Shown here one piece after another: positions 1-64,000 of a DNA stretch of 64,000 nucleotides. The notes under the pieces are model-generated. The model made no database searches and was not told where the DNA came from. It worked only from the letters and a program-made list of their open reading frames with translations. Source of the stretch: Deltaproteobacteria bacterium (GTDB lineage: Bacteria > Desulfobacterota > Desulfomonilia > UBA1062). The stretch's first letter is position 1; each line of letters begins with the position of its first letter. Both the position numbers and the translations under genes were made by a program. The stretch is taken from assembly GCA_015486075.1 (NCBI GenBank), contig WFSG01000048.1:1-64000 (forward strand). Direction: 5' to 3'.

Positions 1-1650
1 ATGGATTGGAAGAAGGCCATAGACAGTCTTGTTGTATCGCATGCAGATGTATGGGTGAATCCTGTCAGGAGGGACATTATAAGGGAGGTAGTGGGTAGGA
101 GGGAAGCGTTTGTAAGCAGGTATGGTGCGCTTGCGACGTGGACGCCTGTTGAGTCGACGGGTAGGAGTCCCAAGGACACACTGACGGTGAGGAGGCCTTC
201 CAGTGAGGGTAACATTGACTGGGACTCTCCGAATAACATCCCCATTGATCAAGAGACGTTTGATATGCTTTTTGAGGATGGACTTAAGGTGCTTTCGAGA
301 AAGTCTAGGTTGTATGTTATTGAGCGTGTACTGGGTGCTGATGTAGGTTACAGTTTGCCTGTGAGGACGGTAACGGACAGGGCTTTGACTGTGCTGTTTA
401 CGGACAACATGTTTAGGCCGGTGCCTGGTGATATAGGTAGGAGCATTTTTTCCAGCAGGCCGTTTAACATTCTGGTACTTCCCTATGACAAGCTTGATCC
501 TGGGAGGTACAAGGGCAGGCTTAGGGTAGTACCGGAGACGGGTCGTACTTCGGACATGGCCATAGCAATGGATTTTGACAGGATGTTGGGTATTGTTTAT
601 GGGTCTGCCTATGGTGGGAGTGTAAAGAAGCTCATGTTTAGTGTGATGAACTACATATTGCCCGAGGCAGGGATACTTCCATTGCACTCGTCGGCGAACG
701 AGGGGTCTGGGGGTGATTCTGCGTTATTCTTGGGTCTTTCGGGCACGGGCAAGACGTCTCTTTCCTCGGATCCATCCCGGGCGCTTCTTGGTGATGATGA
801 GCATGGTTGGGGTGATAGTGGGATTGCGAATTTTGAGAATGGTTGTTATGCGAAGATGGTGAATTTGGATCCGGAGAGGGAGCCTGAGATATACAATGCT
901 GTCATGCACGAGGCAGATTATTTGGATCATGGTGCGATAGTGGAGAATGCGATGATGTATCCTGATGGGACGTTTGATTTTTCAGATACCAGGTTGACCG
1001 AGAATTCCAGGGCTTCGTATCCTTTGACTTTTCTGACAAATATCAAGGTATCGTCGGTATCTGGTCATCCCAGGACCATAGTGTTTTTGACTGCGGATGC
1101 CAATGGTGTAATACCTCCTGTTGCAAAGCTTACCCCTGAGCAGGCCATGTTATGGTTTTTGATGGGTTATACGAGCAAGCTTGCAGGTACGGAGACAGGT
1201 ATAGTAGATCCTGTTGCCACGTTTTCGAGGTTTTTTGGTGAGCCCTTTATGCCCAGGAATCCGGATGAGTATGCAAGGCTTCTTGGTGAGAAGTTAGAGA
1301 GGCATGGTACCCAGGTATATCTAATCAACACGGGTTGGAGTGGTGGGCCGTATGGCGAGGGAGAGAGGATGGATATCAGGCTTACCAGGAGGATATTGGA
1401 TGCTGTGTTGAAAGGGGACTTGGAATCAGTCGAGTTTGAAGAGGACCCGATTTTTCACGTTTATATCCCTAGAAGTGTTCCTGGGCTGCAGTCCCAGGAT
1501 GTACTTAATCCCAGGAATACCTGGAAAGACAAGGGTGCCTACGATACGCGTGCAAGGCTTCTTGCATCTCAATTCAGCGATCACTTTGACAAGGCCTACG
1601 GCAACAAGGGCATAGATAAAAAAGTGGAAGCACAATGCCCAGGAAAATAA
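1..1650 (+). CDS. pckA: Phosphoenolpyruvate carboxykinase (ATP)
   Basis: Catalyses the ATP-dependent interconversion of oxaloacetate and phosphoenolpyruvate in the cytosol, linking the TCA cycle with gluconeogenesis or anaplerosis. The 549-residue length is normal for the ATP-type family. The kinase-1a P-loop GLSGTGKT lies at residues 245-252, followed by the kinase-2 motif GDDEHGW at 264-270. The substrate-binding segment with STGRSPKD is near residue 55. The ATG sits on base 1 of the window, so the upstream ribosome site and any longer start cannot be checked, but the N-terminus looks complete for the family. The next gene is convergent. Identification is firm; the direction of flux in the cell is not visible. 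Confidence 0.95.
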   Translation: MDWKKAIDSLVVSHADVWVNPVRRDIIREVVGRREAFVSRYGALATWTPVESTGRSPKDTLTVRRPSSEGNIDWDSPNNIPIDQETFDMLFEDGLKVLSRKSRLYVIERVLGADVGYSLPVRTVTDRALTVLFTDNMFRPVPGDIGRSIFSSRPFNILVLPYDKLDPGRYKGRLRVVPETGRTSDMAIAMDFDRMLGIVYGSAYGGSVKKLMFSVMNYILPEAGILPLHSSANEGSGGDSALFLGLSGTGKTSLSSDPSRALLGDDEHGWGDSGIANFENGCYAKMVNLDPEREPEIYNAVMHEADYLDHGAIVENAMMYPDGTFDFSDTRLTENSRASYPLTFLTNIKVSSVSGHPRTIVFLTADANGVIPPVAKLTPEQAMLWFLMGYTSKLAGTETGIVDPVATFSRFFGEPFMPRNPDEYARLLGEKLERHGTQVYLINTGWSGGPYGEGERMDIRLTRRILDAVLKGDLESVEFEEDPIFHVYIPRSVPGLQSQDVLNPRNTWKDKGAYDTRARLLASQFSDHFDKAYGNKGIDKKVEAQCPGK

Positions 1651-1678
1651 TAATAAGGTTGCAGGCACCAAGTCTCAG

Positions 1679-1705
1679 ATCCAAGCCATAATTAATGTCT
1701 TGGAT
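1679..1705. terminator. Weak hairpin between convergent genes
   Basis: ATCCAAG (1679-1685) and CTTGGAT (1699-1705) form a 7-bp stem with a 13-nt loop, 29 bp after the pckA stop and just before the end of the convergent flavoprotein gene. There is no long T-tract, so its role as a shared terminator is only inferred from position. Confidence 0.3.
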
Positions 1706-1710
1706 TTCAA

Positions 1711-2817
1711 CTAATGCGCGATTGTTTTGAGTATCTTCCATGCACCCAGTATACTGGGTCCAAGTAGATCCTTGTGGGTGCTTTTTCCAGAGATAATGTC
1801 CGCGTATGTCTTACCTATATCTGGATTTATTCTGAATGCATTTAGAGAAATGGTAGGGAATGTGTATATCATTTTTGAAAGGAAGAAAGCACGTCTTAGT
1901 TCTGGTACTATGGTCTTTTTTAGTAGAATGTTATACCTTTGACCTGCTTTGCCGTCATTTAGATCGTTTAGGGCCTTAGCTGCCAATGATCCGCTCTTGA
2001 TCGCATAATATATACCTTCACCGGTTACAGGATCTACTAGGTGTGCGGCATCGCCAACGAATAGAATCTTGCCTCGGCTAAAATTATTTTCAAGCGAGTA
2101 CATAGGAAGGAAATATCCCCTTGGTCTTACATGGGGTAAGTCATGCCTTTCAAGAAAGTCATTGTAGAACCTCATAATCTCGGGGCTATAGTCCAACATG
2201 CCAATGCCAACCGATGCCCTACCATTTTTTGGGAATATCCAGCCGTAACCCTTTGGGATCCAGCCAAAATCCAGTACAACGTGGTCGAGCTCTTCATTGA
2301 CCTTGAGTGTTGTTTCAAGGGAAAACACACGTGGTCTGTACCTCGAGACCTGGTTTCTTATTACGCTATTACAGCCATCTGCAGCCACCACGTACCTCGC
2401 ATAGAAGGTTTCACCATTGCTTGCAGTGACCTGCATACTTTCTCCCCATGGATAAACGGACCTTACATTTCTATTCTCCAGCAAACTGGCACCTGCCTCG
2501 AGTGAGGCCTTCAGGAGGTAATGGTCAAAGTCCATGCGTTCTACCATGTGCACAAGTGGTCCATTGGCCTCGACCTCAACGTGGGCCATGCCCTTATCAG
2601 GGTAATATATGTATGCCTTGCTATGCGAACAAAGTTTTACATTTTCAAATCCAGGGGGAAGCAAAGGAATAACCTTGTGCGTAACACCTCCAGCGCAGAG
2701 TTTTGGCCTGGGAAATCTGCGTTTCTCAAGGATTAATACTTCTCTTCCGCTCTCTGATAATAGCCTTGCAGCCGTTGATCCTGCTGGGCCTGCGCCTACT
2801 ACTACGACATCTATCAT
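1711..2817 (-). CDS. Geranylgeranyl reductase family FAD-dependent oxidoreductase
   Basis: A 368-residue flavoprotein of the geranylgeranyl reductase/BchP-like family, which reduces isolated double bonds in prenyl chains (prenyl lipids or quinone side chains). The N-terminus carries the dinucleotide-binding motif VVGAGPAGSTAA, followed by the EKRRFPRPKLCAGG segment typical of the family. The second FAD motif, GDAAHLVDPVTGEG, lies around residue 265. It starts within the last codons of miaB (4-bp overlap, 2814-2817), so the two are co-transcribed. The physiological substrate cannot be told from the sequence; menaquinone side chain or another polyprenyl compound is possible. Confidence 0.8.
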   Translation of the reverse strand: MIDVVVVGAGPAGSTAARLLSESGREVLILEKRRFPRPKLCAGGVTHKVIPLLPPGFENVKLCSHSKAYIYYPDKGMAHVEVEANGPLVHMVERMDFDHYLLKASLEAGASLLENRNVRSVYPWGESMQVTASNGETFYARYVVAADGCNSVIRNQVSRYRPRVFSLETTLKVNEELDHVVLDFGWIPKGYGWIFPKNGRASVGIGMLDYSPEIMRFYNDFLERHDLPHVRPRGYFLPMYSLENNFSRGKILFVGDAAHLVDPVTGEGIYYAIKSGSLAAKALNDLNDGKAGQRYNILLKKTIVPELRRAFFLSKMIYTFPTISLNAFRINPDIGKTYADIISGKSTHKDLLGPSILGAWKILKTIAH

Positions 2818-4127
2818 ACTATTTCCCCTGTGAGGGTATTTGGGTTTGCCCTTGTTACAAGCACGTTTATGGTCCTGCCTATTAATTCTGGTGATCCAGG
2901 GAAATTAACTATCACGTTCTGGCCTATTCTTCCAAAGACCTGGCTCTTATCCCGTTTGCTCGTACCGTCCACGAGAACTTCCACGACCTTACCCACCCAT
3001 GTTTCAAGATTTTCTTTGGTTATCTTCCTTTGGATCCTCTGGAGTACACTGAGTCTCCTTTTTTTCTCCTCAATGGGTACATGGTCTGGCATCCTTGATG
3101 CCGATGTCCCTGGTCTCGGGGAATACTTGAATGAGAAAAGCATGTCGAATCTCACCTTTTGCACAAGGTCAAGGGTTTTCTGGAAGTCATCCTCTCTCTC
3201 CATGGGAAAGCCAACTATGACGTCAGAGCTTAATGCAATGTCCTTTCTTTTGGCCCTTAACTTTTCTATCAGACCAAGGTAGTGTTCTGCCGTGTAATGC
3301 CTGTTCATGTATTTGAGTACTCTGTTAGAACCTGACTGGAAGGGTAGATGCACGTGCGGACATAGTTTATTTAGCTTTGCAAAGGATTCGATCAAATCGT
3401 CGCTCATGTCCTTTGGATGCGACGTGGTAAACCTTATACGCTCTATGCCGTTTACTTCGTTTATCATGCCAAGCAGCTCATGGAAAGTTATGCCTCCCCT
3501 GTAGGAATTAACGTTTTGACCTAGGAGGAAAATTTCTTTCACTCCCCTTGAGGCGTGTAACCTGATCTCTTCCAGTATACTTTTGTAGTCCCGGCTTATC
3601 TCAGGACCACGGACAAACGGTACTATACAATACGAACAGTAGTTGTTGCAGCCCTGCATTATGTTTATGTATGCCCTGTGTTTGGGTTGCATGAAACCAG
3701 GGCTAGGGACGATGTCCATGGACGGTATATATTGGTTAAATCCAGTTTCTACCAGGTGTGTTTTGCCCTGTAATACAATGTTGTCGACTGTATCGGGTAT
3801 GGCATGTAGCCTGTGCGTTCCCTGGACAAAATCCACGTGCGGAAAACGTTCTATAAGCCTGTAGCCCTCCTGCTCTGCGGCGCAACCTGTTATTCCAATA
3901 ACAAGATCTGGTTTTGCCAGTTTGTTTTTCCTTAGCCTTCCGATGTTACTCATGGCCTTCTCATAGGCCTTCTGCCTGACAGAACACGTGTTTATTATTA
4001 TGAGATCGGCTTTCGACGTGCTTGTTGTGGGTATCCAACCCCTGTCGTAGAGCACTGAATACAGTTTCTGGGAGTCGAGGTCATTCATCTGGCAGCCATA
4101 GGTAAATATCTTCAAGTAGCCCTTCAT
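2814..4127 (-). CDS. miaB: tRNA-2-methylthio-N6-dimethylallyladenosine synthase MiaB
   Basis: Radical SAM methylthiotransferase that converts i6A37 to ms2i6A37 in tRNAs reading UNN codons. At 437 residues it has the expected three domains. The N-terminal UPF0004 domain has cluster-binding Cys12, Cys48 and Cys82 (YGCQMN, NTCSV, TGCAAE). The radical SAM domain has Cys160, Cys164 and Cys167 (GCNNYCSYC), and a TRAM domain occupies about the last 65 residues. The motifs fit MiaB better than MtaB or RimO, although the paralogues are close. It overlaps the downstream flavoprotein gene by 4 bp. Confidence 0.9.
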   Translation of the reverse strand: MKGYLKIFTYGCQMNDLDSQKLYSVLYDRGWIPTTSTSKADLIIINTCSVRQKAYEKAMSNIGRLRKNKLAKPDLVIGITGCAAEQEGYRLIERFPHVDFVQGTHRLHAIPDTVDNIVLQGKTHLVETGFNQYIPSMDIVPSPGFMQPKHRAYINIMQGCNNYCSYCIVPFVRGPEISRDYKSILEEIRLHASRGVKEIFLLGQNVNSYRGGITFHELLGMINEVNGIERIRFTTSHPKDMSDDLIESFAKLNKLCPHVHLPFQSGSNRVLKYMNRHYTAEHYLGLIEKLRAKRKDIALSSDVIVGFPMEREDDFQKTLDLVQKVRFDMLFSFKYSPRPGTSASRMPDHVPIEEKKRRLSVLQRIQRKITKENLETWVGKVVEVLVDGTSKRDKSQVFGRIGQNVIVNFPGSPELIGRTINVLVTRANPNTLTGEIV

Positions 4128-4218
4128 ATTACCTAAGACATACAGTCATGGAAAGATGTAGTCAATAGTCCTTGGTGGCGAAGCACATTGCTTTCAGGTA
4201 ATTGATGCTGCGAGGCTT

Positions 4219-4280
4219 GAACATAAAAGAAGGGGCGGGACCACCCTTACTGATGTGGTCCCGCCCCTTCTTTTATGTTC
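4219..4280. terminator. Perfect 26-bp stem terminator after the thiolase gene
   Basis: Bases 4219-4244 and 4255-4280 are exact reverse complements (26 bp) around a 10-nt loop. The stem has a GC-rich centre (GGGGCGGGACCAC) and A/T-rich outer arms that supply T-tracts in both directions. It begins 13 bp beyond the thiolase stop on the minus strand and lies between that gene and the miaB start. Position and structure indicate an intrinsic terminator, probably usable from both strands. Confidence 0.85.
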
Positions 4281-4292
4281 TTAGTCCTTACT

Positions 4293-5474
4293 CTATTCCT
4301 TGTTCACGTTCTGCCATAGCGTTGCATTTGCATTACCGAATCCACCGCAAAGCATGGCCACTCCGTATTTTGCATCCTTGTAGTCTGTCTTCATTATGTT
4401 GTTGAGCGTAATGATGATTCTTGCCCCGGATTCTCCAAGGGGATGTCCCAATGCTAATGCACCGCCCCAAACATTGACATTCTCGAACGGTGCGTTCTCT
4501 CCGAGACCGAGCTCTCTCAACACTGCAACAGACTGGCTACCAAATGCCTCATTGAGTTCCCACACATCGATGTCTTTTACTGTAAGGCCTACTCTATCGA
4601 GTAGTTTTCTCGCTGCATAGAGCGGGCCTATACCCATAATTGTAGGATCACAGCCAGCCATGGCACCTGACACATACTTGAGATGGTATTCTAACCCGAG
4701 CTCGTCAGCCTTGTCCCTGCTCATCAGGAGTAGAGCACATGCACCAGTTGTAAGAGGAGAAGAAGTTGCGGCTGTTACAACGCCATCTGGCTTAAAGGCT
4801 GGCTGCATTGAAGCCATAGTCTCCATTGAAACGTTTTCCCTTATCCACTGGTCCCTGTCCACTATGAACTTTGTGCCATCCTCTTTCTCACCCTCTATGG
4901 GCACAATCTCGTTCTTGAATTTTCCAGCCTTTGTTGCCTCTGCTGCCCTTTTGTGACTCCAGTAAGCCATCTTTTCTTGGTCCACGCGGTCCACCTTCCA
5001 CAATTCTGCTACCTTCTCAGCAGTCGGCCCCATGGGGATCTCTTCCATCTTATACCTGTTGGCAAGCCTTGGTGGGAAATCCATTGCAAAGGCCATGGGT
5101 ACATGCTGCATGTCCTCTACACCTGATGCAATGTATATGTCACCCTCGCCACACATGATAGCCCTTGCAGCATGCTCAGTGGCTGACATGCCTGAAGGGC
5201 ACTGCTGGCATATTCCATTCGTAGCCACAGACTCCGGGTAACCTCCTGCCAACCAGCCCAATCTTGCTATATCATTCTGCATGCCCGACTGGTTTGCAGT
5301 ACCGCAAAAGACAGCCTCAACATCCTCTGGCTTGACCTTGGGATTTCTCTTGAACAAGGCATCATAGACAGCCGTCAATAACTCGTCAGGTCTTTTGTTT
5401 CTGAACCAGCCCTTCTTTGCATGGGCCCTGGTATTAGCGGTCCTAACTCCATCTATAATTACACATTCCTTCAC
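4293..5474 (-). CDS. Acetyl-CoA acetyltransferase (thiolase)
   Basis: Classical thiolase of 393 residues, condensing two acetyl-CoA or cleaving 3-ketoacyl-CoA. All three catalytic elements are visible: the nucleophilic Cys92 in QQCPSG, the histidine in ALGHPLGESG near residue 350, and the C-terminal cysteine in MLCGGFGNA. The NEAFGSQS motif is also intact. This contrasts with the two thiolase-like proteins near 60-62 kb. The start is preceded by GAGGTGAAGG on the coding strand. It lies downstream of the acyl-CoA synthetase on the same strand, 161 bp away, with a candidate promoter in that gap. Together with the divergent hydratase and dehydrogenase it completes the thiolytic end of beta-oxidation. 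Confidence 0.92.
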   Translation of the reverse strand: MKECVIIDGVRTANTRAHAKKGWFRNKRPDELLTAVYDALFKRNPKVKPEDVEAVFCGTANQSGMQNDIARLGWLAGGYPESVATNGICQQCPSGMSATEHAARAIMCGEGDIYIASGVEDMQHVPMAFAMDFPPRLANRYKMEEIPMGPTAEKVAELWKVDRVDQEKMAYWSHKRAAEATKAGKFKNEIVPIEGEKEDGTKFIVDRDQWIRENVSMETMASMQPAFKPDGVVTAATSSPLTTGACALLLMSRDKADELGLEYHLKYVSGAMAGCDPTIMGIGPLYAARKLLDRVGLTVKDIDVWELNEAFGSQSVAVLRELGLGENAPFENVNVWGGALALGHPLGESGARIIITLNNIMKTDYKDAKYGVAMLCGGFGNANATLWQNVNKE

Positions 5475-5593
5475 CTCTACATACCTCCTTACTTGTTAGT
5501 ATTTATCATTTTGCCCATGGACACAAAACACCCATGACTTATTGGCCTGGTTCTCCTGTAGCTCTAGTTTTATCTTTAAATGGTGTATTCTGT

Positions 5594-5622
5594 AGTATGC
5601 CATAGATTTAAGAACCAGTCAA
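5594..5622 (-). promoter_or_regulatory. Candidate sigma-70 promoter for the thiolase gene
   Basis: On the minus strand TTGACT (5617-5622) and CATACT (5594-5599, preceded by GG) are separated by 17 bp, 120 bp upstream of the thiolase start. This suggests the thiolase can be expressed separately from the acyl-CoA synthetase. The call rests on consensus match only. Confidence 0.4.
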
Positions 5623-5635
5623 TATAAATGAGCCA

Positions 5636-7657
5636 TCATTCATACATGCTGTCTATTAGTTCAGCGTATCTTTCCTTTACTATTCTCCTCTTGAGCTTTA
5701 ACGTGGGGGTAAGCTCGCCAGATTCAACGCTAAAGGGTTTATCCAGGATCTTAAAGTATTTTATCTGTTCATAACGTGACAGTTTACCATTCACCTCGTC
5801 CACCTGCTTTTTTATAAGTTCGTATACATCGGGGTGGTTCACCAGTTCGCTTTCAGAGAGGTTTTCAATACCTTTCTCCTTGGCGTATCTCTTTAATTCT
5901 TGGAAATCAGGCACGATAAGGGCGGTTATATACTTTCTGCCATCACCTGTGAGACAAGCTTGCTCTATGTATGGCTTGACAGTGAGCATTAGTTCTATTG
6001 GATGAGGTGCGATATTCTTGCCGCCCGCTGTGACGAATAGTTCCTTTTTGCGATCTGTTATCTTAAGAAAGCCATCCCCGTCAAATTCACCTACATCACC
6101 CGTCTTGAACCACCCGTCCTCAGTAAATGCCTCCTTTGTCTCCTCTGGGAGGTTCCAGTAGCCTTTGAAGACCTGAGGACCCTTGACCAGGATCTCCCCA
6201 TCAGGTGCTATCTTTTCGTCTGTCCATAACACCGGCCTTCCCACTGACCCAGGTTTTACCTTGAGCCTATATGCCACTGTATTATACGAGATGGACAGTT
6301 TCAAAGAGGTGATCGGGTTGGTGTAAGGAGATTTTCCTTCAGATTGTTGTCGTATCATTGCATCCACTGTCCAGTCTATCATCTTGTTTATGAAGTAAGT
6401 GTAGAGCTTGCCGCGGCCAGTGAGGTCAAGGCCCAGGAACTCGGGTTCGTTGAAGTTTATTACCGGGGATGTCTCGGTCAGGCCGTAGCCTTCGCTAAGC
6501 TGTATACCAAGAGACCTGAAGAATACGCATACCTCCTCAGAGAGTTTACCACCGCCTGATACTGCTATGGCGAGTCTATCAAACCCGGCTAGCTTCCTAA
6601 CCTTGTTAAACACCAGCACATTTGCCAGGGCAAACTGTATATTATCCAGTTGTTTCATCTTCTCACCTGTTGCCATGCATTCAGTGAATTTCTTCCCTGT
6701 TCTAAGTGCCCAGTCAAAGACCTTGCGGTACGGCTCTTTCTGCTTGGATACGCTCGATTTTATAAGATCATAGGTCTTCTCGAAGAACCGTGGAATGCTT
6801 GCTATCACGTTTGGCCTTATCTCTTGTATATTCTGAGGCAACCTCTGAAAGTCCTCTGCAAATGCAAGTATACCACCTAAATGGAGACCACCAACGTGGT
6901 AGTCGCTTGTCCTACCGTACACGTGACACAGGGGCAGGTGTACCATATAGATAAGATGCAGGTCCATGTCCTTGATGCGTTTCAATATGGTGGAGTCTGT
7001 GCACTGTTTTATGTTGGATACCCAATTTGACTGGGTGAGGATAACCCCCTTTGGGCGACCTGTTGTCCCGGAGGTGTATATAATGGATGCTATATCATCT
7101 GGTCCAACGGACCTTATGCTATCCTCGATCCTCGTAACCTCAACCTCTTTCCTACCTAGCTCCATTACTTCGTTGAACGTTAGTACGCCCTCAGTTCTCT
7201 CACCTTCCCATGGCCCCATGGTAACTATGTACTCTAACTGCATCTCCTTTTTTTCCTTTTTTAGCCTCAGCACGGTCTCGGCTTTTCCCTGGTCAGATAC
7301 TATGGCTATCCTTGATCCACTATCACTCAACATGTATGCAAGTTCATCATCAGAAAGGGTGGGGTACAGGGGTACGCCAATTGCACCACATGCCTGTATG
7401 GCCTGGTCTGATATGATCCACCTTGGACGACTCTCCGAGAATATGGCAGCCCTGTCTCCCTTTTTTAGGCCTAGTTTTACAAGGCCCCTGGCAAGGTCAA
7501 GCACCCGTGAACGTACGTCTTCCCATGTTTGGTCCCTGTAGTCTTGGTTGGGACGGCCCTCGTCGTCAAACTTTGCCCTGAGAAAAACGTGTTCTTTCCC
7601 GTATCTCTGGGCCTGGTTATGGAATATCCCGCATAGTGTTTCAGTACTGTAAGCCAT
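5636..7657 (-). CDS. Long-chain acyl-CoA synthetase (AMP-forming)
   Basis: ANL-superfamily ligase of 673 residues that activates fatty acids to acyl-CoA with ATP, via an acyl-adenylate. The AMP-binding P-loop YTSGTTGRPKGV lies near residue 195. The later motifs SEGYGLTETSPV, WFKTGDVGEFDGDG and DRKKELFVTAGGKNIAP are all present. The length and linker match the bacterial FAA1-like long-chain group rather than the shorter E. coli FadD. A GGGAGG ribosome site precedes the ATG. The gene is divergent from the hydratase/dehydrogenase pair across a 630-bp intergenic region. Chain-length preference cannot be read. Confidence 0.9.
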   Translation of the reverse strand: MAYSTETLCGIFHNQAQRYGKEHVFLRAKFDDEGRPNQDYRDQTWEDVRSRVLDLARGLVKLGLKKGDRAAIFSESRPRWIISDQAIQACGAIGVPLYPTLSDDELAYMLSDSGSRIAIVSDQGKAETVLRLKKEKKEMQLEYIVTMGPWEGERTEGVLTFNEVMELGRKEVEVTRIEDSIRSVGPDDIASIIYTSGTTGRPKGVILTQSNWVSNIKQCTDSTILKRIKDMDLHLIYMVHLPLCHVYGRTSDYHVGGLHLGGILAFAEDFQRLPQNIQEIRPNVIASIPRFFEKTYDLIKSSVSKQKEPYRKVFDWALRTGKKFTECMATGEKMKQLDNIQFALANVLVFNKVRKLAGFDRLAIAVSGGGKLSEEVCVFFRSLGIQLSEGYGLTETSPVINFNEPEFLGLDLTGRGKLYTYFINKMIDWTVDAMIRQQSEGKSPYTNPITSLKLSISYNTVAYRLKVKPGSVGRPVLWTDEKIAPDGEILVKGPQVFKGYWNLPEETKEAFTEDGWFKTGDVGEFDGDGFLKITDRKKELFVTAGGKNIAPHPIELMLTVKPYIEQACLTGDGRKYITALIVPDFQELKRYAKEKGIENLSESELVNHPDVYELIKKQVDEVNGKLSRYEQIKYFKILDKPFSVESGELTPTLKLKRRIVKERYAELIDSMYE

Positions 7658-8141
7658 TTCTACCTCCCTAAATAGTGATTAATGGCCGTGGTACAAGCTA
7701 ATAACTTGGCTTCCAAAAATACCACAGACATACATCCTTTCTTAAAAATAACTAATATCCCAGGTAAATAAGCATACCAATAAAAATTTGAGTGGGCTAG
7801 GCCAGCTTTACTCAGCTGAGCATATCACGCTTGTAACCCGGAATTTTTATCCCAACCACAAGCATTTTTATCTGCTGTGTGCTCTAGTACACATCACCAA
7901 CCTTGTTGTACCTCATACTGGTCTCAAGCAGATACTTATGAAAATAACCTACGTGGTCAAGTATTTCAACGTATTTTTACACTATAAAGTGTTCGTCTTA
8001 GTGTTAATGACCATGTTTGGTTTGTCATACCTGGACGCTATTCACCGTCCTTCCATGCTTTAGAAGTAAACGAGGATACAGGCTCTTGCACAGCTAGGCG
8101 CTGTTGTAGTAACAAGGTGAGGAGTAAGGCAGTTTTATGAA

Positions 8142-8190
8142 AGGTTTTTTAACCTAACCACTCGTTGTCCTAGGATGGGATCCTAACGAG
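8142..8190. repeat. Two adjacent inverted repeats, possible regulator site
   Basis: AGGTT-TTTT-AACCT (8142-8155) is followed by CTCGTT...AGGAT-GGG-ATCCT-AACGAG (8161-8190), whose left arm has a 5-nt bulge (GTCCT). They lie 59 bp upstream of the TATAAT box of the enoyl-CoA hydratase gene. They could be operator sites for a fatty-acid regulator or RNA hairpins of a leftward transcript. Neither is proven. Confidence 0.35.
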
Positions 8191-8224
8191 GTGTTTATTA
8201 ATTACTTTACTTTACCCCTGTTCT

Positions 8225-8254
8225 CTGATAATCCAAAGACCAATATACTATAAT
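8225..8254 (+). promoter_or_regulatory. Candidate promoter for the enoyl-CoA hydratase operon
   Basis: A perfect TATAAT at 8249-8254 has CTGATA (8225-8230, 4 of 6 matches to TTGACA) 18 bp upstream. It stands 33 bp before the chosen ATG. Confidence 0.45.
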
Positions 8255-8287
8255 ACATTTATAATAGAATTAATTGGGTAATTGACT

Positions 8288-9058
8288 ATGGGGTATGAGA
8301 ATATAATACTTGAAAAGGACAATCATGTAGCAACGCTTACCATCAACCACCCACCTGCGAATGCAATTAATCTGGCAACGCTAGAAGAGATTAATAAGGC
8401 ACTTGATGACGTAGAGCAAGACGGGGAGACCAGAGTCTTGGTAATAACTGGTGCCGGTGATAAGGGATTCTCAGCTGGTTTTGATGTAACGGACGCAGCA
8501 AACGCGCACAAGACAGGGCCAAAGGGACAGCAGGTCTGGACCCGTATAGACAGGTTTACCAAGCCGGTGGTTGCTGCGATAAACGGGTTTGCCCTGGGCG
8601 GAGGCTGCGAGCTGGCACTTGCGTGTCATTTCAGGATAATGGTGAACACACCCAAGGCTAAGATAGGCCTGCCAGAGCTCAACCTGGGCATAATACCTGG
8701 CTGGGGTGGTACGCAGAGAATGACCCGGACAATAGGGAGATCAAAGGCACTGGAGATGATCTTGTTCAGCAAAAGGCTTAACGCAGAGGATGCCGCCAAG
8801 ATAGGACTGGTTGACATGGTTTCAGAGCCGGGAAAGTTGATGGATGATGTTAACGAGTTTGCAAGAAGACTTGTCGAGAGACCGCCCATTGCAGTAGAAA
8901 GTGTGCTCAGAGCGATTGATGCGGGTCTTTACCATGGAATAGGGAAAGGCCTGGAGGTTGAGCTTGAAGGTACAAAGGTAGTTTCGCGTTCAGAGGATGC
9001 AAAAGAAGGTTTCACTGCGTTTCTTGAAAAGAGAAAACCCGTATTCAAGGGCAAGTAA
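8288..9058 (+). CDS. Enoyl-CoA hydratase/isomerase family protein
   Basis: Crotonase-fold protein of 256 residues that hydrates trans-2-enoyl-CoA to 3-hydroxyacyl-CoA. The oxyanion-hole and catalytic segment GFALGGGCELALA and the second segment GLPELNLGIIPGWGGTQR are intact. They contain both glutamates expected of a true hydratase. I chose ATG 8288 over TTG 8282 because a GGG at 8276-8278 is suitably spaced and the protein then begins at the usual family position. The next gene, 32 bp downstream, is the matching dehydrogenase, so the pair forms steps two and three of beta-oxidation or butyrate-type metabolism. Confidence 0.9.
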   Translation: MGYENIILEKDNHVATLTINHPPANAINLATLEEINKALDDVEQDGETRVLVITGAGDKGFSAGFDVTDAANAHKTGPKGQQVWTRIDRFTKPVVAAINGFALGGGCELALACHFRIMVNTPKAKIGLPELNLGIIPGWGGTQRMTRTIGRSKALEMILFSKRLNAEDAAKIGLVDMVSEPGKLMDDVNEFARRLVERPPIAVESVLRAIDAGLYHGIGKGLEVELEGTKVVSRSEDAKEGFTAFLEKRKPVFKGK

Positions 9059-9090
9059 AAAGCATACCAAGGAAACCAAGGGAGGTATTT

Positions 9091-10242
9091 ATGAAGGCAG
9101 ATGATGTAAAAAAGATAGCAGTCATAGGTGCAGGAGATATGGGTAATGGAATTGCTGAGGTTGCCCTGCTTGCCGGCTATGAAGTGGCAATGAGAGATAT
9201 TGAACAGAGGTTCGTAGACAGAGGCGTAGAGACGATAAAGAATAGCTTGGCAAAACTGGTCCAGAAAAACAAGATAACAGAAGATGCAAGTAAAGATGCC
9301 TTATCAAGACTGAGACCTCTAGTGGATCTCGAGGAGGCAGTGAAGGATGCAGATTTCGTCATAGAGGCGGTTCCAGAGATCATGGAGCTCAAGAAGAGTG
9401 TTTTCAAGGATCTTGACAAGATGAGTCCGAAGCAGGCTATATTGGCATCTAATACATCCAACATGAGCATAACCGAGATTGCAAGTGCAACAGGCAGGGA
9501 AGATAAGGTTGTTGGCATGCATTTCTTTAACCCTGCAGTGCTTATGAAACTGGTGGAGGTCATAAAGGGTAAAAAGACATCTGACGAAACAATACAACTT
9601 ACGTATGACATCTCAAAGAAATTTGGAAAGGTACCAGTGATCGTAAAAAAGGATTCCCCTGGTTTCATATACAACAGGGTGAACGCGCCCACTAGTCTAT
9701 TGCTTTCGAAGATAATGGATGCGGGCAGTCCAACACCAGAGGAGTTCGATGCAACATTCAAGGCAGTTATGCCTATGGCACCTTTTGAACTTGCTGACTA
9801 CGTTGGACTTGATGTGGCCTACCATTCCCTCAAGTACTTTTCCGAGGTGCTTTCTCCCGAATACAAGCCATCAAAGGTGCTTGAAGAAAAGCTCAAGAAT
9901 AAGGAGCTAGGCAAAAAGACAGGAAAAGGATTTTACGACTGGTCCTCAGGCAGGCCTACCATTGATACGTCCAAGGGAACAAAAGAATTTGACGTCACCC
10001 ACCTGATTGCATTGCAGGTAAATGAGGCAACGAAGCTTCTGGAAGAGGGAGTTGTGGACGACCCAAAGGTGATTGACCTCGCTATGGCAAATGGTGGTGG
10101 TGCAGGTATTGGTCCATTTACACTTGCGAAGAGTATAGGATATGAAACCCTGGTAAAGAGATGCGAGGAACTGGCAGATAGGTTCAACGTAGAGGTATTT
10201 AGGCCCACAAAGACGATGAGGGCGGGGAAGATAACCGTCTAG
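9091..10242 (+). CDS. 3-hydroxyacyl-CoA dehydrogenase
   Basis: NAD-dependent oxidation of 3-hydroxyacyl-CoA to 3-ketoacyl-CoA. The 383-residue protein begins with a Rossmann motif, IGAGDMGNGIAEVALLAGY, and has the catalytic-histidine segment MHFFNPAVLMKLVEVI near residue 150. Next comes SPGFIYNRV and two C-terminal 3HCDH-type helical segments. That makes it about 100 residues longer than a simple Hbd and similar to the dehydrogenase half of FadB or archaeal enzymes. A GGGAGG ribosome site precedes the ATG. It is co-transcribed with the enoyl-CoA hydratase. No acyl-CoA dehydrogenase lies nearby. Confidence 0.9.
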   Translation: MKADDVKKIAVIGAGDMGNGIAEVALLAGYEVAMRDIEQRFVDRGVETIKNSLAKLVQKNKITEDASKDALSRLRPLVDLEEAVKDADFVIEAVPEIMELKKSVFKDLDKMSPKQAILASNTSNMSITEIASATGREDKVVGMHFFNPAVLMKLVEVIKGKKTSDETIQLTYDISKKFGKVPVIVKKDSPGFIYNRVNAPTSLLLSKIMDAGSPTPEEFDATFKAVMPMAPFELADYVGLDVAYHSLKYFSEVLSPEYKPSKVLEEKLKNKELGKKTGKGFYDWSSGRPTIDTSKGTKEFDVTHLIALQVNEATKLLEEGVVDDPKVIDLAMANGGGAGIGPFTLAKSIGYETLVKRCEELADRFNVEVFRPTKTMRAGKITV

Positions 10243-10286
10243 ACGAGGTTTATACTAAATAGAAAAGACAGCTGATGTGCTCAAGT

Positions 10287-10313
10287 GTGGGGAGCCCTAA
10301 AAGGACTCCCCAC
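10287..10313. terminator. GC-rich hairpin between convergent genes
   Basis: GTGGGGAG (10287-10294) pairs with CTCCCCAC (10306-10313), with further CC/GG pairing next to an A-rich loop, 45 bp beyond the 3-hydroxyacyl-CoA dehydrogenase stop. The stem is strong but there is no T-tract, so intrinsic termination is likely rather than certain. Confidence 0.55.
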
Positions 10314-10407
10314 TAATCTGATCCATAAATTCCGTTTGCATATGCATTTTTTTATTAATATTATTCTGTTTATGGATAAGGTGTAGATAGTTACGGTGAT
10401 GCCTAAC

Positions 10408-10692
10408 CTACTTGGAGAGCCTTGCCCTTAACACGTTTGAAAGTGAGAACGTAATAACGCGCCTTGGCGGTATAATAATCTCCTGACCTGTCTGTGGGTT
10501 GCGGCCTTTCCTTGCAGCCTTGTCTCTTACCTTCCATTTTCCGAAGCCAGAGATGGATACAGGCTCTCCCCGCTCCAACCTGTTCTTTATTATCTCTATA
10601 AAGGTCTCCACTGCATTAGTAGCATCCTTATGAGAAAGCCCGGTACGTAAAGTGACCTCCTCAACTATGCCTGTCTTGGTTAGGGTACTCAT
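10408..10692 (-). CDS. HU/IHF-family DNA-binding protein, IHF-alpha-like
   Basis: Nucleoid protein of 94 residues that bends DNA as a dimer. The beta-arm segment RKGRNPQTGQEIIIPPRRV, with the proline that intercalates into DNA, is intact and is preceded by ISGFGKWKVRDKAARKG. The N-terminal TKTGIVEEVTLRTGLSHKDA matches IHF-alpha better than HU. It is monocistronic, transcribed leftward, with a good upstream ribosome site (AAGGAGG). IHF normally needs a beta subunit, which is not in this window, so a homodimeric HU-like role is equally possible. Confidence 0.88.
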   Translation of the reverse strand: MSTLTKTGIVEEVTLRTGLSHKDATNAVETFIEIIKNRLERGEPVSISGFGKWKVRDKAARKGRNPQTGQEIIIPPRRVITFSLSNVLRARLSK

Positions 10693-10758
10693 AAATACCT
10701 CCTTAATAATTAACTACATAAAGATTAAAAGGCATACCCCTTTATGTCAATACCCTTA

Positions 10759-11097
10759 TCATGGAATAGAGTTATTTTTATTGTTTTCTCTCTTCCCGAG
10801 GTCCCTCACCATAATTACTCTTATATCGTCTATGTCGACTATATTAAGGTCATTATCATCAATGTTGTAAGTTAAACCTGGCAAGTGCACTTTTGATAAT
10901 GCATCTGCAATGTTAACAGGTTCCACTGTAACCCTCCAGCCCCTTGACCTGAAGAATGGAATTACCTTTTTTAGGTCTTCCCACGTAAAACATTCTTCCC
11001 AGTAATCATCCAGAAAGTCGTAGGACTCCATCTTTTCCTTTACTAGCTCGTAACGACCATAAAGGCCCATTGATATGTAGACGTTGTATCTTCTCAT
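10759..11097 (-). CDS. Hypothetical protein, 112 residues
   Basis: I do not recognise a family. The chosen ATG (MRRYNVYISMG) has GAGG eight bases upstream. A 17-codon in-frame extension further upstream lacks a ribosome site. The protein is soluble, rich in Asp, Arg and aromatic residues, with a central WEECFTWEDLKKVIPFFRSRGW stretch and an acidic stretch before the basic, Asn-rich tail. It lies 66 bp upstream of the IHF-like gene on the same strand. There is no signal peptide or membrane segment. Confidence 0.55.
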   Translation of the reverse strand: MRRYNVYISMGLYGRYELVKEKMESYDFLDDYWEECFTWEDLKKVIPFFRSRGWRVTVEPVNIADALSKVHLPGLTYNIDDNDLNIVDIDDIRVIMVRDLGKRENNKNNSIP

Positions 11098-11306
11098 GTG
11101 CTTAACCTCTGAGCATTCTATCGTCAGGATAAGGATAACCCTTAACAAGCCGAAGCGGAAATTCGTGATTTTTCATAGGAAAAGCCTTTAATATAAATGG
11201 CATGCAAGTGGTTTATCAATAAGCATACGCTCTTTGTGAAATGACTATGCCTAGCTTTATTTTGGCATGGAACCGGTCTAGATAAAAATGGTAATATGGA
11301 TTTACC

Positions 11307-11972
11307 ATGATGCATGCCTGGGACCTATCTCCTCGCGATGCCATTGAAATGCAGAGGCGTATAGCAAAGGAAGTAGTCGTATATGGGGGCACTATTCATC
11401 CAGAGACCGTGGCAGGTGTTGACGTCTCATATGCTAGTAAGGGTAGGCTTGCCGTATGCTGCATAACGGTTTTCTCATTTCCTGACATGGACTTTATCAA
11501 CTCTGTTCACTCTATCATGGAAGTCAGGTTTCCCTATATACCTGGTCTGCTTACCTTCAGGGAGGGACCATCAGTTCTAGACGCCTTTGAAAGGCTGGAT
11601 TTTATCCCAGACGTGTTTATCTTTGATGGCCAGGGAATAGCCCATCCCAGGGGGGTGGGTATTGCTTCCCACATGGGGGTTTACCTAGGCATAAGGTCTA
11701 TAGGTTGCGCCAAGTCACACTTGTTTGGCGATTACAAGATCCCTGGGCCAAGGAAGGGAGATATGTCTGCTCTTGTACATAAGGGTGATGTGATAGGTAC
11801 GGTGCTTAGGACAAGGGATAATACCAGGCCTGTATTCATATCGCCTGGTCATATGATTGACATAATTGACTCAACCAGAATAGCCCTTGAGTGTGCAACC
11901 AAGTACAGACTACCTGAACCTGTACGCCAGGCACATATAATGAGCAGGAAACTTATTGAACAGCTTACCTGA
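11307..11972 (+). CDS. nfi: Endonuclease V (deoxyinosine 3'-endonuclease)
   Basis: Cleaves DNA next to deoxyinosine and starts repair of deaminated adenine. Length 221 residues is normal. The metal-binding acidic motifs are visible: AGVDVSY near residue 38, FREGPSVLDAF near residue 85 and FDGQGIAHPRGVG near residue 110, followed by the family's SHLFGDYKIPGPRKG region. The ribosome site is weak, and ATG 11307 or ATG 11310 could both serve. Its 3' end overlaps the convergent radical SAM activase by 8 bp. Confidence 0.88.
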   Translation: MMHAWDLSPRDAIEMQRRIAKEVVVYGGTIHPETVAGVDVSYASKGRLAVCCITVFSFPDMDFINSVHSIMEVRFPYIPGLLTFREGPSVLDAFERLDFIPDVFIFDGQGIAHPRGVGIASHMGVYLGIRSIGCAKSHLFGDYKIPGPRKGDMSALVHKGDVIGTVLRTRDNTRPVFISPGHMIDIIDSTRIALECATKYRLPEPVRQAHIMSRKLIEQLT

Positions 11973-12654
11973 CCATGCAGGCCTCGACCAACCTGGATAG
12001 CCTTGATTTTAAATCATCAAGCTCAGTATCGCTGTATGTCTCCATGCCGAGGTAGGCCTTGTCCAAAGTCTTTGAAGGTACAAATTTCTGTAAGATATAA
12101 AGCCTGGCTCCCCTTATGGTCTCTCCTATTTTCATGATGTCATTTGGAGTGAGAAGTTCCTTTACAATGGTTGTCCTGAACTCGTAGCTAGGGCAGGCTT
12201 CTTTTATGAGCCTTATGCTCTTTTCTATTGCGTCTGTATCCACTTTAACACCCGCAACCTGGCTATACTTATCAAGTGGGGCCTTTATATCCATTGCGAT
12301 ATAGTCCACTAGGCCCCTGTCTAGGCAGGCCTCAACAACATCAGGCATGGAACCATTTGTGTCAAGTTTCACTAGGAACCCCGCGTCCTTGATGTCCTTT
12401 ATGAAAAGAATCAGATCTTTTTGCAAGCAGGGTTCCCCTCCTGTTATCACGCATGCATCAAGTTTACCCTTGCGCTTTTCAAAGAAATCTAGGATCTCTC
12501 CCGTTTTCATAGGTTCTGTAAAAAGCTCTGGGTCTACTAGCTCAGGATTGTGGCAATAGGGGCACCTGAAGTTACAACCCTGTGTAAATACAATCGCAGA
12601 TATCTTGCCTGGGTAATCGATAAGAGATGTCCTTTGCATATAAGCAATACGCAT
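11965..12654 (-). CDS. Anaerobic ribonucleotide reductase activating protein-like radical SAM enzyme
   Basis: Glycyl-radical-enzyme activase of the NrdG2 type, about 229 residues. The radical SAM motif CNFRCPYC, in the family context FTQGCNFRCPYCHNPEL, lies near residue 25. It is preceded by SLIDYPGK, which is highly typical of the group. GGEPCLQKD follows near residue 68. I start it at MRIAYMQRTS (ATG complementary to 12652-12654) because GAGG precedes that codon. A longer in-frame extension to 12693 lacks support. No nrdD lies nearby, so the target glycyl-radical enzyme is not shown by context. Confidence 0.85.
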   Translation of the reverse strand: MRIAYMQRTSLIDYPGKISAIVFTQGCNFRCPYCHNPELVDPELFTEPMKTGEILDFFEKRKGKLDACVITGGEPCLQKDLILFIKDIKDAGFLVKLDTNGSMPDVVEACLDRGLVDYIAMDIKAPLDKYSQVAGVKVDTDAIEKSIRLIKEACPSYEFRTTIVKELLTPNDIMKIGETIRGARLYILQKFVPSKTLDKAYLGMETYSDTELDDLKSRLSRLVEACMVR

Positions 12655-12726
12655 TCGTTTATACCTCTTAAGTGTTAAACAGGTTTTATACACCGAATAA
12701 CATCTCTGTCAGGTTCTTGCAAAACA

Positions 12727-12767
12727 AAAGTTTTTTGTAAATTGCAAATTACAAAATATAAAACTTT
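12727..12767. repeat. Nested inverted repeat upstream of acetate-CoA ligase
   Basis: An outer pair, AAAGTTTT (12727-12734) and AAAACTTT (12760-12767), encloses an inner pair, TTTTGTAA (12733-12740) and TTACAAAA (12749-12756), separated by 8 bp. It is about 90 bp before the ligase start in an AT-rich gap. The symmetry suggests an operator or a pair of regulator half-sites. No regulator is identified. Confidence 0.4.
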
Positions 12768-12855
12768 CTAGACTTGAGCTATAGTCTTAATCTATACTAA
12801 CTGACCGAATAAAAAATATTAGCTACCTTGTGGTAGGCTTGATGGAGGGTTTGGA

Positions 12856-15000
12856 ATGCATGGAAATCCCCTAAATCGTATTATGGAGCCGTCATCCATT
12901 GCAATAGTAGGTGCAAGCAACCATTTAGATAAAATGGGTACAATACAGTACATTAATCTTATAAATAGCGGATTCCCGGGTGAAGTCATGCCTGTACATC
13001 CAACAGAGAAAGAGGTGTTTGGTAAAAAGGCATATGCAAGGATAAGCGATCTTGACCATGCTCCTGATCTGGCCGTTTTGGTGGTACCCACGCCGCTTGT
13101 TCCAGAAATGCTGGAGGATTTTGGGAAACTTGGCACACGCTACGCCGTTATAGTTACCGCAGGTTTTAAAGAAACAGGGGATAGCGGCAGGGAACTTGAG
13201 CATAAAATAATAGATATCGCTTCCCGCTATGGAATGCGTTTCCTTGGGCCTAACTGTCTTGGCATAATAAACACAGAGCTTCCACTCAATATAACAGTCA
13301 TGCCTCTTAAGAGGCTAAACGGAAAGTTAGGACTTGCCTCCCAGAGCGGTACTTATGTTGCACAAACGCTTTCCTATCTTTACAATAAAGGCGTGGTGTT
13401 TAGCAAGGCTATAAGCGTGGGTAACGAGGCCAATATAGACGTGGTAGATTGTCTCGAATACCTGGGGAAGGACAAGTCCACGAAGGCCATTGCCTTGTAT
13501 CTGGAGTGCATACGCAGGCCCAAGAAATTCCTGGAGGTGGCAAGGAACATAGATAAACCTATCGTTGCTCAGTACGTGGGGGGTACCCAATCAGGAGCCC
13601 GGTCTGGCTCAAGCCATACAGGGGCAATGGCTGGTCCAGATTATGTATACAATGGTTTGTTCGAACAGGCAGGAGTCATCCGGGTTGACACCATTGAGGA
13701 ACTATACACAATAGGGTGGACCCTTGCGTGCCAGCCGCCTTTGAAGGGCAAGAGGATAGGTATACTTACCAACTCAGGTGGTCCTGGAACAGCCATAGCA
13801 AATGCATGTGACAAGTACGGTCTTGAGGTGCCAGAGATATCCGAGAAGGCCCAGGAAAAGATAAGGGAATACATAGCACCACATGCAAGTGCAAGAAACC
13901 CGGTCGACCTCACGTTTCACATAGACATGAAGCCCATGACCCGTTACATACCGGAGATACTGCTTTCGATGGATGAAGTAGATGGACTCATAGTACATGG
14001 GATAATAGATACGGGTTTTTTCTCTTATATGATGCCAGTATTGGAGAATATACTAGATGCCAAGCCTGAAGATATACTCAAGTCCATGGAACTGAAACTG
14101 GATCGTCTCGTAGAGATGCCACAGAAATACGGGAAGCCAATAGTAATATCGACATTCTTCGGAAGGGAAGACCATTGCACCAGGACTTTTCACGACTCCT
14201 GCATACCAACGTTTGACTCGCCCGAGAAGACTGCAAAAGCCATGTATGCATTGTACAGGTATGCAAATGAAAGGCATGGACCAATGGCCATGCCAAAGGA
14301 CGATTACCCGCCACCTGAAGAAGCCAAGAACATAATGCAGTCCATTATGAAATCAGATGGTGCCAACCAAGTGGCCTTGGACGAATTCACAGCAAAGAGG
14401 ATATTGAGAAGCTATGGTATACCCACCACGCATGAGGTGCTCGTTAATAGCTTGAATGATGCACTTAATGCGGCACAATCCATCGGCTATCCTGTGGTTT
14501 TGAAGGCATGTTCTCCAGAGATCCAGCATAAGACAGAAAAGGGCGTTGTACACGTTAACATCATGGATGAGCATATTCTGAAGGACGCGTTTTCTGACAT
14601 AAGGGACAAGGCCCCGGGAACAAACGTACTAGTCTCGGAGATGGTAAGGGGGGAGAGAGAGTTAATGGCCGGGGTCACGTATTTCCCAGGATTCCCACCG
14701 TGTGTCATGTTCGGGCTTGGCGGTATATTCACGGAGGCACTCAAGGACAATGCATTCCGCGTTGCGCCCCTGAGCAAAGATGATGCCCATTCCATGTTGA
14801 CATCTATCTCGGCGAGTAATATTCTTGGTTCTTACAGGGGAATGGAACCTGTTGACCGTGAAGCCCTTGCATCCATCCTGGTGAAATTGGGCTATGTTGC
14901 ACTTCACTTTCCTCAGGTAAAGGAGATTGACCTGAATCCCATAATCATAAGGGGAAAGAGCCCTGTTGTTGTTGATGCACTTTTTATTGTGGAGGTTTGA
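12856..15000 (+). CDS. Acetate-CoA ligase (ADP-forming), fused alpha-beta
   Basis: Converts acyl-CoA, ADP and phosphate to the free acid, CoA and ATP, giving substrate-level ATP from acetyl-CoA or arylacetyl-CoA. The 714-residue chain holds a CoA-binding Rossmann domain (IAIVGASNHLDKMG), two succinyl-CoA-ligase-like domains with the phosphohistidine region SGSSHTGAMAG near residue 255, and a C-terminal ATP-grasp domain from about residue 500 (VLKACSPEIQHKTEKGVV). It is therefore the fused form, not the split archaeal form. The short cysteine-motif gene follows after one base. In this setting it could also recycle acyl-CoA from the beta-oxidation or aryl-CoA genes; substrate range is not visible. 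Confidence 0.9.
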   Translation: MHGNPLNRIMEPSSIAIVGASNHLDKMGTIQYINLINSGFPGEVMPVHPTEKEVFGKKAYARISDLDHAPDLAVLVVPTPLVPEMLEDFGKLGTRYAVIVTAGFKETGDSGRELEHKIIDIASRYGMRFLGPNCLGIINTELPLNITVMPLKRLNGKLGLASQSGTYVAQTLSYLYNKGVVFSKAISVGNEANIDVVDCLEYLGKDKSTKAIALYLECIRRPKKFLEVARNIDKPIVAQYVGGTQSGARSGSSHTGAMAGPDYVYNGLFEQAGVIRVDTIEELYTIGWTLACQPPLKGKRIGILTNSGGPGTAIANACDKYGLEVPEISEKAQEKIREYIAPHASARNPVDLTFHIDMKPMTRYIPEILLSMDEVDGLIVHGIIDTGFFSYMMPVLENILDAKPEDILKSMELKLDRLVEMPQKYGKPIVISTFFGREDHCTRTFHDSCIPTFDSPEKTAKAMYALYRYANERHGPMAMPKDDYPPPEEAKNIMQSIMKSDGANQVALDEFTAKRILRSYGIPTTHEVLVNSLNDALNAAQSIGYPVVLKACSPEIQHKTEKGVVHVNIMDEHILKDAFSDIRDKAPGTNVLVSEMVRGERELMAGVTYFPGFPPCVMFGLGGIFTEALKDNAFRVAPLSKDDAHSMLTSISASNILGSYRGMEPVDREALASILVKLGYVALHFPQVKEIDLNPIIIRGKSPVVVDALFIVEV

Positions 15001-15001
15001 G

Positions 15002-15403
15002 ATGGGCGAGGACGATAAGATAATGGAGATGTTAAACGCATATCCTGAAGACGGCAGAATACCATGCGCGGTTGCACATTACATCGCTGCCCTACTATCT
15101 GTTACACCCATAAGGGTAGCAAAGGTGATAAACCAGATGGGCCTGAAGATTTACCAGTGTCAGCTTGGGCTTTTCGGCTACGGTAGAAAAGGGGTGTCGA
15201 GTTACAAGGTCATTGGCAGGGATGTGGAGGTGCCACCTGTATTCAAAGAGATATTGGAGAAAGAAACATGTGGGGAACAGGTTGTTTCATGTGAATTGCT
15301 TTGGGAAATTGCCGAGCAAACAGGTGTAACCCGTTTTGAAGCCGGTAATGCAGCAGATGCCTATGGGTATAAGATAACCCCTTGCCAGTTAGGTTGTTTC
15401 TAG
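15002..15403 (+). CDS. Unrecognised protein with duplicated Cys...CQLG motif
   Basis: A 134-residue protein I cannot assign. It contains two similar halves. Residues ~17-54 begin IPCAVAHYIAALLSVTPIRV and end GLKIYQCQLGLF. Residues ~96-134 begin VSCELLWEIAEQTGVTRFEA and end GYKITPCQLGCF. Each half thus has a cysteine, an amphipathic helix pair and a terminal CQLG[LC]F. The helix-turn-helix-like spacing suggests a duplicated winged-helix or small cysteine-coordinated domain; metal or Fe-S binding is only a possibility. The ATG is one base after the acetate-CoA ligase stop, so the two are translationally coupled. There is no signal peptide. Confidence 0.7.
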   Translation: MGEDDKIMEMLNAYPEDGRIPCAVAHYIAALLSVTPIRVAKVINQMGLKIYQCQLGLFGYGRKGVSSYKVIGRDVEVPPVFKEILEKETCGEQVVSCELLWEIAEQTGVTRFEAGNAADAYGYKITPCQLGCF

Positions 15404-15445
15404 ATATGGATAAATCTTTACAGTAAGATTTCCGATGTGCATATA

Positions 15446-16333
15446 ATGGCCCATTTAGAGATACCGTTGCAGCAGATATACAACGATGAAGACATAAGGA
15501 AGGCATACGAGAAGGTCCACGATCATATAAGAACAGGTCGTATAATATCGAGATATTCCATCAACACCAGGGATATAAGGAGCATTGCACTCTCAGGGCT
15601 TGACCTTTCATGGGTGAGAAAGGTGCTGGACCTTGGATGTGGATATGGTTTCTTTATAAAGGGACTTAAAGGCCTTTTGAGAGAAGATGCTGTCATTACG
15701 GGTATTGACACAGTGGAGGCCAACAGGAAGCCCTTTCTTTCCACTCTAAACGAGATAGGATATGAAGGGGGATTCATACGCGGTTCTGCAGACCTGGTAA
15801 GGGACATGGATCAGGGTATCTATGACCTGGTGATAGCAAGTTACTCAATATATTTTTTTCCACACGTGCTTCCGTACGTTGCAAGGATCCTTAGGCCTGA
15901 AGGGTTATTCATAGTTGTTACACACAGTAGGTTTTCGCTGAGGGAAGCAGTGGACATGATACCGGAAGTTATGCAAAGTATAGGCCTTACACCCCCCAAA
16001 AGGCTCAGCATAAAAGATCTCTTTGATGTCTTTCCCCTCGAGGATGGTGAGCAATTGCTCAGGCGTTTCTTTGATGTTGTAAAGAAGATTGTGTTTAACA
16101 ATACACTTGTGTTTCCAAGTAAAGGCGTTGATGACTGTATTTATTACCTTTCTTGCAAACTACCTCTACTTCTAAAAGATGTTATAGCTAAGCACCCGCA
16201 GAAGACAGGCGAAGTACTTCAGCATATAGAGATGCGTGTAAGGGAATACGCTGAGACAAAGGGTGATTTCAGGATAGCCAAGGACGATGGCATATTCCAA
16301 TGCCTCAGGCCTAAGCTGCCTCTCCCGTATTAA
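15446..16333 (+). CDS. Class I SAM-dependent methyltransferase
   Basis: A 295-residue cytosolic protein with the SAM-binding motif I, VLDLGCGYGFF, near residue 65 and the motif IV region YDLVIASYSIYFFPHV near residue 130, as in the Methyltransf_11/25 group. I use ATG 15446; a GTG nine bases upstream is also in frame. The C-terminal ~120 residues (from about IPEVMQSIGL) are less typical and may hold the substrate-specific part. It sits between the cysteine-motif gene and the Nudix gene, 8 bp before the latter. Substrate unknown. Confidence 0.8.
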   Translation: MAHLEIPLQQIYNDEDIRKAYEKVHDHIRTGRIISRYSINTRDIRSIALSGLDLSWVRKVLDLGCGYGFFIKGLKGLLREDAVITGIDTVEANRKPFLSTLNEIGYEGGFIRGSADLVRDMDQGIYDLVIASYSIYFFPHVLPYVARILRPEGLFIVVTHSRFSLREAVDMIPEVMQSIGLTPPKRLSIKDLFDVFPLEDGEQLLRRFFDVVKKIVFNNTLVFPSKGVDDCIYYLSCKLPLLLKDVIAKHPQKTGEVLQHIEMRVREYAETKGDFRIAKDDGIFQCLRPKLPLPY

Positions 16334-16341
16334 AGGTTTAT

Positions 16342-17364
16342 ATGCATAAGAAGAAAAAATTTTGTGCCTACTGCGGTAAGCCACTGATAAGCACGCAGAT
16401 AGAGGGCAAGGTACGTGAATACTGTACACATTGTGATGTCGTATTCTACGAGAATCCTTTGCCGGTGTCCAGTTCCGTCGTTGTTAACGATAAAAGGGAG
16501 GTGCTCCTTGTAAAGAGGAGAAATGAGCCTTATAAAGGCATGTGGTGCCTGCCCATTGGTTTTGCCGAGACAGGTGAGGATATACGTGAGGCTGCCTTGA
16601 GGGAATTAAAGGAGGAAGCCGGTATAGAGGGCGAGATAGTTAGGCTCATTGACGTGGATACCGTTGATAATTACTACTATGGCAGCCTAGCCATAGTTAC
16701 GTACGAGGTAAGGGCTGTAGGCGGTGTTCTAAGACCGGGGGATGATGCAGCGGAGGCGAGATACTTTCCCATACTTGACCACCCGCCTCTTGCATGGACC
16801 TCAAACGAGAAGGCCATAGGTATATACTTAGATTTTTACAGGGATACATGGGCCATGCTTGATTCCTTCAAACAATTGTCTCCAGAATTGAGTTCTGGGG
16901 AGATATTGCTTGATTCCAGGAAAAAGATAAGCCAGAGGTCATTTCTCTCGAATATCCTTGTAAAGATAATCGAGAGAGATTTTGAACAGATCTCTGAGAA
17001 ATGGCTAGGTGAAGTGGGAAAGAACATACCCTCCTTGAAGGATCACCTAGATGTGCTGGAAAGGATAAACACCGATATACTGAGGAACATACAGCTGTGG
17101 CTAAAGGGCTACAGGAAGAAAATAGAGCTTTCCCCTTTCCTGGATGCTGGCTCGGAGCTAGGCAAGAGAAGGGTATTTCTTCCCGATGTATTGAATGCCA
17201 TGGCATTGAGCAGGAAGTCTATATGGATTCACGTATTGGGGCAAAACATCCTCTTGTCTCCACTCGAGATATACACTACCCTAGAGCTCAACAATAGGAT
17301 AATTCTGTTCTATGACAAGGTGGTCTATTCCCTTAGCTTTGGATACATGGGACAATCCTTTTAA
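16342..17364 (+). CDS. Nudix hydrolase with zinc ribbon and long helical C-terminal domain
   Basis: Residues 1-35 form a zinc-ribbon-like segment (CAYCGKP...CTHCD), followed by a Nudix domain. Its Nudix box, GFAETGEDIREAALRELKEEAGI, fits GX5EX7REUXEEXGU exactly. That N-terminal arrangement resembles NudC/ADP-ribose pyrophosphatase relatives. Unusually, about 170 further residues follow, mostly helical (IIERDFEQISEKWLGEVGKN onward), reminiscent of the RsbRD-type globin-like sensor fold seen in stress regulators. The fusion suggests hydrolysis of a nucleotide-linked signal coupled to sensing, which is inference. At 340 residues it is about twice a simple Nudix protein. Confidence 0.8.
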   Translation: MHKKKKFCAYCGKPLISTQIEGKVREYCTHCDVVFYENPLPVSSSVVVNDKREVLLVKRRNEPYKGMWCLPIGFAETGEDIREAALRELKEEAGIEGEIVRLIDVDTVDNYYYGSLAIVTYEVRAVGGVLRPGDDAAEARYFPILDHPPLAWTSNEKAIGIYLDFYRDTWAMLDSFKQLSPELSSGEILLDSRKKISQRSFLSNILVKIIERDFEQISEKWLGEVGKNIPSLKDHLDVLERINTDILRNIQLWLKGYRKKIELSPFLDAGSELGKRRVFLPDVLNAMALSRKSIWIHVLGQNILLSPLEIYTTLELNNRIILFYDKVVYSLSFGYMGQSF

Positions 17365-17373
17365 GATTTTGGA

Positions 17374-17943
17374 TTATTTCTTTAGACCATTGTTTTCTTC
17401 CACCATGACCGTCAGAGGATGTGCGATAATAGCGATAAACGCGCATTTAAGCATGTCACCAGGCAGAAATATCAGCATTCCTGCTTTTATGCTGAACATG
17501 ACGGAATCGGGTCTCTGAACTATGTATCTAAGGTAAAGGGCAAGGTACGGCATGCCAACGAGGTATATAACAAAGGTCCCGATTAGGCAGGCAATGAACA
17601 CATGGATCTTGCTATATGCCTTTCTTTTGAGATAAAGGCCGACTCCATAGGGAGCACAAATAAAACCGAGCAAGAAACCAAAAGAGGGTCTCATGACATA
17701 GGCAATGCTTCCCCCACCCGAGAACACCGGGAGTCCAAGGAGGCCTGAGATAACGTAGACAGACTGGCTAATGGCACCATCTCTTGGTCCAAGGATTACT
17801 CCTGCAAGGAGCACAAAGAAAGACTGAAGGGTAACCGGTACAGGTGCTAGGGGTATCTTTACCATAGAACCGGCTGCTGTGAGGGCTGCAAAAAGCGCTA
17901 TAACTGCTATCCTTCTTGTTTGCATGGTAAGTCTAGCTAACAC
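17374..17943 (-). CDS. bioY: Biotin transporter BioY (ECF S component)
   Basis: Integral membrane substrate-binding subunit of an energy-coupling-factor biotin transporter, 189 residues with about six hydrophobic segments. Family signatures include PLAPVPVTLQSFFVLLAG near residue 32, LGPRDGAISQSVYVISGLLGLPVF and GGSIAYVMRPSFGFLLGF. A GTG start with AAGG upstream is used; ATG 17925 (MQTRR) is the alternative. No ecfA or ecfT genes lie near, so it must share a distant ECF module or act alone. A 12-bp palindrome lies upstream. Confidence 0.92.
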   Translation of the reverse strand: MLARLTMQTRRIAVIALFAALTAAGSMVKIPLAPVPVTLQSFFVLLAGVILGPRDGAISQSVYVISGLLGLPVFSGGGSIAYVMRPSFGFLLGFICAPYGVGLYLKRKAYSKIHVFIACLIGTFVIYLVGMPYLALYLRYIVQRPDSVMFSIKAGMLIFLPGDMLKCAFIAIIAHPLTVMVEENNGLKK

Positions 17944-17967
17944 ATTACACCTTAGAGGTAAATTTTA

Positions 17968-17979
17968 TTTATGCATAAA
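17968..17979. promoter_or_regulatory. Palindrome upstream of bioY
   Basis: TTTATGCATAAA is a perfect 12-bp palindrome 25 bp upstream of the bioY start. Its TTAT-ATAA arms resemble the BioR biotin-repressor box (TTATMKATAA), but the central GC differs. It is a candidate operator only. Confidence 0.35.
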
Positions 17980-18091
17980 CAGGTTTAGGATGCCGTGGGA
18001 TTATAGTTCAACGATAAGACCAAGGGCTGGCATAAAATTGTGCTTCTCACCGTATGCATACAAGGACAAGCTGCCGCGGCTCAAATTGTAT

Positions 18092-18120
18092 TTGCACTTT
18101 GAAGGGGTATGCTATATAGT
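18092..18120 (+). promoter_or_regulatory. Candidate promoter for the metallo-hydrolase and kinase genes
   Basis: TTGCAC (18092-18097) and TATAGT (18115-18120) are spaced by 17 bp and lie 57 bp upstream of the metallo-hydrolase ATG. Each hexamer is close to consensus. Confidence 0.45.
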
Positions 18121-18176
18121 ATGTTTTACCTTACTATTAACATCCTTTCTAATATCTTCTTCTGGAGGTGAATGTC

Positions 18177-18800
18177 ATGCCAGTAGAGATAACTTGGCTA
18201 GGTCATGCAAGTATCATGGTAGAAGGCGCAGATGTGCGTGTTTACGTAGATCCCTGGAAACTTAAGGGTGATCTCCCTTCAGCCGATATAATTCTGGTTA
18301 CGCACGACCATTACGACCACTATTCCGAGGGTGACATAAAGCGTATAAAAGCTGAAAGTACCGTTGTTATATGCTCATCCAAAAAGCCTTATGTGGACGA
18401 GGTGATGTTACCGGGTGATAGGATGGTGATAAAGGGAGTCCATGTTGAGGCCGTCCCTGCTTACAATGTGGATAAGGATTTTCACCCAAGGGGCAACAAC
18501 TGGGTGGGTTACGTAGTGGAACTGGAGGGTATGAGGATATACCATGCTGGTGATACGGACAGGATACCAGAGATGAAAGGGCTGGACGTTGACGTAGCGA
18601 TCCTACCCGTGGGTGGCACCTACACGATGGATGCCGATGACGCTATTGCCGCCATTAATGACATAGGGCCCAGGCATGTTGTGCCCATTCACTTTGGTGA
18701 CATAGTTGGAAGCAGGGCAGATGCCGAGAGGTTGCTCAAGGTTAAGACAGCGGACATCCACATCCTTGATCCAGGCGAAAAGGTAAAGATAGATTCATAA
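18177..18800 (+). CDS. MBL-fold metal-dependent hydrolase
   Basis: A 207-residue metallo-beta-lactamase-fold protein of the UPF0173 type. Metal ligands appear in WLGHAS (residue ~9), THDHYDH near residue 43, YHAGDTDR near residue 124 and the late VVPIHFG histidine. The ATG at 18177 follows a strong GGAGGTG (18164-18170) at proper spacing; an in-frame GTG overlaps that ribosome site and is rejected. The sensor kinase starts one base after its stop, so they are coupled. The substrate is unknown in this family. Confidence 0.85.
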   Translation: MPVEITWLGHASIMVEGADVRVYVDPWKLKGDLPSADIILVTHDHYDHYSEGDIKRIKAESTVVICSSKKPYVDEVMLPGDRMVIKGVHVEAVPAYNVDKDFHPRGNNWVGYVVELEGMRIYHAGDTDRIPEMKGLDVDVAILPVGGTYTMDADDAIAAINDIGPRHVVPIHFGDIVGSRADAERLLKVKTADIHILDPGEKVKIDS

Positions 18801-18801
18801 C

Positions 18802-20760
18802 ATGGATGAAAAGATCTCAAAGTTTTCGTCAGTGATGGGCAATGCCCCGTTTGGTGTAGTTGTACTGGATGCCGAGGGCAGGATAGTATATGCAAATCCC
18901 CAGTTCAACTCGGCAATAGATTCCGAGAGTGCACCGATAATAGGCAGGTCCATATACAACCTCATACCGGAGCTGTTGTGGGATTACAGCGTTATAAACA
19001 ATATAAAGAGACTCGTTGACACAGGCAAGCCTTTCTATACCGTGGTGGAGACGCTTAGTTCAAAGGGAATAAAGGGCGCCGACTTTGTAAACATAAACGG
19101 CTACAGGCAGGATGATACATACATACTCATTACAACCATAGAAAGTGGGTCTTTCAAGAAAGAGACGCGATATAAGAAGGTTATACAGGTGGCGCCCGAC
19201 TCTATCATAATTATGAGAAAGGGTGTCATAACCTTTTGTAACCCAGCCTTTGCGAGTATACTTGACTTGCCGTATGGCAGCATAGTGGGCCGCGAGATAT
19301 TTGAGTTCGTCTCTGACAAGGACATAGTGACACTTTCTCTGCTGAAGGAGGACCAAATAAGGGAGTTCAATGCAACAATAGAGGTAATAACATCAAGGGG
19401 CAGAAAGATTCTTGGGGGTAAATTTCACCCTATAGAGGAAAGTCCTGGCATGGCCATGGCCATATTGAGGGATGTAACAGAAAAGGTTGTCTTGGAAAAA
19501 AGGTTGTTAAGGCAGAACCAGGATCTTTCTGTCATAAATCTCATTTCAGAGACCCTGAGCTCCTCTCTTGAAGTAGAGAAAATGCTTCAGAAGACGCTCG
19601 ACAAGGTACTGGAGGTAATGGGCATAGAGGCCGGGTGGATATATTTCTTGAACCAGAGGGAGAAGGTACTTGAATGCGTTTGTTATAGCGGGATATCAGA
19701 GGAGATGGTGAGACTCATAGATAGCCTGAAGTTGGGAGAAGGGCTGGCAGGCAGCGTTGCGTCTACGGGCAGACCTATAATAATAGAGAACGTGTCAGAC
19801 GACCCAAGGCTTACCCGGTTCGTATTAAAGGAAAAGGGTATGCGTTCCTTTGCGTCCATTCCTTTAAAGTCGAGGACAAGGCTTATCGGTGTAATGGACA
19901 TTGCTTCATACGGAAAAAGGGAATTCTCTCAGGATGACAGGCACCTACTTACAAGCATAGGACTTCACATGGGTATGGTAACCGAAAATGCACTTTTGTT
20001 CAGGGAAGTTGCAGATACATCCAAGAGACTTAAGAATGCCATAAAGATAATCAAGGAGAGAAACCAGGAGCTAACGAACTTAATATCAACTGTTTCCCAT
20101 GATCTTAAGAGTCCGCTCATAGCAATAAATGGTTTTATGAAACGTCTCATGAAGTCAGCGAGGCCCAAGCTGGATGAAAAAGAGATCGAGTACATGGAAG
20201 CCATCATGGATAGTGGCAAGCGGATGGAAAAATTTGTGGCAAACCTTCTAACATTCACATCGGTAGGTAGGCACAGGGTCAAGAGAGAGAGGTTTTCACT
20301 ACATGAGGTACTGGAAGGCATAATGAATGATCTTGCTCCCCAGCTCGAGGAGAAAAAGGGCAAGATAGTACTAGATGATGATATGCCAAAAGAAATAGAG
20401 ACAGACAGGGTAAGTCTTATGCAGGTCTTCTCTAACCTCTTGACGAATGCCATAAAGTATTCATCGCCTGGAAGGGATCTTGTTATACACATCAATTATG
20501 ATTTCAAAGATAACATGCATATCTTTGCCGTAAGCGATAATGGTATGGGTATACCATCTAGACATACCGATGCAGTATTTGACCTTTTCTTCAGGACATA
20601 CGAGAATGTTGCCGAGGGTGATGGACTTGGCCTATCCATAGCAAAGAAGGCGGTTAACTCCATGGGTGGTGATATCTGGCTTGAGTCCGTTGAAGGCGAA
20701 GGTTCGACATTTTATTTCTCCATACCATTGGAAGATACAGGTGAAGGGACGTTACAATGA
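18802..20760 (+). CDS. PAS-PAS-GAF sensor histidine kinase
   Basis: A 652-residue predicted cytosolic kinase without membrane segments. Two PAS domains (about residues 10-120 and 125-235) are followed by a GAF domain (about 250-400, with the segment GEGLAGSVASTGRPIIIENV). Next comes a HisKA domain with phosphoacceptor His433 in STVSHDLKSPL. A HATPase_c domain (about 530-645) has N, G1 and G2 boxes, including DGLGLSIAKKA. No partner response regulator is adjacent; the next feature is tRNA-Val. The coupling to the upstream metallo-hydrolase is unusual but gives no function by itself. Confidence 0.88.
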   Translation: MDEKISKFSSVMGNAPFGVVVLDAEGRIVYANPQFNSAIDSESAPIIGRSIYNLIPELLWDYSVINNIKRLVDTGKPFYTVVETLSSKGIKGADFVNINGYRQDDTYILITTIESGSFKKETRYKKVIQVAPDSIIIMRKGVITFCNPAFASILDLPYGSIVGREIFEFVSDKDIVTLSLLKEDQIREFNATIEVITSRGRKILGGKFHPIEESPGMAMAILRDVTEKVVLEKRLLRQNQDLSVINLISETLSSSLEVEKMLQKTLDKVLEVMGIEAGWIYFLNQREKVLECVCYSGISEEMVRLIDSLKLGEGLAGSVASTGRPIIIENVSDDPRLTRFVLKEKGMRSFASIPLKSRTRLIGVMDIASYGKREFSQDDRHLLTSIGLHMGMVTENALLFREVADTSKRLKNAIKIIKERNQELTNLISTVSHDLKSPLIAINGFMKRLMKSARPKLDEKEIEYMEAIMDSGKRMEKFVANLLTFTSVGRHRVKRERFSLHEVLEGIMNDLAPQLEEKKGKIVLDDDMPKEIETDRVSLMQVFSNLLTNAIKYSSPGRDLVIHINYDFKDNMHIFAVSDNGMGIPSRHTDAVFDLFFRTYENVAEGDGLGLSIAKKAVNSMGGDIWLESVEGEGSTFYFSIPLEDTGEGTLQ

Positions 20761-20821
20761 AGGTGACAGTGTGTTTGTCCTTGACACCTGGCCAAGCCAA
20801 AGGTATAGACTCGTCGAATAT

Positions 20822-20896
20822 GGGCCGCTAGCTCAGTGGGAGAGCGCTACCTTCACACGGTAGAAGTCACAGGTTCAAATCCTGTGCGGCCCACCA
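20822..20896 (+). tRNA. tRNA-Val(CAC)
   Basis: A complete 75-nt cloverleaf. The acceptor stem GGGCCGC pairs with GCGGCCC, the D-arm contains GCTCAGTGGGAGAGC, and the anticodon stem CTACC/GGTAG frames the loop TTCACAC with anticodon CAC. The T-arm contains GGTTCAAATCC. The 3' CCA is encoded. It reads GTG valine codons. Confidence 0.95.
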
Positions 20897-20918
20897 AATC
20901 AATCACAGGTGTTAAGTG

Positions 20919-21821
20919 TCAAATTACAGAGAGCACATTCCTGTAATGGTTTTCTTTTACTTCGGCAGGAAGTTCCAGGAATGCGTTAACATAGTCCAAC
21001 ATTTCCTTTTTGTCCTTCATGAGCCTCCCATAGACCTGTATGTAGTTGTTGGCGTGGTCAGAAGCTATTATCGTGCCCTCGGCATCTAGGCGTTCGATGA
21101 GTTCTCCTAGTTCTCTAACAGTGCCTTCCGGTGTCTGTGGTACAAATTCTCCAGACTCTATCTTTGGGATAAGCCTTGATGCAGGGTGTATCCATAATCT
21201 CCTAACCCTTAAGAATTGCGGTCTAACAGCGTTAACAACATCGGCAGATTCCTTGACATGTTCTTCCCACCACAACCTTCCACCCAGTCCGGTGAGGAAG
21301 TAAAAGCTTATCTCTATGCCTGCATCCTTTACCTTGATACCTGCTTCTATATGCTGTACTTTGCTCGCTCCTTTCTTGTGAAAGGCAAGTATCCTATTTG
21401 AACCACTTTCCATTCCAACGTGTATGCGATCCAGGCCAGCATCGTGTATCTCTTTTAACTCGGAGGCAGTCTTTTTCCATAGGCTAGAGGTCCTGCCATA
21501 TGCCGTGACACGTTTTAATGACGGGAACTTTTCCCTCAGGTATCTTATGACTTGCACGAGAAAACCCGTCTCGAGATCCATTGGATTGGCATCTCCTAGG
21601 AAGGCCGTATCATAGGTGTCACCGTGGATTTCTAGAAGGGCATCTATATCTCTCTTAACCTCTTCTAATGATCTTAGCGAATAGGTCTGACCGTAGAGGT
21701 CATATATGCCACAGAATAGGCACCTATTCCAGTTGCACCCGCGAACTACCTTTATGAGGAGGCTCTTTGCCTCGCTTGGGGGCCTTATTATTAACTGTTC
21801 CGGTATAGCAGCCATATACAT
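20919..21821 (-). CDS. Radical SAM protein (B12-independent, Elp3/HemN-like)
   Basis: A 300-residue radical SAM protein. The SAM/Fe-S motif CNWNRCLFC lies near residue 30 in the context VVRGCNWNRCLFCGIYDLYG, followed by AFLGDANPMDL near residue 95 and HVGMESGSNRILAFHKKG near residue 137. This matches a widespread group annotated only as radical SAM protein in deltaproteobacteria. The start is uncertain (MYMAAIP or MAAIP), with no clear ribosome site. It is convergent with the tRNA gene and 36 bp from the next leftward gene. The reaction is unknown. Confidence 0.8.
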   Translation of the reverse strand: MYMAAIPEQLIIRPPSEAKSLLIKVVRGCNWNRCLFCGIYDLYGQTYSLRSLEEVKRDIDALLEIHGDTYDTAFLGDANPMDLETGFLVQVIRYLREKFPSLKRVTAYGRTSSLWKKTASELKEIHDAGLDRIHVGMESGSNRILAFHKKGASKVQHIEAGIKVKDAGIEISFYFLTGLGGRLWWEEHVKESADVVNAVRPQFLRVRRLWIHPASRLIPKIESGEFVPQTPEGTVRELGELIERLDAEGTIIASDHANNYIQVYGRLMKDKKEMLDYVNAFLELPAEVKENHYRNVLSVI

Positions 21822-21857
21822 AGTATAGTTGCTATAGGGGTATTGATCAAGTGTGCA

Positions 21858-22427
21858 TTATATGCCTGCCATTATCCTGGACAGTGTCTTTTGTAGGCAA
21901 ACGGTACCAGTATACCAGAAGTGATCTGCGCTCCTGCATAGGGTAAGTCTTTGTTCCTTTGTTATGTTGCTCAGTCTTACCGGGTCTGAGAACTGGTCAC
22001 TCGTTCCGGCAATTATCCATGCATTTCTTTCCTTGAGCGCTGGGAACTCAAAGATGTCCGACGGCGGTGAGATTAAGATGGCGTTGAACGGTGTTCTCTC
22101 TATGTACCTGGCAATTATCCATGCACCGAATGAATAACCGACTAGAAGCTTGATGTCTCCAGCATACCTGACAACCGTATCCAGGTCAGCCATCTCTCCC
22201 CCACCACCTGTGTACTGGCCCTCGCTCCTTCCCGTGCCCCTGAAGTTGAACCTGATTGCCTGGTAGCCATTCTCGATAGCAATGTTACTTGCCAGTTCCA
22301 CCACATGGTTGTTCATATTCCCACCGTACAGCGGGTGGGGATGCGTGAATACTACGTATGGAGAACCTTCTTTTCCTTCTACTATTGCTTCTAATCTGGG
22401 GTTGGCGTCTATCCATACATGGTTCAT
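21858..22427 (-). CDS. Alpha/beta hydrolase of the dienelactone-hydrolase-like group
   Basis: A compact 189-residue hydrolase. The segment FTHPHPLYGGNMNNHVV near residue 30 and FRGTGRSEG near residue 63 are typical of small CocE/UPF0227-like hydrolases. The nucleophile elbow GYSFGAW carries the catalytic serine near residue 98. An aspartate follows in GTSDQFSDP and a histidine in SADHFWYTG. It has no signal peptide, so it acts in the cytosol. The start has a weak ribosome site. Substrate unknown. Confidence 0.82.
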   Translation of the reverse strand: MNHVWIDANPRLEAIVEGKEGSPYVVFTHPHPLYGGNMNNHVVELASNIAIENGYQAIRFNFRGTGRSEGQYTGGGGEMADLDTVVRYAGDIKLLVGYSFGAWIIARYIERTPFNAILISPPSDIFEFPALKERNAWIIAGTSDQFSDPVRLSNITKEQRLTLCRSADHFWYTGTVCLQKTLSRIMAGI

Positions 22428-22575
22428 AGAGGGTTTATATTAGAGTATTGCGCGATTTTCAATCCTGGTATTCATTTTCTTGACCAGTATTTTCAGGTGC
22501 CTGATAGAAATTAATTCATTTTCTTTGGCTAGGTTTACAATGATTGCCGCAATGTGCTGGATGTATTATTTTTAT

Positions 22576-22604
22576 TTGACAATAATCTCAAAATATCGTT
22601 TTAT
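22576..22604 (+). promoter_or_regulatory. Promoter of the ior-liv-paaK operon
   Basis: A perfect TTGACA (22576-22581) is followed after 17 bp by TTTTAT (22599-22604, 4 of 6 matches). Transcription would start near 22611, a few bases before the leader-peptide ATGs, giving a nearly leaderless leader ORF. Confidence 0.55.
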
Positions 22605-22613
22605 CCTTAGGTT

Positions 22614-22664
22614 ATGATGATGAGAAGCAAGGGGGAATACTGGTGGTGGTTCGCATGTATATAA
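22614..22664 (+). CDS. Aromatic leader peptide of the ior-liv-paaK operon (16 codons)
   Basis: A short frame reading MMMRSKGEYWWWFACI. It carries Tyr (22638-22640), three consecutive Trp codons (22641-22649) and Phe (22650-22652), and stops with TAA at 22662-22664. Any of three tandem ATGs (22614, 22617, 22620) could start it; AGG at 22609-22611 would serve the later ones if it is transcribed. The frame lies between a TTGACA promoter and overlapping antiterminator and terminator hairpins, upstream of an aryl-pyruvate oxidoreductase operon. Such a run of aromatic codons in exactly this place is the hallmark of a ribosome-mediated attenuator sensing charged tRNA-Trp, and possibly tRNA-Tyr and tRNA-Phe. 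Translation is inferred, not shown. Confidence 0.85.
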   Translation: MMMRSKGEYWWWFACI

Positions 22665-22718
22665 GAAGGGTCGACTTCTGTGGAAAATCAAAGGAAGGCG
22701 GCCCTGGCCGCCTTTTTT
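22664..22718 (+). promoter_or_regulatory. Transcription attenuator: pause, antiterminator and terminator hairpins
   Basis: Region 1 AGAAG (22664-22668) can pair with region 2 CUUCU (22675-22679). Region 2, GGUCGACUUCU (22669-22679), can instead pair with region 3, GGAAGGCGGCC (22693-22703), making 10 of 11 pairs with one A-G mismatch and two G-U pairs. Region 3 also pairs with region 4: AAGGCGGCC (22695-22703) with GGCCGCCTT (22706-22714), followed by TTTT within a six-T run (22713-22718), a clear intrinsic terminator. A ribosome stalled at the Trp codons leaves region 2 free, so the antiterminator forms. A ribosome at the stop codon covers regions 1 and 2, so the terminator forms. Confidence 0.85.
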
Positions 22719-22765
22719 GTTATCTTTGTTGTTGGATGGGTCGGGCCTAAAGGGGTATCTGCAAC

Positions 22766-24565
22766 ATGTCTGAGAACATTTTACTTGGTAACGAGGCCAT
22801 TGGCTATGGAATACTTGCTGCAGGAGCAAGTGTGGTTACATCCTATCCTGGAACGCCTGCTTCCGAGATACTTGCAACTGTTATGAGGCTTGTCAGCGAG
22901 AACGATCTTCATGTACACGTGGAATGGTCGATAAATGAGAAAACCGCCTTTGAGATAGCCTTTGCCAATTCAATAGCTGGCAGGAGATCGGCTGTAAGTA
23001 TGAAGCAGGTGGGTCTTAACGTGGCATCTGATGCTGTTATTAGTGCCTCATACATGGGCGTAAAGGGTGGTCTTGTTCTCGTGGTAGCGGATGATCCGGG
23101 GCCGCACTCGTCCCAGACAGAGCAGGACACGAGATTATTTGCCATGTTTGCAAAGCTACCCGTGCTTGATCCATCCAGTCCTCAGGAAGCCATGGACATG
23201 GTTCAGATTGCATTCGAACTCTCGGAAAGATACAAGACCCCCGTAATACTTAGGCCAACTACCCGGGTTTGCCATGCAAGACAGGTTGTAAGACTTCCTG
23301 AAATAATAGATAACTATACACCTCCTAGCTTTGAAAAGGACCCTTTTCGATGGGCAGCAACGCCAGGACCTAGGCTGAGGTTGCATAGGGAGCTCAATGA
23401 AAAGCTAAAGAAAATGGCATCAGATGATCTTGCGAGCCCTAGTTTGATACTGAAAGGAAAGGGAAAACTTGCAGTTATCAGCTCAGGCGTTGCCTATGCC
23501 TACTTAAGGGACGTACTTGGTTTATCAACAAGCAGGGATATAAGTGTATACAAGGCAGGCATGGCCTATCCTCTAAACAGAGACTCTCTTGACCGTATTC
23601 TTGAAAGGTATGAGAGAGTGCTTGTTTTGGAGGAGACTGAACCAGTAATTGAGCTCCAGTTTTCTTCTAGACAAAAGGTCTCTGGCAGGCTTGACAGGGT
23701 TGTTCCAGGTGAGGGAGAACTGACACCTGACGTTGTGAGGCGGATTCTAGGAATCTTTACAGGTCTTGAGGACTATAATATCCCTGAACCGGCTTCCCAG
23801 AAGAGACCCTCTTTGTGTCCAGGATGTGCCCATAGGGCAGCTTTCTTCGGTATAAAATGGGGTGCACCGAAAGGTATATACACCTCTGATATTGGGTGCT
23901 ATACACTCGGACTAAACCTTGGTGCAGTTGATACTTGTCTATGCATGGGCGCATCGATAAGCCAGGCATGCGGATTCTATCATGCATACAAGGGTGAAAA
24001 CAATGCACCACCCATTGTTGCCACCATTGGAGACTCTACTTTCTTTCACGCAGGTGTTCCGCCTACTATAAACGCGGTTGTCACAGGTGCCAGGTTTGTC
24101 CTAGTGGTACTTGATAACGGTACAACAGCCATGACTGGTAACCAGCCTACTCCTGCCATTGGTTCGGTTGCAAATGACTTTGAAGGTAGGCAGGTAAGCA
24201 TTGAGCAGGTACTCAAGGGCTGCGGGGTAAAGACAGTACTCGTGGAGGATCCGTATAATGTTCCTAATTTTATAAAAACTGTAAAAAAAGCTAGGAAGAG
24301 AACTGAACAGGAAGGGGTTGTCGCCATAGTAGCGAGGCATCCGTGCATAAGGGACAAGGATGCACTGGCTGGACAGGACGTATATTCTATACAAATAACG
24401 GACAGGTGCAACAAGTGCAATTACTGCATTGACGAGTTCGAGTGTCCGGCTCTATACATGGGGGAATCCAAGGTGGAAGTAGACATGTCGATATGCATTG
24501 GTTGTGGTGTGTGTATCCATGCATGCCCGAGGCGTGCAATAGTAGCTGAGCCCATCAGAAGATGA
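22766..24565 (+). CDS. iorA: Indolepyruvate:ferredoxin oxidoreductase, alpha subunit
   Basis: Large subunit of the thiamine-diphosphate enzyme that oxidatively decarboxylates aryl-pyruvates (indolepyruvate, phenylpyruvate, 4-hydroxyphenylpyruvate) to aryl-acetyl-CoA with ferredoxin; the reaction is reversible. The 599-residue chain begins with the pyruvate-oxidoreductase domain (TSYPGTPASEI near residue 28). The TPP domain follows, with CPGCAHRAAFFG and the metal motif GDSTFFHAG. Two ferredoxin [4Fe-4S] motifs end the chain: CNKCNYC and CIGCGVC. AAAGGGG lies about 10 bases before the ATG. It heads the operon, directly after the attenuator; its partner iorB lies six genes downstream. Confidence 0.93.
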   Translation: MSENILLGNEAIGYGILAAGASVVTSYPGTPASEILATVMRLVSENDLHVHVEWSINEKTAFEIAFANSIAGRRSAVSMKQVGLNVASDAVISASYMGVKGGLVLVVADDPGPHSSQTEQDTRLFAMFAKLPVLDPSSPQEAMDMVQIAFELSERYKTPVILRPTTRVCHARQVVRLPEIIDNYTPPSFEKDPFRWAATPGPRLRLHRELNEKLKKMASDDLASPSLILKGKGKLAVISSGVAYAYLRDVLGLSTSRDISVYKAGMAYPLNRDSLDRILERYERVLVLEETEPVIELQFSSRQKVSGRLDRVVPGEGELTPDVVRRILGIFTGLEDYNIPEPASQKRPSLCPGCAHRAAFFGIKWGAPKGIYTSDIGCYTLGLNLGAVDTCLCMGASISQACGFYHAYKGENNAPPIVATIGDSTFFHAGVPPTINAVVTGARFVLVVLDNGTTAMTGNQPTPAIGSVANDFEGRQVSIEQVLKGCGVKTVLVEDPYNVPNFIKTVKKARKRTEQEGVVAIVARHPCIRDKDALAGQDVYSIQITDRCNKCNYCIDEFECPALYMGESKVEVDMSICIGCGVCIHACPRRAIVAEPIRR

Positions 24566-25419
24566 GTGGCATTGTCCAGTACATACTAACAGGAATAAGC
24601 ATAGGAACCATATATGGACTTATTGCCATAGGGTTTGACCTCACCTACAATACAACGGGTATTATCAATTTTGCACAGGGTGAGTTTGTGATGCTGGGTG
24701 GAATGTTCTCTGTTGCCCTCTTACGCATACCAGGAATGCCCGCATGGATATGTATTGTGCTTGCCATAGCACTTACCTCCCTTGTAGGCTTGGCCATGGA
24801 AAGGACAGCTATAAGACCTGTAAAGAGTGCCAGCCTGACTACTGCTATCATTATAACCATCGGTGTATCCATAGTAATAAAGGCATCTGTTGGCTGTTTC
24901 ACAAAAGACGAATTCGTGATACCTAGCCTTCCTGGGCCTGTGTCCATGCGCATACTTGGAGCAAGCATAACGTCCCAGGCCATCTGGAACATGTCCATAG
25001 GCATGTTAATCGTCCTCGCACTCTGGGCCTTTCTTAAGTATACATTTGTAGGTATAGCCTTAAGGGCTATGGCAGAAGATAGGACGAATGCGGCAAACCT
25101 AGGCCTGGCAGCAGACAGACTGTCTCAACTCTCTTTTGGCCTGAGTGCTGGCATAGGTGCAATTGCAGGAATTCTCATTACGCCGATAACTCAGATGAGT
25201 TGGCTGAGGGGGACCGACCTTGGATTGAAAGGCTTTTGTGGCGCAGTACTAGGTGGTATGGGAAGCCTACCGGGTGCGATAATAGGGGGAATACTCATAG
25301 GTATTGCCGAGACAACGGGTAATGTAATCCTGACCGGCTACAAAGATGTCATTGCTTTCTCCATAGTGATACTGGTTCTTTACATCAGGCCACAGGGCAT
25401 TATGGGGGGAAGGCTATGA
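24562..25419 (+). CDS. livH: Branched-chain amino acid-type ABC permease LivH
   Basis: Inner-membrane permease of the hydrophobic amino acid transporter family, 285 residues with about eight membrane helices. The N-terminal YNTTGIINFAQGEFVMLGG is the classic LivH signature, and ALRAMAEDRTNAANLGL near residue 168 is the EAA-like loop that docks on the ATPase. It starts within the last codons of iorA (4-bp overlap, ATGA), which ties transport to the oxidoreductase. The operon context points to aromatic amino acids or aromatic acids as cargo. Confidence 0.92.
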   Translation: MSGIVQYILTGISIGTIYGLIAIGFDLTYNTTGIINFAQGEFVMLGGMFSVALLRIPGMPAWICIVLAIALTSLVGLAMERTAIRPVKSASLTTAIIITIGVSIVIKASVGCFTKDEFVIPSLPGPVSMRILGASITSQAIWNMSIGMLIVLALWAFLKYTFVGIALRAMAEDRTNAANLGLAADRLSQLSFGLSAGIGAIAGILITPITQMSWLRGTDLGLKGFCGAVLGGMGSLPGAIIGGILIGIAETTGNVILTGYKDVIAFSIVILVLYIRPQGIMGGRL

Positions 25420-26381
25420 AGAAGATACTACTCTTCATTATTGTCTTTATACCTCCGGTCTTTCTGTTCAAGGGTGAGTATGCCTATTTTCTTTCAATAA
25501 TGGCAATAGCCGGTATATATGCTATCGTGGCCATGAGTCTCAATATACTAGTGGGCTATACAGGCCAGATATCACTTTGCCATGCAGGGTTCTTCGGGCT
25601 TGGTGCATATAGTGCGGCCATCGCCTCGGTAAGCCATGGCATTAACCCATGGTTTTCACTAGCATTTGCCTTTCTTGTGCCAGGCATGTTGGCACTTCTT
25701 GTAGGGATACCCACGGTGAGGCTGAAAGAACATTACCTTGCAATGGCAACGCTCGGTATAGGTATAATAATTTACGGGGTATTACGTGCAAACCCATGGG
25801 ATATAACCGGTGGGCCAGGTGGTATATGCTCCATACCAAGCCTCGTTGTCCTAGGCAAGGCCATTGAAAGCGACGTTGGTCATTACATAGCCGTACTTTT
25901 ATTTCTATCCATAATACTCTTCTTCTCACATTTGCTTGTAAACTCAAGATTTGGCCAGCTTATGGAGGCAATAAATTCAAGTCCCCATGCAGCCATGTCA
26001 GTTGGTATAAACGTGAACATGGTGAGATTAAAGGCCTTTGTCCTTAGCGCATCGATGGCAGGTCTTGCAGGTGGACTATACTCATTTCTATCACCGTTGA
26101 GCTATATAAACCCTGATGACGTTGCATCGGTTATGCTTTCCGTAAAGTTTATAGCAATGGTAGTCATAGGGGGGCTATTTAGTCTGACAGGGGGTATTGT
26201 GGGAGCACTCATCCTTACTTGGTTGCCAGAACTTCTAAGGCAAGTAACCCAGTATACGCCTGGGATCAGTCCGAGCGACCTGGAATCCATAATATATGGC
26301 ATGGCATTTATAGCCATAATGATTATGTATCCTAGGGGTCTTGTTTCTCGTTGGGAGGGACATGGATATTCTCAAGGTTAG
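25416..26381 (+). CDS. livM: Branched-chain amino acid-type ABC permease LivM
   Basis: Second membrane permease of the Liv transporter, 321 residues with about nine hydrophobic segments. The LivM signature SLNILVGYTGQISLCHAGFF is at residues ~42-61 and the cytoplasmic loop GQLMEAINSSPHAAMSVGIN near residue 185. It overlaps livH by 4 bp and livG by 20 bp. Confidence 0.92.
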   Translation: MKKILLFIIVFIPPVFLFKGEYAYFLSIMAIAGIYAIVAMSLNILVGYTGQISLCHAGFFGLGAYSAAIASVSHGINPWFSLAFAFLVPGMLALLVGIPTVRLKEHYLAMATLGIGIIIYGVLRANPWDITGGPGGICSIPSLVVLGKAIESDVGHYIAVLLFLSIILFFSHLLVNSRFGQLMEAINSSPHAAMSVGINVNMVRLKAFVLSASMAGLAGGLYSFLSPLSYINPDDVASVMLSVKFIAMVVIGGLFSLTGGIVGALILTWLPELLRQVTQYTPGISPSDLESIIYGMAFIAIMIMYPRGLVSRWEGHGYSQG

Positions 26382-27117
26382 GTCGCTCAGCAAAAGCTTT
26401 GGCCCTATAAAGGCCGTTTCATCGGTGGATATGGATATTAAGCAAGGCAGTATAACTGCACTCATAGGCCCCAACGGCGCAGGCAAAACAACTACTTTCA
26501 ACATGATTACGGGTTTCATGAAACCTGATGCAGGTCGTGTTTTTTTTGCTGGAAAGGATATAACGGCTTGGCCAGCCTATAGGGTGGCAAGGCTGGGGCT
26601 TGTAAGAACGTTCCAGCGCCTTGAGGTATTCAAAGAGATGAGCGTGCTGGATAACGTCAAGATAGCCTCCTTGGGAATTAGTATGCAGGGCCTAATGAGG
26701 TCTATGTTCAGGCCTCCTTCTTATGTACGTGAAGAGAGTAAGGCACTCGAGATCTCTGTGAATGCCCTTGTTGATGTTGGGCTTAAGGATTCAATGCATA
26801 AGCCTGCCGGATTGCTTACATTTGGACAACTCAGGTTGCTTGAGATAGCAAGGGTGCTTGCAACAGGGGCAAGCATGATGCTGCTAGATGAACCTGCGGC
26901 TGGCCTTAACTCGGTTGAGGTCGAGGGATTTGCAACGCTCATGAAGGACATTAGGGCACGAGGAATAACCATATTTCTAATTGATCATGATATGAAGCTG
27001 GTCATGGATATATCAGACATGGTTATAGTACTTGACCAGGGTGTAAGGATAGCCTCAGGAAGACCCGAGGAGGTAAGGACAGAACCTAGGGTTATAGAGG
27101 CATACCTGGGGGCATAG
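26362..27117 (+). CDS. livG: ABC transporter ATP-binding protein LivG
   Basis: First ATPase of the Liv transporter, 251 residues from ATG 26362. That start is chosen because GGGAGG lies four bases upstream at 26353-26358; an in-frame TTG at 26341 has no such site. Walker A is GPNGAGKTT, Walker B is MMLLDEPAAGLN, and the switch histidine is in FLIDHDM. The signature region is FGQLRLLEIAR, where the usual LSGGQ is replaced by TFGQL, a common LivG variant. Confidence 0.92.
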   Translation: MDILKVRSLSKSFGPIKAVSSVDMDIKQGSITALIGPNGAGKTTTFNMITGFMKPDAGRVFFAGKDITAWPAYRVARLGLVRTFQRLEVFKEMSVLDNVKIASLGISMQGLMRSMFRPPSYVREESKALEISVNALVDVGLKDSMHKPAGLLTFGQLRLLEIARVLATGASMMLLDEPAAGLNSVEVEGFATLMKDIRARGITIFLIDHDMKLVMDISDMVIVLDQGVRIASGRPEEVRTEPRVIEAYLGA

Positions 27118-27119
27118 GT

Positions 27120-27857
27120 ATGCTTGTTGTAAGGAACCTGAACACATATTACGGGGCAGTACATGTTATAAAGAACCTCTCCCTGCATGTTGACAAAGGC
27201 GAAATTGTAGCCATCCTCGGGGCGAATGGAGCGGGTAAGTCAACGCTGATGAATACCATAGCCGGTCTTGTCAGCCCAAGGGATGGTGAGATACTTGCCG
27301 ATGGAGTCAACATAAAGGGACTCTCTCCGGGCGAGATAATATCCATGGGTATAGCCCTAGTACCCGAGGGCAATACACTTTTTTACGGCCTTAGCGTGAG
27401 GGAGAACCTGGCCCTAGGCCTTGCTCACAGGTCACTCAGGATAACTCCCAGTGTCCGTTCCATGTTAGACGAGGCACTCGAGATATTTCCATCACTTGCA
27501 GGCAAGCGCAATGTAAGTGCTGGTAGTCTGTCCGGAGGTGAACAGCAGATGCTCTCTATAGCTAGGGCCCTGGTAAGTAGACCGAGGATATTGTTGCTGG
27601 ACGAACTATCTATGGGTCTTGCACCAAACACAACCGCTCTTATATTCTCTCGTATAGCAGAGATAAACAAATCCATGGACACGAGTATCCTGATCGTCGA
27701 ACAAAATGCCAGGCTTGCGCTTGATATATCATCCAGGGGATATATTATGGAAACGGGCAAGGTGATCTTCAAGGGAAGTTCGGCTGATCTAAGGGATAAT
27801 CCCGAGATCCTGAGATCTTATCTCGGTGGAGCAGGAGGAAAGGATGCATTACCGTAA
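27120..27857 (+). CDS. livF: ABC transporter ATP-binding protein LivF
   Basis: Second ATPase of the Liv transporter, 245 residues. Walker A is GANGAGKST, the signature is LSGGEQQML, Walker B is ILLLDELSMGLAP and the switch motif is LIVEQNA. It starts two bases after livG and overlaps the paaK start by 14 bp. The LivF hallmark LVPEGNTLFYGLSVRENL is intact. Confidence 0.92.
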   Translation: MLVVRNLNTYYGAVHVIKNLSLHVDKGEIVAILGANGAGKSTLMNTIAGLVSPRDGEILADGVNIKGLSPGEIISMGIALVPEGNTLFYGLSVRENLALGLAHRSLRITPSVRSMLDEALEIFPSLAGKRNVSAGSLSGGEQQMLSIARALVSRPRILLLDELSMGLAPNTTALIFSRIAEINKSMDTSILIVEQNARLALDISSRGYIMETGKVIFKGSSADLRDNPEILRSYLGGAGGKDALP

Positions 27858-29163
27858 TACTGGAGCGGCAGACAGGGAAGAGCTGAGGCAGCAGCAACTT
27901 GAGGGACTGCAGGCAACCCTGAACAGGGTGTACAGGAACGTGAGGTATTACCATGATCTTTTTAAGGACATAGGGTTAGTTCCTGAAGACGTTGGGTCCA
28001 TTGATGATCTTTCTTCCATACCCTTTACAACGAAGGCTATATTAAGAGATAATTATCCATACGGTTTGTTTGCACTTCCTTTATCTGAGATAATGAGCGT
28101 GCATTCCTCTGCAGGGACCACGGGTAGGCCAACTGTTGTAGGGTTCAGTGCCAATGACATGCTTAACTGGAGGGAAGTGGAGCTCAGGGTACTTGAACTT
28201 GCCGGCATTACCAGAGATGACGTGGTGCAGATAGCATTTGGTTCAAGTTTCTTTACCGGTGGTTTTGGCCTTCACTACGGTGTTGAGAAACTAGGTGCAA
28301 CCATGATACCCACGTCAAGTGTTGACCTGGAAAGACATGCCGTGATGATACGCGACTACAGGGTAACCACCCTCATTTCTACGCCCTGCTATGTGTATGC
28401 ACTTATGGAGACCATGGATAGAATGGGTATGGACAGGAGAAGTCTATCCCTTCAAAAGGTCCTGCTTGGTGGTGAGCCCTGGACTGAAGAGCAAAGGTCG
28501 TATATTGAAGAAGGCCTTGGTGTAAAGGCATTTGATCACTACGGTCTAAGCGAGATATTTGGCTCTGGCGTAGCAGCGGAATGCGAGTACAAGTCTGGCC
28601 TCCACGTGTTCGAGGATCAGGTTATACCAGAGGTTATTGATCCTGGCACAGGCGAGGTGCTAGGACATGGCAACGAGGGAGAATTGGTACTTACCACAAT
28701 AACAAAGGAAGCCATGCCACTAATAAGGTTCAGGACAGGTGACCTGACGACTCTTATCGAGGAGCCCTGTGAGTGCGGCAGGGCATACCTTGGTCTGAAA
28801 ATGGCAAGGGTAAAAGGACGTGCAGATGACAGCATTGAGGTATCAGGGATCCAGATCTCTGCATCAAGGATAGAGGACGTGCTAAGGATGATAGGTGGTG
28901 CTTTGCCGAGATTTCAAGTAATCGTGGACAGGGAAGGAACAAACGACATTGTAGAAGTACACGTGGAGGTCTCAGGGGAGGTTTTCTCAGGCGGAAAACA
29001 AAGACTGGATGAGATAGAGAAAAGGCTTAAGCAGGACATCAGGTCGCAGCTTATAGATCTACTAGGCTCGGAAGTGAGACTCAAGTTTTACGCACCCATG
29101 GGTCTGTCAGGGGTGCTGGAACGAAGGGCAAGGATAGTAGACAGGAGGTTCTTAAGGCAGTAA
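27844..29163 (+). CDS. Phenylacetate-CoA ligase family protein (first copy)
   Basis: AMP-forming ligase of 439 residues that joins an aryl-acetate to CoA. The adenylate P-loop SSAGTTGRPTVVGFS lies near residue 87, YGLSEIFG near residue 235 and FRTGDLT near residue 297. A CEC...CGR-like segment and the C-terminal lid GRADDSIEVSGIQISASRIE follow. The ATG at 27844 follows GGAGG (27834-27838); a GTG 18 bases upstream is in frame but lacks a site. Coupled with IorAB it links free aryl-acetate, aryl-acetyl-CoA and aryl-pyruvate. Exact aryl substrate unknown. Confidence 0.87.
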   Translation: MHYRNTGAADREELRQQQLEGLQATLNRVYRNVRYYHDLFKDIGLVPEDVGSIDDLSSIPFTTKAILRDNYPYGLFALPLSEIMSVHSSAGTTGRPTVVGFSANDMLNWREVELRVLELAGITRDDVVQIAFGSSFFTGGFGLHYGVEKLGATMIPTSSVDLERHAVMIRDYRVTTLISTPCYVYALMETMDRMGMDRRSLSLQKVLLGGEPWTEEQRSYIEEGLGVKAFDHYGLSEIFGSGVAAECEYKSGLHVFEDQVIPEVIDPGTGEVLGHGNEGELVLTTITKEAMPLIRFRTGDLTTLIEEPCECGRAYLGLKMARVKGRADDSIEVSGIQISASRIEDVLRMIGGALPRFQVIVDREGTNDIVEVHVEVSGEVFSGGKQRLDEIEKRLKQDIRSQLIDLLGSEVRLKFYAPMGLSGVLERRARIVDRRFLRQ

Positions 29164-29197
29164 TAGGCAAGGATAAATAAAAAATGGGAGGTGTACT

Positions 29198-30334
29198 ATG
29201 AGGAGGTTTGTACTAGGAATTATGATGATGATGCTTTTTGGGATGCCACTGTATGGCCAGGAACCCATTAAGGTTGGAGTACTGGTGGCATTATCAGGTC
29301 CGGTGGGTTTTATCGGAGAACCATCAAAAAAGGTTGCAATTATGGCGGCGGATGATATCAATACATCCGGGGGCATTAATGGTAGGCCCATAAAACTTGT
29401 GTTTGCTGATACCGAGAGTAATCCGGGGAAGGCTGCCCTGGAGGCAAAGCGCCTAATTGAGAAGGAGAAGGTAGTTGCCATTGTAGGCCCGACTAGCACG
29501 GGCTCTGCCATGGCATGCCTCAAGATAATACAAGCTAGCAAGACGCCAACCATCGGATGCGTGGGTGGTACTCCACCAGTAGAGCCCGTGAGGCAATACA
29601 TGTTCAAAACCCCTCAGAAGACTGTAACGGCGGTGAGGAAGGTCTACATATTTCTTAACAAGAGAGGAAAGAAACGTATAGCCATAATGACTGCTACAAA
29701 CAAGTTCGGTCAGGAAGGGAGGGCATCTCTTAAGAGGCTTGCGAAAGAGTATGGTATAAACATCGTGGCTGACCAGACGTTTGATGTCACTGATACTGAT
29801 GTCACGGTGCAGCTTACCAAGATAAAAAAGATGCATCCCGATGCCGTTGTATGCTGGACCATAGGTGGTGTAGGGGCGATAGTGGCAAGGAACTTCAATC
29901 AACTCGACATGGGGATGCCACTCATACAGTGTCATGGCCTGGCCGATCCCAAGTACGTAGAGCTGGCAGGCGATGCCTGCGAGGGTAACATTATGCCATC
30001 AACCAAGCTAATGGTGGTTGACCAAGTCCCTGCGAATGATCCTCAGAAGCCTGTACTACTGAGGTTCAAGCATGAGTACGAGGTTACAAGGCATATCGGA
30101 AAGGTGAGTGCCCATTCTGGATATGCATGGGATGCCATGCAGATCCTGGCGATTGCGCTTAGGAAAACGAACGGAAAGGGTGGGCTAGAACTTGCCAAGG
30201 CAATAGAAGGTGTAAAGGGGTATGTCGGAGTGAGCGGTATATACAATATGAGTAGCACGGATCATTGTGGCTTGGGTGTTGATTCAATGGTCATGATTCA
30301 AATAAAAGGCGGGAAATGGCAACTCGTAAGATAG
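29198..30334 (+). CDS. Periplasmic amino-acid-type ABC substrate-binding protein
   Basis: Type I periplasmic binding protein (Peripla_BP_6, LivK-like), 378 residues with an N-terminal signal peptide ending near PLYGQ. It begins IKVGVLVALSGPVGFIGEP after the signal, with DDINTSGGINGRPI near residue 58 and VGPTSTGSAMACLKI near residue 96. It is the only binding protein in the operon and so should feed LivHMGF. GGGAGG precedes the ATG. The cargo is inferred to be aromatic from the leader peptide and the neighbouring enzymes, not from the protein itself. Confidence 0.9.
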   Translation: MRRFVLGIMMMMLFGMPLYGQEPIKVGVLVALSGPVGFIGEPSKKVAIMAADDINTSGGINGRPIKLVFADTESNPGKAALEAKRLIEKEKVVAIVGPTSTGSAMACLKIIQASKTPTIGCVGGTPPVEPVRQYMFKTPQKTVTAVRKVYIFLNKRGKKRIAIMTATNKFGQEGRASLKRLAKEYGINIVADQTFDVTDTDVTVQLTKIKKMHPDAVVCWTIGGVGAIVARNFNQLDMGMPLIQCHGLADPKYVELAGDACEGNIMPSTKLMVVDQVPANDPQKPVLLRFKHEYEVTRHIGKVSAHSGYAWDAMQILAIALRKTNGKGGLELAKAIEGVKGYVGVSGIYNMSSTDHCGLGVDSMVMIQIKGGKWQLVR

Positions 30335-30837
30335 ACATGCAGATCTTCATTGTAGGCACAGGCGGGCAGGGAGTTGTTCTTCTTGGGAGGGTCCTCTCTG
30401 AGATGGGCTCAAGGGTCAGCCACAAGGTTATTGCCTCCGAGACCCATGGTATGGCAATGAGGGGCGGTAGTGTTACAGCTAGCGTGAAGATAGGTGACTA
30501 CGAGAGTCCCTTGATACCATCGGGTTCAGCAGATGTGCTCATTGGTCTTGACTCACTTGAGGCAAGAAACCATATGTACATGCTGGCTACAGAAGGTATC
30601 TCCATAGTAAATACGCTTGAACCCGACGGTTTTGACTATACGATGGACGCAACAGGTATGGCCATGAGGGAGAATATGCCCGGGTCTCTGAACATGATCA
30701 TGCTGGGCCTTTTCTTAAAGGTCGCAGTGCCCGGGCTTGATCTCCAACTTGCCATCTCTGTGATAAATGACCTATCTCCACCAAGGTTCAGGAATGATAA
30801 CGTAAGGGCTCTTAACATGGGTTTCAGCTCTGCATAG
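30316..30837 (+). CDS. iorB: Indolepyruvate:ferredoxin oxidoreductase, beta subunit
   Basis: Gamma-domain subunit of the aryl-pyruvate oxidoreductase, 173 residues. The family hallmarks are FIVGTGGQGVVLLGRVLSEMG near the N-terminus and SETHGMAMRGGSVTASVKIG near residue 47. The ATG at 30316 overlaps the binding-protein gene by 19 bp; ATG 30337 (MQIFIVG) is a plausible alternative start. It is separated from iorA by six genes but lies in the same operon. That spacing is unusual, because iorA and iorB are normally adjacent. Confidence 0.92.
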   Translation: MATRKIDMQIFIVGTGGQGVVLLGRVLSEMGSRVSHKVIASETHGMAMRGGSVTASVKIGDYESPLIPSGSADVLIGLDSLEARNHMYMLATEGISIVNTLEPDGFDYTMDATGMAMRENMPGSLNMIMLGLFLKVAVPGLDLQLAISVINDLSPPRFRNDNVRALNMGFSSA

Positions 30838-30873
30838 GGGAGGTAGTGGTCAGGTAGAAAGGGAGGATTAATA

Positions 30874-32157
30874 ATGTCTTTTATGCCTGGTTTCAGGAAT
30901 AAGCAGGAATTGGATGAGATACAACTAGAGGGCTTGAAGTGGACAGTCCGCCATGCCTATAACGGCTCTGAGTTTTATAGGAAAAAACTGGATGATGCAG
31001 GTGTCAGGCCCGAGGATATAAAAAGCCTTAATGATATACGGAAGCTACCCTTTGTAACGGCCGACGATCTTAGGGATGGTTATCCATGGCCTTTGAGATC
31101 TGTGCCTTTCAAGGACATAGTAAGGATACACGCCTCTTCAGGTACGACAGGCAAGAGGAAGGTCATGGTCTATACTCGTAAGGATATTGATGACTGGGCC
31201 GATATGTTTGCAAGGTGCTATGAGATGGCAGGACTCACTGAAGAGGATAGGGTACAGATATGTGTAGGCTATGGTGTTTGGACCGCAGGGGTAGGATTCC
31301 AGCTTGGTTGTGAGAGATTCGGAGCACTTGCTATACCAGCTGGTCCAGGCAACATCGATATGCATATGCAGTTTATAATGGATTTCAAGCCCACGGTGAT
31401 ATGTTCCACCGCATCAATGGCACTATTACTAGCCGAGGAGGTGGAAAGGAGAGGTCTTAGAAAAAGCTTGAGCATCAGAAAGGTCATAATGGGTGCAGAA
31501 CGCTCAAGCGATTCAATGAGGGCAAAGATAAAGGATCTACTCGGGCTTGAGCACATATTCGACATACCAGGCCTTACCGAGCTATATGGTCCTGGTACTG
31601 GTTTGGATTGTGAGTACCACACTGGCATACACTACTGGGCAGACTATTACATCCTTGAAATAATAAACCCAGATACCTTGGAGCCAGTACCCGAGGGTGA
31701 GATAGGGGAGATGGTGTTTACCACGTTGAGAAAGGAAGGTGCGCCACTAATAAGGTATAGATCCAGGGACCTGACCAGACTTGTACCGGGTGAATGCCCT
31801 TGCGGCTCTCCACTACCTAGACATGATAGAATAATGGGAAGGTCTGACGACATGTTCACCTTTAGGGGTGTCAACATATACCCAAGTCATTTAGATGAGA
31901 TACTATCTAAGCATACGGATATAGGTAGCGAGTATCAGATACACCTTGAGAGGAAAGAAGACGGCAAGGACTACATGATCATAAGGGTAGAAAGGGCTGA
32001 GAATGCCGGACCTGTACGTGATGAAGACATCGCCTCGAGGATAGAAAAGGATATAAGGGAGAGTCTTCTCGTAAGGGGTAAAGTGGAGATCGTTGACCAT
32101 TATAGTCTCCCTAGAACGGGAAGGAAGACCAAAAGGGTCTTTGATAATAGGGACTAG
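30874..32157 (+). CDS. Phenylacetate-CoA ligase family protein (second copy)
   Basis: A second AMP-forming aryl-acetate ligase, 427 residues. It is clearly related to the first copy but diverged (P-loop SSGTTGKRKVMVY, LTELYGPG, YRSRDLTRLVPGECPCG, lid GRSDDMFTFRGVNIYPSHLDE). A strong GGGAGG stands upstream. Two ligases in one operon suggest different aryl-acetates, for example phenyl- and indolyl-acetate, which is inference. It is the last intact gene of the operon before a broken zinc-ribbon frame. Confidence 0.9.
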   Translation: MSFMPGFRNKQELDEIQLEGLKWTVRHAYNGSEFYRKKLDDAGVRPEDIKSLNDIRKLPFVTADDLRDGYPWPLRSVPFKDIVRIHASSGTTGKRKVMVYTRKDIDDWADMFARCYEMAGLTEEDRVQICVGYGVWTAGVGFQLGCERFGALAIPAGPGNIDMHMQFIMDFKPTVICSTASMALLLAEEVERRGLRKSLSIRKVIMGAERSSDSMRAKIKDLLGLEHIFDIPGLTELYGPGTGLDCEYHTGIHYWADYYILEIINPDTLEPVPEGEIGEMVFTTLRKEGAPLIRYRSRDLTRLVPGECPCGSPLPRHDRIMGRSDDMFTFRGVNIYPSHLDEILSKHTDIGSEYQIHLERKEDGKDYMIIRVERAENAGPVRDEDIASRIEKDIRESLLVRGKVEIVDHYSLPRTGRKTKRVFDNRD

Positions 32158-32205
32158 GAAGAATTTTAGGCTTATCGATGATTTTCCCATGCCTGTTGGA
32201 AAAAA

Positions 32206-32362
32206 AAGGTGATACTTTGTTCCATACCAGCATGGAGGGAGCTTGGAACCGAAGAATGGATGGAAGAAGAGGAGAGACGCTATCACTGCCCAAATTGTGG
32301 CTATCCCTTGTCCAGGGGACACGAGGTGCAGGAATTGCAGGAAACCCGTGGATGTTGACTGA
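32206..32362 (+). pseudogene. Frameshifted remnant of a zinc-ribbon (DUF3795-like) gene
   Basis: Reading from 32206 gives a peptide with IPAWRELGTEEWMEEEERRY and then CPNCGYPLSR. At the G-run 32315-32318 the frame must move by one base to continue DTRCRNCRKPVDVD and reach TGA at 32360-32362. The joined sequence has CPNC and CRNC pairs and resembles the C-terminus of DUF3795 proteins. The N-terminal cysteine-rich part is absent, since only about 50 bp separate it from the ligase stop. It is therefore probably a decayed fragment, unless the G-run is a sequencing error. Confidence 0.5.
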
Positions 32363-32407
32363 AGGTCAGTGTATACAAGCTGAAGATATTCCGGCTCTGG
32401 AGTAAGC

Positions 32408-33115
32408 ATGAGAATACACTTTGTTGAACATGTGCCGTTTGAAGGGCCTGCAAACTTGGGTAAGTGGGCGAAAGCCAAAGAACATGTTGTCTCCAGGACC
32501 TTTCTTTACAACGGCGAGGAATTTCCTCGGGTGGAGATGTTTGATTGGTTGTTCATAATGGGCGGTCCAATGAATATACACGAGGAGCATAAGTATCCGT
32601 GGCTGAAGAATGAGAAGGCATTCATAGAGAAAAGCATTGATGCAGGCAAGGTGGTGGTAGGATTTTGCCTTGGTGCCCAGCTCATCGCAGATGTGCTTGG
32701 TGCCCGTGTCTACAGTAATCATTGGAAAGAAATTGGGTGGTTCGAGGTCAAACTGACAGGGGGAACAAGGACTTCTAGTGTTTTCTCAAGTCTACCTCAA
32801 AGATTCATGGCGTTTCACTGGCATGGAGATACCTTTGAGATACCTAGTGGATGTACTAGGGTTGCAGAGTCCATGGCTTGCAAAAATCAGGCATTCGAGT
32901 ATAAAGGCAGGGTATTTGCCCTGCAATTTCACCTGGAGACAAGGATTGAAAGCATAAAGGCGCTTATAGCAAATAGCGGGGATGATCTTACCCCTGATAA
33001 ATACGTACAGCCTGCGACCAAGATGCTCTCAATGGTAGGATATCTTTCAAATCTTGAAAAGATAATGAACAGATTTCTGGATGCCATAAGTGATAATGCT
33101 GAGGCTAGAGAGTAG
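32408..33115 (+). CDS. Class I glutamine amidotransferase-like protein (GMP-synthase-type)
   Basis: A 235-residue GATase1-fold protein. The triad is visible: the cysteine nucleophile in VGFCLGAQLIA near residue 85, the histidine in VFALQFHLE near residue 175 and the following glutamate. FHWHGDTFEIPSG, near residue 138, is typical of stand-alone GMP-synthase-like amidotransferases such as gamma-glutamyl hydrolase relatives. GGAG precedes the ATG by five bases. Without a synthetase partner the substrate is open; hydrolysis of gamma-glutamyl compounds is the likely general role. Confidence 0.85.
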   Translation: MRIHFVEHVPFEGPANLGKWAKAKEHVVSRTFLYNGEEFPRVEMFDWLFIMGGPMNIHEEHKYPWLKNEKAFIEKSIDAGKVVVGFCLGAQLIADVLGARVYSNHWKEIGWFEVKLTGGTRTSSVFSSLPQRFMAFHWHGDTFEIPSGCTRVAESMACKNQAFEYKGRVFALQFHLETRIESIKALIANSGDDLTPDKYVQPATKMLSMVGYLSNLEKIMNRFLDAISDNAEARE

Positions 33116-33178
33116 TGGTCTCTCTTCGGCCGTGGTGCTGTATAAAGTTGCTTAATAAAGCATGTAAAGGTGCATGAA

Positions 33179-34237
33179 ATGAAATCTGCAAGTAGGGCCA
33201 AGAAGGCAGGGCTGCCACCTGGATCTCTCGTGCATATCGGGGAGAGAAAGGTGTACGAGACAAGTATACGCGTTGTATCATACGGGCACGACCATTATCT
33301 GGAAAGAGATGTGATGAGCGTGAAAGAATGTATTTCTTTGAAACAGCCTCCTGGTGTGAGTTGGATAAACGTATCAGGAATACACAACGTGGATATAATT
33401 GAAGACCTTGGCAAACACTTGGGTTTACATCCGCTGGTCATGGAGGATATTGTAAATGCTGAGCAGCGTCCAAAGGTAGAGGATTTTGTTGACTATATAT
33501 TCTTGGTTTTGAGGGTTCCGTATATAGACGAGCAGGAGAAGAGACTTGCCTCAGAACAGGTAAGTATTGTCTGCGGTCGCAATCTTGTGGTTACTTTTCT
33601 TGAGAGGGACACTGGCCTCTTTAACCCCATTATAGCAAGATTGAAGACAGAGGGATCACGCGTGAGGGGCCTGGATGCAGATTACCTTGCTTACACGCTC
33701 GTAGACGTAATAGTGGATAACTACTTTATTGTCATGGAGGGACTTGAAAGGAGGATGGAAGACCTCGATGAGAAACTGGTAAGCAATCCTGATCCAGGTG
33801 TTCTCCACTCCATCCATGCATTGAAGAGGGATATAATATCACTAGGAAGGTCGGTCTGGCCATTGAGGGATGTAATAAATTTTCTCAGGAAGGGCGAATC
33901 CAATGTTATCAAGGAAGATACATTATTATACCTGGGCGATGTGTACGACCACACAATACGCATAATAGAGGGAATTGAGACCTTCCGGGAAATGATAACA
34001 GATATGATGGATGTGTACCTTTCCAGCGTGAGCAACAAGATGAACGAGATAATGATGGTGCTTACCATTATAGGTACCATATTCATACCTCTTACATTTA
34101 TAACAGGTATCTACGGTATGAATTTCAGGTATATGCCTGAAATTAGATGGCATCTCGGCTATCCCATGGTGTTGCTTATCATGCTAGGAATAGGTGTTGC
34201 AATGCTGTTATATTTCAGGAAGAAGGGCTGGCTTTGA
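33179..34237 (+). CDS. corA: Magnesium/cobalt transporter CorA
   Basis: Pentameric inner-membrane Mg2+/Co2+ channel, 352 residues. The soluble N-terminal funnel covers most of the chain. Two C-terminal membrane helices (about residues 290-310 and 326-345) flank the selectivity motif YGMNF and end with a basic tail, KKGWL. ATG 33179 is used because AAAGG lies eight bases upstream; a GTG at 33170 overlaps that site. The gene is not obviously coupled to its neighbours. Confidence 0.93.
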   Translation: MKSASRAKKAGLPPGSLVHIGERKVYETSIRVVSYGHDHYLERDVMSVKECISLKQPPGVSWINVSGIHNVDIIEDLGKHLGLHPLVMEDIVNAEQRPKVEDFVDYIFLVLRVPYIDEQEKRLASEQVSIVCGRNLVVTFLERDTGLFNPIIARLKTEGSRVRGLDADYLAYTLVDVIVDNYFIVMEGLERRMEDLDEKLVSNPDPGVLHSIHALKRDIISLGRSVWPLRDVINFLRKGESNVIKEDTLLYLGDVYDHTIRIIEGIETFREMITDMMDVYLSSVSNKMNEIMMVLTIIGTIFIPLTFITGIYGMNFRYMPEIRWHLGYPMVLLIMLGIGVAMLLYFRKKGWL

Positions 34238-34305
34238 GTTGGCAGGTTTACAGATAGTGACTTGTGAGACACATGTAGATAATGGAAAGGGGGGAGCGAT
34301 AAGAT

Positions 34306-34716
34306 ATGAAACTTCTTATGATATACATGGATAAGTTTGCTTATAGGACCAATGTGAAGAATCTGGAATCTGCCCCTGATATTAGGGAAGAAAGGCAGGT
34401 AGATTCCGTACTCGTGGGCTTTATACATGTTGAGGCAGAGGATATGGAACACGAAGGGAATGTAGAGACAAAACTGGTAAAGAACCTCAAATGGGCAGCC
34501 CGCAAAAACAACACAGACAGGATAATACTACATTCCTTTGCTCACCTATCTGAGACCAAGGCTGGTCCGGAGTTTACTAGGGCCATGATTTCAAGGGCTG
34601 AAAAGAGGCTAATCGAGTCTGGCTACGATGCCATGCAAACACCATTCGGCTATTTCCTTGACCTGGATATAAGGGCCCCGGGTGCCTCCCTTGCGAGGAT
34701 ATTCAAGTCTTTCTGA
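34306..34716 (+). CDS. Stand-alone archaeal-type threonyl-tRNA synthetase editing domain
   Basis: A 136-residue protein matching the N-terminal editing domain of archaeal threonyl-tRNA synthetase (tRNA-Thr_ED), a relative of D-aminoacyl-tRNA deacylase that hydrolyses Ser-tRNA-Thr. Recognisable segments are MKLLMIYMDKFAY at the start, SVLVGFIHVE, LHSFAHLSETKAGP near residue 80 and TPFGYFLDLDIRAPGASLAR at the end. No synthetase catalytic domain is attached. Bacterial ThrRS has a different editing domain, so this is probably a trans-editing factor of archaeal descent. GGGGGAG lies upstream. The substrate is inferred from the family. Confidence 0.85.
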   Translation: MKLLMIYMDKFAYRTNVKNLESAPDIREERQVDSVLVGFIHVEAEDMEHEGNVETKLVKNLKWAARKNNTDRIILHSFAHLSETKAGPEFTRAMISRAEKRLIESGYDAMQTPFGYFLDLDIRAPGASLARIFKSF

Positions 34717-34747
34717 GGATAGTTGAGCTAACAATGGTGGTGGGATC

Positions 34748-35500
34748 ATGATATCCAAGGCAGCAGATATCATAAGAAAGGCAAGCCATGTAACAGCGTT
34801 TACTGGTGCCGGTATATCTGTGGAGAGTGGGATACCACCGTTCAGGGGAAAGGATGGATTATGGAGCAAGTATGATCCTACCTTTCTAGATATAGGGTAT
34901 TTCAGGAGGAATCCGGAGAAATCATGGAGACTAATAAAGGAGATATTCTACGATTTCTTCGGTTCTGCAGAGCCTAACAGGGGCCATATAGCACTTGCCG
35001 AGATGGAAAAAAGCGGCTTTATAAAGGCAGTTATTACCCAGAACATAGATAACCTGCATCAAAAAGCTGGTAGTATGAGGGTATACGAACTCCATGGTAC
35101 TTCTAGAACGCTTACGTGCACATCTTGCCAAGGAACATTCGAGGCCACAGGCATAGACATGGGACAACTTCCTCCCAGATGTCCTTCATGTGGTGGCATA
35201 CTCAAGCCGGACTTTGTCTTTTTCGGGGAGCCTCTTCCTCATTTTGATTATTCCCATGCCATTGAGGAGGCCAACGTGGCAGATGTTTTCCTTGTTATCG
35301 GCACGACCGGAGAGATAATGCCGGCATCTACCATACCCCATATTGCAAAGAGGAACGGTGCGACCATTATAGAGGTAAACCCCGAAGGGTCCTCTTACCA
35401 GTCCGCAATCACGGATATCTTACTCAAAGGTAAGGCAGGAGAGATCTTGCCTGCCTTGCTGAAGGTGTTGATAGACGAAGGCCCTGAAGGATCTGGCTAG
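34748..35500 (+). CDS. cobB: NAD-dependent protein deacylase (sirtuin, CobB-like)
   Basis: Removes acetyl or other acyl groups from lysines with NAD+, giving O-acyl-ADP-ribose. The 250-residue protein has the NAD motif GAGISVESGIPPFRG (residues ~20-34), TQNIDNLH and the catalytic His116 in ELHGTSR. A zinc site is formed by Cys124, Cys127, Cys145 and Cys148. It is sirtuin class III-like by length, but the Tyr-x-x-Arg pair typical of desuccinylases is not evident. In bacteria using acyl-CoA synthetases, CobB often reactivates such ligases; here that would suit the ligases in the window, which is inference. Confidence 0.92.
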   Translation: MISKAADIIRKASHVTAFTGAGISVESGIPPFRGKDGLWSKYDPTFLDIGYFRRNPEKSWRLIKEIFYDFFGSAEPNRGHIALAEMEKSGFIKAVITQNIDNLHQKAGSMRVYELHGTSRTLTCTSCQGTFEATGIDMGQLPPRCPSCGGILKPDFVFFGEPLPHFDYSHAIEEANVADVFLVIGTTGEIMPASTIPHIAKRNGATIIEVNPEGSSYQSAITDILLKGKAGEILPALLKVLIDEGPEGSG

Positions 35501-35512
35501 ACATGTAATATC

Positions 35513-35576
35513 AAGGCCTGCATGCCTTAGACCCTGATCACATATAATATACATATAATATAATCATGCAGGCCTT
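35513..35576. repeat. 12-bp inverted repeat with AT-rich 40-nt loop
   Basis: AAGGCCTGCATG (35513-35524) and CATGCAGGCCTT (35565-35576) are exact reverse complements around a 40-nt, AT-rich loop. A second hairpin, CCACGGG/CCCGTGG (35594-35610), follows four bases from the end of the convergent gene. The set lies between convergent cobB and the binding-protein gene and may act as a two-way terminator. Confidence 0.5.
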
Positions 35577-35613
35577 TATCCTTGGTGTGTCACCCACGGG
35601 TGGCCCGTGGAGT

Positions 35614-36612
35614 TTATTCTATAGGCTTTGCCAACTGCAGTATGTCGAGCGGTATGTTTATACCAAGGTACTTGACCATGTCCATATCAACGCGGATATT
35701 TAGATCCTTTTGCGTAGCAACAGGTATGTCTTCTGGTTTAATTCCCTGTTTTAGTATCTTGATTACCTGGTGGGCCGTGAGCCTACCCATTACATCGAAG
35801 TCGGGCCCCAGGTAGAGCACAGCGCCCCTTACGTCACTGGGTGCAACACATGCTATAGTGGGTATCTTTGTCTTCTTTGAGATGGCCATTAGGTCTCTGG
35901 ACGGTTGGTTGTTACGCAATCCATAGTAGGAATCAATGGGTATTACAAATGCATCTATACCTTTTGAGGCTAATTCTTCTGCTGCAGGCTTGATACTGTC
36001 TGATTTCTTAACCTCCTTTGTCAGCACCTTTATACCTATCTGGGGTAGCCTTTCCCTTGTTTCTGTTGCATATGCAACCGCATTATCGTCGTCTGAGTAT
36101 ATCATCCCCACGGTCTTGATGTTTGGTAGAACCTGCTTTGCCACCTTGAATATCTTTAGCGGGTCTATGTAGAGGGTAGTGCCCGTGAAGCCCGGGCCAG
36201 AAACTGTTTTTGACCTACAGCCTACCCTCTCTGGTATGGCTACGTCGGTGAAAACGACTGGTATGCCTGCGTCTATGAACTTGCCCTTGGAGTATTTCGT
36301 GGCAGGCGTACTTATCGTAACCACAAGATCAGGCTTGGATTTAACTATGTCGGATGCTGTACCTTTGATCCTGAACAGTATCTTTATCTTCTGCCATGTA
36401 CTGGCATCTGCATCCGCGTCTATTATATGCCTATTTATAACCAGATTTTTGCCCTGGACAATGCCGTTCTTTGCCAGCTCGTCGACGAATGCGTGGTACG
36501 TATCGTCAAAAGGTCTTATGTTAGAGACCTGCAGTACTTCTATATGGTAGGCATAACAAGGAACGCCAATGGTTATTAACATAATCATAAAGTAAAAGAT
36601 CTTCTTTAACAT
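35614..36612 (-). CDS. Orphan ABC substrate-binding protein (ABC_sub_bind family)
   Basis: A 332-residue secreted protein of the family that includes the TrpX tryptophan-binding protein (PF04392). The signal peptide MLKKIFYFMIMLITIGVPCYA is followed by two alternating alpha/beta lobes, with VVTISTPATKYSKG and GMIYSDDDNAVAYATETRERL visible. I start it at ATG 36612 because AAGGAGG lies just upstream; a longer in-frame reading has no site. No permease or ATPase accompanies it in this window. Ligand unknown; deltaproteobacterial homologues are often orphan sensors or binding proteins. Confidence 0.85.
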   Translation of the reverse strand: MLKKIFYFMIMLITIGVPCYAYHIEVLQVSNIRPFDDTYHAFVDELAKNGIVQGKNLVINRHIIDADADASTWQKIKILFRIKGTASDIVKSKPDLVVTISTPATKYSKGKFIDAGIPVVFTDVAIPERVGCRSKTVSGPGFTGTTLYIDPLKIFKVAKQVLPNIKTVGMIYSDDDNAVAYATETRERLPQIGIKVLTKEVKKSDSIKPAAEELASKGIDAFVIPIDSYYGLRNNQPSRDLMAISKKTKIPTIACVAPSDVRGAVLYLGPDFDVMGRLTAHQVIKILKQGIKPEDIPVATQKDLNIRVDMDMVKYLGINIPLDILQLAKPIE

Positions 36613-36684
36613 TGAAAACCTCCTTAACATGTCTTTATTGTTCTTTGGTGTGCTTCGGTAGATAGCCTATAAAGCTTTAGTCAA

Positions 36685-36713
36685 TTTATATGTTTTTGCA
36701 GTATGCATGTCAA
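36685..36713 (-). promoter_or_regulatory. Strong sigma-70 promoter for the orphan binding protein
   Basis: On the minus strand a perfect TTGACA (complement of 36708-36713) is followed after exactly 17 bp by TATAAA (complement of 36685-36690). It lies about 75 bp upstream of the binding-protein start. Confidence 0.6.
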
Positions 36714-36845
36714 TTCAAAACATGCTGTTAGAAGGATTCAATGAGAGTGAATTCTATTTACTGGTCCTAGATTAATGGCCAGCACACTGGTATGCCCTGA
36801 CAAGGTTCTTGCATATAGAGCATTCTCGGGTTAATAGGACATGAA

Positions 36846-37619
36846 ATGAGATTCCTTTTGACAAATGATGACGGTATATATGCACGTGGCCTGATTGCAA
36901 TGAAACATGAATTGGAAAGGTATGGCCATGTAACTGTAATTGCGCCCATTACAGAGCAGTCAGCAGTGGGCCATACCATAACCATAGCAGATCCTATAAA
37001 AGTAAAGCCTGTGCAAAGAGGAGGCGAGTTCTTCGGCCACGGTATAACAGGATCACCGGCTGACTGCGTGAAGTTAGGTATCTCGTGCATAATGAAGCCC
37101 AAGCCAGATCTAGTTATCTCGGGGATAAACAGGGGGGAGAACATAGGTATAAATGCACTATATTCGGGTACTGTATCTGCTGCGACAGAGGCATTAATTC
37201 TTGGCTTCGCTGGTATTGCCATTTCCGTTGATGAATACATAGATCCAGACTACTCGGCTGCTAGTATCTTTGTAGCCAGACTTGCCTATAAGCTTACCTT
37301 GAAGGGGATAAAGCTTCCTTTTGCACTCAATATCAACTGTCCTTCTACCACCATTGAACACGTGAAGGGGGTAAGAATCACTAAACAGGGCGAATCCAGG
37401 TTCACTGACAAGTTTGTGAAAAGGCAAGACCCAAGGGGTAATGTGTACTATTGGCAGGCAGGTAGAACAAAGATAGTGGATGACGGGGATGACACAGATG
37501 CAGTGTGTCTGAAAAAGGGGATGATATCTATAACCCCCATACACTATAGGCTTGGTTGGACAGGGGGCATAGAAAGCCTAGAGGCAGTTGACCTAGAGGG
37601 CTTGTTAAATGAACCTTGA
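36846..37619 (+). CDS. surE: 5'/3'-nucleotidase SurE
   Basis: Metal-dependent phosphatase acting on nucleoside monophosphates, 257 residues. The metal site is formed by the N-terminal LLTNDDGI (Asp pair), the serine in EQSAVGHT and the asparagine in VISGINRGENIG near residue 97. GTVSAATEA follows. It starts the surE-rnc-era-der operon; its last codons overlap rnc by 11 bp. Confidence 0.93.
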   Translation: MRFLLTNDDGIYARGLIAMKHELERYGHVTVIAPITEQSAVGHTITIADPIKVKPVQRGGEFFGHGITGSPADCVKLGISCIMKPKPDLVISGINRGENIGINALYSGTVSAATEALILGFAGIAISVDEYIDPDYSAASIFVARLAYKLTLKGIKLPFALNINCPSTTIEHVKGVRITKQGESRFTDKFVKRQDPRGNVYYWQAGRTKIVDDGDDTDAVCLKKGMISITPIHYRLGWTGGIESLEAVDLEGLLNEP

Positions 37620-38298
37620 TAGGCTAGAGGAAAATATTGGTTACAGGTTTAAGGATAGGCAGCTCCTTATTGAAGCCCTAACCCATGCCAGCTATGCAAA
37701 CGAGCACAGGGACATGCACTTAAAGGATAACGAACGGCTTGAATTTCTTGGCGATACCATTGTTAATGCAGCCCTTACAATAAGACTATTTAGGCTTTTG
37801 AAAGACGCTAGCGAAGGGAGTCTTACAAAGCTCAGGGCAGGCCTTGTCAGCAAGGATACACTTGCCCGGATTGCGAGGACGATCAACCTGGGTGATTTCA
37901 TGATGGTTGGTAGGGGTGAGGAACTTGATAATGGCAGAGACAAATCATCGTTACTTTCCTGTACTTACGAGGCCCTTATTGGTGCCTTATTCTTGGATAG
38001 CTCGTTCGATAAGGCAATGAGCATAGTGGAAAGGCACTTTGACATCGCTATTGGTGATCTAGAGAGGGTAGAGGTCTCAGACTACAAAAGTACACTCTTG
38101 GAGTACTGCCAGAAAAGATACAAGGGCCTGCCTGATATAGTCCTCATAGACGAGTACGGACCAGAACATGACAAGGTGTTCGTAATAGAAGTAAGGTTAG
38201 ATGGTAGGGCTATGGGCCGTGGAGAGGGTAGAAACAAGAAGATGGCTGCGCAAATGGCATGCAGGGAGGCTCTTCTAGCGCTGGAGAAAGATGAGTAG
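37609..38298 (+). CDS. rnc: Ribonuclease III
   Basis: Double-strand-specific endoribonuclease for rRNA and mRNA processing, 229 residues. The catalytic signature NERLEFLGDTIVNA near residue 41 carries the conserved Glu and Asp. A second metal-site segment is YEALIGALFLDS near residue 122. The C-terminal double-strand RNA-binding domain (about residues 158-229) begins DYKSTLLEYCQKRYKG and ends with GRGEGRNKKMAAQMACREAL. It overlaps surE by 11 bp and the radical SAM gene by 8 bp. Confidence 0.95.
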   Translation: MNLDRLEENIGYRFKDRQLLIEALTHASYANEHRDMHLKDNERLEFLGDTIVNAALTIRLFRLLKDASEGSLTKLRAGLVSKDTLARIARTINLGDFMMVGRGEELDNGRDKSSLLSCTYEALIGALFLDSSFDKAMSIVERHFDIAIGDLERVEVSDYKSTLLEYCQKRYKGLPDIVLIDEYGPEHDKVFVIEVRLDGRAMGRGEGRNKKMAAQMACREALLALEKDE

Positions 38299-39304
38299 TA
38301 AATCACCCATAGTAGTACCTGTGTTCATATCTAACCTGGGTTGCCCACACAGGTGCGTATTCTGTGACCAGAGCCAGTTCTCAGAACCAATACCCCCTGA
38401 GGACGTGCCTGCTCTTGTTAGGAACTTTATAGGCTTTTCGCGGGATGTGGATTTCAGGAAAAAACTGATTGCGTTCTATGGGGGCACCTTTACGGGCTTG
38501 GAAGAGCCCCTGTTGTCCAGCTATCTCAATGTGGCATCTTCATTGGTAAGACAGGGCATCGTAGATGGCCTCAAGGCATCTACTAGGCCAGACATGGTTA
38601 CCCCTGATATACTCGACCTACTTGTTGATGCAGGTTTTGTTGAACTAGAACTTGGCATACAGTCAATGGATGATAAAGTCTTGGCCATGAGTGCAAGAGG
38701 CCATAGCGCGGCCGATAGCCTTAAGGCATGCGAGCTGGTTAAGAAATCAGGCTTGAGTCTAGGCGTGCAGATTATGCCAGGTCTCCCCGGGGAGGACAGG
38801 TCAAGTTTTGTTAGTACGGTTGATATTATTGCATCCATCGAACCAGATGCTGCAAGGATATATCCCACCGTAGTAATGCGGGGCACAGCTCTTGAGAGGA
38901 TGCTTCTAAGGGGCAAGTATAGGCCACTGGATCTTGAAGAGGCCATACTCAGGTCCCTGTACGCCTATTCCATGTTCACTGCCAATGGAACAAGGGTGTT
39001 AAGAATGGGACTGCCGCAGTCCGATAAGCTAGATATAGTGGCAGGGCCCTATCATCCAGCCTTTGGCTTTCTTGTAAAGTCAAGGGCTTATAGGATCATG
39101 GTGGAAGAGATGGCTGGGATTTATGGTGAAGATATAGAGGTACACGTGAACCCATCAGACCTACCGGACCTGTTAGGATACAGGAGGTCAAACATGGACT
39201 ATTACAAGTTTACCTATAAGCTAGATGCGCTTGTTCCGAGGGGCAATCTGGTCCTGGATAGTACTTGCCTGAGTATAGATGATATTATAGGTCGCATACT
39301 ATGA
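38291..39304 (+). CDS. Elp3-like radical SAM protein
   Basis: A 337-residue radical SAM protein. The Fe-S motif CPHRCVFC lies at residues ~17-24, followed by DQSQF, and AFYGGTFTGLEEPLL near residue 60 and LELGIQSMDDKVLAMSARGH near residue 118 are typical of the Elp3/HemN-type group. No acetyltransferase domain follows, so it is not Elp3 itself. It belongs to a group often found next to rnc in deltaproteobacteria, whose reaction is unknown. It overlaps rnc by 8 bp and the HDOD kinase by 4 bp. Confidence 0.82.
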   Translation: MSSKSPIVVPVFISNLGCPHRCVFCDQSQFSEPIPPEDVPALVRNFIGFSRDVDFRKKLIAFYGGTFTGLEEPLLSSYLNVASSLVRQGIVDGLKASTRPDMVTPDILDLLVDAGFVELELGIQSMDDKVLAMSARGHSAADSLKACELVKKSGLSLGVQIMPGLPGEDRSSFVSTVDIIASIEPDAARIYPTVVMRGTALERMLLRGKYRPLDLEEAILRSLYAYSMFTANGTRVLRMGLPQSDKLDIVAGPYHPAFGFLVKSRAYRIMVEEMAGIYGEDIEVHVNPSDLPDLLGYRRSNMDYYKFTYKLDALVPRGNLVLDSTCLSIDDIIGRIL

Positions 39305-41739
39305 GGCATATAAACATGGACATACATTCTGTTCCAGTGTTACCGGAGCTGGCCAACGGGGTCCTGAGAATGATACTCGAAGATGAAGATGTGTCTGTAT
39401 TTAAGCTCTCGTCCTTTATAGAGAAGGACCAAGGTCTGACCTCCAGGATACTCTCTGTGGCTAATTCCAGCTATTACAAACGTTCAAGGACCATATACAC
39501 GGTGAGGGATGCAATAGTGGTCATGGGTATAGATAACGTGAAGACTGTGACCATGGGCCTATGTGTTCTGGACATGTTTCCGCCTGTAAAGGGCTCTAGG
39601 CTCAACTACAAGGCATTCTGGAGACATTCCATTGCATGTGCAATATTTGCAAGGTCAATGATGTCTTCAGTTGAAGATTCCCTTGCTGACAAGGCCTTCT
39701 TCTCTGGGTTGCTGCATGATATTGGCAAGCTGGTCCTGGACCAAGCACAGCCCAAGGAATATGCAACTGTGCTTGATGCAGCAAAGGATGGAAAGAGGCC
39801 TTTGATAGAACTGGAACAGGAGATGCTTTCCACGACACATGCAGAGGTTGGTAGGTCCATACTTGAGAAGTGGAAACTTCCACGCATTTATGTTGAGAGC
39901 GTATGGTGTCACCATGCCCCTGTGAGGGTTCTTGACGATAACCAGTACATGATTTCAGGGATAGTGCATATAGCGAATATTCTTTCCCACATGAGCTACA
40001 TGGGGTCTTCTGGAAATGAGTTTCCGCAGAGAGTATCTAATCCCTTGCTCAGGAGATTCGGTATCAAGCCCGAGTTGCTTGACAGGCTTATGGTTGATGT
40101 ACCAAAGGAGATAGATTCCATATGTATAGACGTTGGGATTGGTAAACCCACCGAGGGACTCTTCAGACTTGTTAACAAGGCGAGCATGAAGCTTGCAGAC
40201 ATGACATTAAAGCTGAGACACAAGGCCGATGATCTGGAAAGGGAGAAGGCAAAGATAAGGCTTCTAGTAAAGGTTCTTGAAGTACTGAACAAGTCTTCGA
40301 AGATATCAGAAGCATTAGGGAAGTCATCAGAAATACTTATAGGCTCGGGCATGATAAAATCATTGCTGGCTGGTGTTAAGCTGAAGGGATCGATCTTTGT
40401 CTATGAGCAAGGCCATGGTGAGACAGGAAGGTTTTTGCAGGTAGGGGAGGAAGAGCTCAAGACGTTTATACTCTCCGGGAAATACACGATGGGTACAACA
40501 TTCCCATCAGGAGCATTTGCTTACGTGGAACCGAGCGGGGATTTCCTGTCCGCGGATAGATCAGTGATAGATGCACTTATAGAAGGTATGGCATCTACCC
40601 TGGTCCGTATATCTTCAGAGAATGCAAGGCAGGAACAGGAAACATCGTTGAGAGATGCCCTTTATAGTGTCTCCATTGAGAGGCAAAGGGCAGAGGATGC
40701 CCTTGGCCTCTCAAGGGAATTGATGGATGCGTCTATGGTGGGTCTTTGTCTACTGGATGAAAAGGGTACTGTTGAAATTGAGAATAAGACTTCCATGGAG
40801 ATAAGGGCCGAACTTGGCATAGGTATTAAGGACTTTATGGGTGTGCTTGCAGACCTCAGAAGCGGACCGGCATCTAGGATAAGGGATGCAATCAGCTCTA
40901 GACAAGATGCAGACTTGAGGTGGGAAGAAGATTCTACCATATACAGGTTTGTGGTGAGACCTCTTAAGATCAGCAAATGTGTTCTCGTTATGATGTGGGA
41001 CATAACCAAGGACGTGGAACAGGAGAGAAAGATGCTTGCATATTCCAAGATGAGCACCATAGGAAACCTGGCGGCGTCTATGGCCCACAATATGAAGAGT
41101 CCACTTGGTGCTATACAGGGGTTTGCTAGGATAATGAAGGATGATATAGCCTCTGGTCGCGTCGAGGTGTTAAGGCATGGTGCAAAAGACGAGGACTTTG
41201 TAGGAATGGTGGATTCTGTGCTTGCAGGATCGGAGAACGTACTTGCAATGATAAACCAGTTGCTAGATCTGACGAGAAAAAAAGATACGCCTGCTGAGGA
41301 TACCGATCTTTCGCTTTTGGTAGATGACATATTTGCGATGGTAAAGCAACAGGCAGATGCATCCGGGGTATCCTTGGTGAAGTACATAAGTCTGCAAAGG
41401 GCAAAGATAAAGCATCAAGCACTCAAACAGGTGGTCATGGCCCTTGTATTGAATGCCATATCTGCATCCAAGGTGGGTCAGCAGGTTATAGTAAGAATAG
41501 AGCCAGATGATGATGGAGGACTTATGATTACGGTCAAGGACCGTGGTATAGGAATGGCACGCAAGGAGATCGACAAGATATTTGATCCACTCTACACAAA
41601 CTGGCCGTCCAGGAAAGGTCTTGGTTTGGGACTGTCCCTCGTCTTGGATATAGTTAACTCCCTTGAAGGAAAGATATGGGTAGATTCTGAACCGGGAAAT
41701 GGCTCTGAATTCCATGTTTTCATACCAAAGGTTGTTTAA
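39301..41739 (+). CDS. HDOD-domain sensor histidine kinase
   Basis: An 812-residue protein. Residues ~8-215 form an HDOD domain (VPVLPELANGVL, LLHDIGKLVLD), usually a protein-binding signalling module. A helical linker of about 40 residues follows, then a variable region and a PAS-like segment (about 475-575). A HisKA domain has phosphoacceptor His596 in SMAHNMKSPLG, and a HATPase_c domain has DRGIGMARKEIDKIFDPLYT and GLGLGLSLVLDIV. No membrane segment is present. HDOD-kinase fusions are rare outside deltaproteobacteria. The next gene encodes a receiver and kinase, a likely partner. Confidence 0.87.
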   Translation: MRHINMDIHSVPVLPELANGVLRMILEDEDVSVFKLSSFIEKDQGLTSRILSVANSSYYKRSRTIYTVRDAIVVMGIDNVKTVTMGLCVLDMFPPVKGSRLNYKAFWRHSIACAIFARSMMSSVEDSLADKAFFSGLLHDIGKLVLDQAQPKEYATVLDAAKDGKRPLIELEQEMLSTTHAEVGRSILEKWKLPRIYVESVWCHHAPVRVLDDNQYMISGIVHIANILSHMSYMGSSGNEFPQRVSNPLLRRFGIKPELLDRLMVDVPKEIDSICIDVGIGKPTEGLFRLVNKASMKLADMTLKLRHKADDLEREKAKIRLLVKVLEVLNKSSKISEALGKSSEILIGSGMIKSLLAGVKLKGSIFVYEQGHGETGRFLQVGEEELKTFILSGKYTMGTTFPSGAFAYVEPSGDFLSADRSVIDALIEGMASTLVRISSENARQEQETSLRDALYSVSIERQRAEDALGLSRELMDASMVGLCLLDEKGTVEIENKTSMEIRAELGIGIKDFMGVLADLRSGPASRIRDAISSRQDADLRWEEDSTIYRFVVRPLKISKCVLVMMWDITKDVEQERKMLAYSKMSTIGNLAASMAHNMKSPLGAIQGFARIMKDDIASGRVEVLRHGAKDEDFVGMVDSVLAGSENVLAMINQLLDLTRKKDTPAEDTDLSLLVDDIFAMVKQQADASGVSLVKYISLQRAKIKHQALKQVVMALVLNAISASKVGQQVIVRIEPDDDGGLMITVKDRGIGMARKEIDKIFDPLYTNWPSRKGLGLGLSLVLDIVNSLEGKIWVDSEPGNGSEFHVFIPKVV

Positions 41740-41745
41740 AAGGGC

Positions 41746-44493
41746 ATGAAGGAAAAGGTCCTTATAGTTGAAGACGATTCTGTTTTCAGACATTACCTGT
41801 TCCAGGTACTGAAATACGACTTCGACGTCACAGTAGCAGATGGCCCCAAGCAGGCCCTAGAAAGGCTTGCAGAGGACCATTACGAACTTATGATTACAGA
41901 CCTCAGAATGCCCGGGATGGATGGTAGGGATCTGGTGGAAAAGGTGCATCTGGAGATTGATCCCGAGATAATGGTGATCGTGATAACCGCATATGAGGAC
42001 GACTGGCCTGCCGACGATGCGCTTTTGACCCACGTTTTCAGGTACTTGAGGAAAGGTTCGTTTTTACCAGGCGAACTCAAGCAAAACGTATACAAGGCCC
42101 TGGAGATAAGGAGCAAAGTCCTCTCCCTAAGGGACTCTAGTCAAAGGGCGGGTGATAATGAAAGGCTTCTCAGGCAGGTTTTTGATACCTCGGAAGAATC
42201 ACTCTTCGTTGCGGATAGGTCGTTAAGGCCTGTGCTGGTGAACAAGGGCTTTGAAAATCTGACTGGATATACCATTGATCAACTGAAGGACATGAGGATA
42301 GAGGAAGTATTCCGGGAACCCGATAGGCCTAGCATATCTAGTTTCCTTGGAGATGTCCTAAAGGGCCAAGATACAAAGCCTATGGTGACAAGCATTGTAA
42401 GTGCACTTGGGGGTGACAGGGAAGTAGAACTATCGGCAGATCTTATAAGGCTTAACAGCTCTAGGGTGTTTCTAAGAGGAACTATAAGGCCGGTGGAACC
42501 TGCCAGGCTGCCCATGGATGACCTGGAGAGAAGATTGAAGAAATTTGCTTCTGCCCTTGAAGATAGGGATGCAAGGCTTAAAGATGTAAGTCATAGGTTG
42601 GGTGATGTTACCAGTAGTACCAATGACATAGTTATATTCTTTGATTCTGACCTCAGATGCGAGTTTGCAAACAAAAGATTCAAGGAGATCACAGGCTATA
42701 CGTTGGAGGATATCAAGGCCAGGAAGCTTAGATGGAAGGATATAATCCATCCAGATGACATCCATGTGCTGGACAGCATACAAGATGCCGTAAAAAAAGG
42801 CCTGGAGCATGCGAGTGGAGATATAAAGCTGAAGACCAGTCTTGGTTCAACTGTTTTTCTCAAGTACCAGGCCTCGATAAAGTATGACAGGGATAGGAAG
42901 ATGCAGGATCTCTGCATAGTGGCTACTAACGTCACCAAAGAGAAACTCGCAGAACAAGAACTCAGGAAGGCAAACGCTAGGATAAGGGAACTCAACACGC
43001 ACCTGTCCACTACCTTTGGCGACAGGATGAGGGAGTTGAAAGATAGTGAACTCAGGTTCAAGTACATGGTGGAAGGTTCGGGTGATGTGATCTGGTCCAT
43101 GGATGAAGACGGCATCATTACGTACATAAACGTGAAGGGAATAGAATTGTTGGACCTAACTCACGACGAGATATGCGGTAGACCGTACAAAGAGCTTATA
43201 TCGGATGATACCTCTGTAAGTAATATCAATGATGCAATAGATAAGATAAAGTCAAACAATCCACCTGATGCTTTCAATGTGTCTTTTGATACATTCGAGG
43301 GAAAGAAGATTTTAAAGGTCAGCCTGGGTATGGTGAACATGGGGTCTACGAGGGAATTTATATTCGTAGGCAGGGATATTACAGATGAGGTAGATAATTA
43401 TAACAAACTTCAGCTCCTTGCTAACATAGAGTACTACAGCTACGATGCAATAATTGGCCTGGATGCAACAGGACACATCATATCGTGGAACCAGGGTGCC
43501 TACATGATGTTTGGATGGAAAGAGCAAGAGATAATAGGCAAGTCTGTTTTTACGATAATACCAGATGATGTTGCCAGGGAAGCGGACGAAATCCTTGATG
43601 AGGTTAAGGCAAAGGGATTTGTAAGAGACAGGGAGACGAAGAGGGTCACAAGGAGCGGTAAGGTGCTTAATGTTTCCCTTACAGTGACAGCTTTAAAAGA
43701 CGAGGCAGGTAATGTGACTGGCTTTTCTTCCATAATAAAGGATATCACGCAGCAAAAGAAAATGGAGTCTGCACTTGTACGTTCGGAGAGGCTGGTAGCT
43801 GCTGGTAAGCTTGCAGCCAGCATAGCACACGAGATAAATAACCCTCTGTATGGCATAAGAAGTTGTTTGAGCCATATACTTGGTGTAAAGGACGCCGGGG
43901 ATGTGGACATGCATTTTGTAAGGCTTGCACTCAAGGAGACAGACAGGATAGCAACACTCATAAGGAACATGAAGGCCTTCCATAGCCCTAGCGGAGGAAA
44001 GCTTGAGCTGGCAGATATAAACGAGGTGTTACGGGATATATTTGTGCTGAACAGAAAATACCTTGAGGAAAACAGGATAGAACTTGAATTCAGGCCAGGG
44101 CAGGTACCTGGGGTAAGGTGTGTAACTGACCAGATAAAACAGGTTTTCATTAACCTTATAACAAATGCCGTTGAGGCCATGCCGGATGGCGGAACCCTCA
44201 CTATAGAAACAATACCCCCGCACGATGAGAAGAATATGGTGGAGGTACTTGTAAGCGATACAGGGGTAGGTATCGCCGAGGAAGACCTGCAACATATTTT
44301 TGACATGTTCTTTACAAAAAAGTCCGAGGTGAAGGGGGTTGGACTAGGCCTTTCTGTGAGCTATGGAATTATCAAGAGACATGGTGGGTGGATAGAGGTG
44401 AATAGCCAGTTAGGCAAGGGAAGTACGTTCAGGGTGTTTATACCCGTCGAGGCTCTCAGGGATCGTCAGCTTCATCTCCTAGAGATAACATAA
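41746..44493 (+). CDS. Hybrid receiver, multi-PAS histidine kinase
   Basis: A 915-residue signalling protein with an N-terminal receiver domain (acidic pocket Asp10/Asp11, phosphoacceptor Asp52 in TDLRMPGMDG, conserved Lys near residue 105). About four PAS domains follow (roughly residues 140-250, 285-390, 430-540 and 550-675, the second with GYTLEDIKARKLRWKDIIHPDD). A HisKA domain carries His695 in SIAHEINNPLYG. A HATPase_c domain ends the chain with VGLGLSVSYGIIKRHGG. The receiver could accept phosphate from the upstream HDOD kinase. There is no DNA-binding output domain. It starts six bases after the preceding gene. Confidence 0.87.
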   Translation: MKEKVLIVEDDSVFRHYLFQVLKYDFDVTVADGPKQALERLAEDHYELMITDLRMPGMDGRDLVEKVHLEIDPEIMVIVITAYEDDWPADDALLTHVFRYLRKGSFLPGELKQNVYKALEIRSKVLSLRDSSQRAGDNERLLRQVFDTSEESLFVADRSLRPVLVNKGFENLTGYTIDQLKDMRIEEVFREPDRPSISSFLGDVLKGQDTKPMVTSIVSALGGDREVELSADLIRLNSSRVFLRGTIRPVEPARLPMDDLERRLKKFASALEDRDARLKDVSHRLGDVTSSTNDIVIFFDSDLRCEFANKRFKEITGYTLEDIKARKLRWKDIIHPDDIHVLDSIQDAVKKGLEHASGDIKLKTSLGSTVFLKYQASIKYDRDRKMQDLCIVATNVTKEKLAEQELRKANARIRELNTHLSTTFGDRMRELKDSELRFKYMVEGSGDVIWSMDEDGIITYINVKGIELLDLTHDEICGRPYKELISDDTSVSNINDAIDKIKSNNPPDAFNVSFDTFEGKKILKVSLGMVNMGSTREFIFVGRDITDEVDNYNKLQLLANIEYYSYDAIIGLDATGHIISWNQGAYMMFGWKEQEIIGKSVFTIIPDDVAREADEILDEVKAKGFVRDRETKRVTRSGKVLNVSLTVTALKDEAGNVTGFSSIIKDITQQKKMESALVRSERLVAAGKLAASIAHEINNPLYGIRSCLSHILGVKDAGDVDMHFVRLALKETDRIATLIRNMKAFHSPSGGKLELADINEVLRDIFVLNRKYLEENRIELEFRPGQVPGVRCVTDQIKQVFINLITNAVEAMPDGGTLTIETIPPHDEKNMVEVLVSDTGVGIAEEDLQHIFDMFFTKKSEVKGVGLGLSVSYGIIKRHGGWIEVNSQLGKGSTFRVFIPVEALRDRQLHLLEIT

Positions 44494-44495
44494 GC

Positions 44496-45377
44496 ATGAA
44501 TCAGGGCTTCAGGTCAGGATTTGTGTCCATGATAGGTAGACCAAACGTTGGAAAGTCAACGTTTTTGAACCGCCTGCTTGGCACAAAGGTTTCCATAACA
44601 ACGGACAAACCCCAAACCACAAGGGATAGGATAACAGGTATATGGACTACGGATAATGCACAGGTCGTATTCTTGGACACGCCTGGTATACATGTACCGG
44701 GCAAGGCATTGAATAGATATATGGTAAGCAAGGCTGTTTCAACCCTGAAGGACTCTGACATTGTGATGTTAATGGCAGATCACAAGGACAGGCCAGAGGG
44801 CATACTGGACATGACCTCTATGTTCACCAAGTTAAGGAGACCTGTAATACTGGTACTTAATAAGATTGACCTTATTGATCCTGATGTTGTTGACTCAAGG
44901 CTAAGGGAGTTAGAGGATTGTTACGACTTTTCCGAAAGTCAAGGAATATCCGCCATCAGGGGAGATGGCATGGAAGACCTTGCAGAAAAGATACTTAAGC
45001 ACCTCCCAGAAGGCCCTATGTACTACCCAGAAGACTTTGTTACAGATATGCCGGTAAGATTCATGTGCCAGGAGCTTATACGGGAAAAGATCCTTACCCT
45101 TATGCGTCAGGAAATACCTTACTCAGTTGCTGTGGTGATAGAGGAATTCCGTGAGCATGAACCAACCTACATTAGGGCAACCATCCACGTGGAGAGGGGG
45201 TCACAGAAAAGCATAATTATAGGTCACAAAGGGGAGATGCTCAAGAAAATAGGTACACTTTCCAGAATGGAGATAGAAAGCCTTCTTGGCCGCAAGGTGT
45301 TTCTTGAGCTATTTGTCTCGGTCACCAAGAACTGGACAAAGGATCCAGTCAAGGTAAGGAGGATGGGATACAGGTGA
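44496..45377 (+). CDS. era: GTPase Era
   Basis: Essential GTPase binding 16S rRNA during small-subunit assembly, 293 residues. The G1 motif GRPNVGKST, G3 motif DTPGIH and G4 motif NKID are intact. The C-terminal KH domain carries IIGHKGEMLKKIGTLSRMEIE. It overlaps the der start by four bases (GTGA). Confidence 0.95.
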   Translation: MNQGFRSGFVSMIGRPNVGKSTFLNRLLGTKVSITTDKPQTTRDRITGIWTTDNAQVVFLDTPGIHVPGKALNRYMVSKAVSTLKDSDIVMLMADHKDRPEGILDMTSMFTKLRRPVILVLNKIDLIDPDVVDSRLRELEDCYDFSESQGISAIRGDGMEDLAEKILKHLPEGPMYYPEDFVTDMPVRFMCQELIREKILTLMRQEIPYSVAVVIEEFREHEPTYIRATIHVERGSQKSIIIGHKGEMLKKIGTLSRMEIESLLGRKVFLELFVSVTKNWTKDPVKVRRMGYR

Positions 45378-46693
45378 AAAGACCTGCAATTGCAATCGTG
45401 GGTAGACCAAACGTTGGGAAGTCCACGCTCTTTAATGCCTTGGTGGGTAACAGACGTGCTATAGTTGGCCCGGAGAGGGGCATAACCAGAGACAGGGTAA
45501 TATCTATTTGGCACGTGGATGATAGGTTTGTAGTTGATCTGGTTGACACGGGTGGGTTCGATACCCTGGTAAGGCAAGGCGACTTCACCCAGTCCATGCG
45601 CCAACAAACCATGAGGGCAATTGAAGATGCAGACTTGGTGCTATGCGTTCTTGATGCAAGGTCAGGTATTACTACGGATGATATAGAACTTGTGAATATG
45701 CTGAGGCGGTCCGGGGCAAGGGTTATATACCTGGCGAACAAGGTGGACGATGATGGGTCTGATATAAATTCGGGTGCTCTATATGAACTGGGCGTGGATA
45801 GTCTCTTTAAGATCTCCGCCATTAATAATAGGGGTATTGACAATCTCAAAGAACGCATAAAGATCTGCCTTGAAGGCCTGGACACCGGGGAGGTGGAAGA
45901 AGAGGGGGCAATAAGGGTGAGTATACTCGGCAGGCCCAACGTGGGTAAGTCCATGCTTCTCAACAGGATAATAGGTGAGGAACGCTCTATAGTCTCACCA
46001 ATGCCAGGGACCACGAGGGATTACGTGGATACCGAGTTTAGGAGGGGTTCTAAGAAGTATATCTTCGTGGACACTGCAGGGATAAGGCGAAGGTCACGTA
46101 TAAACAACGTTCTGGAGAAGATAAGTGTAAGTGCTTCCATTAGAAACATAAGGATGTCACACGTATGCCTGTACCTTGTCGACCCCGTGGAGATCATAAC
46201 CGAGCAGGACAAGCGTCTCATAGGAATCATACATGATTATGGCAGGCCAGTTGTCATTGCAGTGAACAAGAGCGATCTCATAAGTCAGGAAGATAAGATC
46301 AGGATTGCAGATAGCATAAGGTTCAGGCTGGTATTTTACAGGGACATAAACCTCGTTTTTATCTCTGCATTAACTGGGAAAAACCTGGATACCTTGTACC
46401 CTATTATAGATAGTCTTTTTGAGAAGTCCATGGCCATTGTCCAGACTGCAAAGCTTAACAGTATAATACAAAGGCTTGTTGCTGCATCTCCTGCTCCGCA
46501 GGTCAAGGGAAAGGCTTTAAAGTTCTACTATGCAACCCAGGTCGATAAGATGCCCCCAAGGTTCAGGATATACACGAATTTTCCTGAGGCCGTCCCAGGC
46601 TCTTACACCAGATACCTGTCGTCGCATATGAAAAAGGCCTTGGGCCTTGAAGGCATACCAGTTACCATAAGTTTCCAGAGGAGAAAAAGGTAA
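45374..46693 (+). CDS. der: GTPase Der (EngA)
   Basis: Ribosome-assembly GTPase with two tandem G domains, 439 residues. The first P-loop is GRPNVGKST (residues ~9-17) and the second GRPNVGKSM (~185-193); each is followed by its DTGG/DTAG motif and NKVD or NKSD. A C-terminal KH-like domain ends with LEGIPVTISFQRRKR. The start codon is GTG 45374, overlapping era. It ends the surE-rnc-era-der operon and converges with the CheD-HDOD gene. Confidence 0.95.
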   Translation: MKRPAIAIVGRPNVGKSTLFNALVGNRRAIVGPERGITRDRVISIWHVDDRFVVDLVDTGGFDTLVRQGDFTQSMRQQTMRAIEDADLVLCVLDARSGITTDDIELVNMLRRSGARVIYLANKVDDDGSDINSGALYELGVDSLFKISAINNRGIDNLKERIKICLEGLDTGEVEEEGAIRVSILGRPNVGKSMLLNRIIGEERSIVSPMPGTTRDYVDTEFRRGSKKYIFVDTAGIRRRSRINNVLEKISVSASIRNIRMSHVCLYLVDPVEIITEQDKRLIGIIHDYGRPVVIAVNKSDLISQEDKIRIADSIRFRLVFYRDINLVFISALTGKNLDTLYPIIDSLFEKSMAIVQTAKLNSIIQRLVAASPAPQVKGKALKFYYATQVDKMPPRFRIYTNFPEAVPGSYTRYLSSHMKKALGLEGIPVTISFQRRKR

Positions 46694-46728
46694 TAATCGT
46701 CTTATAGTTGAGGTTTAGCGTTATAGTA

Positions 46729-48036
46729 CTAGTAAATGTCCTTAACGAGGTTTATCAGCTCTGGGAGGTCCGATACCTTAAAGCCAAGCAGGTCAAGGCT
46801 TTGCTTTAAGGGTGCAGGGTCAACGTAGTCTATCTCTAAGTCTGGTCTGTACTTGTTCATGATGAAGTCAGCCAGATACACTGCATGTACGAGGTTCTTG
46901 CTTGTCTTTGAACGACCGGGCTCGTGGTGGTGTATGATACATTCGACAAGCGTGTCAGGGATACCCCAGGCCATGCCGAGCAGTTCACCTGCCTTGGTAT
47001 GGTCTATGCCAAGCAGCTCCTTTTCAACGCTAGTGGAATCCCTGCCCCCTGATGTGATGTCTCTGTAGAACAAGGGCCTTATGGTTGCTATATGCTGGTC
47101 TAATACTACCTTTCCTATGTCGTGTAGCAATCCGGCGGTATATGCTATGTCAGGCCTTGACAATGTGGTCATGTCCGCCAGTTTTTCTGCAAGCCTAGCA
47201 GTACCTAGTGCATGCTCGTACATGCCTCCTTTGCACAGAGAATACCCAGTTGGTACTCTTGAATATACATCCATGAATATGGCTGTTATAACTATCTGTA
47301 AGATTGTTTTACTCCCCAGGTAAAGAAGTGCCTCCTCTATGGAGCTGACTTGCCTCAATAGGCCCATGTAGGAAGAATTGCATAGTCTGAGTACACGTGC
47401 AGTTAGGGTCTGTTCCTTCTTGATCTCGTTTGCTATCTCGGTGGGATTGTATACGCCATCAGACAGCATGTTTATAACCTTTAGTGCTACCTGAGGGATG
47501 GATCGTATCTTCTCAATGGTGTTTGATATGTCTTCTTTTGTAAGTGGTCTTATGGTCTTGTCGAGGTTGTGCCCATTTATCTTCACAACGGGCTCGATTG
47601 TAACATTGCCCGATGGTACATCCAGCGTTAAAACCGTGGGAAAATACCCTCCGACCTCAACCTTTTTTATGGGTATACCATTTAGTTTCAGTATGTCTAT
47701 GCACATGTCTGATATGCGTCCACCTATGTTCATTTCGAGATCCGCCGTGGATGGATCGCCAATGAGGGCTCCACCGGCAATGGTTGCCTCTATGTTTCTC
47801 GCTCTTGTTGCTTTGTCCAGCATGCCAGCTATAAATATGGGTAGTCCTTCAGTGGCATAATAACCACTGTCTGCCTCCGGTATTCTTGATACTGGCTCTG
47901 GAAGGAGTATATGCATTAGACCACCAATCCTGGCTTTCCTGTCCCAAAGGGCAACACCAACGCATGAACCTAGGTGGGCCCTTAGCCTTCCTTGATCCGT
48001 AATCTCCATGCCTCCGGTGGGTATGATACTTACCAT
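46729..48036 (-). CDS. CheD-HDOD fusion protein
   Basis: A 435-residue two-domain protein. Residues ~5-150 match CheD, the chemoreceptor glutamine deamidase, with catalytic Cys25 in HLGSCVGVAL and His42 in GGLMHILLP. Residues ~165-435 form an HDOD domain (IRSIPQVALKVINMLSDG, GLLHDIGKVVLDQH) with a degenerate HD motif. The fusion joins a chemotaxis-adaptation enzyme with a signalling scaffold. It is the last gene of a long leftward run. No che genes are in the window, so it may act on an unlinked chemotaxis or pilus system. Confidence 0.87.
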   Translation of the reverse strand: MVSIIPTGGMEITDQGRLRAHLGSCVGVALWDRKARIGGLMHILLPEPVSRIPEADSGYYATEGLPIFIAGMLDKATRARNIEATIAGGALIGDPSTADLEMNIGGRISDMCIDILKLNGIPIKKVEVGGYFPTVLTLDVPSGNVTIEPVVKINGHNLDKTIRPLTKEDISNTIEKIRSIPQVALKVINMLSDGVYNPTEIANEIKKEQTLTARVLRLCNSSYMGLLRQVSSIEEALLYLGSKTILQIVITAIFMDVYSRVPTGYSLCKGGMYEHALGTARLAEKLADMTTLSRPDIAYTAGLLHDIGKVVLDQHIATIRPLFYRDITSGGRDSTSVEKELLGIDHTKAGELLGMAWGIPDTLVECIIHHHEPGRSKTSKNLVHAVYLADFIMNKYRPDLEIDYVDPAPLKQSLDLLGFKVSDLPELINLVKDIY

Positions 48037-48067
48037 GATTTCTACCTAGTATGCCTTTCTCAGTTAT

Positions 48068-48580
48068 TCATCGGAACCTTTGGACCTCAGCATGAGGTCC
48101 AGATACAGATAGTACGATGCCTGCCAGGTAGCCGTTGAGTATACCCGTAAGTATAGAGATTAATATAAAAAGTGGTATCAGGTTCAATAGTGATGCATGT
48201 TTTACAATAAGATATGACGCCACCATTATCTGTGTTGACATGTGGGCTGTAGCTCCTGCAACGCTCACTCCGACAAGTGAGAACCACCTTTTTGGCATCA
48301 GCCACATGACAATACCTGCGGCTGTACCGCCACTCATGGAGAGGATGAAACTTGGTGTGAGTATGCTTCCTGAGACAAGACTTGCAACTATTACCCTTGA
48401 TATAACCACTACAAGGCCCCACCAACCACCAAACTGGTATATTGCGCACAGGGTGAAAATATTCGCAAGCCCGAGACGTATGAAAGGCGCAGGCCTAGGG
48501 ATAAAGTTCTCCATCCAATGCAATACAACGGCCATGGAGATATACAAGGCAATCGTTGCTACGCGGATATTCCTGTTCAC
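48068..48580 (-). CDS. Gx transporter family membrane protein (heptaprenyl-diphosphate synthase component I-like)
   Basis: A 170-residue integral membrane protein with about five helices. Family signatures are LHWMENFIPRPAPFIRLGLANIFTL near residue 20, SGSILTPSFILSMSGGTAAG near residue 72 and GATAHMSTQIMVASYLI near residue 108. This is the Hpre_diP_synt_I group (PF07456), probably an ECF-type substrate-binding subunit. The start is GTG. It is 19 bp downstream of sppA. The usual neighbours in other bacteria (ApbE, NusG-II) are absent. Confidence 0.75.
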   Translation of the reverse strand: MNRNIRVATIALYISMAVVLHWMENFIPRPAPFIRLGLANIFTLCAIYQFGGWWGLVVVISRVIVASLVSGSILTPSFILSMSGGTAAGIVMWLMPKRWFSLVGVSVAGATAHMSTQIMVASYLIVKHASLLNLIPLFILISILTGILNGYLAGIVLSVSGPHAEVQRFR

Positions 48581-48599
48581 TTACTCAATGTTCTGTAGA

Positions 48600-49466
48600 T
48601 CAAGGCCAGGAATAAAATCCTCCTGTCTTCTCACCACTTCGCCTGTAGACCACGACAGTAGCCCCTTTAGCATTTGCCATATTCTCCACCATGTCCAGCG
48701 CATCATTGAAGTAGCCTACCTCGTCAATCAGGTGATATTTAAGGGCCTGTGATGCTGTCATTACCCTTCCGTCCTTTACTACCTCAATATCGTGTTTTGT
48801 AAGTGGTCTCCTGTGTTCGACACGCTTTAGGAAATTATTGTAGAAGTCCATAACTATGGATCTGAGTATGTCCCTGTCCTTGTCTGTCATATTTCTCAAC
48901 GGATTGCCCGTGTCCTTAAACCTGCCAGACGTTATGGTCTGGTTTTTTATACCTAGCTTGTCCATCAGTCCTGCCAGACTTACCGATGGTAGCAGCACAC
49001 CTATGTTACCGACTATAGAAGAAGGCAAGGCCACTATCTTATCACCGGCCAGAGCCGCCATGTATGCACCCGATGTTCCCTCACCCACTATCACGCTGAC
49101 GACGGGGATTCCCCTTGACTTCTTGAACTCCATGATTTCCCTGTACACGAGGTCAGATGCAGTAAGCCCTCCACCCGGTGAATCTATTTTTAGTATTATG
49201 CCCTTTATCGATGAATCCTTCCTTGCCTTTGCAAGTACTGCATCCAATCTTTCGAGTGTACCCTCGGAAGGCAGGAACCTGCTCTCTCCCGAGGTAATGG
49301 TTATGGGACCAAGGACTTCCAGTACGAGGATTTTATCCCTTGAACCGTGTAAGATTTTCTTCTCCTCCAAGGGGGGGAGGCTCATGAGGCCCTTCAAGTC
49401 CATGGACACAAAGGCACAGCCCTGTATTATGGCGCTTATAAGGGTTAACACAATAATTTTCTTCAT
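48600..49466 (-). CDS. sppA: Signal peptide peptidase SppA, lipoprotein form
   Basis: Serine-lysine protease of the S49 family that degrades cleaved signal peptides, 288 residues. The N-terminal MKKIIVLTLISAIIQGCAF is a lipoprotein signal with lipobox IQGC. KIDSPGGGLTASD lies near residue 85, the catalytic serine is in EGTSGAYMAAL near residue 117, and the catalytic lysine is expected in SGRFKDTGNPLRN near residue 180. The ATG at 49466 follows GGAGG; a longer in-frame reading into tldD is rejected. Two bases separate it from tldD. Confidence 0.9.
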   Translation of the reverse strand: MKKIIVLTLISAIIQGCAFVSMDLKGLMSLPPLEEKKILHGSRDKILVLEVLGPITITSGESRFLPSEGTLERLDAVLAKARKDSSIKGIILKIDSPGGGLTASDLVYREIMEFKKSRGIPVVSVIVGEGTSGAYMAALAGDKIVALPSSIVGNIGVLLPSVSLAGLMDKLGIKNQTITSGRFKDTGNPLRNMTDKDRDILRSIVMDFYNNFLKRVEHRRPLTKHDIEVVKDGRVMTASQALKYHLIDEVGYFNDALDMVENMANAKGATVVVYRRSGEKTGGFYSWP

Positions 49467-49468
49467 GC

Positions 49469-50860
49469 TCAATCCTCCTGTATTTTTCCTCCTATGGTTA
49501 TCTCTGGTATTAAGAGGGTTGGCTGGGCGTCCGATACCGGTACCCCCTGGCCATCCTTTCCGCATGTACCTATGCCAAAGCCCAGGTCATTCCCCACGTC
49601 TCTGATAGAGCTCAGTATTCTTGGACCATTGCCTATCAGTGTGGCACCCCTTATTGGTTCTGAGATCTGGCCGTTTTCAATGAGGTAACCCTCTGATATC
49701 TCGAATACGAAGTCCCCGTTTACTGTATTTACCTGGCCTCCACCCATCTTCTTGACAAATATACCCTTGCTCACCTTTTTTACTATGTCATCAGGGTTCA
49801 TGGTGCCAGGCTCGATCATGGTATTGGTCATCCTAGGGATTGGTCTGTGCCTGTATGATTGCCTCCTGCCGTTGCCAGTTTGAGTGAAACCATACTTAGA
49901 TGATGTTATAAGATCTGTCATATAACCCTTCAATATGCCATTCTCTACTAGCACGGTCCTCTGGGATGGCGTAGCCTCGTCGTCATACCCGAAGCTCCCC
50001 CTTGCCCCTTCTATCGTTGCATCGTCAACTACGGTTATAGATTCCGACGCCACCTTTTCTCCCATGCGGTTTGAGTACACTGAGAGTCCCTCGCCGGCAA
50101 GGTCAGCCTCGAGGCCATGGCCTATGGCCTCGTGGACCATGGTTCCTCCGGCCTCGCTCGATAGTACCACGGGCATAAGGCCTGCAGGTGCCTTTCTAGC
50201 AGATACTGCTGTAAGCGCCCTTCCGATGGCTCTAGCGGCTATTTCCTCGGGAACTACCTCATCAAGGAGTTCAATGCCCCTTGAACCTCCAACAGGTTCG
50301 TAGCCGGTCTCTATAATACCGTCCCTTGATACGACCCCCTGGACGTAGAAGAGTATGGAATCCCTTGTGTCCCGTGCTATAAAACCCATGGAGTTTGCGA
50401 TCAATACTTGTTTTACCTGGTCGGCATACATAATCCTTACCTGGACGACACTGCCATCCATACCCCAGGATTTCTGCTCGGCCTGGCTGATCTTTGCAAT
50501 CTTCTCCTGTGAAGATACATCGCCGGGCCTTTTGATCACCCTTGAGAAGACCCGGGAAGGCCTTGCCTTGAGAGCGATGTCATTCTGGTAAACCTCGCCC
50601 TTTATTGCCGATGCGACTGTATCTGCAAGATCGTATACAGATCTAGGATCGTTCGTGTATGCGTATGCCTGCCTATCGCCTACAACAACCCTTAACCCTA
50701 TGCCTGACTCCCTTGTTTCCATGTACCTCTCAATACGTCTGCCTTCGGAGATTATCGTGGTCCCTGTAGTACTCTCCATGTAGATCTCGGAAAAGTCACC
50801 TCCGTTCTTCAGGGCCTGCCTCAAAAGTAACTCCATGTCTACATCGTGTTCTCTTATCAC
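49469..50860 (-). CDS. tldD: Metalloprotease TldD
   Basis: Zinc metalloprotease subunit that, with TldE (PmbA), cleaves small or modified peptides, 463 residues. The zinc motif HEAIGHGLEAD lies near residue 238. The C-terminal half shows TQTGNGRRQSYRHRPIPRMTNT and GGQVNTVNGDFVFEISEGYLI. The partner tldE gene is not in the window. It overlaps smpB by 4 bp and stops 2 bp before sppA. Confidence 0.93.
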   Translation of the reverse strand: MIREHDVDMELLLRQALKNGGDFSEIYMESTTGTTIISEGRRIERYMETRESGIGLRVVVGDRQAYAYTNDPRSVYDLADTVASAIKGEVYQNDIALKARPSRVFSRVIKRPGDVSSQEKIAKISQAEQKSWGMDGSVVQVRIMYADQVKQVLIANSMGFIARDTRDSILFYVQGVVSRDGIIETGYEPVGGSRGIELLDEVVPEEIAARAIGRALTAVSARKAPAGLMPVVLSSEAGGTMVHEAIGHGLEADLAGEGLSVYSNRMGEKVASESITVVDDATIEGARGSFGYDDEATPSQRTVLVENGILKGYMTDLITSSKYGFTQTGNGRRQSYRHRPIPRMTNTMIEPGTMNPDDIVKKVSKGIFVKKMGGGQVNTVNGDFVFEISEGYLIENGQISEPIRGATLIGNGPRILSSIRDVGNDLGFGIGTCGKDGQGVPVSDAQPTLLIPEITIGGKIQED

Positions 50861-51318
50861 CTTTTTCGAACCTCCCGTTCCATCTCTCGCAACACATCCC
50901 TTTCCTTTATTGCCTGCTTTTTGTCATAGCTCTTTCTGCCCTTTGCAAGTCCGAGCTCTACCTTTATCAAGGAGCCCTTGAGGTAGACGCTGGTAGGGAT
51001 CAGGGTGAGGCCCTTTTCCTTTACCTTGCTAGACAGCTTCTCTATCTCCCTCTTGTGCAAGAGGAGTTTCCTTGGCCTCGTTGGATCCATATTATGCATG
51101 CCTGCCTTGTCGTAGGCAGAGATGTGCATGTTGTTTATATAGGCCTCTCCACCTTTTATTACAGCATAGCTATCCTTCAGGTTTCCTCCGCCGTTCCTGA
51201 GGGATTTTACCTCTGGTCCTGTGAGGACTATGCCTGCTTCTATGGTCTCTGATATGGTATAATCGTGCCTTGCCTTCCTGTTCTGGCATAGAACCCTTGG
51301 CGTATTCTTGCCTTTCAT
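50857..51318 (-). CDS. smpB: SsrA-binding protein SmpB
   Basis: tmRNA-binding protein for ribosome rescue, 153 residues. The core shows NRKARHDYTISETIEAGIVL and GPEVKSLRNGGGNLKDSYA, and the C-terminal tail is basic (KGRKSYDKKQAIKERD...). It overlaps both rseC and tldD by 4 bp. No ssrA gene was recognised nearby. Confidence 0.94.
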   Translation of the reverse strand: MKGKNTPRVLCQNRKARHDYTISETIEAGIVLTGPEVKSLRNGGGNLKDSYAVIKGGEAYINNMHISAYDKAGMHNMDPTRPRKLLLHKREIEKLSSKVKEKGLTLIPTSVYLKGSLIKVELGLAKGRKSYDKKQAIKERDVLREMEREVRKR

Positions 51319-51743
51319 GGGTTATTTTTCTCTAGTATCATGGGACCCTCAAAAGAGCTCCCTATCCTTCTTACAATGGGAAGGCTTGCAAGGAACGCAA
51401 GGACAGCACTTATTGCCTGGAAACCCACGCTTAAACCGCATTGGCGGGTTATGCCAATGGCAAAGAAGATTGCCACAACTGGTATGATGTATGTCACAAT
51501 GCTTGCCCATACCAGGGAAGTGGGTTGTATTGCAATTATGGCTTTGTCTCCCACTTTCAATGGAAAGGAAGGCCTTGGTAGCCTTACTTTCATGACAGGA
51601 CTGGTAAAGGCGTGGCAGATCCCTTCTGCCTGACAACCGCGACAGGCCCCTTTCCTATCAATCTCGACGATTACAGTTGGGCCGTCTATATCTACAACAG
51701 TACCTTCTGTCTTATTAAAGATCTTGGTCTGTTTCCAGTACAT
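51315..51743 (-). CDS. RseC/MucC-like SoxR-reducing system protein
   Basis: A 142-residue membrane protein of the RseC/MucC family. The N-terminal cytosolic cysteine cluster CRGCQAEGIC (residues ~35-45) is followed by two membrane segments (about 78-98 and 105-125). The family acts in envelope-stress or SoxR-reducing complexes. The start at 51743 overlaps ptsI by 29 bp and has CGGAG upstream; a slightly later start cannot be excluded. Confidence 0.82.
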   Translation of the reverse strand: MYWKQTKIFNKTEGTVVDIDGPTVIVEIDRKGACRGCQAEGICHAFTSPVMKVRLPRPSFPLKVGDKAIIAIQPTSLVWASIVTYIIPVVAIFFAIGITRQCGLSVGFQAISAVLAFLASLPIVRRIGSSFEGPMILEKNNP

Positions 51744-53496
51744 TGCATAACTCCGGGGAACTCTTTACCTCGTTATTCATGAATTCTCGCACCTCGTTTG
51801 CTGTTCTCATGTCAAGGAGGTGACGGGTGATCTCCCTACATCTTTGAAAGTTTATTCTTCTTGCTATGTTTTTCACATGAGGTATGGCGAGTGCGTTTGT
51901 TGAGAGGCTGTCTATGCCTAGGCCGAGCAAAATAGGGGTATATATGGACCTTCCAGCCATCTCGCCGCACATGCCTACGGGTATACCTTCCTTGTGTGCT
52001 GCGTCAATGGTGTACTTTATCAGGCGCAATACTGCAGGGTGTAATGGTTCGTAGAGGTAGTCCACGTACTCGTTCCTCCTGTCTATTGCTATTGCATACT
52101 GTATCAGGTCATTGGTGCCTATGCTGAAAAAGTCTACCTCCTTGGCAAGGATGTCTGAGATTATAGCTGCTGATGGTATTTCTATCATGATCCCCACCTT
52201 TATGTTTTCGTCGAAACCGATGTCCTGTTGCCTGAGCTCGTGTTTCACCTCTTCCAGTATCTCTTTTGCCCTGTCCAGTTCTTCGAATCCTGATATCATC
52301 GGGAACATGATGGATGCCTTACCATAGTAGCTGGCCCTGAGTATGCCCCTCAACTGTGATTTGAATATGTTGACTTCCTTCAGGCAAAACCGTATGGCTC
52401 TCAGACCCATTGCAGGGTTTAACTCCTGCTGGAGGTTTCCCATGACGGAATAAAACTTGTCACCCCCCAGATCCAGGGTCCTTATAATAGTATTGTAGGG
52501 AGTAACAGCCTCTACCACGGTACGATAGGCCTCGAAGTGGTCTTCCTCGCTGGGTATGTCATCCCTGTTAAGGTAGATAAATTCTGTCCTGTAAAGCCCT
52601 ATTCCCTCAGCCCCATGATCTAGCACGGAATGAACTTCCTCTTTGAATTCGAGGTTGCCTTCCACGTTCACATGATGACCATCCAGGGTGACAGCGGGTT
52701 CCTTTGCCTTTTCCTTTATCTTCAGCTCGAACGTAAGGTAGGACTCTGCCCTGTGTCTGTAGTCTTCAACCTGGTTTTCAGAGGGATTTACGATCACTGT
52801 GCCGGTAATCCCATCCAGTATCAATAATGCGCCCGGGCTTATGGTGGAAGATGCGGTCTCCAGTCCCACAACTGCCGGTATCTCCAGGGACCTTGCTATG
52901 ATGGCAGTGTGTGATGTGAGGCCACCTATGTCAGTTACAAAGCCTAGTACCCTTTCCTTGTTCAGCATGGCAGTATCTGCTGGGGAAAGGTCGTGGGCAA
53001 CTATGATTGTATTCTCAGGGATATGGAAATGGCCCACCTCCTTTCCTGTGAGATTTCTGAGTATCCTGTCACCAACAAAAGAAGTATCAGCTGCCCTGCT
53101 TTTTATATACTCGTCTCCTATTCTTTCAAAGCTTTCTTCTATCTCCATGAGTGCAATCTTTAACGCCCACTCGGCATTGATTAACTGCATCTTGATAAGG
53201 TCTTTAACCCTGCCCGTGAAAACAGGGTCCTTCAGCATCATGAGGTGTGTCTCAAGTATGAATGAGTGTTCCTTTATTACGTCCTGTTCTTCCAGCTTTT
53301 CCTTTGCCTTCTTGACCTGGTCGTAGGAGGACTCCACTGCATTCTCGAATCGTCTTATCTCCTCCTCCACTAGTCTCTCAGGTATACGGATCCTAGGAAA
53401 CTTGTCTATCTTCCTCCTGTCAAGCAGAACGGCCTTGCCGATGGCTATCCCTGCGGAAGCAGGTATACCATTAAGTAGCCTGAAATTATTTTTCAT
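51715..53496 (-). CDS. ptsI: PTS enzyme I (phosphoenolpyruvate-protein phosphotransferase)
   Basis: Transfers phosphate from PEP to HPr, 593 residues. The phosphohistidine is in GGLTSHTAIIARS near residue 197. Further family segments are ELNPAMGLRAIRFCL and GIEIPSAA-like IMIEIPSAAIISD. The C-terminal active-site cysteine is in VGMCGEMAG near residue 515. It overlaps HPr by 4 bp. No EIIA, EIIB or EIIC gene accompanies it in this window. Confidence 0.94.
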   Translation of the reverse strand: MKNNFRLLNGIPASAGIAIGKAVLLDRRKIDKFPRIRIPERLVEEEIRRFENAVESSYDQVKKAKEKLEEQDVIKEHSFILETHLMMLKDPVFTGRVKDLIKMQLINAEWALKIALMEIEESFERIGDEYIKSRAADTSFVGDRILRNLTGKEVGHFHIPENTIIVAHDLSPADTAMLNKERVLGFVTDIGGLTSHTAIIARSLEIPAVVGLETASSTISPGALLILDGITGTVIVNPSENQVEDYRHRAESYLTFELKIKEKAKEPAVTLDGHHVNVEGNLEFKEEVHSVLDHGAEGIGLYRTEFIYLNRDDIPSEEDHFEAYRTVVEAVTPYNTIIRTLDLGGDKFYSVMGNLQQELNPAMGLRAIRFCLKEVNIFKSQLRGILRASYYGKASIMFPMISGFEELDRAKEILEEVKHELRQQDIGFDENIKVGIMIEIPSAAIISDILAKEVDFFSIGTNDLIQYAIAIDRRNEYVDYLYEPLHPAVLRLIKYTIDAAHKEGIPVGMCGEMAGRSIYTPILLGLGIDSLSTNALAIPHVKNIARRINFQRCREITRHLLDMRTANEVREFMNNEVKSSPELCNVLETDQDL

Positions 53497-53762
53497 TTGT
53501 CTTCCCCAAAGCCGTTCTTGACAAGTGTACAGAGAAATTCAAGTGCATTGGCCTCGTCCAGTCCATGGGTCTTGATAATAATTTCTGTTCCCTTTGGCGC
53601 TGCAAGCGTAAGCAGTTCCATTATGCTTTTGCCATTTACCTCAACACCGTTCTTTATGACCTTGACATCTGCGTTAAACTTCTCGGCCTGCTTGGCAAAC
53701 GTTGCTGCCGCACGTGCATGCAGTCCAAGCTCATTCTGTATTGTAACCTTGCCTTCCTTCAT
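53493..53762 (-). CDS. ptsH: PTS phosphocarrier protein HPr
   Basis: Phosphocarrier of 89 residues. The active-site histidine is in LGLHARAAATF near residue 15. The regulatory-serine region is NGKSIMELLTLAA near residue 46, as in Gram-positive-type or deltaproteobacterial HPr that HprK can phosphorylate. I start it at ATG 53762 (MKEGKVTIQ), overlapping the EIID stop by 4 bp; a longer in-frame extension reads back into EIID and is rejected. Confidence 0.93.
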   Translation of the reverse strand: MKEGKVTIQNELGLHARAAATFAKQAEKFNADVKVIKNGVEVNGKSIMELLTLAAPKGTEIIIKTHGLDEANALEFLCTLVKNGFGEDK

Positions 53763-54478
53763 GCCAGTACCGATAGAGATAGTATTATGATTGACATACC
53801 GTAAAACACCAAAAATGAATTGACCCTTGTCAACTGTAAAATCAGGAATGCAAAAAAGCATAACCATAGCCATGGCGAGGGTATTATCCCTTCTGCATAT
53901 ACAGATATTAACACGATTGAAGAGCCCACAAGGAATGGGATAATGTAACTAATACTTGCACTCTTCTCCGCTGACACTTTCCTTCCCAGTTTCAGAACCC
54001 CCTGTATCCCATCCTTGAGTGCAAGTTCAAAACCGTTAATCATTGTCCATATATGCATTACGTTAAAGGCAATAAAAGCAAGGGCTATGCCCCAGATATG
54101 GCCAAGCATTACAGAGATCAAGGATAATAAAGATGCTATTGGCTTTAGATCCTGCCAGAAGAATGTATCACCTATGGCAGCAAGCGAGCTTTCCATAGTA
54201 CGTTGGAGTTCTTCTACCCTGTGTGCATCACCCTTCGCCTCGTGATGGAGACACGCCCCCATTATGGTTGGGGCCATGTAAGGTTGGGTGTTAAAGAAAG
54301 TGAAATACCTTTTTAAGGCGTTCTTAAAAGATTCATAATTATTGCCATGTATTGCCCTTAGACCAGGCAAGATGGCATATACAAAGCCTATGTTCTGCAT
54401 GCCTTTGAAATTCCATGCCCCTTGTATAAAGAAGGAACGTACAATTATCCTGGCCCGGTCACCCTTGCTAATTTTCAC
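53759..54478 (-). CDS. PTS mannose-family EIID component
   Basis: Membrane subunit of a mannose/fructose/sorbose-type PTS permease, 239 residues. The EIID signature QGAWNFKGMQNIGFVYAILPGLR near residue 20 and the segment FFNTQPYMAPTIMGACLHHEA near residue 60 are typical. C-terminal membrane helices follow. It overlaps HPr by 4 bp. The partner EIIA, EIIB and EIIC genes are not present here, so sugar uptake would need unlinked parts or the protein serves a regulatory role. Confidence 0.88.
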   Translation of the reverse strand: MKISKGDRARIIVRSFFIQGAWNFKGMQNIGFVYAILPGLRAIHGNNYESFKNALKRYFTFFNTQPYMAPTIMGACLHHEAKGDAHRVEELQRTMESSLAAIGDTFFWQDLKPIASLLSLISVMLGHIWGIALAFIAFNVMHIWTMINGFELALKDGIQGVLKLGRKVSAEKSASISYIIPFLVGSSIVLISVYAEGIIPSPWLWLCFFAFLILQLTRVNSFLVFYGMSIIILSLSVLA

Positions 54479-54557
54479 AATAAGTCTTGAGTATCACATC
54501 TCTTATTTCAGGTCAATCTTGGAGCAATGTTAGCAGTATAACATCCCTAAGGGTTTT

Positions 54558-55211
54558 CTATCTGCTTGATTTAACGCCAACCCTGTCGCAATAAGGTCGT
54601 AACCTGCACCTTGAGCAGAAAGGGCTCACAGGGGTACATAGGTTTTGCCCATAGGGGACCAGTAGGTCGTTTATCCTTTTCCAGTACCTTTGCGGCAAAA
54701 TTTCACGAAGTTTCATCTCGGTCTCTAGAGGATTCTTGGTGGATACATAGCCCCACCTGTTTGTTATCCTCATGACATGCGTGTCAACACATATGCCCAT
54801 GGCGTCGAAACCGAGGGTTATTACCAAGTTTGCCGTTTTTCTGCCTACACCCGGAAGGCCAAGTAGGCCTTCCATGGTATTTGGTACCTTGCCATCGTAT
54901 TTCTCTAGTATTATCTCTGATACCTTTTTTATATTGCGAGCCTTTGTCTTGTAGAAACCCACGGGATATATGGCTTCTTCTATGATGTGTACATCAAGTG
55001 CTGTCATCTCTTCAAGATCCGCGGCAATAGAAAACAGTTTTTTCGTTGCTTCTTCAGTAACCCTGTCCTTTGTCCGAAGACTCAGCATAGTGGATATCAA
55101 GACCTTGAACGGGTCTTTTTCCTCGGCAACCCTGCCAACAATGGGTACTTTGAGAAAAGAGACCTCTTCTTCAAGTATAGAGAAGACCTTATCAATATCA
55201 TAGTTGTTCAT
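54558..55211 (-). CDS. nth: Endonuclease III
   Basis: Base-excision-repair DNA glycosylase/AP lyase for oxidised pyrimidines, 217 residues. The helix-hairpin-helix GLLGLPGVGRKTANLV carries the catalytic lysine near residue 121. VDTHVMRI carries the catalytic aspartate. The [4Fe-4S] loop CTPVSPFCSRCRLRPYC has the C-x6-C-x2-C-x5-C pattern. Confidence 0.94.
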   Translation of the reverse strand: MNNYDIDKVFSILEEEVSFLKVPIVGRVAEEKDPFKVLISTMLSLRTKDRVTEEATKKLFSIAADLEEMTALDVHIIEEAIYPVGFYKTKARNIKKVSEIILEKYDGKVPNTMEGLLGLPGVGRKTANLVITLGFDAMGICVDTHVMRITNRWGYVSTKNPLETEMKLREILPQRYWKRINDLLVPYGQNLCTPVSPFCSRCRLRPYCDRVGVKSSR

Positions 55212-55262
55212 GATTATGGATGTTTAACAGAAATATATGGACAGTGCAAAATATTTAGGTGA

Positions 55263-57065
55263 TTATCTTTGGAATGGAAGCAGGTTTCCATTGTTGATGG
55301 TCCCTTGGGGCATGCCATTTAAAATAGCCGTCAGATTGCCCATCCTCTGCGTTATTATGGACCTTGTGCCGAGCATGTCCTTAAGGCCCGTGTTTATCTC
55401 TTGGATCTGGCCACCCGTACGATTGATTATGGCCGAGTATAAATTTTTCCTGAGTAATTGGAACTGGTTAGCTGCCGCATTCCTTATGGAAGATGCAAGA
55501 ACTTTGTCTAGGTTTGAACTAATGCTCGTTTTATAATTATTTAATGTGCCTTTGAGATTTATTTTAACCCAGAAACCCTTTATACTTGATAGTGACGAGC
55601 ATATGGCCTGCTGTAAAAAGGACCCCTTGCTAGAACCTGTGGTTTCAATACGTGCAGAACTGAGTCTTGCAATAACATTGGCCTCTAGTCTTTCTCCTTT
55701 CAAGGACACTTTGCCTTTCATATCTATGAGACCTGTCTTTATTATAACCGGCAAGTCCTTGCTGTCTGATAGGGCCATGCCCCTTATTTGAAGGCCCTTG
55801 AGACTGAAATCCATTCTATCACTTGTGTTTGCAGGTGATATGTGGTCTAATACACCATGCAATCTCACGGAGTTCACACCTCTAAGCTGCCTACCCGTGA
55901 AGGTAAATACAAGTGGACGACCTAGTATATCTTGATCAGGGGTGATGTCCCTGATTTCACCAGCTACTGTACCTGCACTGGTATTTACAGAGACTGATGC
56001 ATGCCTTATGAGAAAGTCAGGTAGGGGATTATTCTCCTTAAAATGCACGTCAATGCCATTAATTCTAACTGGCTTGACAAGTTCTACACCGTTTTCATGT
56101 CTCTTGTTGCGTTGAAGCAAGGGCTGCAGCCTCTTGTACCATTTTATGCACCATGCCCCCCATGTATAGACCTTGGGGCCTATTAAGGTCTGGGTCACGT
56201 GTGAAAGCCCCTGGGCAGAGAGGCTGTATTTCTTGCTTAGCCTAGTTGCATCGCTAGAGATGGCCCTGTTCAGTTCGACTGTACGCGACTTCAGTCTTGT
56301 ATAGTCCTTGTCAAAGGCGGTTAGAGTCCTGCGCGTGTTGGATATATCGTGGATAATATCCTGTTTAAGTGCTTGTATCTCCTGTAGATTTGCAAGGATG
56401 TTGTTTATATTACCATTTTTCGTTGACGACTGTATTCTCTTTATACGTTTCCTGTATTCTTCTATCTTTTTGTGCGATGGCAGGGATTTTAACCTTTCCT
56501 TCCATAGCTTCTTCTCCTTTGCTATGTCTGACTCTATGGAGTGAATGAGGGCCGTTGTCTCTAGGTTTTCGTTCTCTAAGATCTGCTCGACACTGGGTGG
56601 CTTGAGAAAACCATGACCAGGTAGGAGAGTAGTAACTAACCCATGTCTCTTCTCTTTCTTGGCCGCCGCCTTGCGTACTTTCCTGTGCCTGGATATTGCC
56701 CCAGAGGTTTTCCTCGGGGTCCCTAGCCTTACGGTTTCAAGGCTCATGTCATCAATGATAGTCCTGTGGAGGAACAGGTTGGACGTGTCAATGGTAAAAC
56801 ATGCCTTGCCTATCTCAACTGCATTTTCCATGGGTTTATCTGGATTGGTTGCCTTAAGCCCAACAAGAGAGATTCCCAGGGGATATAGCGTGAGGTCTGC
56901 CTTTTCCAGCTCAACCTTTGCACCAAGGGCTCGTGTGCCTAGTTTCTCTATCGAGTACTTGATAAGGTTATCCACAAACACGTACCACAGACCAAGAAAT
57001 GCAAGGGCTAACACGACGAAGGCAACAAGGCCTTTTAATCTTATCCAATGACGTAGTTGTTTCAT
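55263..57065 (-). CDS. TIGR03545 family protein
   Basis: A 600-residue envelope-associated protein with one N-terminal membrane helix (about residues 12-31) and a long soluble part. The N-terminal GLWYVFVDNLIKYSIEKLG and ALGAKVELEKADLTLYPLGI resemble AsmA-like lipid-binding repeats. A coiled-coil segment follows (about 170-270). I start it at ATG 57065, with GAGGG upstream; a 30-residue extension is rejected. It overlaps the TIGR03546 gene by 4 bp, and the two families are regularly paired. Function unknown; a lipid or membrane-biogenesis role is inferred from the AsmA-like part. Confidence 0.78.
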   Translation of the reverse strand: MKQLRHWIRLKGLVAFVVLALAFLGLWYVFVDNLIKYSIEKLGTRALGAKVELEKADLTLYPLGISLVGLKATNPDKPMENAVEIGKACFTIDTSNLFLHRTIIDDMSLETVRLGTPRKTSGAISRHRKVRKAAAKKEKRHGLVTTLLPGHGFLKPPSVEQILENENLETTALIHSIESDIAKEKKLWKERLKSLPSHKKIEEYRKRIKRIQSSTKNGNINNILANLQEIQALKQDIIHDISNTRRTLTAFDKDYTRLKSRTVELNRAISSDATRLSKKYSLSAQGLSHVTQTLIGPKVYTWGAWCIKWYKRLQPLLQRNKRHENGVELVKPVRINGIDVHFKENNPLPDFLIRHASVSVNTSAGTVAGEIRDITPDQDILGRPLVFTFTGRQLRGVNSVRLHGVLDHISPANTSDRMDFSLKGLQIRGMALSDSKDLPVIIKTGLIDMKGKVSLKGERLEANVIARLSSARIETTGSSKGSFLQQAICSSLSSIKGFWVKINLKGTLNNYKTSISSNLDKVLASSIRNAAANQFQLLRKNLYSAIINRTGGQIQEINTGLKDMLGTRSIITQRMGNLTAILNGMPQGTINNGNLLPFQR

Positions 57066-57583
57066 TGGCTTGCCCTCAGACTGGATATCGACCTGTACAC
57101 CTTGAAAAACTTGCTTGCCTTTATGATCTTTGCCAGCCTTGTCTTTTGTATCCACTTGAGCGCATGGTCGCGATACCTTAGGATTCCAACGTTTATAACC
57201 TTGTAAAGGGGTATAAATAGTAGCAGGGATACAACCAGGCTTCCCAATACAACGCTGTTGTTAAACCTTTCCACCCTTAATATGGTGATATTATACATCC
57301 AGTCCCACAGCCCCCTTAGGGTAGTTGATGTCAGGAGCTTAAGGCCTATAAAGTTAAAGGCTGGGTCCAGTATGAAACCTAGGGCTGAGAATAGGACATA
57401 GCCCAGGATAAAGGCTGAAAGATTAACCCTTAATACCAGTACGATGAGAAATATGAAAATATTGTGTAGGCTATAGGTAGGCGTAAACCCTACAATCATG
57501 GATAGACACAAGGCCAGACTTATTTGGGCTGGATCACTCTCGGAGTTAAGGACCTTTATCAATCTGGCTATGAGTTTCAACAT
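57062..57583 (-). CDS. TIGR03546 family membrane protein
   Basis: A 173-residue integral membrane protein with about three to four helices (FIFLIVLVLRVNLSAFILGY, SLVVSLLLFIPLYKVINVGI). The N-terminal MLKLIARLIKVLNSESDPAQISLALCLSMIVGFTP is typical of the family, which is related to DUF2062 proteins. It always partners TIGR03545 and overlaps it by 4 bp here. Function unknown. Confidence 0.8.
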   Translation of the reverse strand: MLKLIARLIKVLNSESDPAQISLALCLSMIVGFTPTYSLHNIFIFLIVLVLRVNLSAFILGYVLFSALGFILDPAFNFIGLKLLTSTTLRGLWDWMYNITILRVERFNNSVVLGSLVVSLLLFIPLYKVINVGILRYRDHALKWIQKTRLAKIIKASKFFKVYRSISSLRASQ

Positions 57584-57733
57584 TGAAGCCCCCTTGTAAA
57601 AAACTGCATAATACTGGCCTAGGACAATCCTTTAAGCATGGATACCACAGGCAACAGATAAGTGTTCTCTATAGAGAGATTTTCTTATAACATATTTCTC
57701 GTGGCCATGCAACAGGTCATGGTATGTGCTGGA

Positions 57734-58201
57734 TTATCTGGCTGGTGACTTGTTTGAATATATGATGTAGGACTTGCCCCCTGAGGACAGGACAATATCG
57801 CCATTTTCCATCTGCTCCATGTCGAGCGCAAGGCTATAATAAGCTTTTCTGCTGAACCTTACGTTCATCCCGTTGGAAAGCCTTGCATAGAGCACGTTAT
57901 TTTTCCCGATCCTCAGGCTATTGGGATCCAGGGCCTCGCATTTCCCATTGTTGAGGAAGATTTCGTACTCCCCGTTATCCCTTCTGGATACGGATTGAAC
58001 TACGAAGGGGGTGTCTTCTACATCAATGTAACAGAACTCATCACCCAATACGATCCTGTACCTGCCTTCTGCATCCTTTTCCAGTGCATTATAAAAGGTT
58101 TCTAGCACTGCTGGATGAGTGATCTGCCTCTTGTCGTAAAACCAACGTCCTTCCTTGTCTATACTTATTTTACAGCCATTTGTAACGTCTCTCATGCTCA
58201 T
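57734..58201 (-). CDS. DUF1285 family protein
   Basis: A 155-residue soluble protein. The N-terminal KISIDKEGRWFYDKRQITHPAVLETFYNAL and the core DEFCYIDVEDTPFVVQSV match the DUF1285 family, predicted to form a beta-rich fold. Function unknown. The gene stands alone, 150 bp upstream of TIGR03546 on the same strand. Confidence 0.75.
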   Translation of the reverse strand: MSMRDVTNGCKISIDKEGRWFYDKRQITHPAVLETFYNALEKDAEGRYRIVLGDEFCYIDVEDTPFVVQSVSRRDNGEYEIFLNNGKCEALDPNSLRIGKNNVLYARLSNGMNVRFSRKAYYSLALDMEQMENGDIVLSSGGKSYIIYSNKSPAR

Positions 58202-58377
58202 TTATCCGTGTTTTTACTAGATACATCCAAAGCAAAACATATAGTACAGTATGAGTTACTTATGCAATAACTTAAACCAGAACAGATCGTCCCCTGGTCA
58301 ATGAGATATACAATATCTTGTTATCACTAAATCTTTCTGCGTGATTGACTTCTTGACGATGTTTGACACCTTTGGCA

Positions 58378-58391
58378 ATTGACATGTCAAT
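58378..58391. promoter_or_regulatory. Operator-like palindrome before the TetR gene
   Basis: ATTGACATGTCAAT is a perfect 14-bp palindrome 22 bp upstream of the tetR ATG. Further TTGAC repeats lie at 58345-58349, 58353-58357 and 58363-58367. A related site lies at 59105-59118 before the next operon, so it is a strong candidate for an autoregulatory TetR operator. Confidence 0.6.
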
Positions 58392-58413
58392 CAAAATCTG
58401 GTATCAAGTCTAT

Positions 58414-59001
58414 ATGGCAAATAATGAAAAACAAGAAACTATAATAAAGGCGGCATTAGAGGTATTTCGCAACTATGGCTATTCCAAGACTAGGATGGCA
58501 GATGTTGCTAGAAAGGCTGGTGTCTCATATGGTCTTGTATACCATTACTTTGGAAGCAAGGAGGTGCTTTTTGATACGATCGTAAACATGTGGTGGAAGG
58601 CCTTGTACGGGGTACTTGAGGAGCAAAAATCATCTACAGATGATTTTCCAAAGAAGCTAGTAAAGGTAGTAGAGTTTTTCTTTGACACATACCAGGACAA
58701 TCCCGACCTAATTTCTATCTTTGTAACCGAGGTGTCTAGGAGTTCCATATACCGTACGTCTAGGGGGCTGGAGAAATTCAAGAGGTTCTTTGCGCTTTGC
58801 GAGGAAATCATGAAGCAGGGCCAGGATTCGGGTTTTCTTCGCAAAGACATAAAACCCCATTACTTGACCTACATTTTCTTCGGGGAGATAGAGGCCTTTA
58901 TATCCATACTTGTGCTTGGCAAAGAACCCCTTAATAAAAGCCGAAAGAATAGGGCCATTAATGCAATAATACAGGTTTTCTTGCAGGGGGCAAGGGGCTA
59001 G
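58414..59001 (+). CDS. TetR/AcrR family transcriptional regulator
   Basis: A 195-residue regulator. The N-terminal helix-turn-helix TRMADVARKAGVSYGLVYHYF lies at residues ~28-48 and is highly typical. The C-terminal ligand domain is not specific. I start it at ATG 58414 (MANNEKQ) because an upstream in-frame reading would run through the palindrome. Two related inverted repeats flank it, one before itself and one before the PHP/thiolase operon, so it probably controls both. The inducer may be an acyl-CoA or keto acid. Confidence 0.88.
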   Translation: MANNEKQETIIKAALEVFRNYGYSKTRMADVARKAGVSYGLVYHYFGSKEVLFDTIVNMWWKALYGVLEEQKSSTDDFPKKLVKVVEFFFDTYQDNPDLISIFVTEVSRSSIYRTSRGLEKFKRFFALCEEIMKQGQDSGFLRKDIKPHYLTYIFFGEIEAFISILVLGKEPLNKSRKNRAINAIIQVFLQGARG

Positions 59002-59103
59002 GCCTTGTGTCAGGGAAGAGATCTTGATGAAGCGTGGACCAGGATCAACCTGTATACTAATGCTAGAGTGAGGGTTTTAAACTGCTTGGCTATTGGAAAA
59101 ATA

Positions 59104-59119
59104 GATTGATAGATCAATC
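59104..59119. promoter_or_regulatory. Second operator-like inverted repeat, before the PHP gene
   Basis: GATTGAT-AG-ATCAATC is an inverted repeat with a 2-bp centre, 26 bp before the PHP start. Its 14-bp core matches the site before tetR at 11 of 14 positions. Confidence 0.55.
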
Positions 59120-59145
59120 AATAGGAGATATAAGGCGGGGGTAAT

Positions 59146-59724
59146 ATGCATCTAAAAGGGCAATTACACATACATACCACTTATTCCGACGGGGAAATGA
59201 CTCCACAGCAGGTAGCGGACCTGTATTCTAGGCTTGGCTACGATTTCATTGCAATAACCGATCATGACCATCTTTTGAAGCCTAGTTACAGGCAGGCTAT
59301 AGAGGAGATAAAGACGGACATGATAGTGTTTTACGGTATAGAGCTTACCGTGTTTACATCTTTCGGCTATGTCCACGTTAACAGGATAGAGGGCGACAAA
59401 GAGGTTCTTCATGTGTTCAATCATCCCCAGGACTACGACCTGAACATAAGACAAACCATGGAATGCATTAAGGCAGTTTGCAAGGAGTATCCAATAGATG
59501 TTGTAGAGGTTACAGACCATGGTTTCCACACTCCCCAGTTTGATATACCAGAGATAGATTATCCTAAGCTGGCGTCTGATGATGCACATACCCGTAATGC
59601 CTGTGGAAGGGCATGGATAGAGATGGAATGCCACAAGGAGAAAGATGAGATAATAAGGGCAATTAAGAAGGGTAATTTCTGGAATTGCTATGCCAAGGCA
59701 CAAAAGGTCCTGTTAAGGGGCTGA
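59146..59724 (+). CDS. PHP-domain phosphoesterase-like protein
   Basis: A 192-residue protein. The metal-binding motifs are HIHTTYSDG near residue 8, ITDHDHL near residue 37, a glutamate in GIELTVF near residue 66, HVFNHP near residue 89 and SDDAHTR near residue 145, all in PHP order. The substrate is unknown; PHP enzymes hydrolyse phosphoesters. It leads the operon that follows the TetR gene, 38 bp before the first thiolase-like gene. Confidence 0.85.
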   Translation: MHLKGQLHIHTTYSDGEMTPQQVADLYSRLGYDFIAITDHDHLLKPSYRQAIEEIKTDMIVFYGIELTVFTSFGYVHVNRIEGDKEVLHVFNHPQDYDLNIRQTMECIKAVCKEYPIDVVEVTDHGFHTPQFDIPEIDYPKLASDDAHTRNACGRAWIEMECHKEKDEIIRAIKKGNFWNCYAKAQKVLLRG

Positions 59725-59762
59725 GTTGTTATTTGTCAAGAAAATAACTTCAAAGGAGGTAA

Positions 59763-60914
59763 GTGTCCTTTATGAAAAGAGTTGCCATATGTGCTGTGGC
59801 CCAGCACAAAAACGAATCGGATATCTGGTACAAGCGTTTCCAAGGTATGCTTCTGGACATACTTGAGGAGATCCAGACCAAGACAGGCATGGATTTCTCA
59901 GAGCAAAGAGGGGTAAGGAGCGTTGTGTCCTGCTCTGACGACGTGTTCGACGCACGTACCATATCTGATAACGGTGTTACGGATGTCCTGGGCGCCCATT
60001 ACAGGGAGGAAGAAAAGATAGCCCAGGAGGGTTTGAACGCGGTTGGTTATGCCATGTCCATAATTCTCTCGGGCCATGAAGACCTTGTGTACCTGGCAGG
60101 GCACTGTAAGGAATCGCAGCCCGAGAGCAGGAATATGTGTACCAATCTGGGGTATGATCCATTTTACGGTAGGCCAATAGGGCTTGATTTTACCAATGTA
60201 GCAGCATTGCAAGCTAGGGAATACATGCATAAATCCGGGATTGGTGATGAGCATCTCGCTGACGTGGTGGTGAGGGCAAGACAGTGGGCATCAAGAAATC
60301 CCTATGCAAATGCGACCGAACTTGTGGAAAAGGGAGAGGTAATGGCATCACCCATGTTATGTGACCCGATAAGGAGACTGCATGCCTACCCTGTATCCGA
60401 CGGAGCAGTGGGTATGCTCCTTGCGTCCGAGGAAAGGGCAAGGGAATTCACGGATACTCCCGTATGGATAACAGGTTTTGCAAACTGCATGGATAGTTAT
60501 TTCTTGGGTGACAGGGATCTTTCAAGCAATTTTGCCCTGAAGAAGGCAGCTGCAAATGCATTCAGGCGTGCGGGTATAAAGGATCCGAAGAAGGCCATCG
60601 ATCTCGTGGAGATCATGGATGCATATGCATACCAACAGCCCATGTGGCTGGAGGGCCTAGGCCTTTGCGATGAGGGCCAAGGAGCCAGGTTCATAGAAGA
60701 AAACGGCCCCGCCACGTATAACGTTAACCTTTCAGGAGGTATGCTGGCCGGCAATCCCATAATGCTTGGTGGGCTTTACAGGGCGGCAGAGGCCGTTCTT
60801 CAGCTGAAGAGAGAAGCAGGTGAACACCAGGCTGCCGATGTGAAGAGGGCTTTGGCACACGGTACAACGGGTGGTGCAGGCCAGTTCCATACTGTCCTAG
60901 TGCTGGAGATATAG
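59763..60914 (+). CDS. Thiolase-fold protein, SCP2/lipid-transfer type, non-classical
   Basis: A 383-residue protein of the thiolase fold in the sterol-carrier/lipid-transfer branch. The C-terminal NVNLSGGMLAGNPIMLGGLYRAAEAVLQL aligns with the usual NxxGG...GHP region but has GNP in place of GHP. The N-terminal catalytic cysteine is not seen at its expected place before IILSGHEDLVYLAG. Such proteins act with DUF35 partners, as in BbsAB and Ltp2-ChsH2, where retro-aldol or other chemistry is known. The start is GTG 59763 or ATG 59772, both behind GGAGG with imperfect spacing. Eleven bases precede the next thiolase-like gene. Confidence 0.75.
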   Translation: MSFMKRVAICAVAQHKNESDIWYKRFQGMLLDILEEIQTKTGMDFSEQRGVRSVVSCSDDVFDARTISDNGVTDVLGAHYREEEKIAQEGLNAVGYAMSIILSGHEDLVYLAGHCKESQPESRNMCTNLGYDPFYGRPIGLDFTNVAALQAREYMHKSGIGDEHLADVVVRARQWASRNPYANATELVEKGEVMASPMLCDPIRRLHAYPVSDGAVGMLLASEERAREFTDTPVWITGFANCMDSYFLGDRDLSSNFALKKAAANAFRRAGIKDPKKAIDLVEIMDAYAYQQPMWLEGLGLCDEGQGARFIEENGPATYNVNLSGGMLAGNPIMLGGLYRAAEAVLQLKREAGEHQAADVKRALAHGTTGGAGQFHTVLVLEI

Positions 60915-60925
60915 GGGAGGTTATC

Positions 60926-62125
60926 ATGGCTAACAAGAAAAAGAACAGGAACGTTGCAATTATAGGTATTGGTCAGACAGAGTATTCCAGCCATAAGGAA
61001 CACCAGAACCAGGCCGAGATGGTAAACGAGGCGGTTAGGCGCGCACTTGACGATGCCAGGATAACAATGGACGACGTGGATTGCGTGATGCATGGAAATA
61101 TGGAGTTGTTCGAAATGGTTTATCAGCCTGACCTGTGGCACGAGATAGGTACAGGTGCCTATGGAAAGGAAGAGATAAGGATAACCACGGGTGGTACCAC
61201 AGGAGCAAGCCTTGTGTGTGCTGCGGACAACCTTGTTGCATCAGGGATGTACGATGTCATCCTTGCCGTTGGACTTGAAAAGCTTCAGGAAGGCCACACC
61301 ACGGGTGGTATCACCAACATGGCAGATCCCCTTTGGTTCCGCCACCTGCAGACTGGTGCACTCACTGGTACCACTGCACAAGAAATGATTGAGGAATTTG
61401 GGGAGGATAGGGCAAAGAGGGCGGCCATGAAGTACAGGATTATGATGGATAAGCACGCATGTCTCAACCCTAGGGCACACCGGAGATTTGGGCTAGAATA
61501 TGACCAGATGGATGATCTTATGAATACTTCACCTAAACTGGTCGGCGAGTTGAGATTGATACACATGTGCTCCCAGAGCGACGGGGCCTGCGTAATGGTA
61601 TTTGCATCTGAAGAGAAGGCTAAGAAACTTTGTAAACACCATCCCCCTGTGTGGATAAGGGATCATATAACAGTACACAGGGAAGAGACCCTTCCAAACC
61701 TATTTGGCTTTAAAAAGCCCGAGATGACGCAAAGGTACGCAGCGAGAAAGCTCTTCGAGAGGAATGGCATTAAGGATCCAGTGGAATACTTTGACGTGTT
61801 CGAGATGTACGATCCCTCTGCCTGGTGGGGTCTTGACTGGCTTAGGGAGTTTTTGTTGCTTAAGGGTGATGAGCACATAAAGATGCTCGAAGAGGGCGAG
61901 TTTGACCTAGACGGGAAACTCCCTGTAAATCCATCTGGTGGGGTTACAGCCACTAACCCGATTGGTGCAACTGCCATGCTGAGACCTGCCGAGGCTGCAC
62001 TCCAGATAAGGGGAGATGCTGGGGAACACCAGCTGGAGAGGAATGTCAGGCATGCCCTTGCTTCGGGGTTCGGCGGTACATTTTGGACTGTCTTGATAAT
62101 GCTAGAGAAAGACCTGAACTGGTAG
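60926..62125 (+). CDS. Second thiolase-fold protein, SCP2/lipid-transfer type
   Basis: A 399-residue paralogue of the preceding protein. The N-terminal NVAIIGIGQTEY is typical of lipid-transfer thiolases. TTGGTTGASLVCAADNLVASG lies where the catalytic Cys-Ala-Ser-Gly would be, with Gly-Thr-Thr instead. The C-terminal region reads PSGGVTATNPIGATAMLRPA, again with NP in place of HP. It may form a heteromer with the preceding protein and the DUF35 proteins. A GGGGAGG site is upstream. Confidence 0.78.
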   Translation: MANKKKNRNVAIIGIGQTEYSSHKEHQNQAEMVNEAVRRALDDARITMDDVDCVMHGNMELFEMVYQPDLWHEIGTGAYGKEEIRITTGGTTGASLVCAADNLVASGMYDVILAVGLEKLQEGHTTGGITNMADPLWFRHLQTGALTGTTAQEMIEEFGEDRAKRAAMKYRIMMDKHACLNPRAHRRFGLEYDQMDDLMNTSPKLVGELRLIHMCSQSDGACVMVFASEEKAKKLCKHHPPVWIRDHITVHREETLPNLFGFKKPEMTQRYAARKLFERNGIKDPVEYFDVFEMYDPSAWWGLDWLREFLLLKGDEHIKMLEEGEFDLDGKLPVNPSGGVTATNPIGATAMLRPAEAALQIRGDAGEHQLERNVRHALASGFGGTFWTVLIMLEKDLNW

Positions 62126-62134
62126 GAGGTGGCC

Positions 62135-63295
62135 ATGACAGAATACTATGGAAGTAAATTAGAAGACATATTCAACAGCATGGAAGATCGTTTTCGTCCT
62201 GAGGGTGCCGAGGGCGTTGATGCAATATTTTGCTATGACATCGCGGGAGAAGACGGAGGCAAATGGCAGGTCAGCGTGAAGGATAAAGAGCTCAGGGTTG
62301 AAAAGGTCGAAGGTAATCTCAAGGGGTGTTCTGTTACCATAATCACCGATCCAGAAACGTTTATAGGCGTTACTCTGGGAAAGATCGATGCAGGCGAGGC
62401 ATTTTCTTCAGGCAAGATAAAGGTGGATGGTGATATAGGTCTGCTTACTAACATTCTGCCAAAGCTATTTACGAAGTACACGCCTCCTGCAAAGGATGTT
62501 ACTTCGAAAGACATAATAGATACTGTTGTGGAACGCTTCAGGGCAGACAAAGCAGAAGGCATTGATATTGTGATTGGTTACGATATCACTGGAGAAGGCG
62601 GTGGAAAGTGGAGCGTAATCGTAAAAGATGGTTACTGCTCTGTAAAAGAGGGGCTGGATCCTAATTGTACGGTTACCATGCAGATGGATGCAAAGGTTTT
62701 TGTTGGTTTGAACCTTGGCCTGATAGATGGCACGGCTGCGTTTACCTCTGGGAAGGTCAAGATAGAAGGTGACATGGGAGCAGCAGCACTCTCAGCCGGT
62801 ATGTTTGAGAGGTTCAAGGTAGGTGTTATAGAGGGGGCCGAGGAACTGATATCCCTTAAGTGCTTGCCATCCATTGATCAGCGCTTTGCAACAGGTCCGG
62901 TGATGGGAAAGTGGTTTGATGGTCTAAAGGAAAAGAAGTTTTATGCCACGAAATGTCCAGTATGTGGAAGGACCCAGATACCCCCCAGGGAGATATGTGC
63001 GTTATGCAGGGTAAGGTGCACGGATTTTGTTGAACTCGGTCCAAAAGGCACGGTAACCCTCATTGATGATGTTTATTACGCAAGTCCTGACCCACTTACC
63101 GGAGAGGTCAGAGAAACCCCCTATGCAGGTGTGTATATTGTACTGGATGGTGCAAGCGAGGAGGAAGCCTTTGCCCATGAGATCAAGAAAGAGGATATCG
63201 ATAGGATAAAACCGGGAATGAGGGTGAGACCGGTATGGGCAGAAAAAAGGGTTGGTAGCTACAAGGATCTCTTGTACTTTGAGATTGACGAGTAA
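62135..63295 (+). CDS. SCP2-SCP2-DUF35 fusion protein
   Basis: A 386-residue protein with two tandem SCP2 sterol-carrier domains (about residues 8-108 and 125-228) and a C-terminal DUF35/zinc-ribbon OB domain (about 262-386). The two SCP2 units share GVTLGKIDAGEAFSSGKIKV-like and VGLNLGLIDGTAAFTSGKVK segments. The ribbon has CPVC and CALC pairs, and the OB part is GPKGTVTLIDDVYY. DUF35 proteins are obligate partners of thiolase-like enzymes; SCP2 domains bind lipid acyl chains. The ATG at 62135 has AGGAGG five bases upstream. Confidence 0.87.
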   Translation: MTEYYGSKLEDIFNSMEDRFRPEGAEGVDAIFCYDIAGEDGGKWQVSVKDKELRVEKVEGNLKGCSVTIITDPETFIGVTLGKIDAGEAFSSGKIKVDGDIGLLTNILPKLFTKYTPPAKDVTSKDIIDTVVERFRADKAEGIDIVIGYDITGEGGGKWSVIVKDGYCSVKEGLDPNCTVTMQMDAKVFVGLNLGLIDGTAAFTSGKVKIEGDMGAAALSAGMFERFKVGVIEGAEELISLKCLPSIDQRFATGPVMGKWFDGLKEKKFYATKCPVCGRTQIPPREICALCRVRCTDFVELGPKGTVTLIDDVYYASPDPLTGEVRETPYAGVYIVLDGASEEEAFAHEIKKEDIDRIKPGMRVRPVWAEKRVGSYKDLLYFEIDE

Positions 63296-63310
63296 CAGGA
63301 GGAGTTTAAT

Positions 63311-63775
63311 ATGGCCGTTCATAAGGAAGATACAAGTCATTGCTATGTACAATTCGGTAGGATGGCACTGCCCAACCAGTACTTTGCAGGAAGGGTGGGC
63401 TCCAGGTTTATTATTGCGCTAAGGGATGAACACAAGATACTGGGAGTAAGGTGTGACAAGTGTAAAAAGGTCTTTGTTCCACCAAGAGAATACTGCGAGA
63501 GATGTATGTCAAGGCTAGATGATAATTGGGTCGAACTCTCAAACGAAGGGGTGATTACCAATTTCACCATAGTACGTTATAATGATAAACATCTGCCCAG
63601 GAAGGCCCCTTACGTGCTTGCGCTTATAAAGCTAGATGGTGCCGACACTCCCTTTGCACACATAGTGGAAGGGATAGACCCATCCAAGGTGACCGTGGGT
63701 ATGAGGGTGAAGGCTGTTTTTGCCAAGGAGACTACTAACACCATACTTGACATTGACCATTTTGAGCCGCTGTGA
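63311..63775 (+). CDS. DUF35 (zinc ribbon and OB-fold) protein
   Basis: A 154-residue partner protein of thiolase-like enzymes. The zinc ribbon has CDKC near residue 46 and CERC near residue 59. The OB-fold part follows with ELSNEGVITNFTIVRYN and APYVLALIKLDGADTPFAHIVEG. It is the single-domain counterpart of the preceding fusion, so each thiolase-fold protein may have its own DUF35 partner. Confidence 0.87.
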   Translation: MAVHKEDTSHCYVQFGRMALPNQYFAGRVGSRFIIALRDEHKILGVRCDKCKKVFVPPREYCERCMSRLDDNWVELSNEGVITNFTIVRYNDKHLPRKAPYVLALIKLDGADTPFAHIVEGIDPSKVTVGMRVKAVFAKETTNTILDIDHFEPL

Positions 63776-63943
63776 GTGCATTGGGTATTATTTTTCCAGG
63801 TTGTTAGAGGTTGGTATGATCTGCGAGTGTATAAGAAACACTGATGTGTAATGCAATCTTTTGACTTTGTGGTGGGAAAGAAGTGAAAGCTCCAAGGTAC
63901 AAAAGATGGGGCAAGGAAATTAAACTAAAATAAGGAGGGAATT

Positions 63944-64000
63944 ATGGCCAAGACATCGGAAAAGGTTATTATCTGCGCTGCATTGGCTGGTGCAGCAACG
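63944..64000 (+). CDS. Beta-keto acid cleavage enzyme (BKACE) family, 5' end only
   Basis: Only the first 19 codons are in the window, reading MAKTSEKVIICAALAGAAT. This matches the N-terminus of BKACE/3-keto-5-aminohexanoate cleavage enzymes (KVIITAALTGA-like). AGGAGG (63933-63938) is five bases before the ATG. BKACE enzymes split a beta-keto acid with acetyl-CoA into acetoacetate and a CoA ester, a good fit with the preceding thiolase-fold genes. The gap of 168 bp to the DUF35 gene may hold its own promoter. The rest lies beyond the window edge. Confidence 0.65.
   Translation, partial: MAKTSEKVIICAALAGAAT

Follow-up and report, generated by a model that had tools for sequence, protein, structure and literature searches.

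The closest described systems are the attenuators of tryptophan operons and, for the enzymes concerned, an archaeal aryl-acid route. In the trp leader of Escherichia coli (Rfam RF00513), a short open reading frame carries consecutive Trp codons, its stop codon precedes region 2, and the antiterminator (2:3) and the terminator (3:4) exclude each other. The trpLE(G) attenuator of Sinorhizobium meliloti controls trpE(G) in an alphaproteobacterium; its transcript is leaderless, starting at the leader-peptide ATG (PMC7298713). Trp attenuators of Actinobacteria lie upstream of trp operons and trpS, that is, of biosynthesis operons and a tRNA synthetase. They contain UGG runs of two or three codons and a triple-pairing core common to terminator and antiterminator, and no ior, liv or paaK target is described in that work (PMC1262725). 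Indolepyruvate:ferredoxin oxidoreductase (IOR) is usually described as a catabolic or fermentative enzyme (PMC5817080). In the archaeon Methanococcus maripaludis, IOR is on record as a biosynthetic enzyme that starts from aryl acids, with no attenuator (cited in PMC4162585). No report joining a leader peptide or attenuation with ior was found in the open-access literature, in agreement with the first-pass annotation of the present locus, whose author knew of no leader-peptide attenuator on the ior-liv-paaK gene set. As far as that literature goes, little has been published on leader-peptide attenuation in the phylum at all.

The element described here lies in a 64,000-nucleotide stretch of DNA from a member of the Desulfobacterota (the window). 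It is very probably a transcription attenuator worked by the ribosome, sensing charged tRNA-Trp and controlling an IOR/arylacetate-CoA ligase operon (table 1). An open reading frame with Trp codons follows a promoter, a terminator stands between this frame and the first structural gene, and an antiterminator makes use of the terminator 5' arm. By the spacing, region 2 would be free when the ribosome stalls on Trp and masked when it reaches the stop codon. Promoter, 16-codon Trp frame, terminator and alternative pairing had all been listed in the first-pass annotation, and all are present in the window. The terminator, put there at 22695–22718, and the alternative pairing, put at 22669–22679 with 10 of 11 pairs, are both real, and the spans found are those of table 1, slightly larger in the case of the pairing. 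The label of an aromatic-amino-acid attenuator has to be narrowed to that of a Trp attenuator, Trp being the only residue common to all leaders, with Tyr and Phe variable.

Table 1. Leader elements and downstream genes, in window coordinates.
Feature	Position	Strand	Remarks
-35 hexamer TTGACA	22576–22581	+	identical TTGACA in 12/12 loci of the window's family (f1)
-10 hexamer TTTTAT	22599–22604	+	17-nt spacer from -35; consensus match only
Predicted transcription start	~22611	+	from promoter consensus match
Leader peptide ORF MMMRSKGEYWWWFACI	22614–22664	+	16 codons; ATG 22614, stop TAA 22662–22664
Three Trp codons (sensing codons)	22641–22649	+	Trp run kept in all leaders
Possible 1:2 (protector) hairpin AGAAG...CUUCU	22664–22679	+	weak; from fold
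Region 2, antiterminator 5' arm	22667–22679	+	12 pairs, p 0.001
Region 3, shared arm	22693–22705	+	partners: region 2 (antiterminator) or 22707–22718 (terminator)
Intrinsic terminator hairpin and U-run	22691–22718	+	12 pairs, then T-run
iorA, indolepyruvate:ferredoxin oxidoreductase alpha	22766–24565	+	TIGR03336, 654.3 bits (above cut-off, 650.9)
livH-like permease	24562–25419	+	PF02653
livM-like permease	25416–26381	+	PF02653
livG-like ATPase	26365–27117	+	PF00005, PF12399
livF-like ATPase	27120–27857	+	PF00005
PaaK-like arylacetate-CoA ligase 1	27826–29163	+	PF00501, PF14535; TIGR02155 below cut-off
Liv-type substrate-binding protein	29198–30334	+	PF13458
iorB-like gamma/beta subunit	30316–30837	+	PF01558; IorB models below their cut-offs
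PaaK-like arylacetate-CoA ligase 2	30874–32157	+	PF00501, PF14535; TIGR02155 below cut-off

The mechanism is that of classical attenuation, already known; what is new is the target operon, with a predicted leaderless layout in part of the range. With E. coli trpL the element shares the run of Trp codons in a short frame, the stop codon before region 2, the mutually exclusive antiterminator and terminator, and a similar distance from Trp codons to region 2. It differs in its target, in a transcript predicted to be leaderless, and in the weak 1:2 hairpin, which is predicted in the window and is not evident in a family relative (L009). The claimed closeness to E. coli geometry stands for the spacing but not for the 5' untranslated region, of which the predicted transcript, unlike that of E. 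coli, has almost none. The RF00513 model finds no match in the leader, either at its gathering score or at E values up to 10. A low-threshold search of Rfam returned sub-threshold chance matches only, the best of them to GibS sRNA with 25.8 bits against a cut-off of 115, and the leader is covered by no Rfam family. Just upstream of the leader region, a tRNA gene occupies window positions 20822–20893 on the plus strand (Rfam match, 70 bits).

The pairing potential was assessed against shuffled sequence. In the window the antiterminator, which contains one mismatch, has an energy of -18.8 kcal/mol, where shuffles average -8.1, and the leader region as a whole folds better than shuffles (z -3.1). 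Folding in the two states, proposed earlier as a check, gave the anticipated structures: the minimum free energy fold is the antiterminator for RNA ending at 22705, where the terminator 3' arm has not yet been made, and the terminator for RNA from 22656 on, where the leader frame is masked. Across 15 clade representatives, the region 2:3 pairing beats that of shuffled region 2 (Fisher p 8e-16). Among 11 species of f1, 80% of cells in the antiterminator columns are paired (0 of 500 shuffles; 38–54% when slid), and pairing in the terminator helix is complete (100%) and includes two compensatory pairs. Covariation counts in this family are modest, at 2–3 compensatory cells.

The geometry of the leaders is equally regular. 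In f1 leaders the stop codon follows the last Trp codon at 12 or 15 nt and immediately precedes region 2; the start of the terminator is 40–46 nt past the last Trp. The majority of the other groups have a region 2 that overlaps the final leader codons, so that motifs such as GTCCACCGC or TCTGCCCA are at once codons and antiterminator arm. In each of the 28 loci analysed, region 2 starts 12–32 nt past the last Trp codon and lies clear of a stalled ribosome, whose footprint was assumed to extend some 11 nt beyond the A-site codon on the downstream side. A Trp stall leaves region 2 fully exposed, and a ribosome at the stop codon covers 50–100% of it (28/28). For a ribosome on the last Trp codon, the antiterminator is the fold predicted before the 3' arm is made in 27 of the 28 loci; for a ribosome at the stop codon, the predicted fold is the terminator in every locus. 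For full-length leaders at equilibrium with a stalled ribosome the terminator is the more stable structure in 26/28, so the switch must be kinetic. Anatomy, conservation, pairing potential and geometry together suggest a response to Trp of the following kind. (i) When Trp-tRNA is ample, the ribosome would reach the stop codon and cover region 2, and the terminator would form ahead of iorA. (ii) When Trp-tRNA is scarce, the ribosome would stall on the Trp codons and leave region 2 free. (iii) Free region 2 would then capture the terminator 5' arm, allowing RNA polymerase to read into the ior operon.

Conservation was examined in iorA homologues from named genomes, 60 relatives and 395 genomes of the phylum, by reading the upstream DNA under a fixed rule: a short frame with clustered Trp, and a terminator hairpin with T-run 25–90 nt past the last Trp codon. 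This rule was passed by 44 of 131 iorA upstream loci, some of which represent the same genome in two collections; of 1310 dinucleotide-shuffled controls 4 passed, and of 131 reverse complements none. After removal of identical proteins and correction of three calls by eye, the attenuator is present in 29 of 111 rows. The automatic calls L103 and L165 were dropped, as they have no strong terminator and the wrong spacing; L179 was counted as a carrier by eye. By group code, carriers belong to at least six family-level groups (f1, f71, f21, f28, f38 and f12), the f71 carriers including Desulfacinum infernum and D. hydrothermale, and the attenuator occurs in two further Desulfobacterales metagenome-assembled genomes (MAGs; L019, L020). 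Conservation of the leader frame and paired regions in relatives, which the first-pass annotation had made a touchstone of its reading, is found in the window's family and in five more. A W-run leader followed, at a nearly constant distance, by a terminator is found at every examinable f1 iorA locus of the window type. The leader peptides differ widely outside the Trp run, as in MSGNQILGNIGRWFWWWSSPQVKPVHR, MGKNKLTFWGWWWWKNQGGEVCP and MVRYSCLNWWRKEK. When a covariance model built from the f1 leaders was run on 24 family genomes, 12 of them yielded a single strong match (E no higher than 4e-9), in every case immediately ahead of iorA; no other match was better than E 0.019. It is mainly this conservation that excludes chance for the window leader.

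In some species no recognisable Trp leader precedes the same operon, at L166, L174, L176, L182 and L187, and one was looked for without success at the IOR-alpha paralogues of the window's genome (L002, L003). Four of these loci (L166, L174, L176 and L187) are ior-liv operons of Desulfacinum-like relatives; L174 and L187 retain a similar terminator hairpin (GGCCGTG...), possibly a decayed or re-tuned attenuator. On a quick FastTree phylogeny of IorA the attenuator appears in several separate clades, with 8–9 changes, which would fit either a common origin with losses or repeated gain.

The leader peptide of the f1 attenuator is predicted to be translated from a leaderless transcript. Its start codon lies 7–9 nt past the -10 hexamer in 12/12 f1 loci (9 nt in the window; the others are L009–L018 and L084), no more than about 3 nt from the expected transcription start. 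The same distance of 9 nt is seen in the two Desulfobacterales MAGs, and the Trp leaders of trp operons in the family (L132–L141) start 6–9 nt past the -10. In the other groups, the leaders leave enough space for a Shine-Dalgarno sequence. For comparison, 11 of 54 window genes have a promoter-like match of such quality, and one of the 11 starts at such a distance. Since a leaderless trpL is known in Sinorhizobium, the f1 layout would be a recurrence rather than a first case.

The gene order iorA-livHMGF-paaK-SBP-iorB-paaK given for the downstream operon was borne out by Pfam and NCBIfam. The iorB-like protein contains the POR gamma domain (PF01558) and scores 94 bits against the curated IorB cut-off of 205.8 (TIGR03334). 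Both ligases miss the curated PaaK cut-off (TIGR02155), with 409 and 407 against 646.3 bits, and are best termed PaaK-like, with putative substrates. Their sequences are clearly different from each other, and so may be the aryl or acyl acids that they activate. Among f1 relatives, most have an attenuated operon of iorA-iorB-paaK only, so the function under control is IOR with arylacetate-CoA ligase and not transport.

What this function serves is suggested by the regulation. An operon that is off when Trp is plentiful fits supply and not degradation, and the ior operon would thus be a salvage route from arylacetate to amino acid, induced by Trp starvation. Under starvation, PaaK would activate arylacetates to CoA thioesters, which IOR would reductively carboxylate to arylpyruvates, precursors of Trp and perhaps Phe or Tyr; the Liv transporter, where present, would import the substrate. 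The M. maripaludis route provides a parallel for the biosynthetic direction; here the direction is inferred from regulation and gene content. The broader proposal is that, in Desulfobacterota-type anaerobes, IorAB and a PaaK-like ligase form a dedicated, Trp-starvation-induced salvage of arylacetates (indoleacetate first) into Trp and other aromatic amino acids, in one Trp regulon with trpEGDCFBA and with both leaders leaderless in the window's family. It is favoured here, if by no means assured. A T-box search upstream of 26 more distant ior loci, for the most part Firmicutes ior-paaK operons, gave no match, so the Trp-supply reading draws no independent support from that quarter.

The attenuator could also be real and the operon nonetheless serve uptake and oxidation of aromatic amino acids in peptide fermentation, attenuation merely tuning import to need. 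Annotations commonly give IOR and PaaK a catabolic or fermentative role (PMC5817080), and the window operon does include a Liv transporter with its binding protein. Shutting off at plentiful Trp is, however, backwards for a degradative operon, and the transporter is missing from the attenuated operon of most f1 relatives; this explanation is judged rather unlikely. Far less probable is a leader of the tnaC type with the opposite sense, that is, read-through at high Trp. Such control would suit a catabolic operon, and leader peptides are capable of acting through nascent-chain stalling, but nascent-chain sensing would require conserved residues around the Trp run and these are not conserved between families. 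Runs of 2–5 Trp fit codon starvation, and throughout, an intrinsic terminator is preceded by an antiterminator arm that a Trp-codon stall would expose. That the hairpin simply ends an upstream transcript and the short frame arose by chance, with no regulation, can hardly be credited: intrinsic terminators alone are common, but the upstream gene (21858–22427) lies on the opposite strand and needs no plus-strand terminator, and frame, spacing and pairing are conserved over six families, at the rates against shuffles given above.

Attenuators tell the purpose of an operon, as they open on starvation for the amino acid that is sensed. A conserved Trp attenuator on ior-paaK therefore argues for a biosynthetic or salvage direction in these lineages, against the usual degradation annotation in anaerobes, and this direction would change the metabolic reconstructions of many uncultured anaerobes. 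Leader-peptide attenuation itself gains a target other than a biosynthesis operon and, probably, a leaderless variant.

The window's genome also encodes a full trpEGDCFBA operon with a Trp leader of its own, so the ior operon shares its control with Trp synthesis. When this genome was scanned by pattern for other WW leaders followed by a T-run, none but the ior and trp leaders stood out, and Trp leaders are present in 8 of the 10 trp regions searched in the family. In most of the eight genomes read (L132–L141), a near-perfect palindrome, GTTTCTATRTATAGAAAC, overlaps the -10 of the trp promoter; it is absent from the ior promoter. The copy in the window's genome lies near position 6738 of contig C27 (G000), on the minus strand. 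The palindrome looks like a candidate repressor operator, acting on top of the trp leader attenuator.
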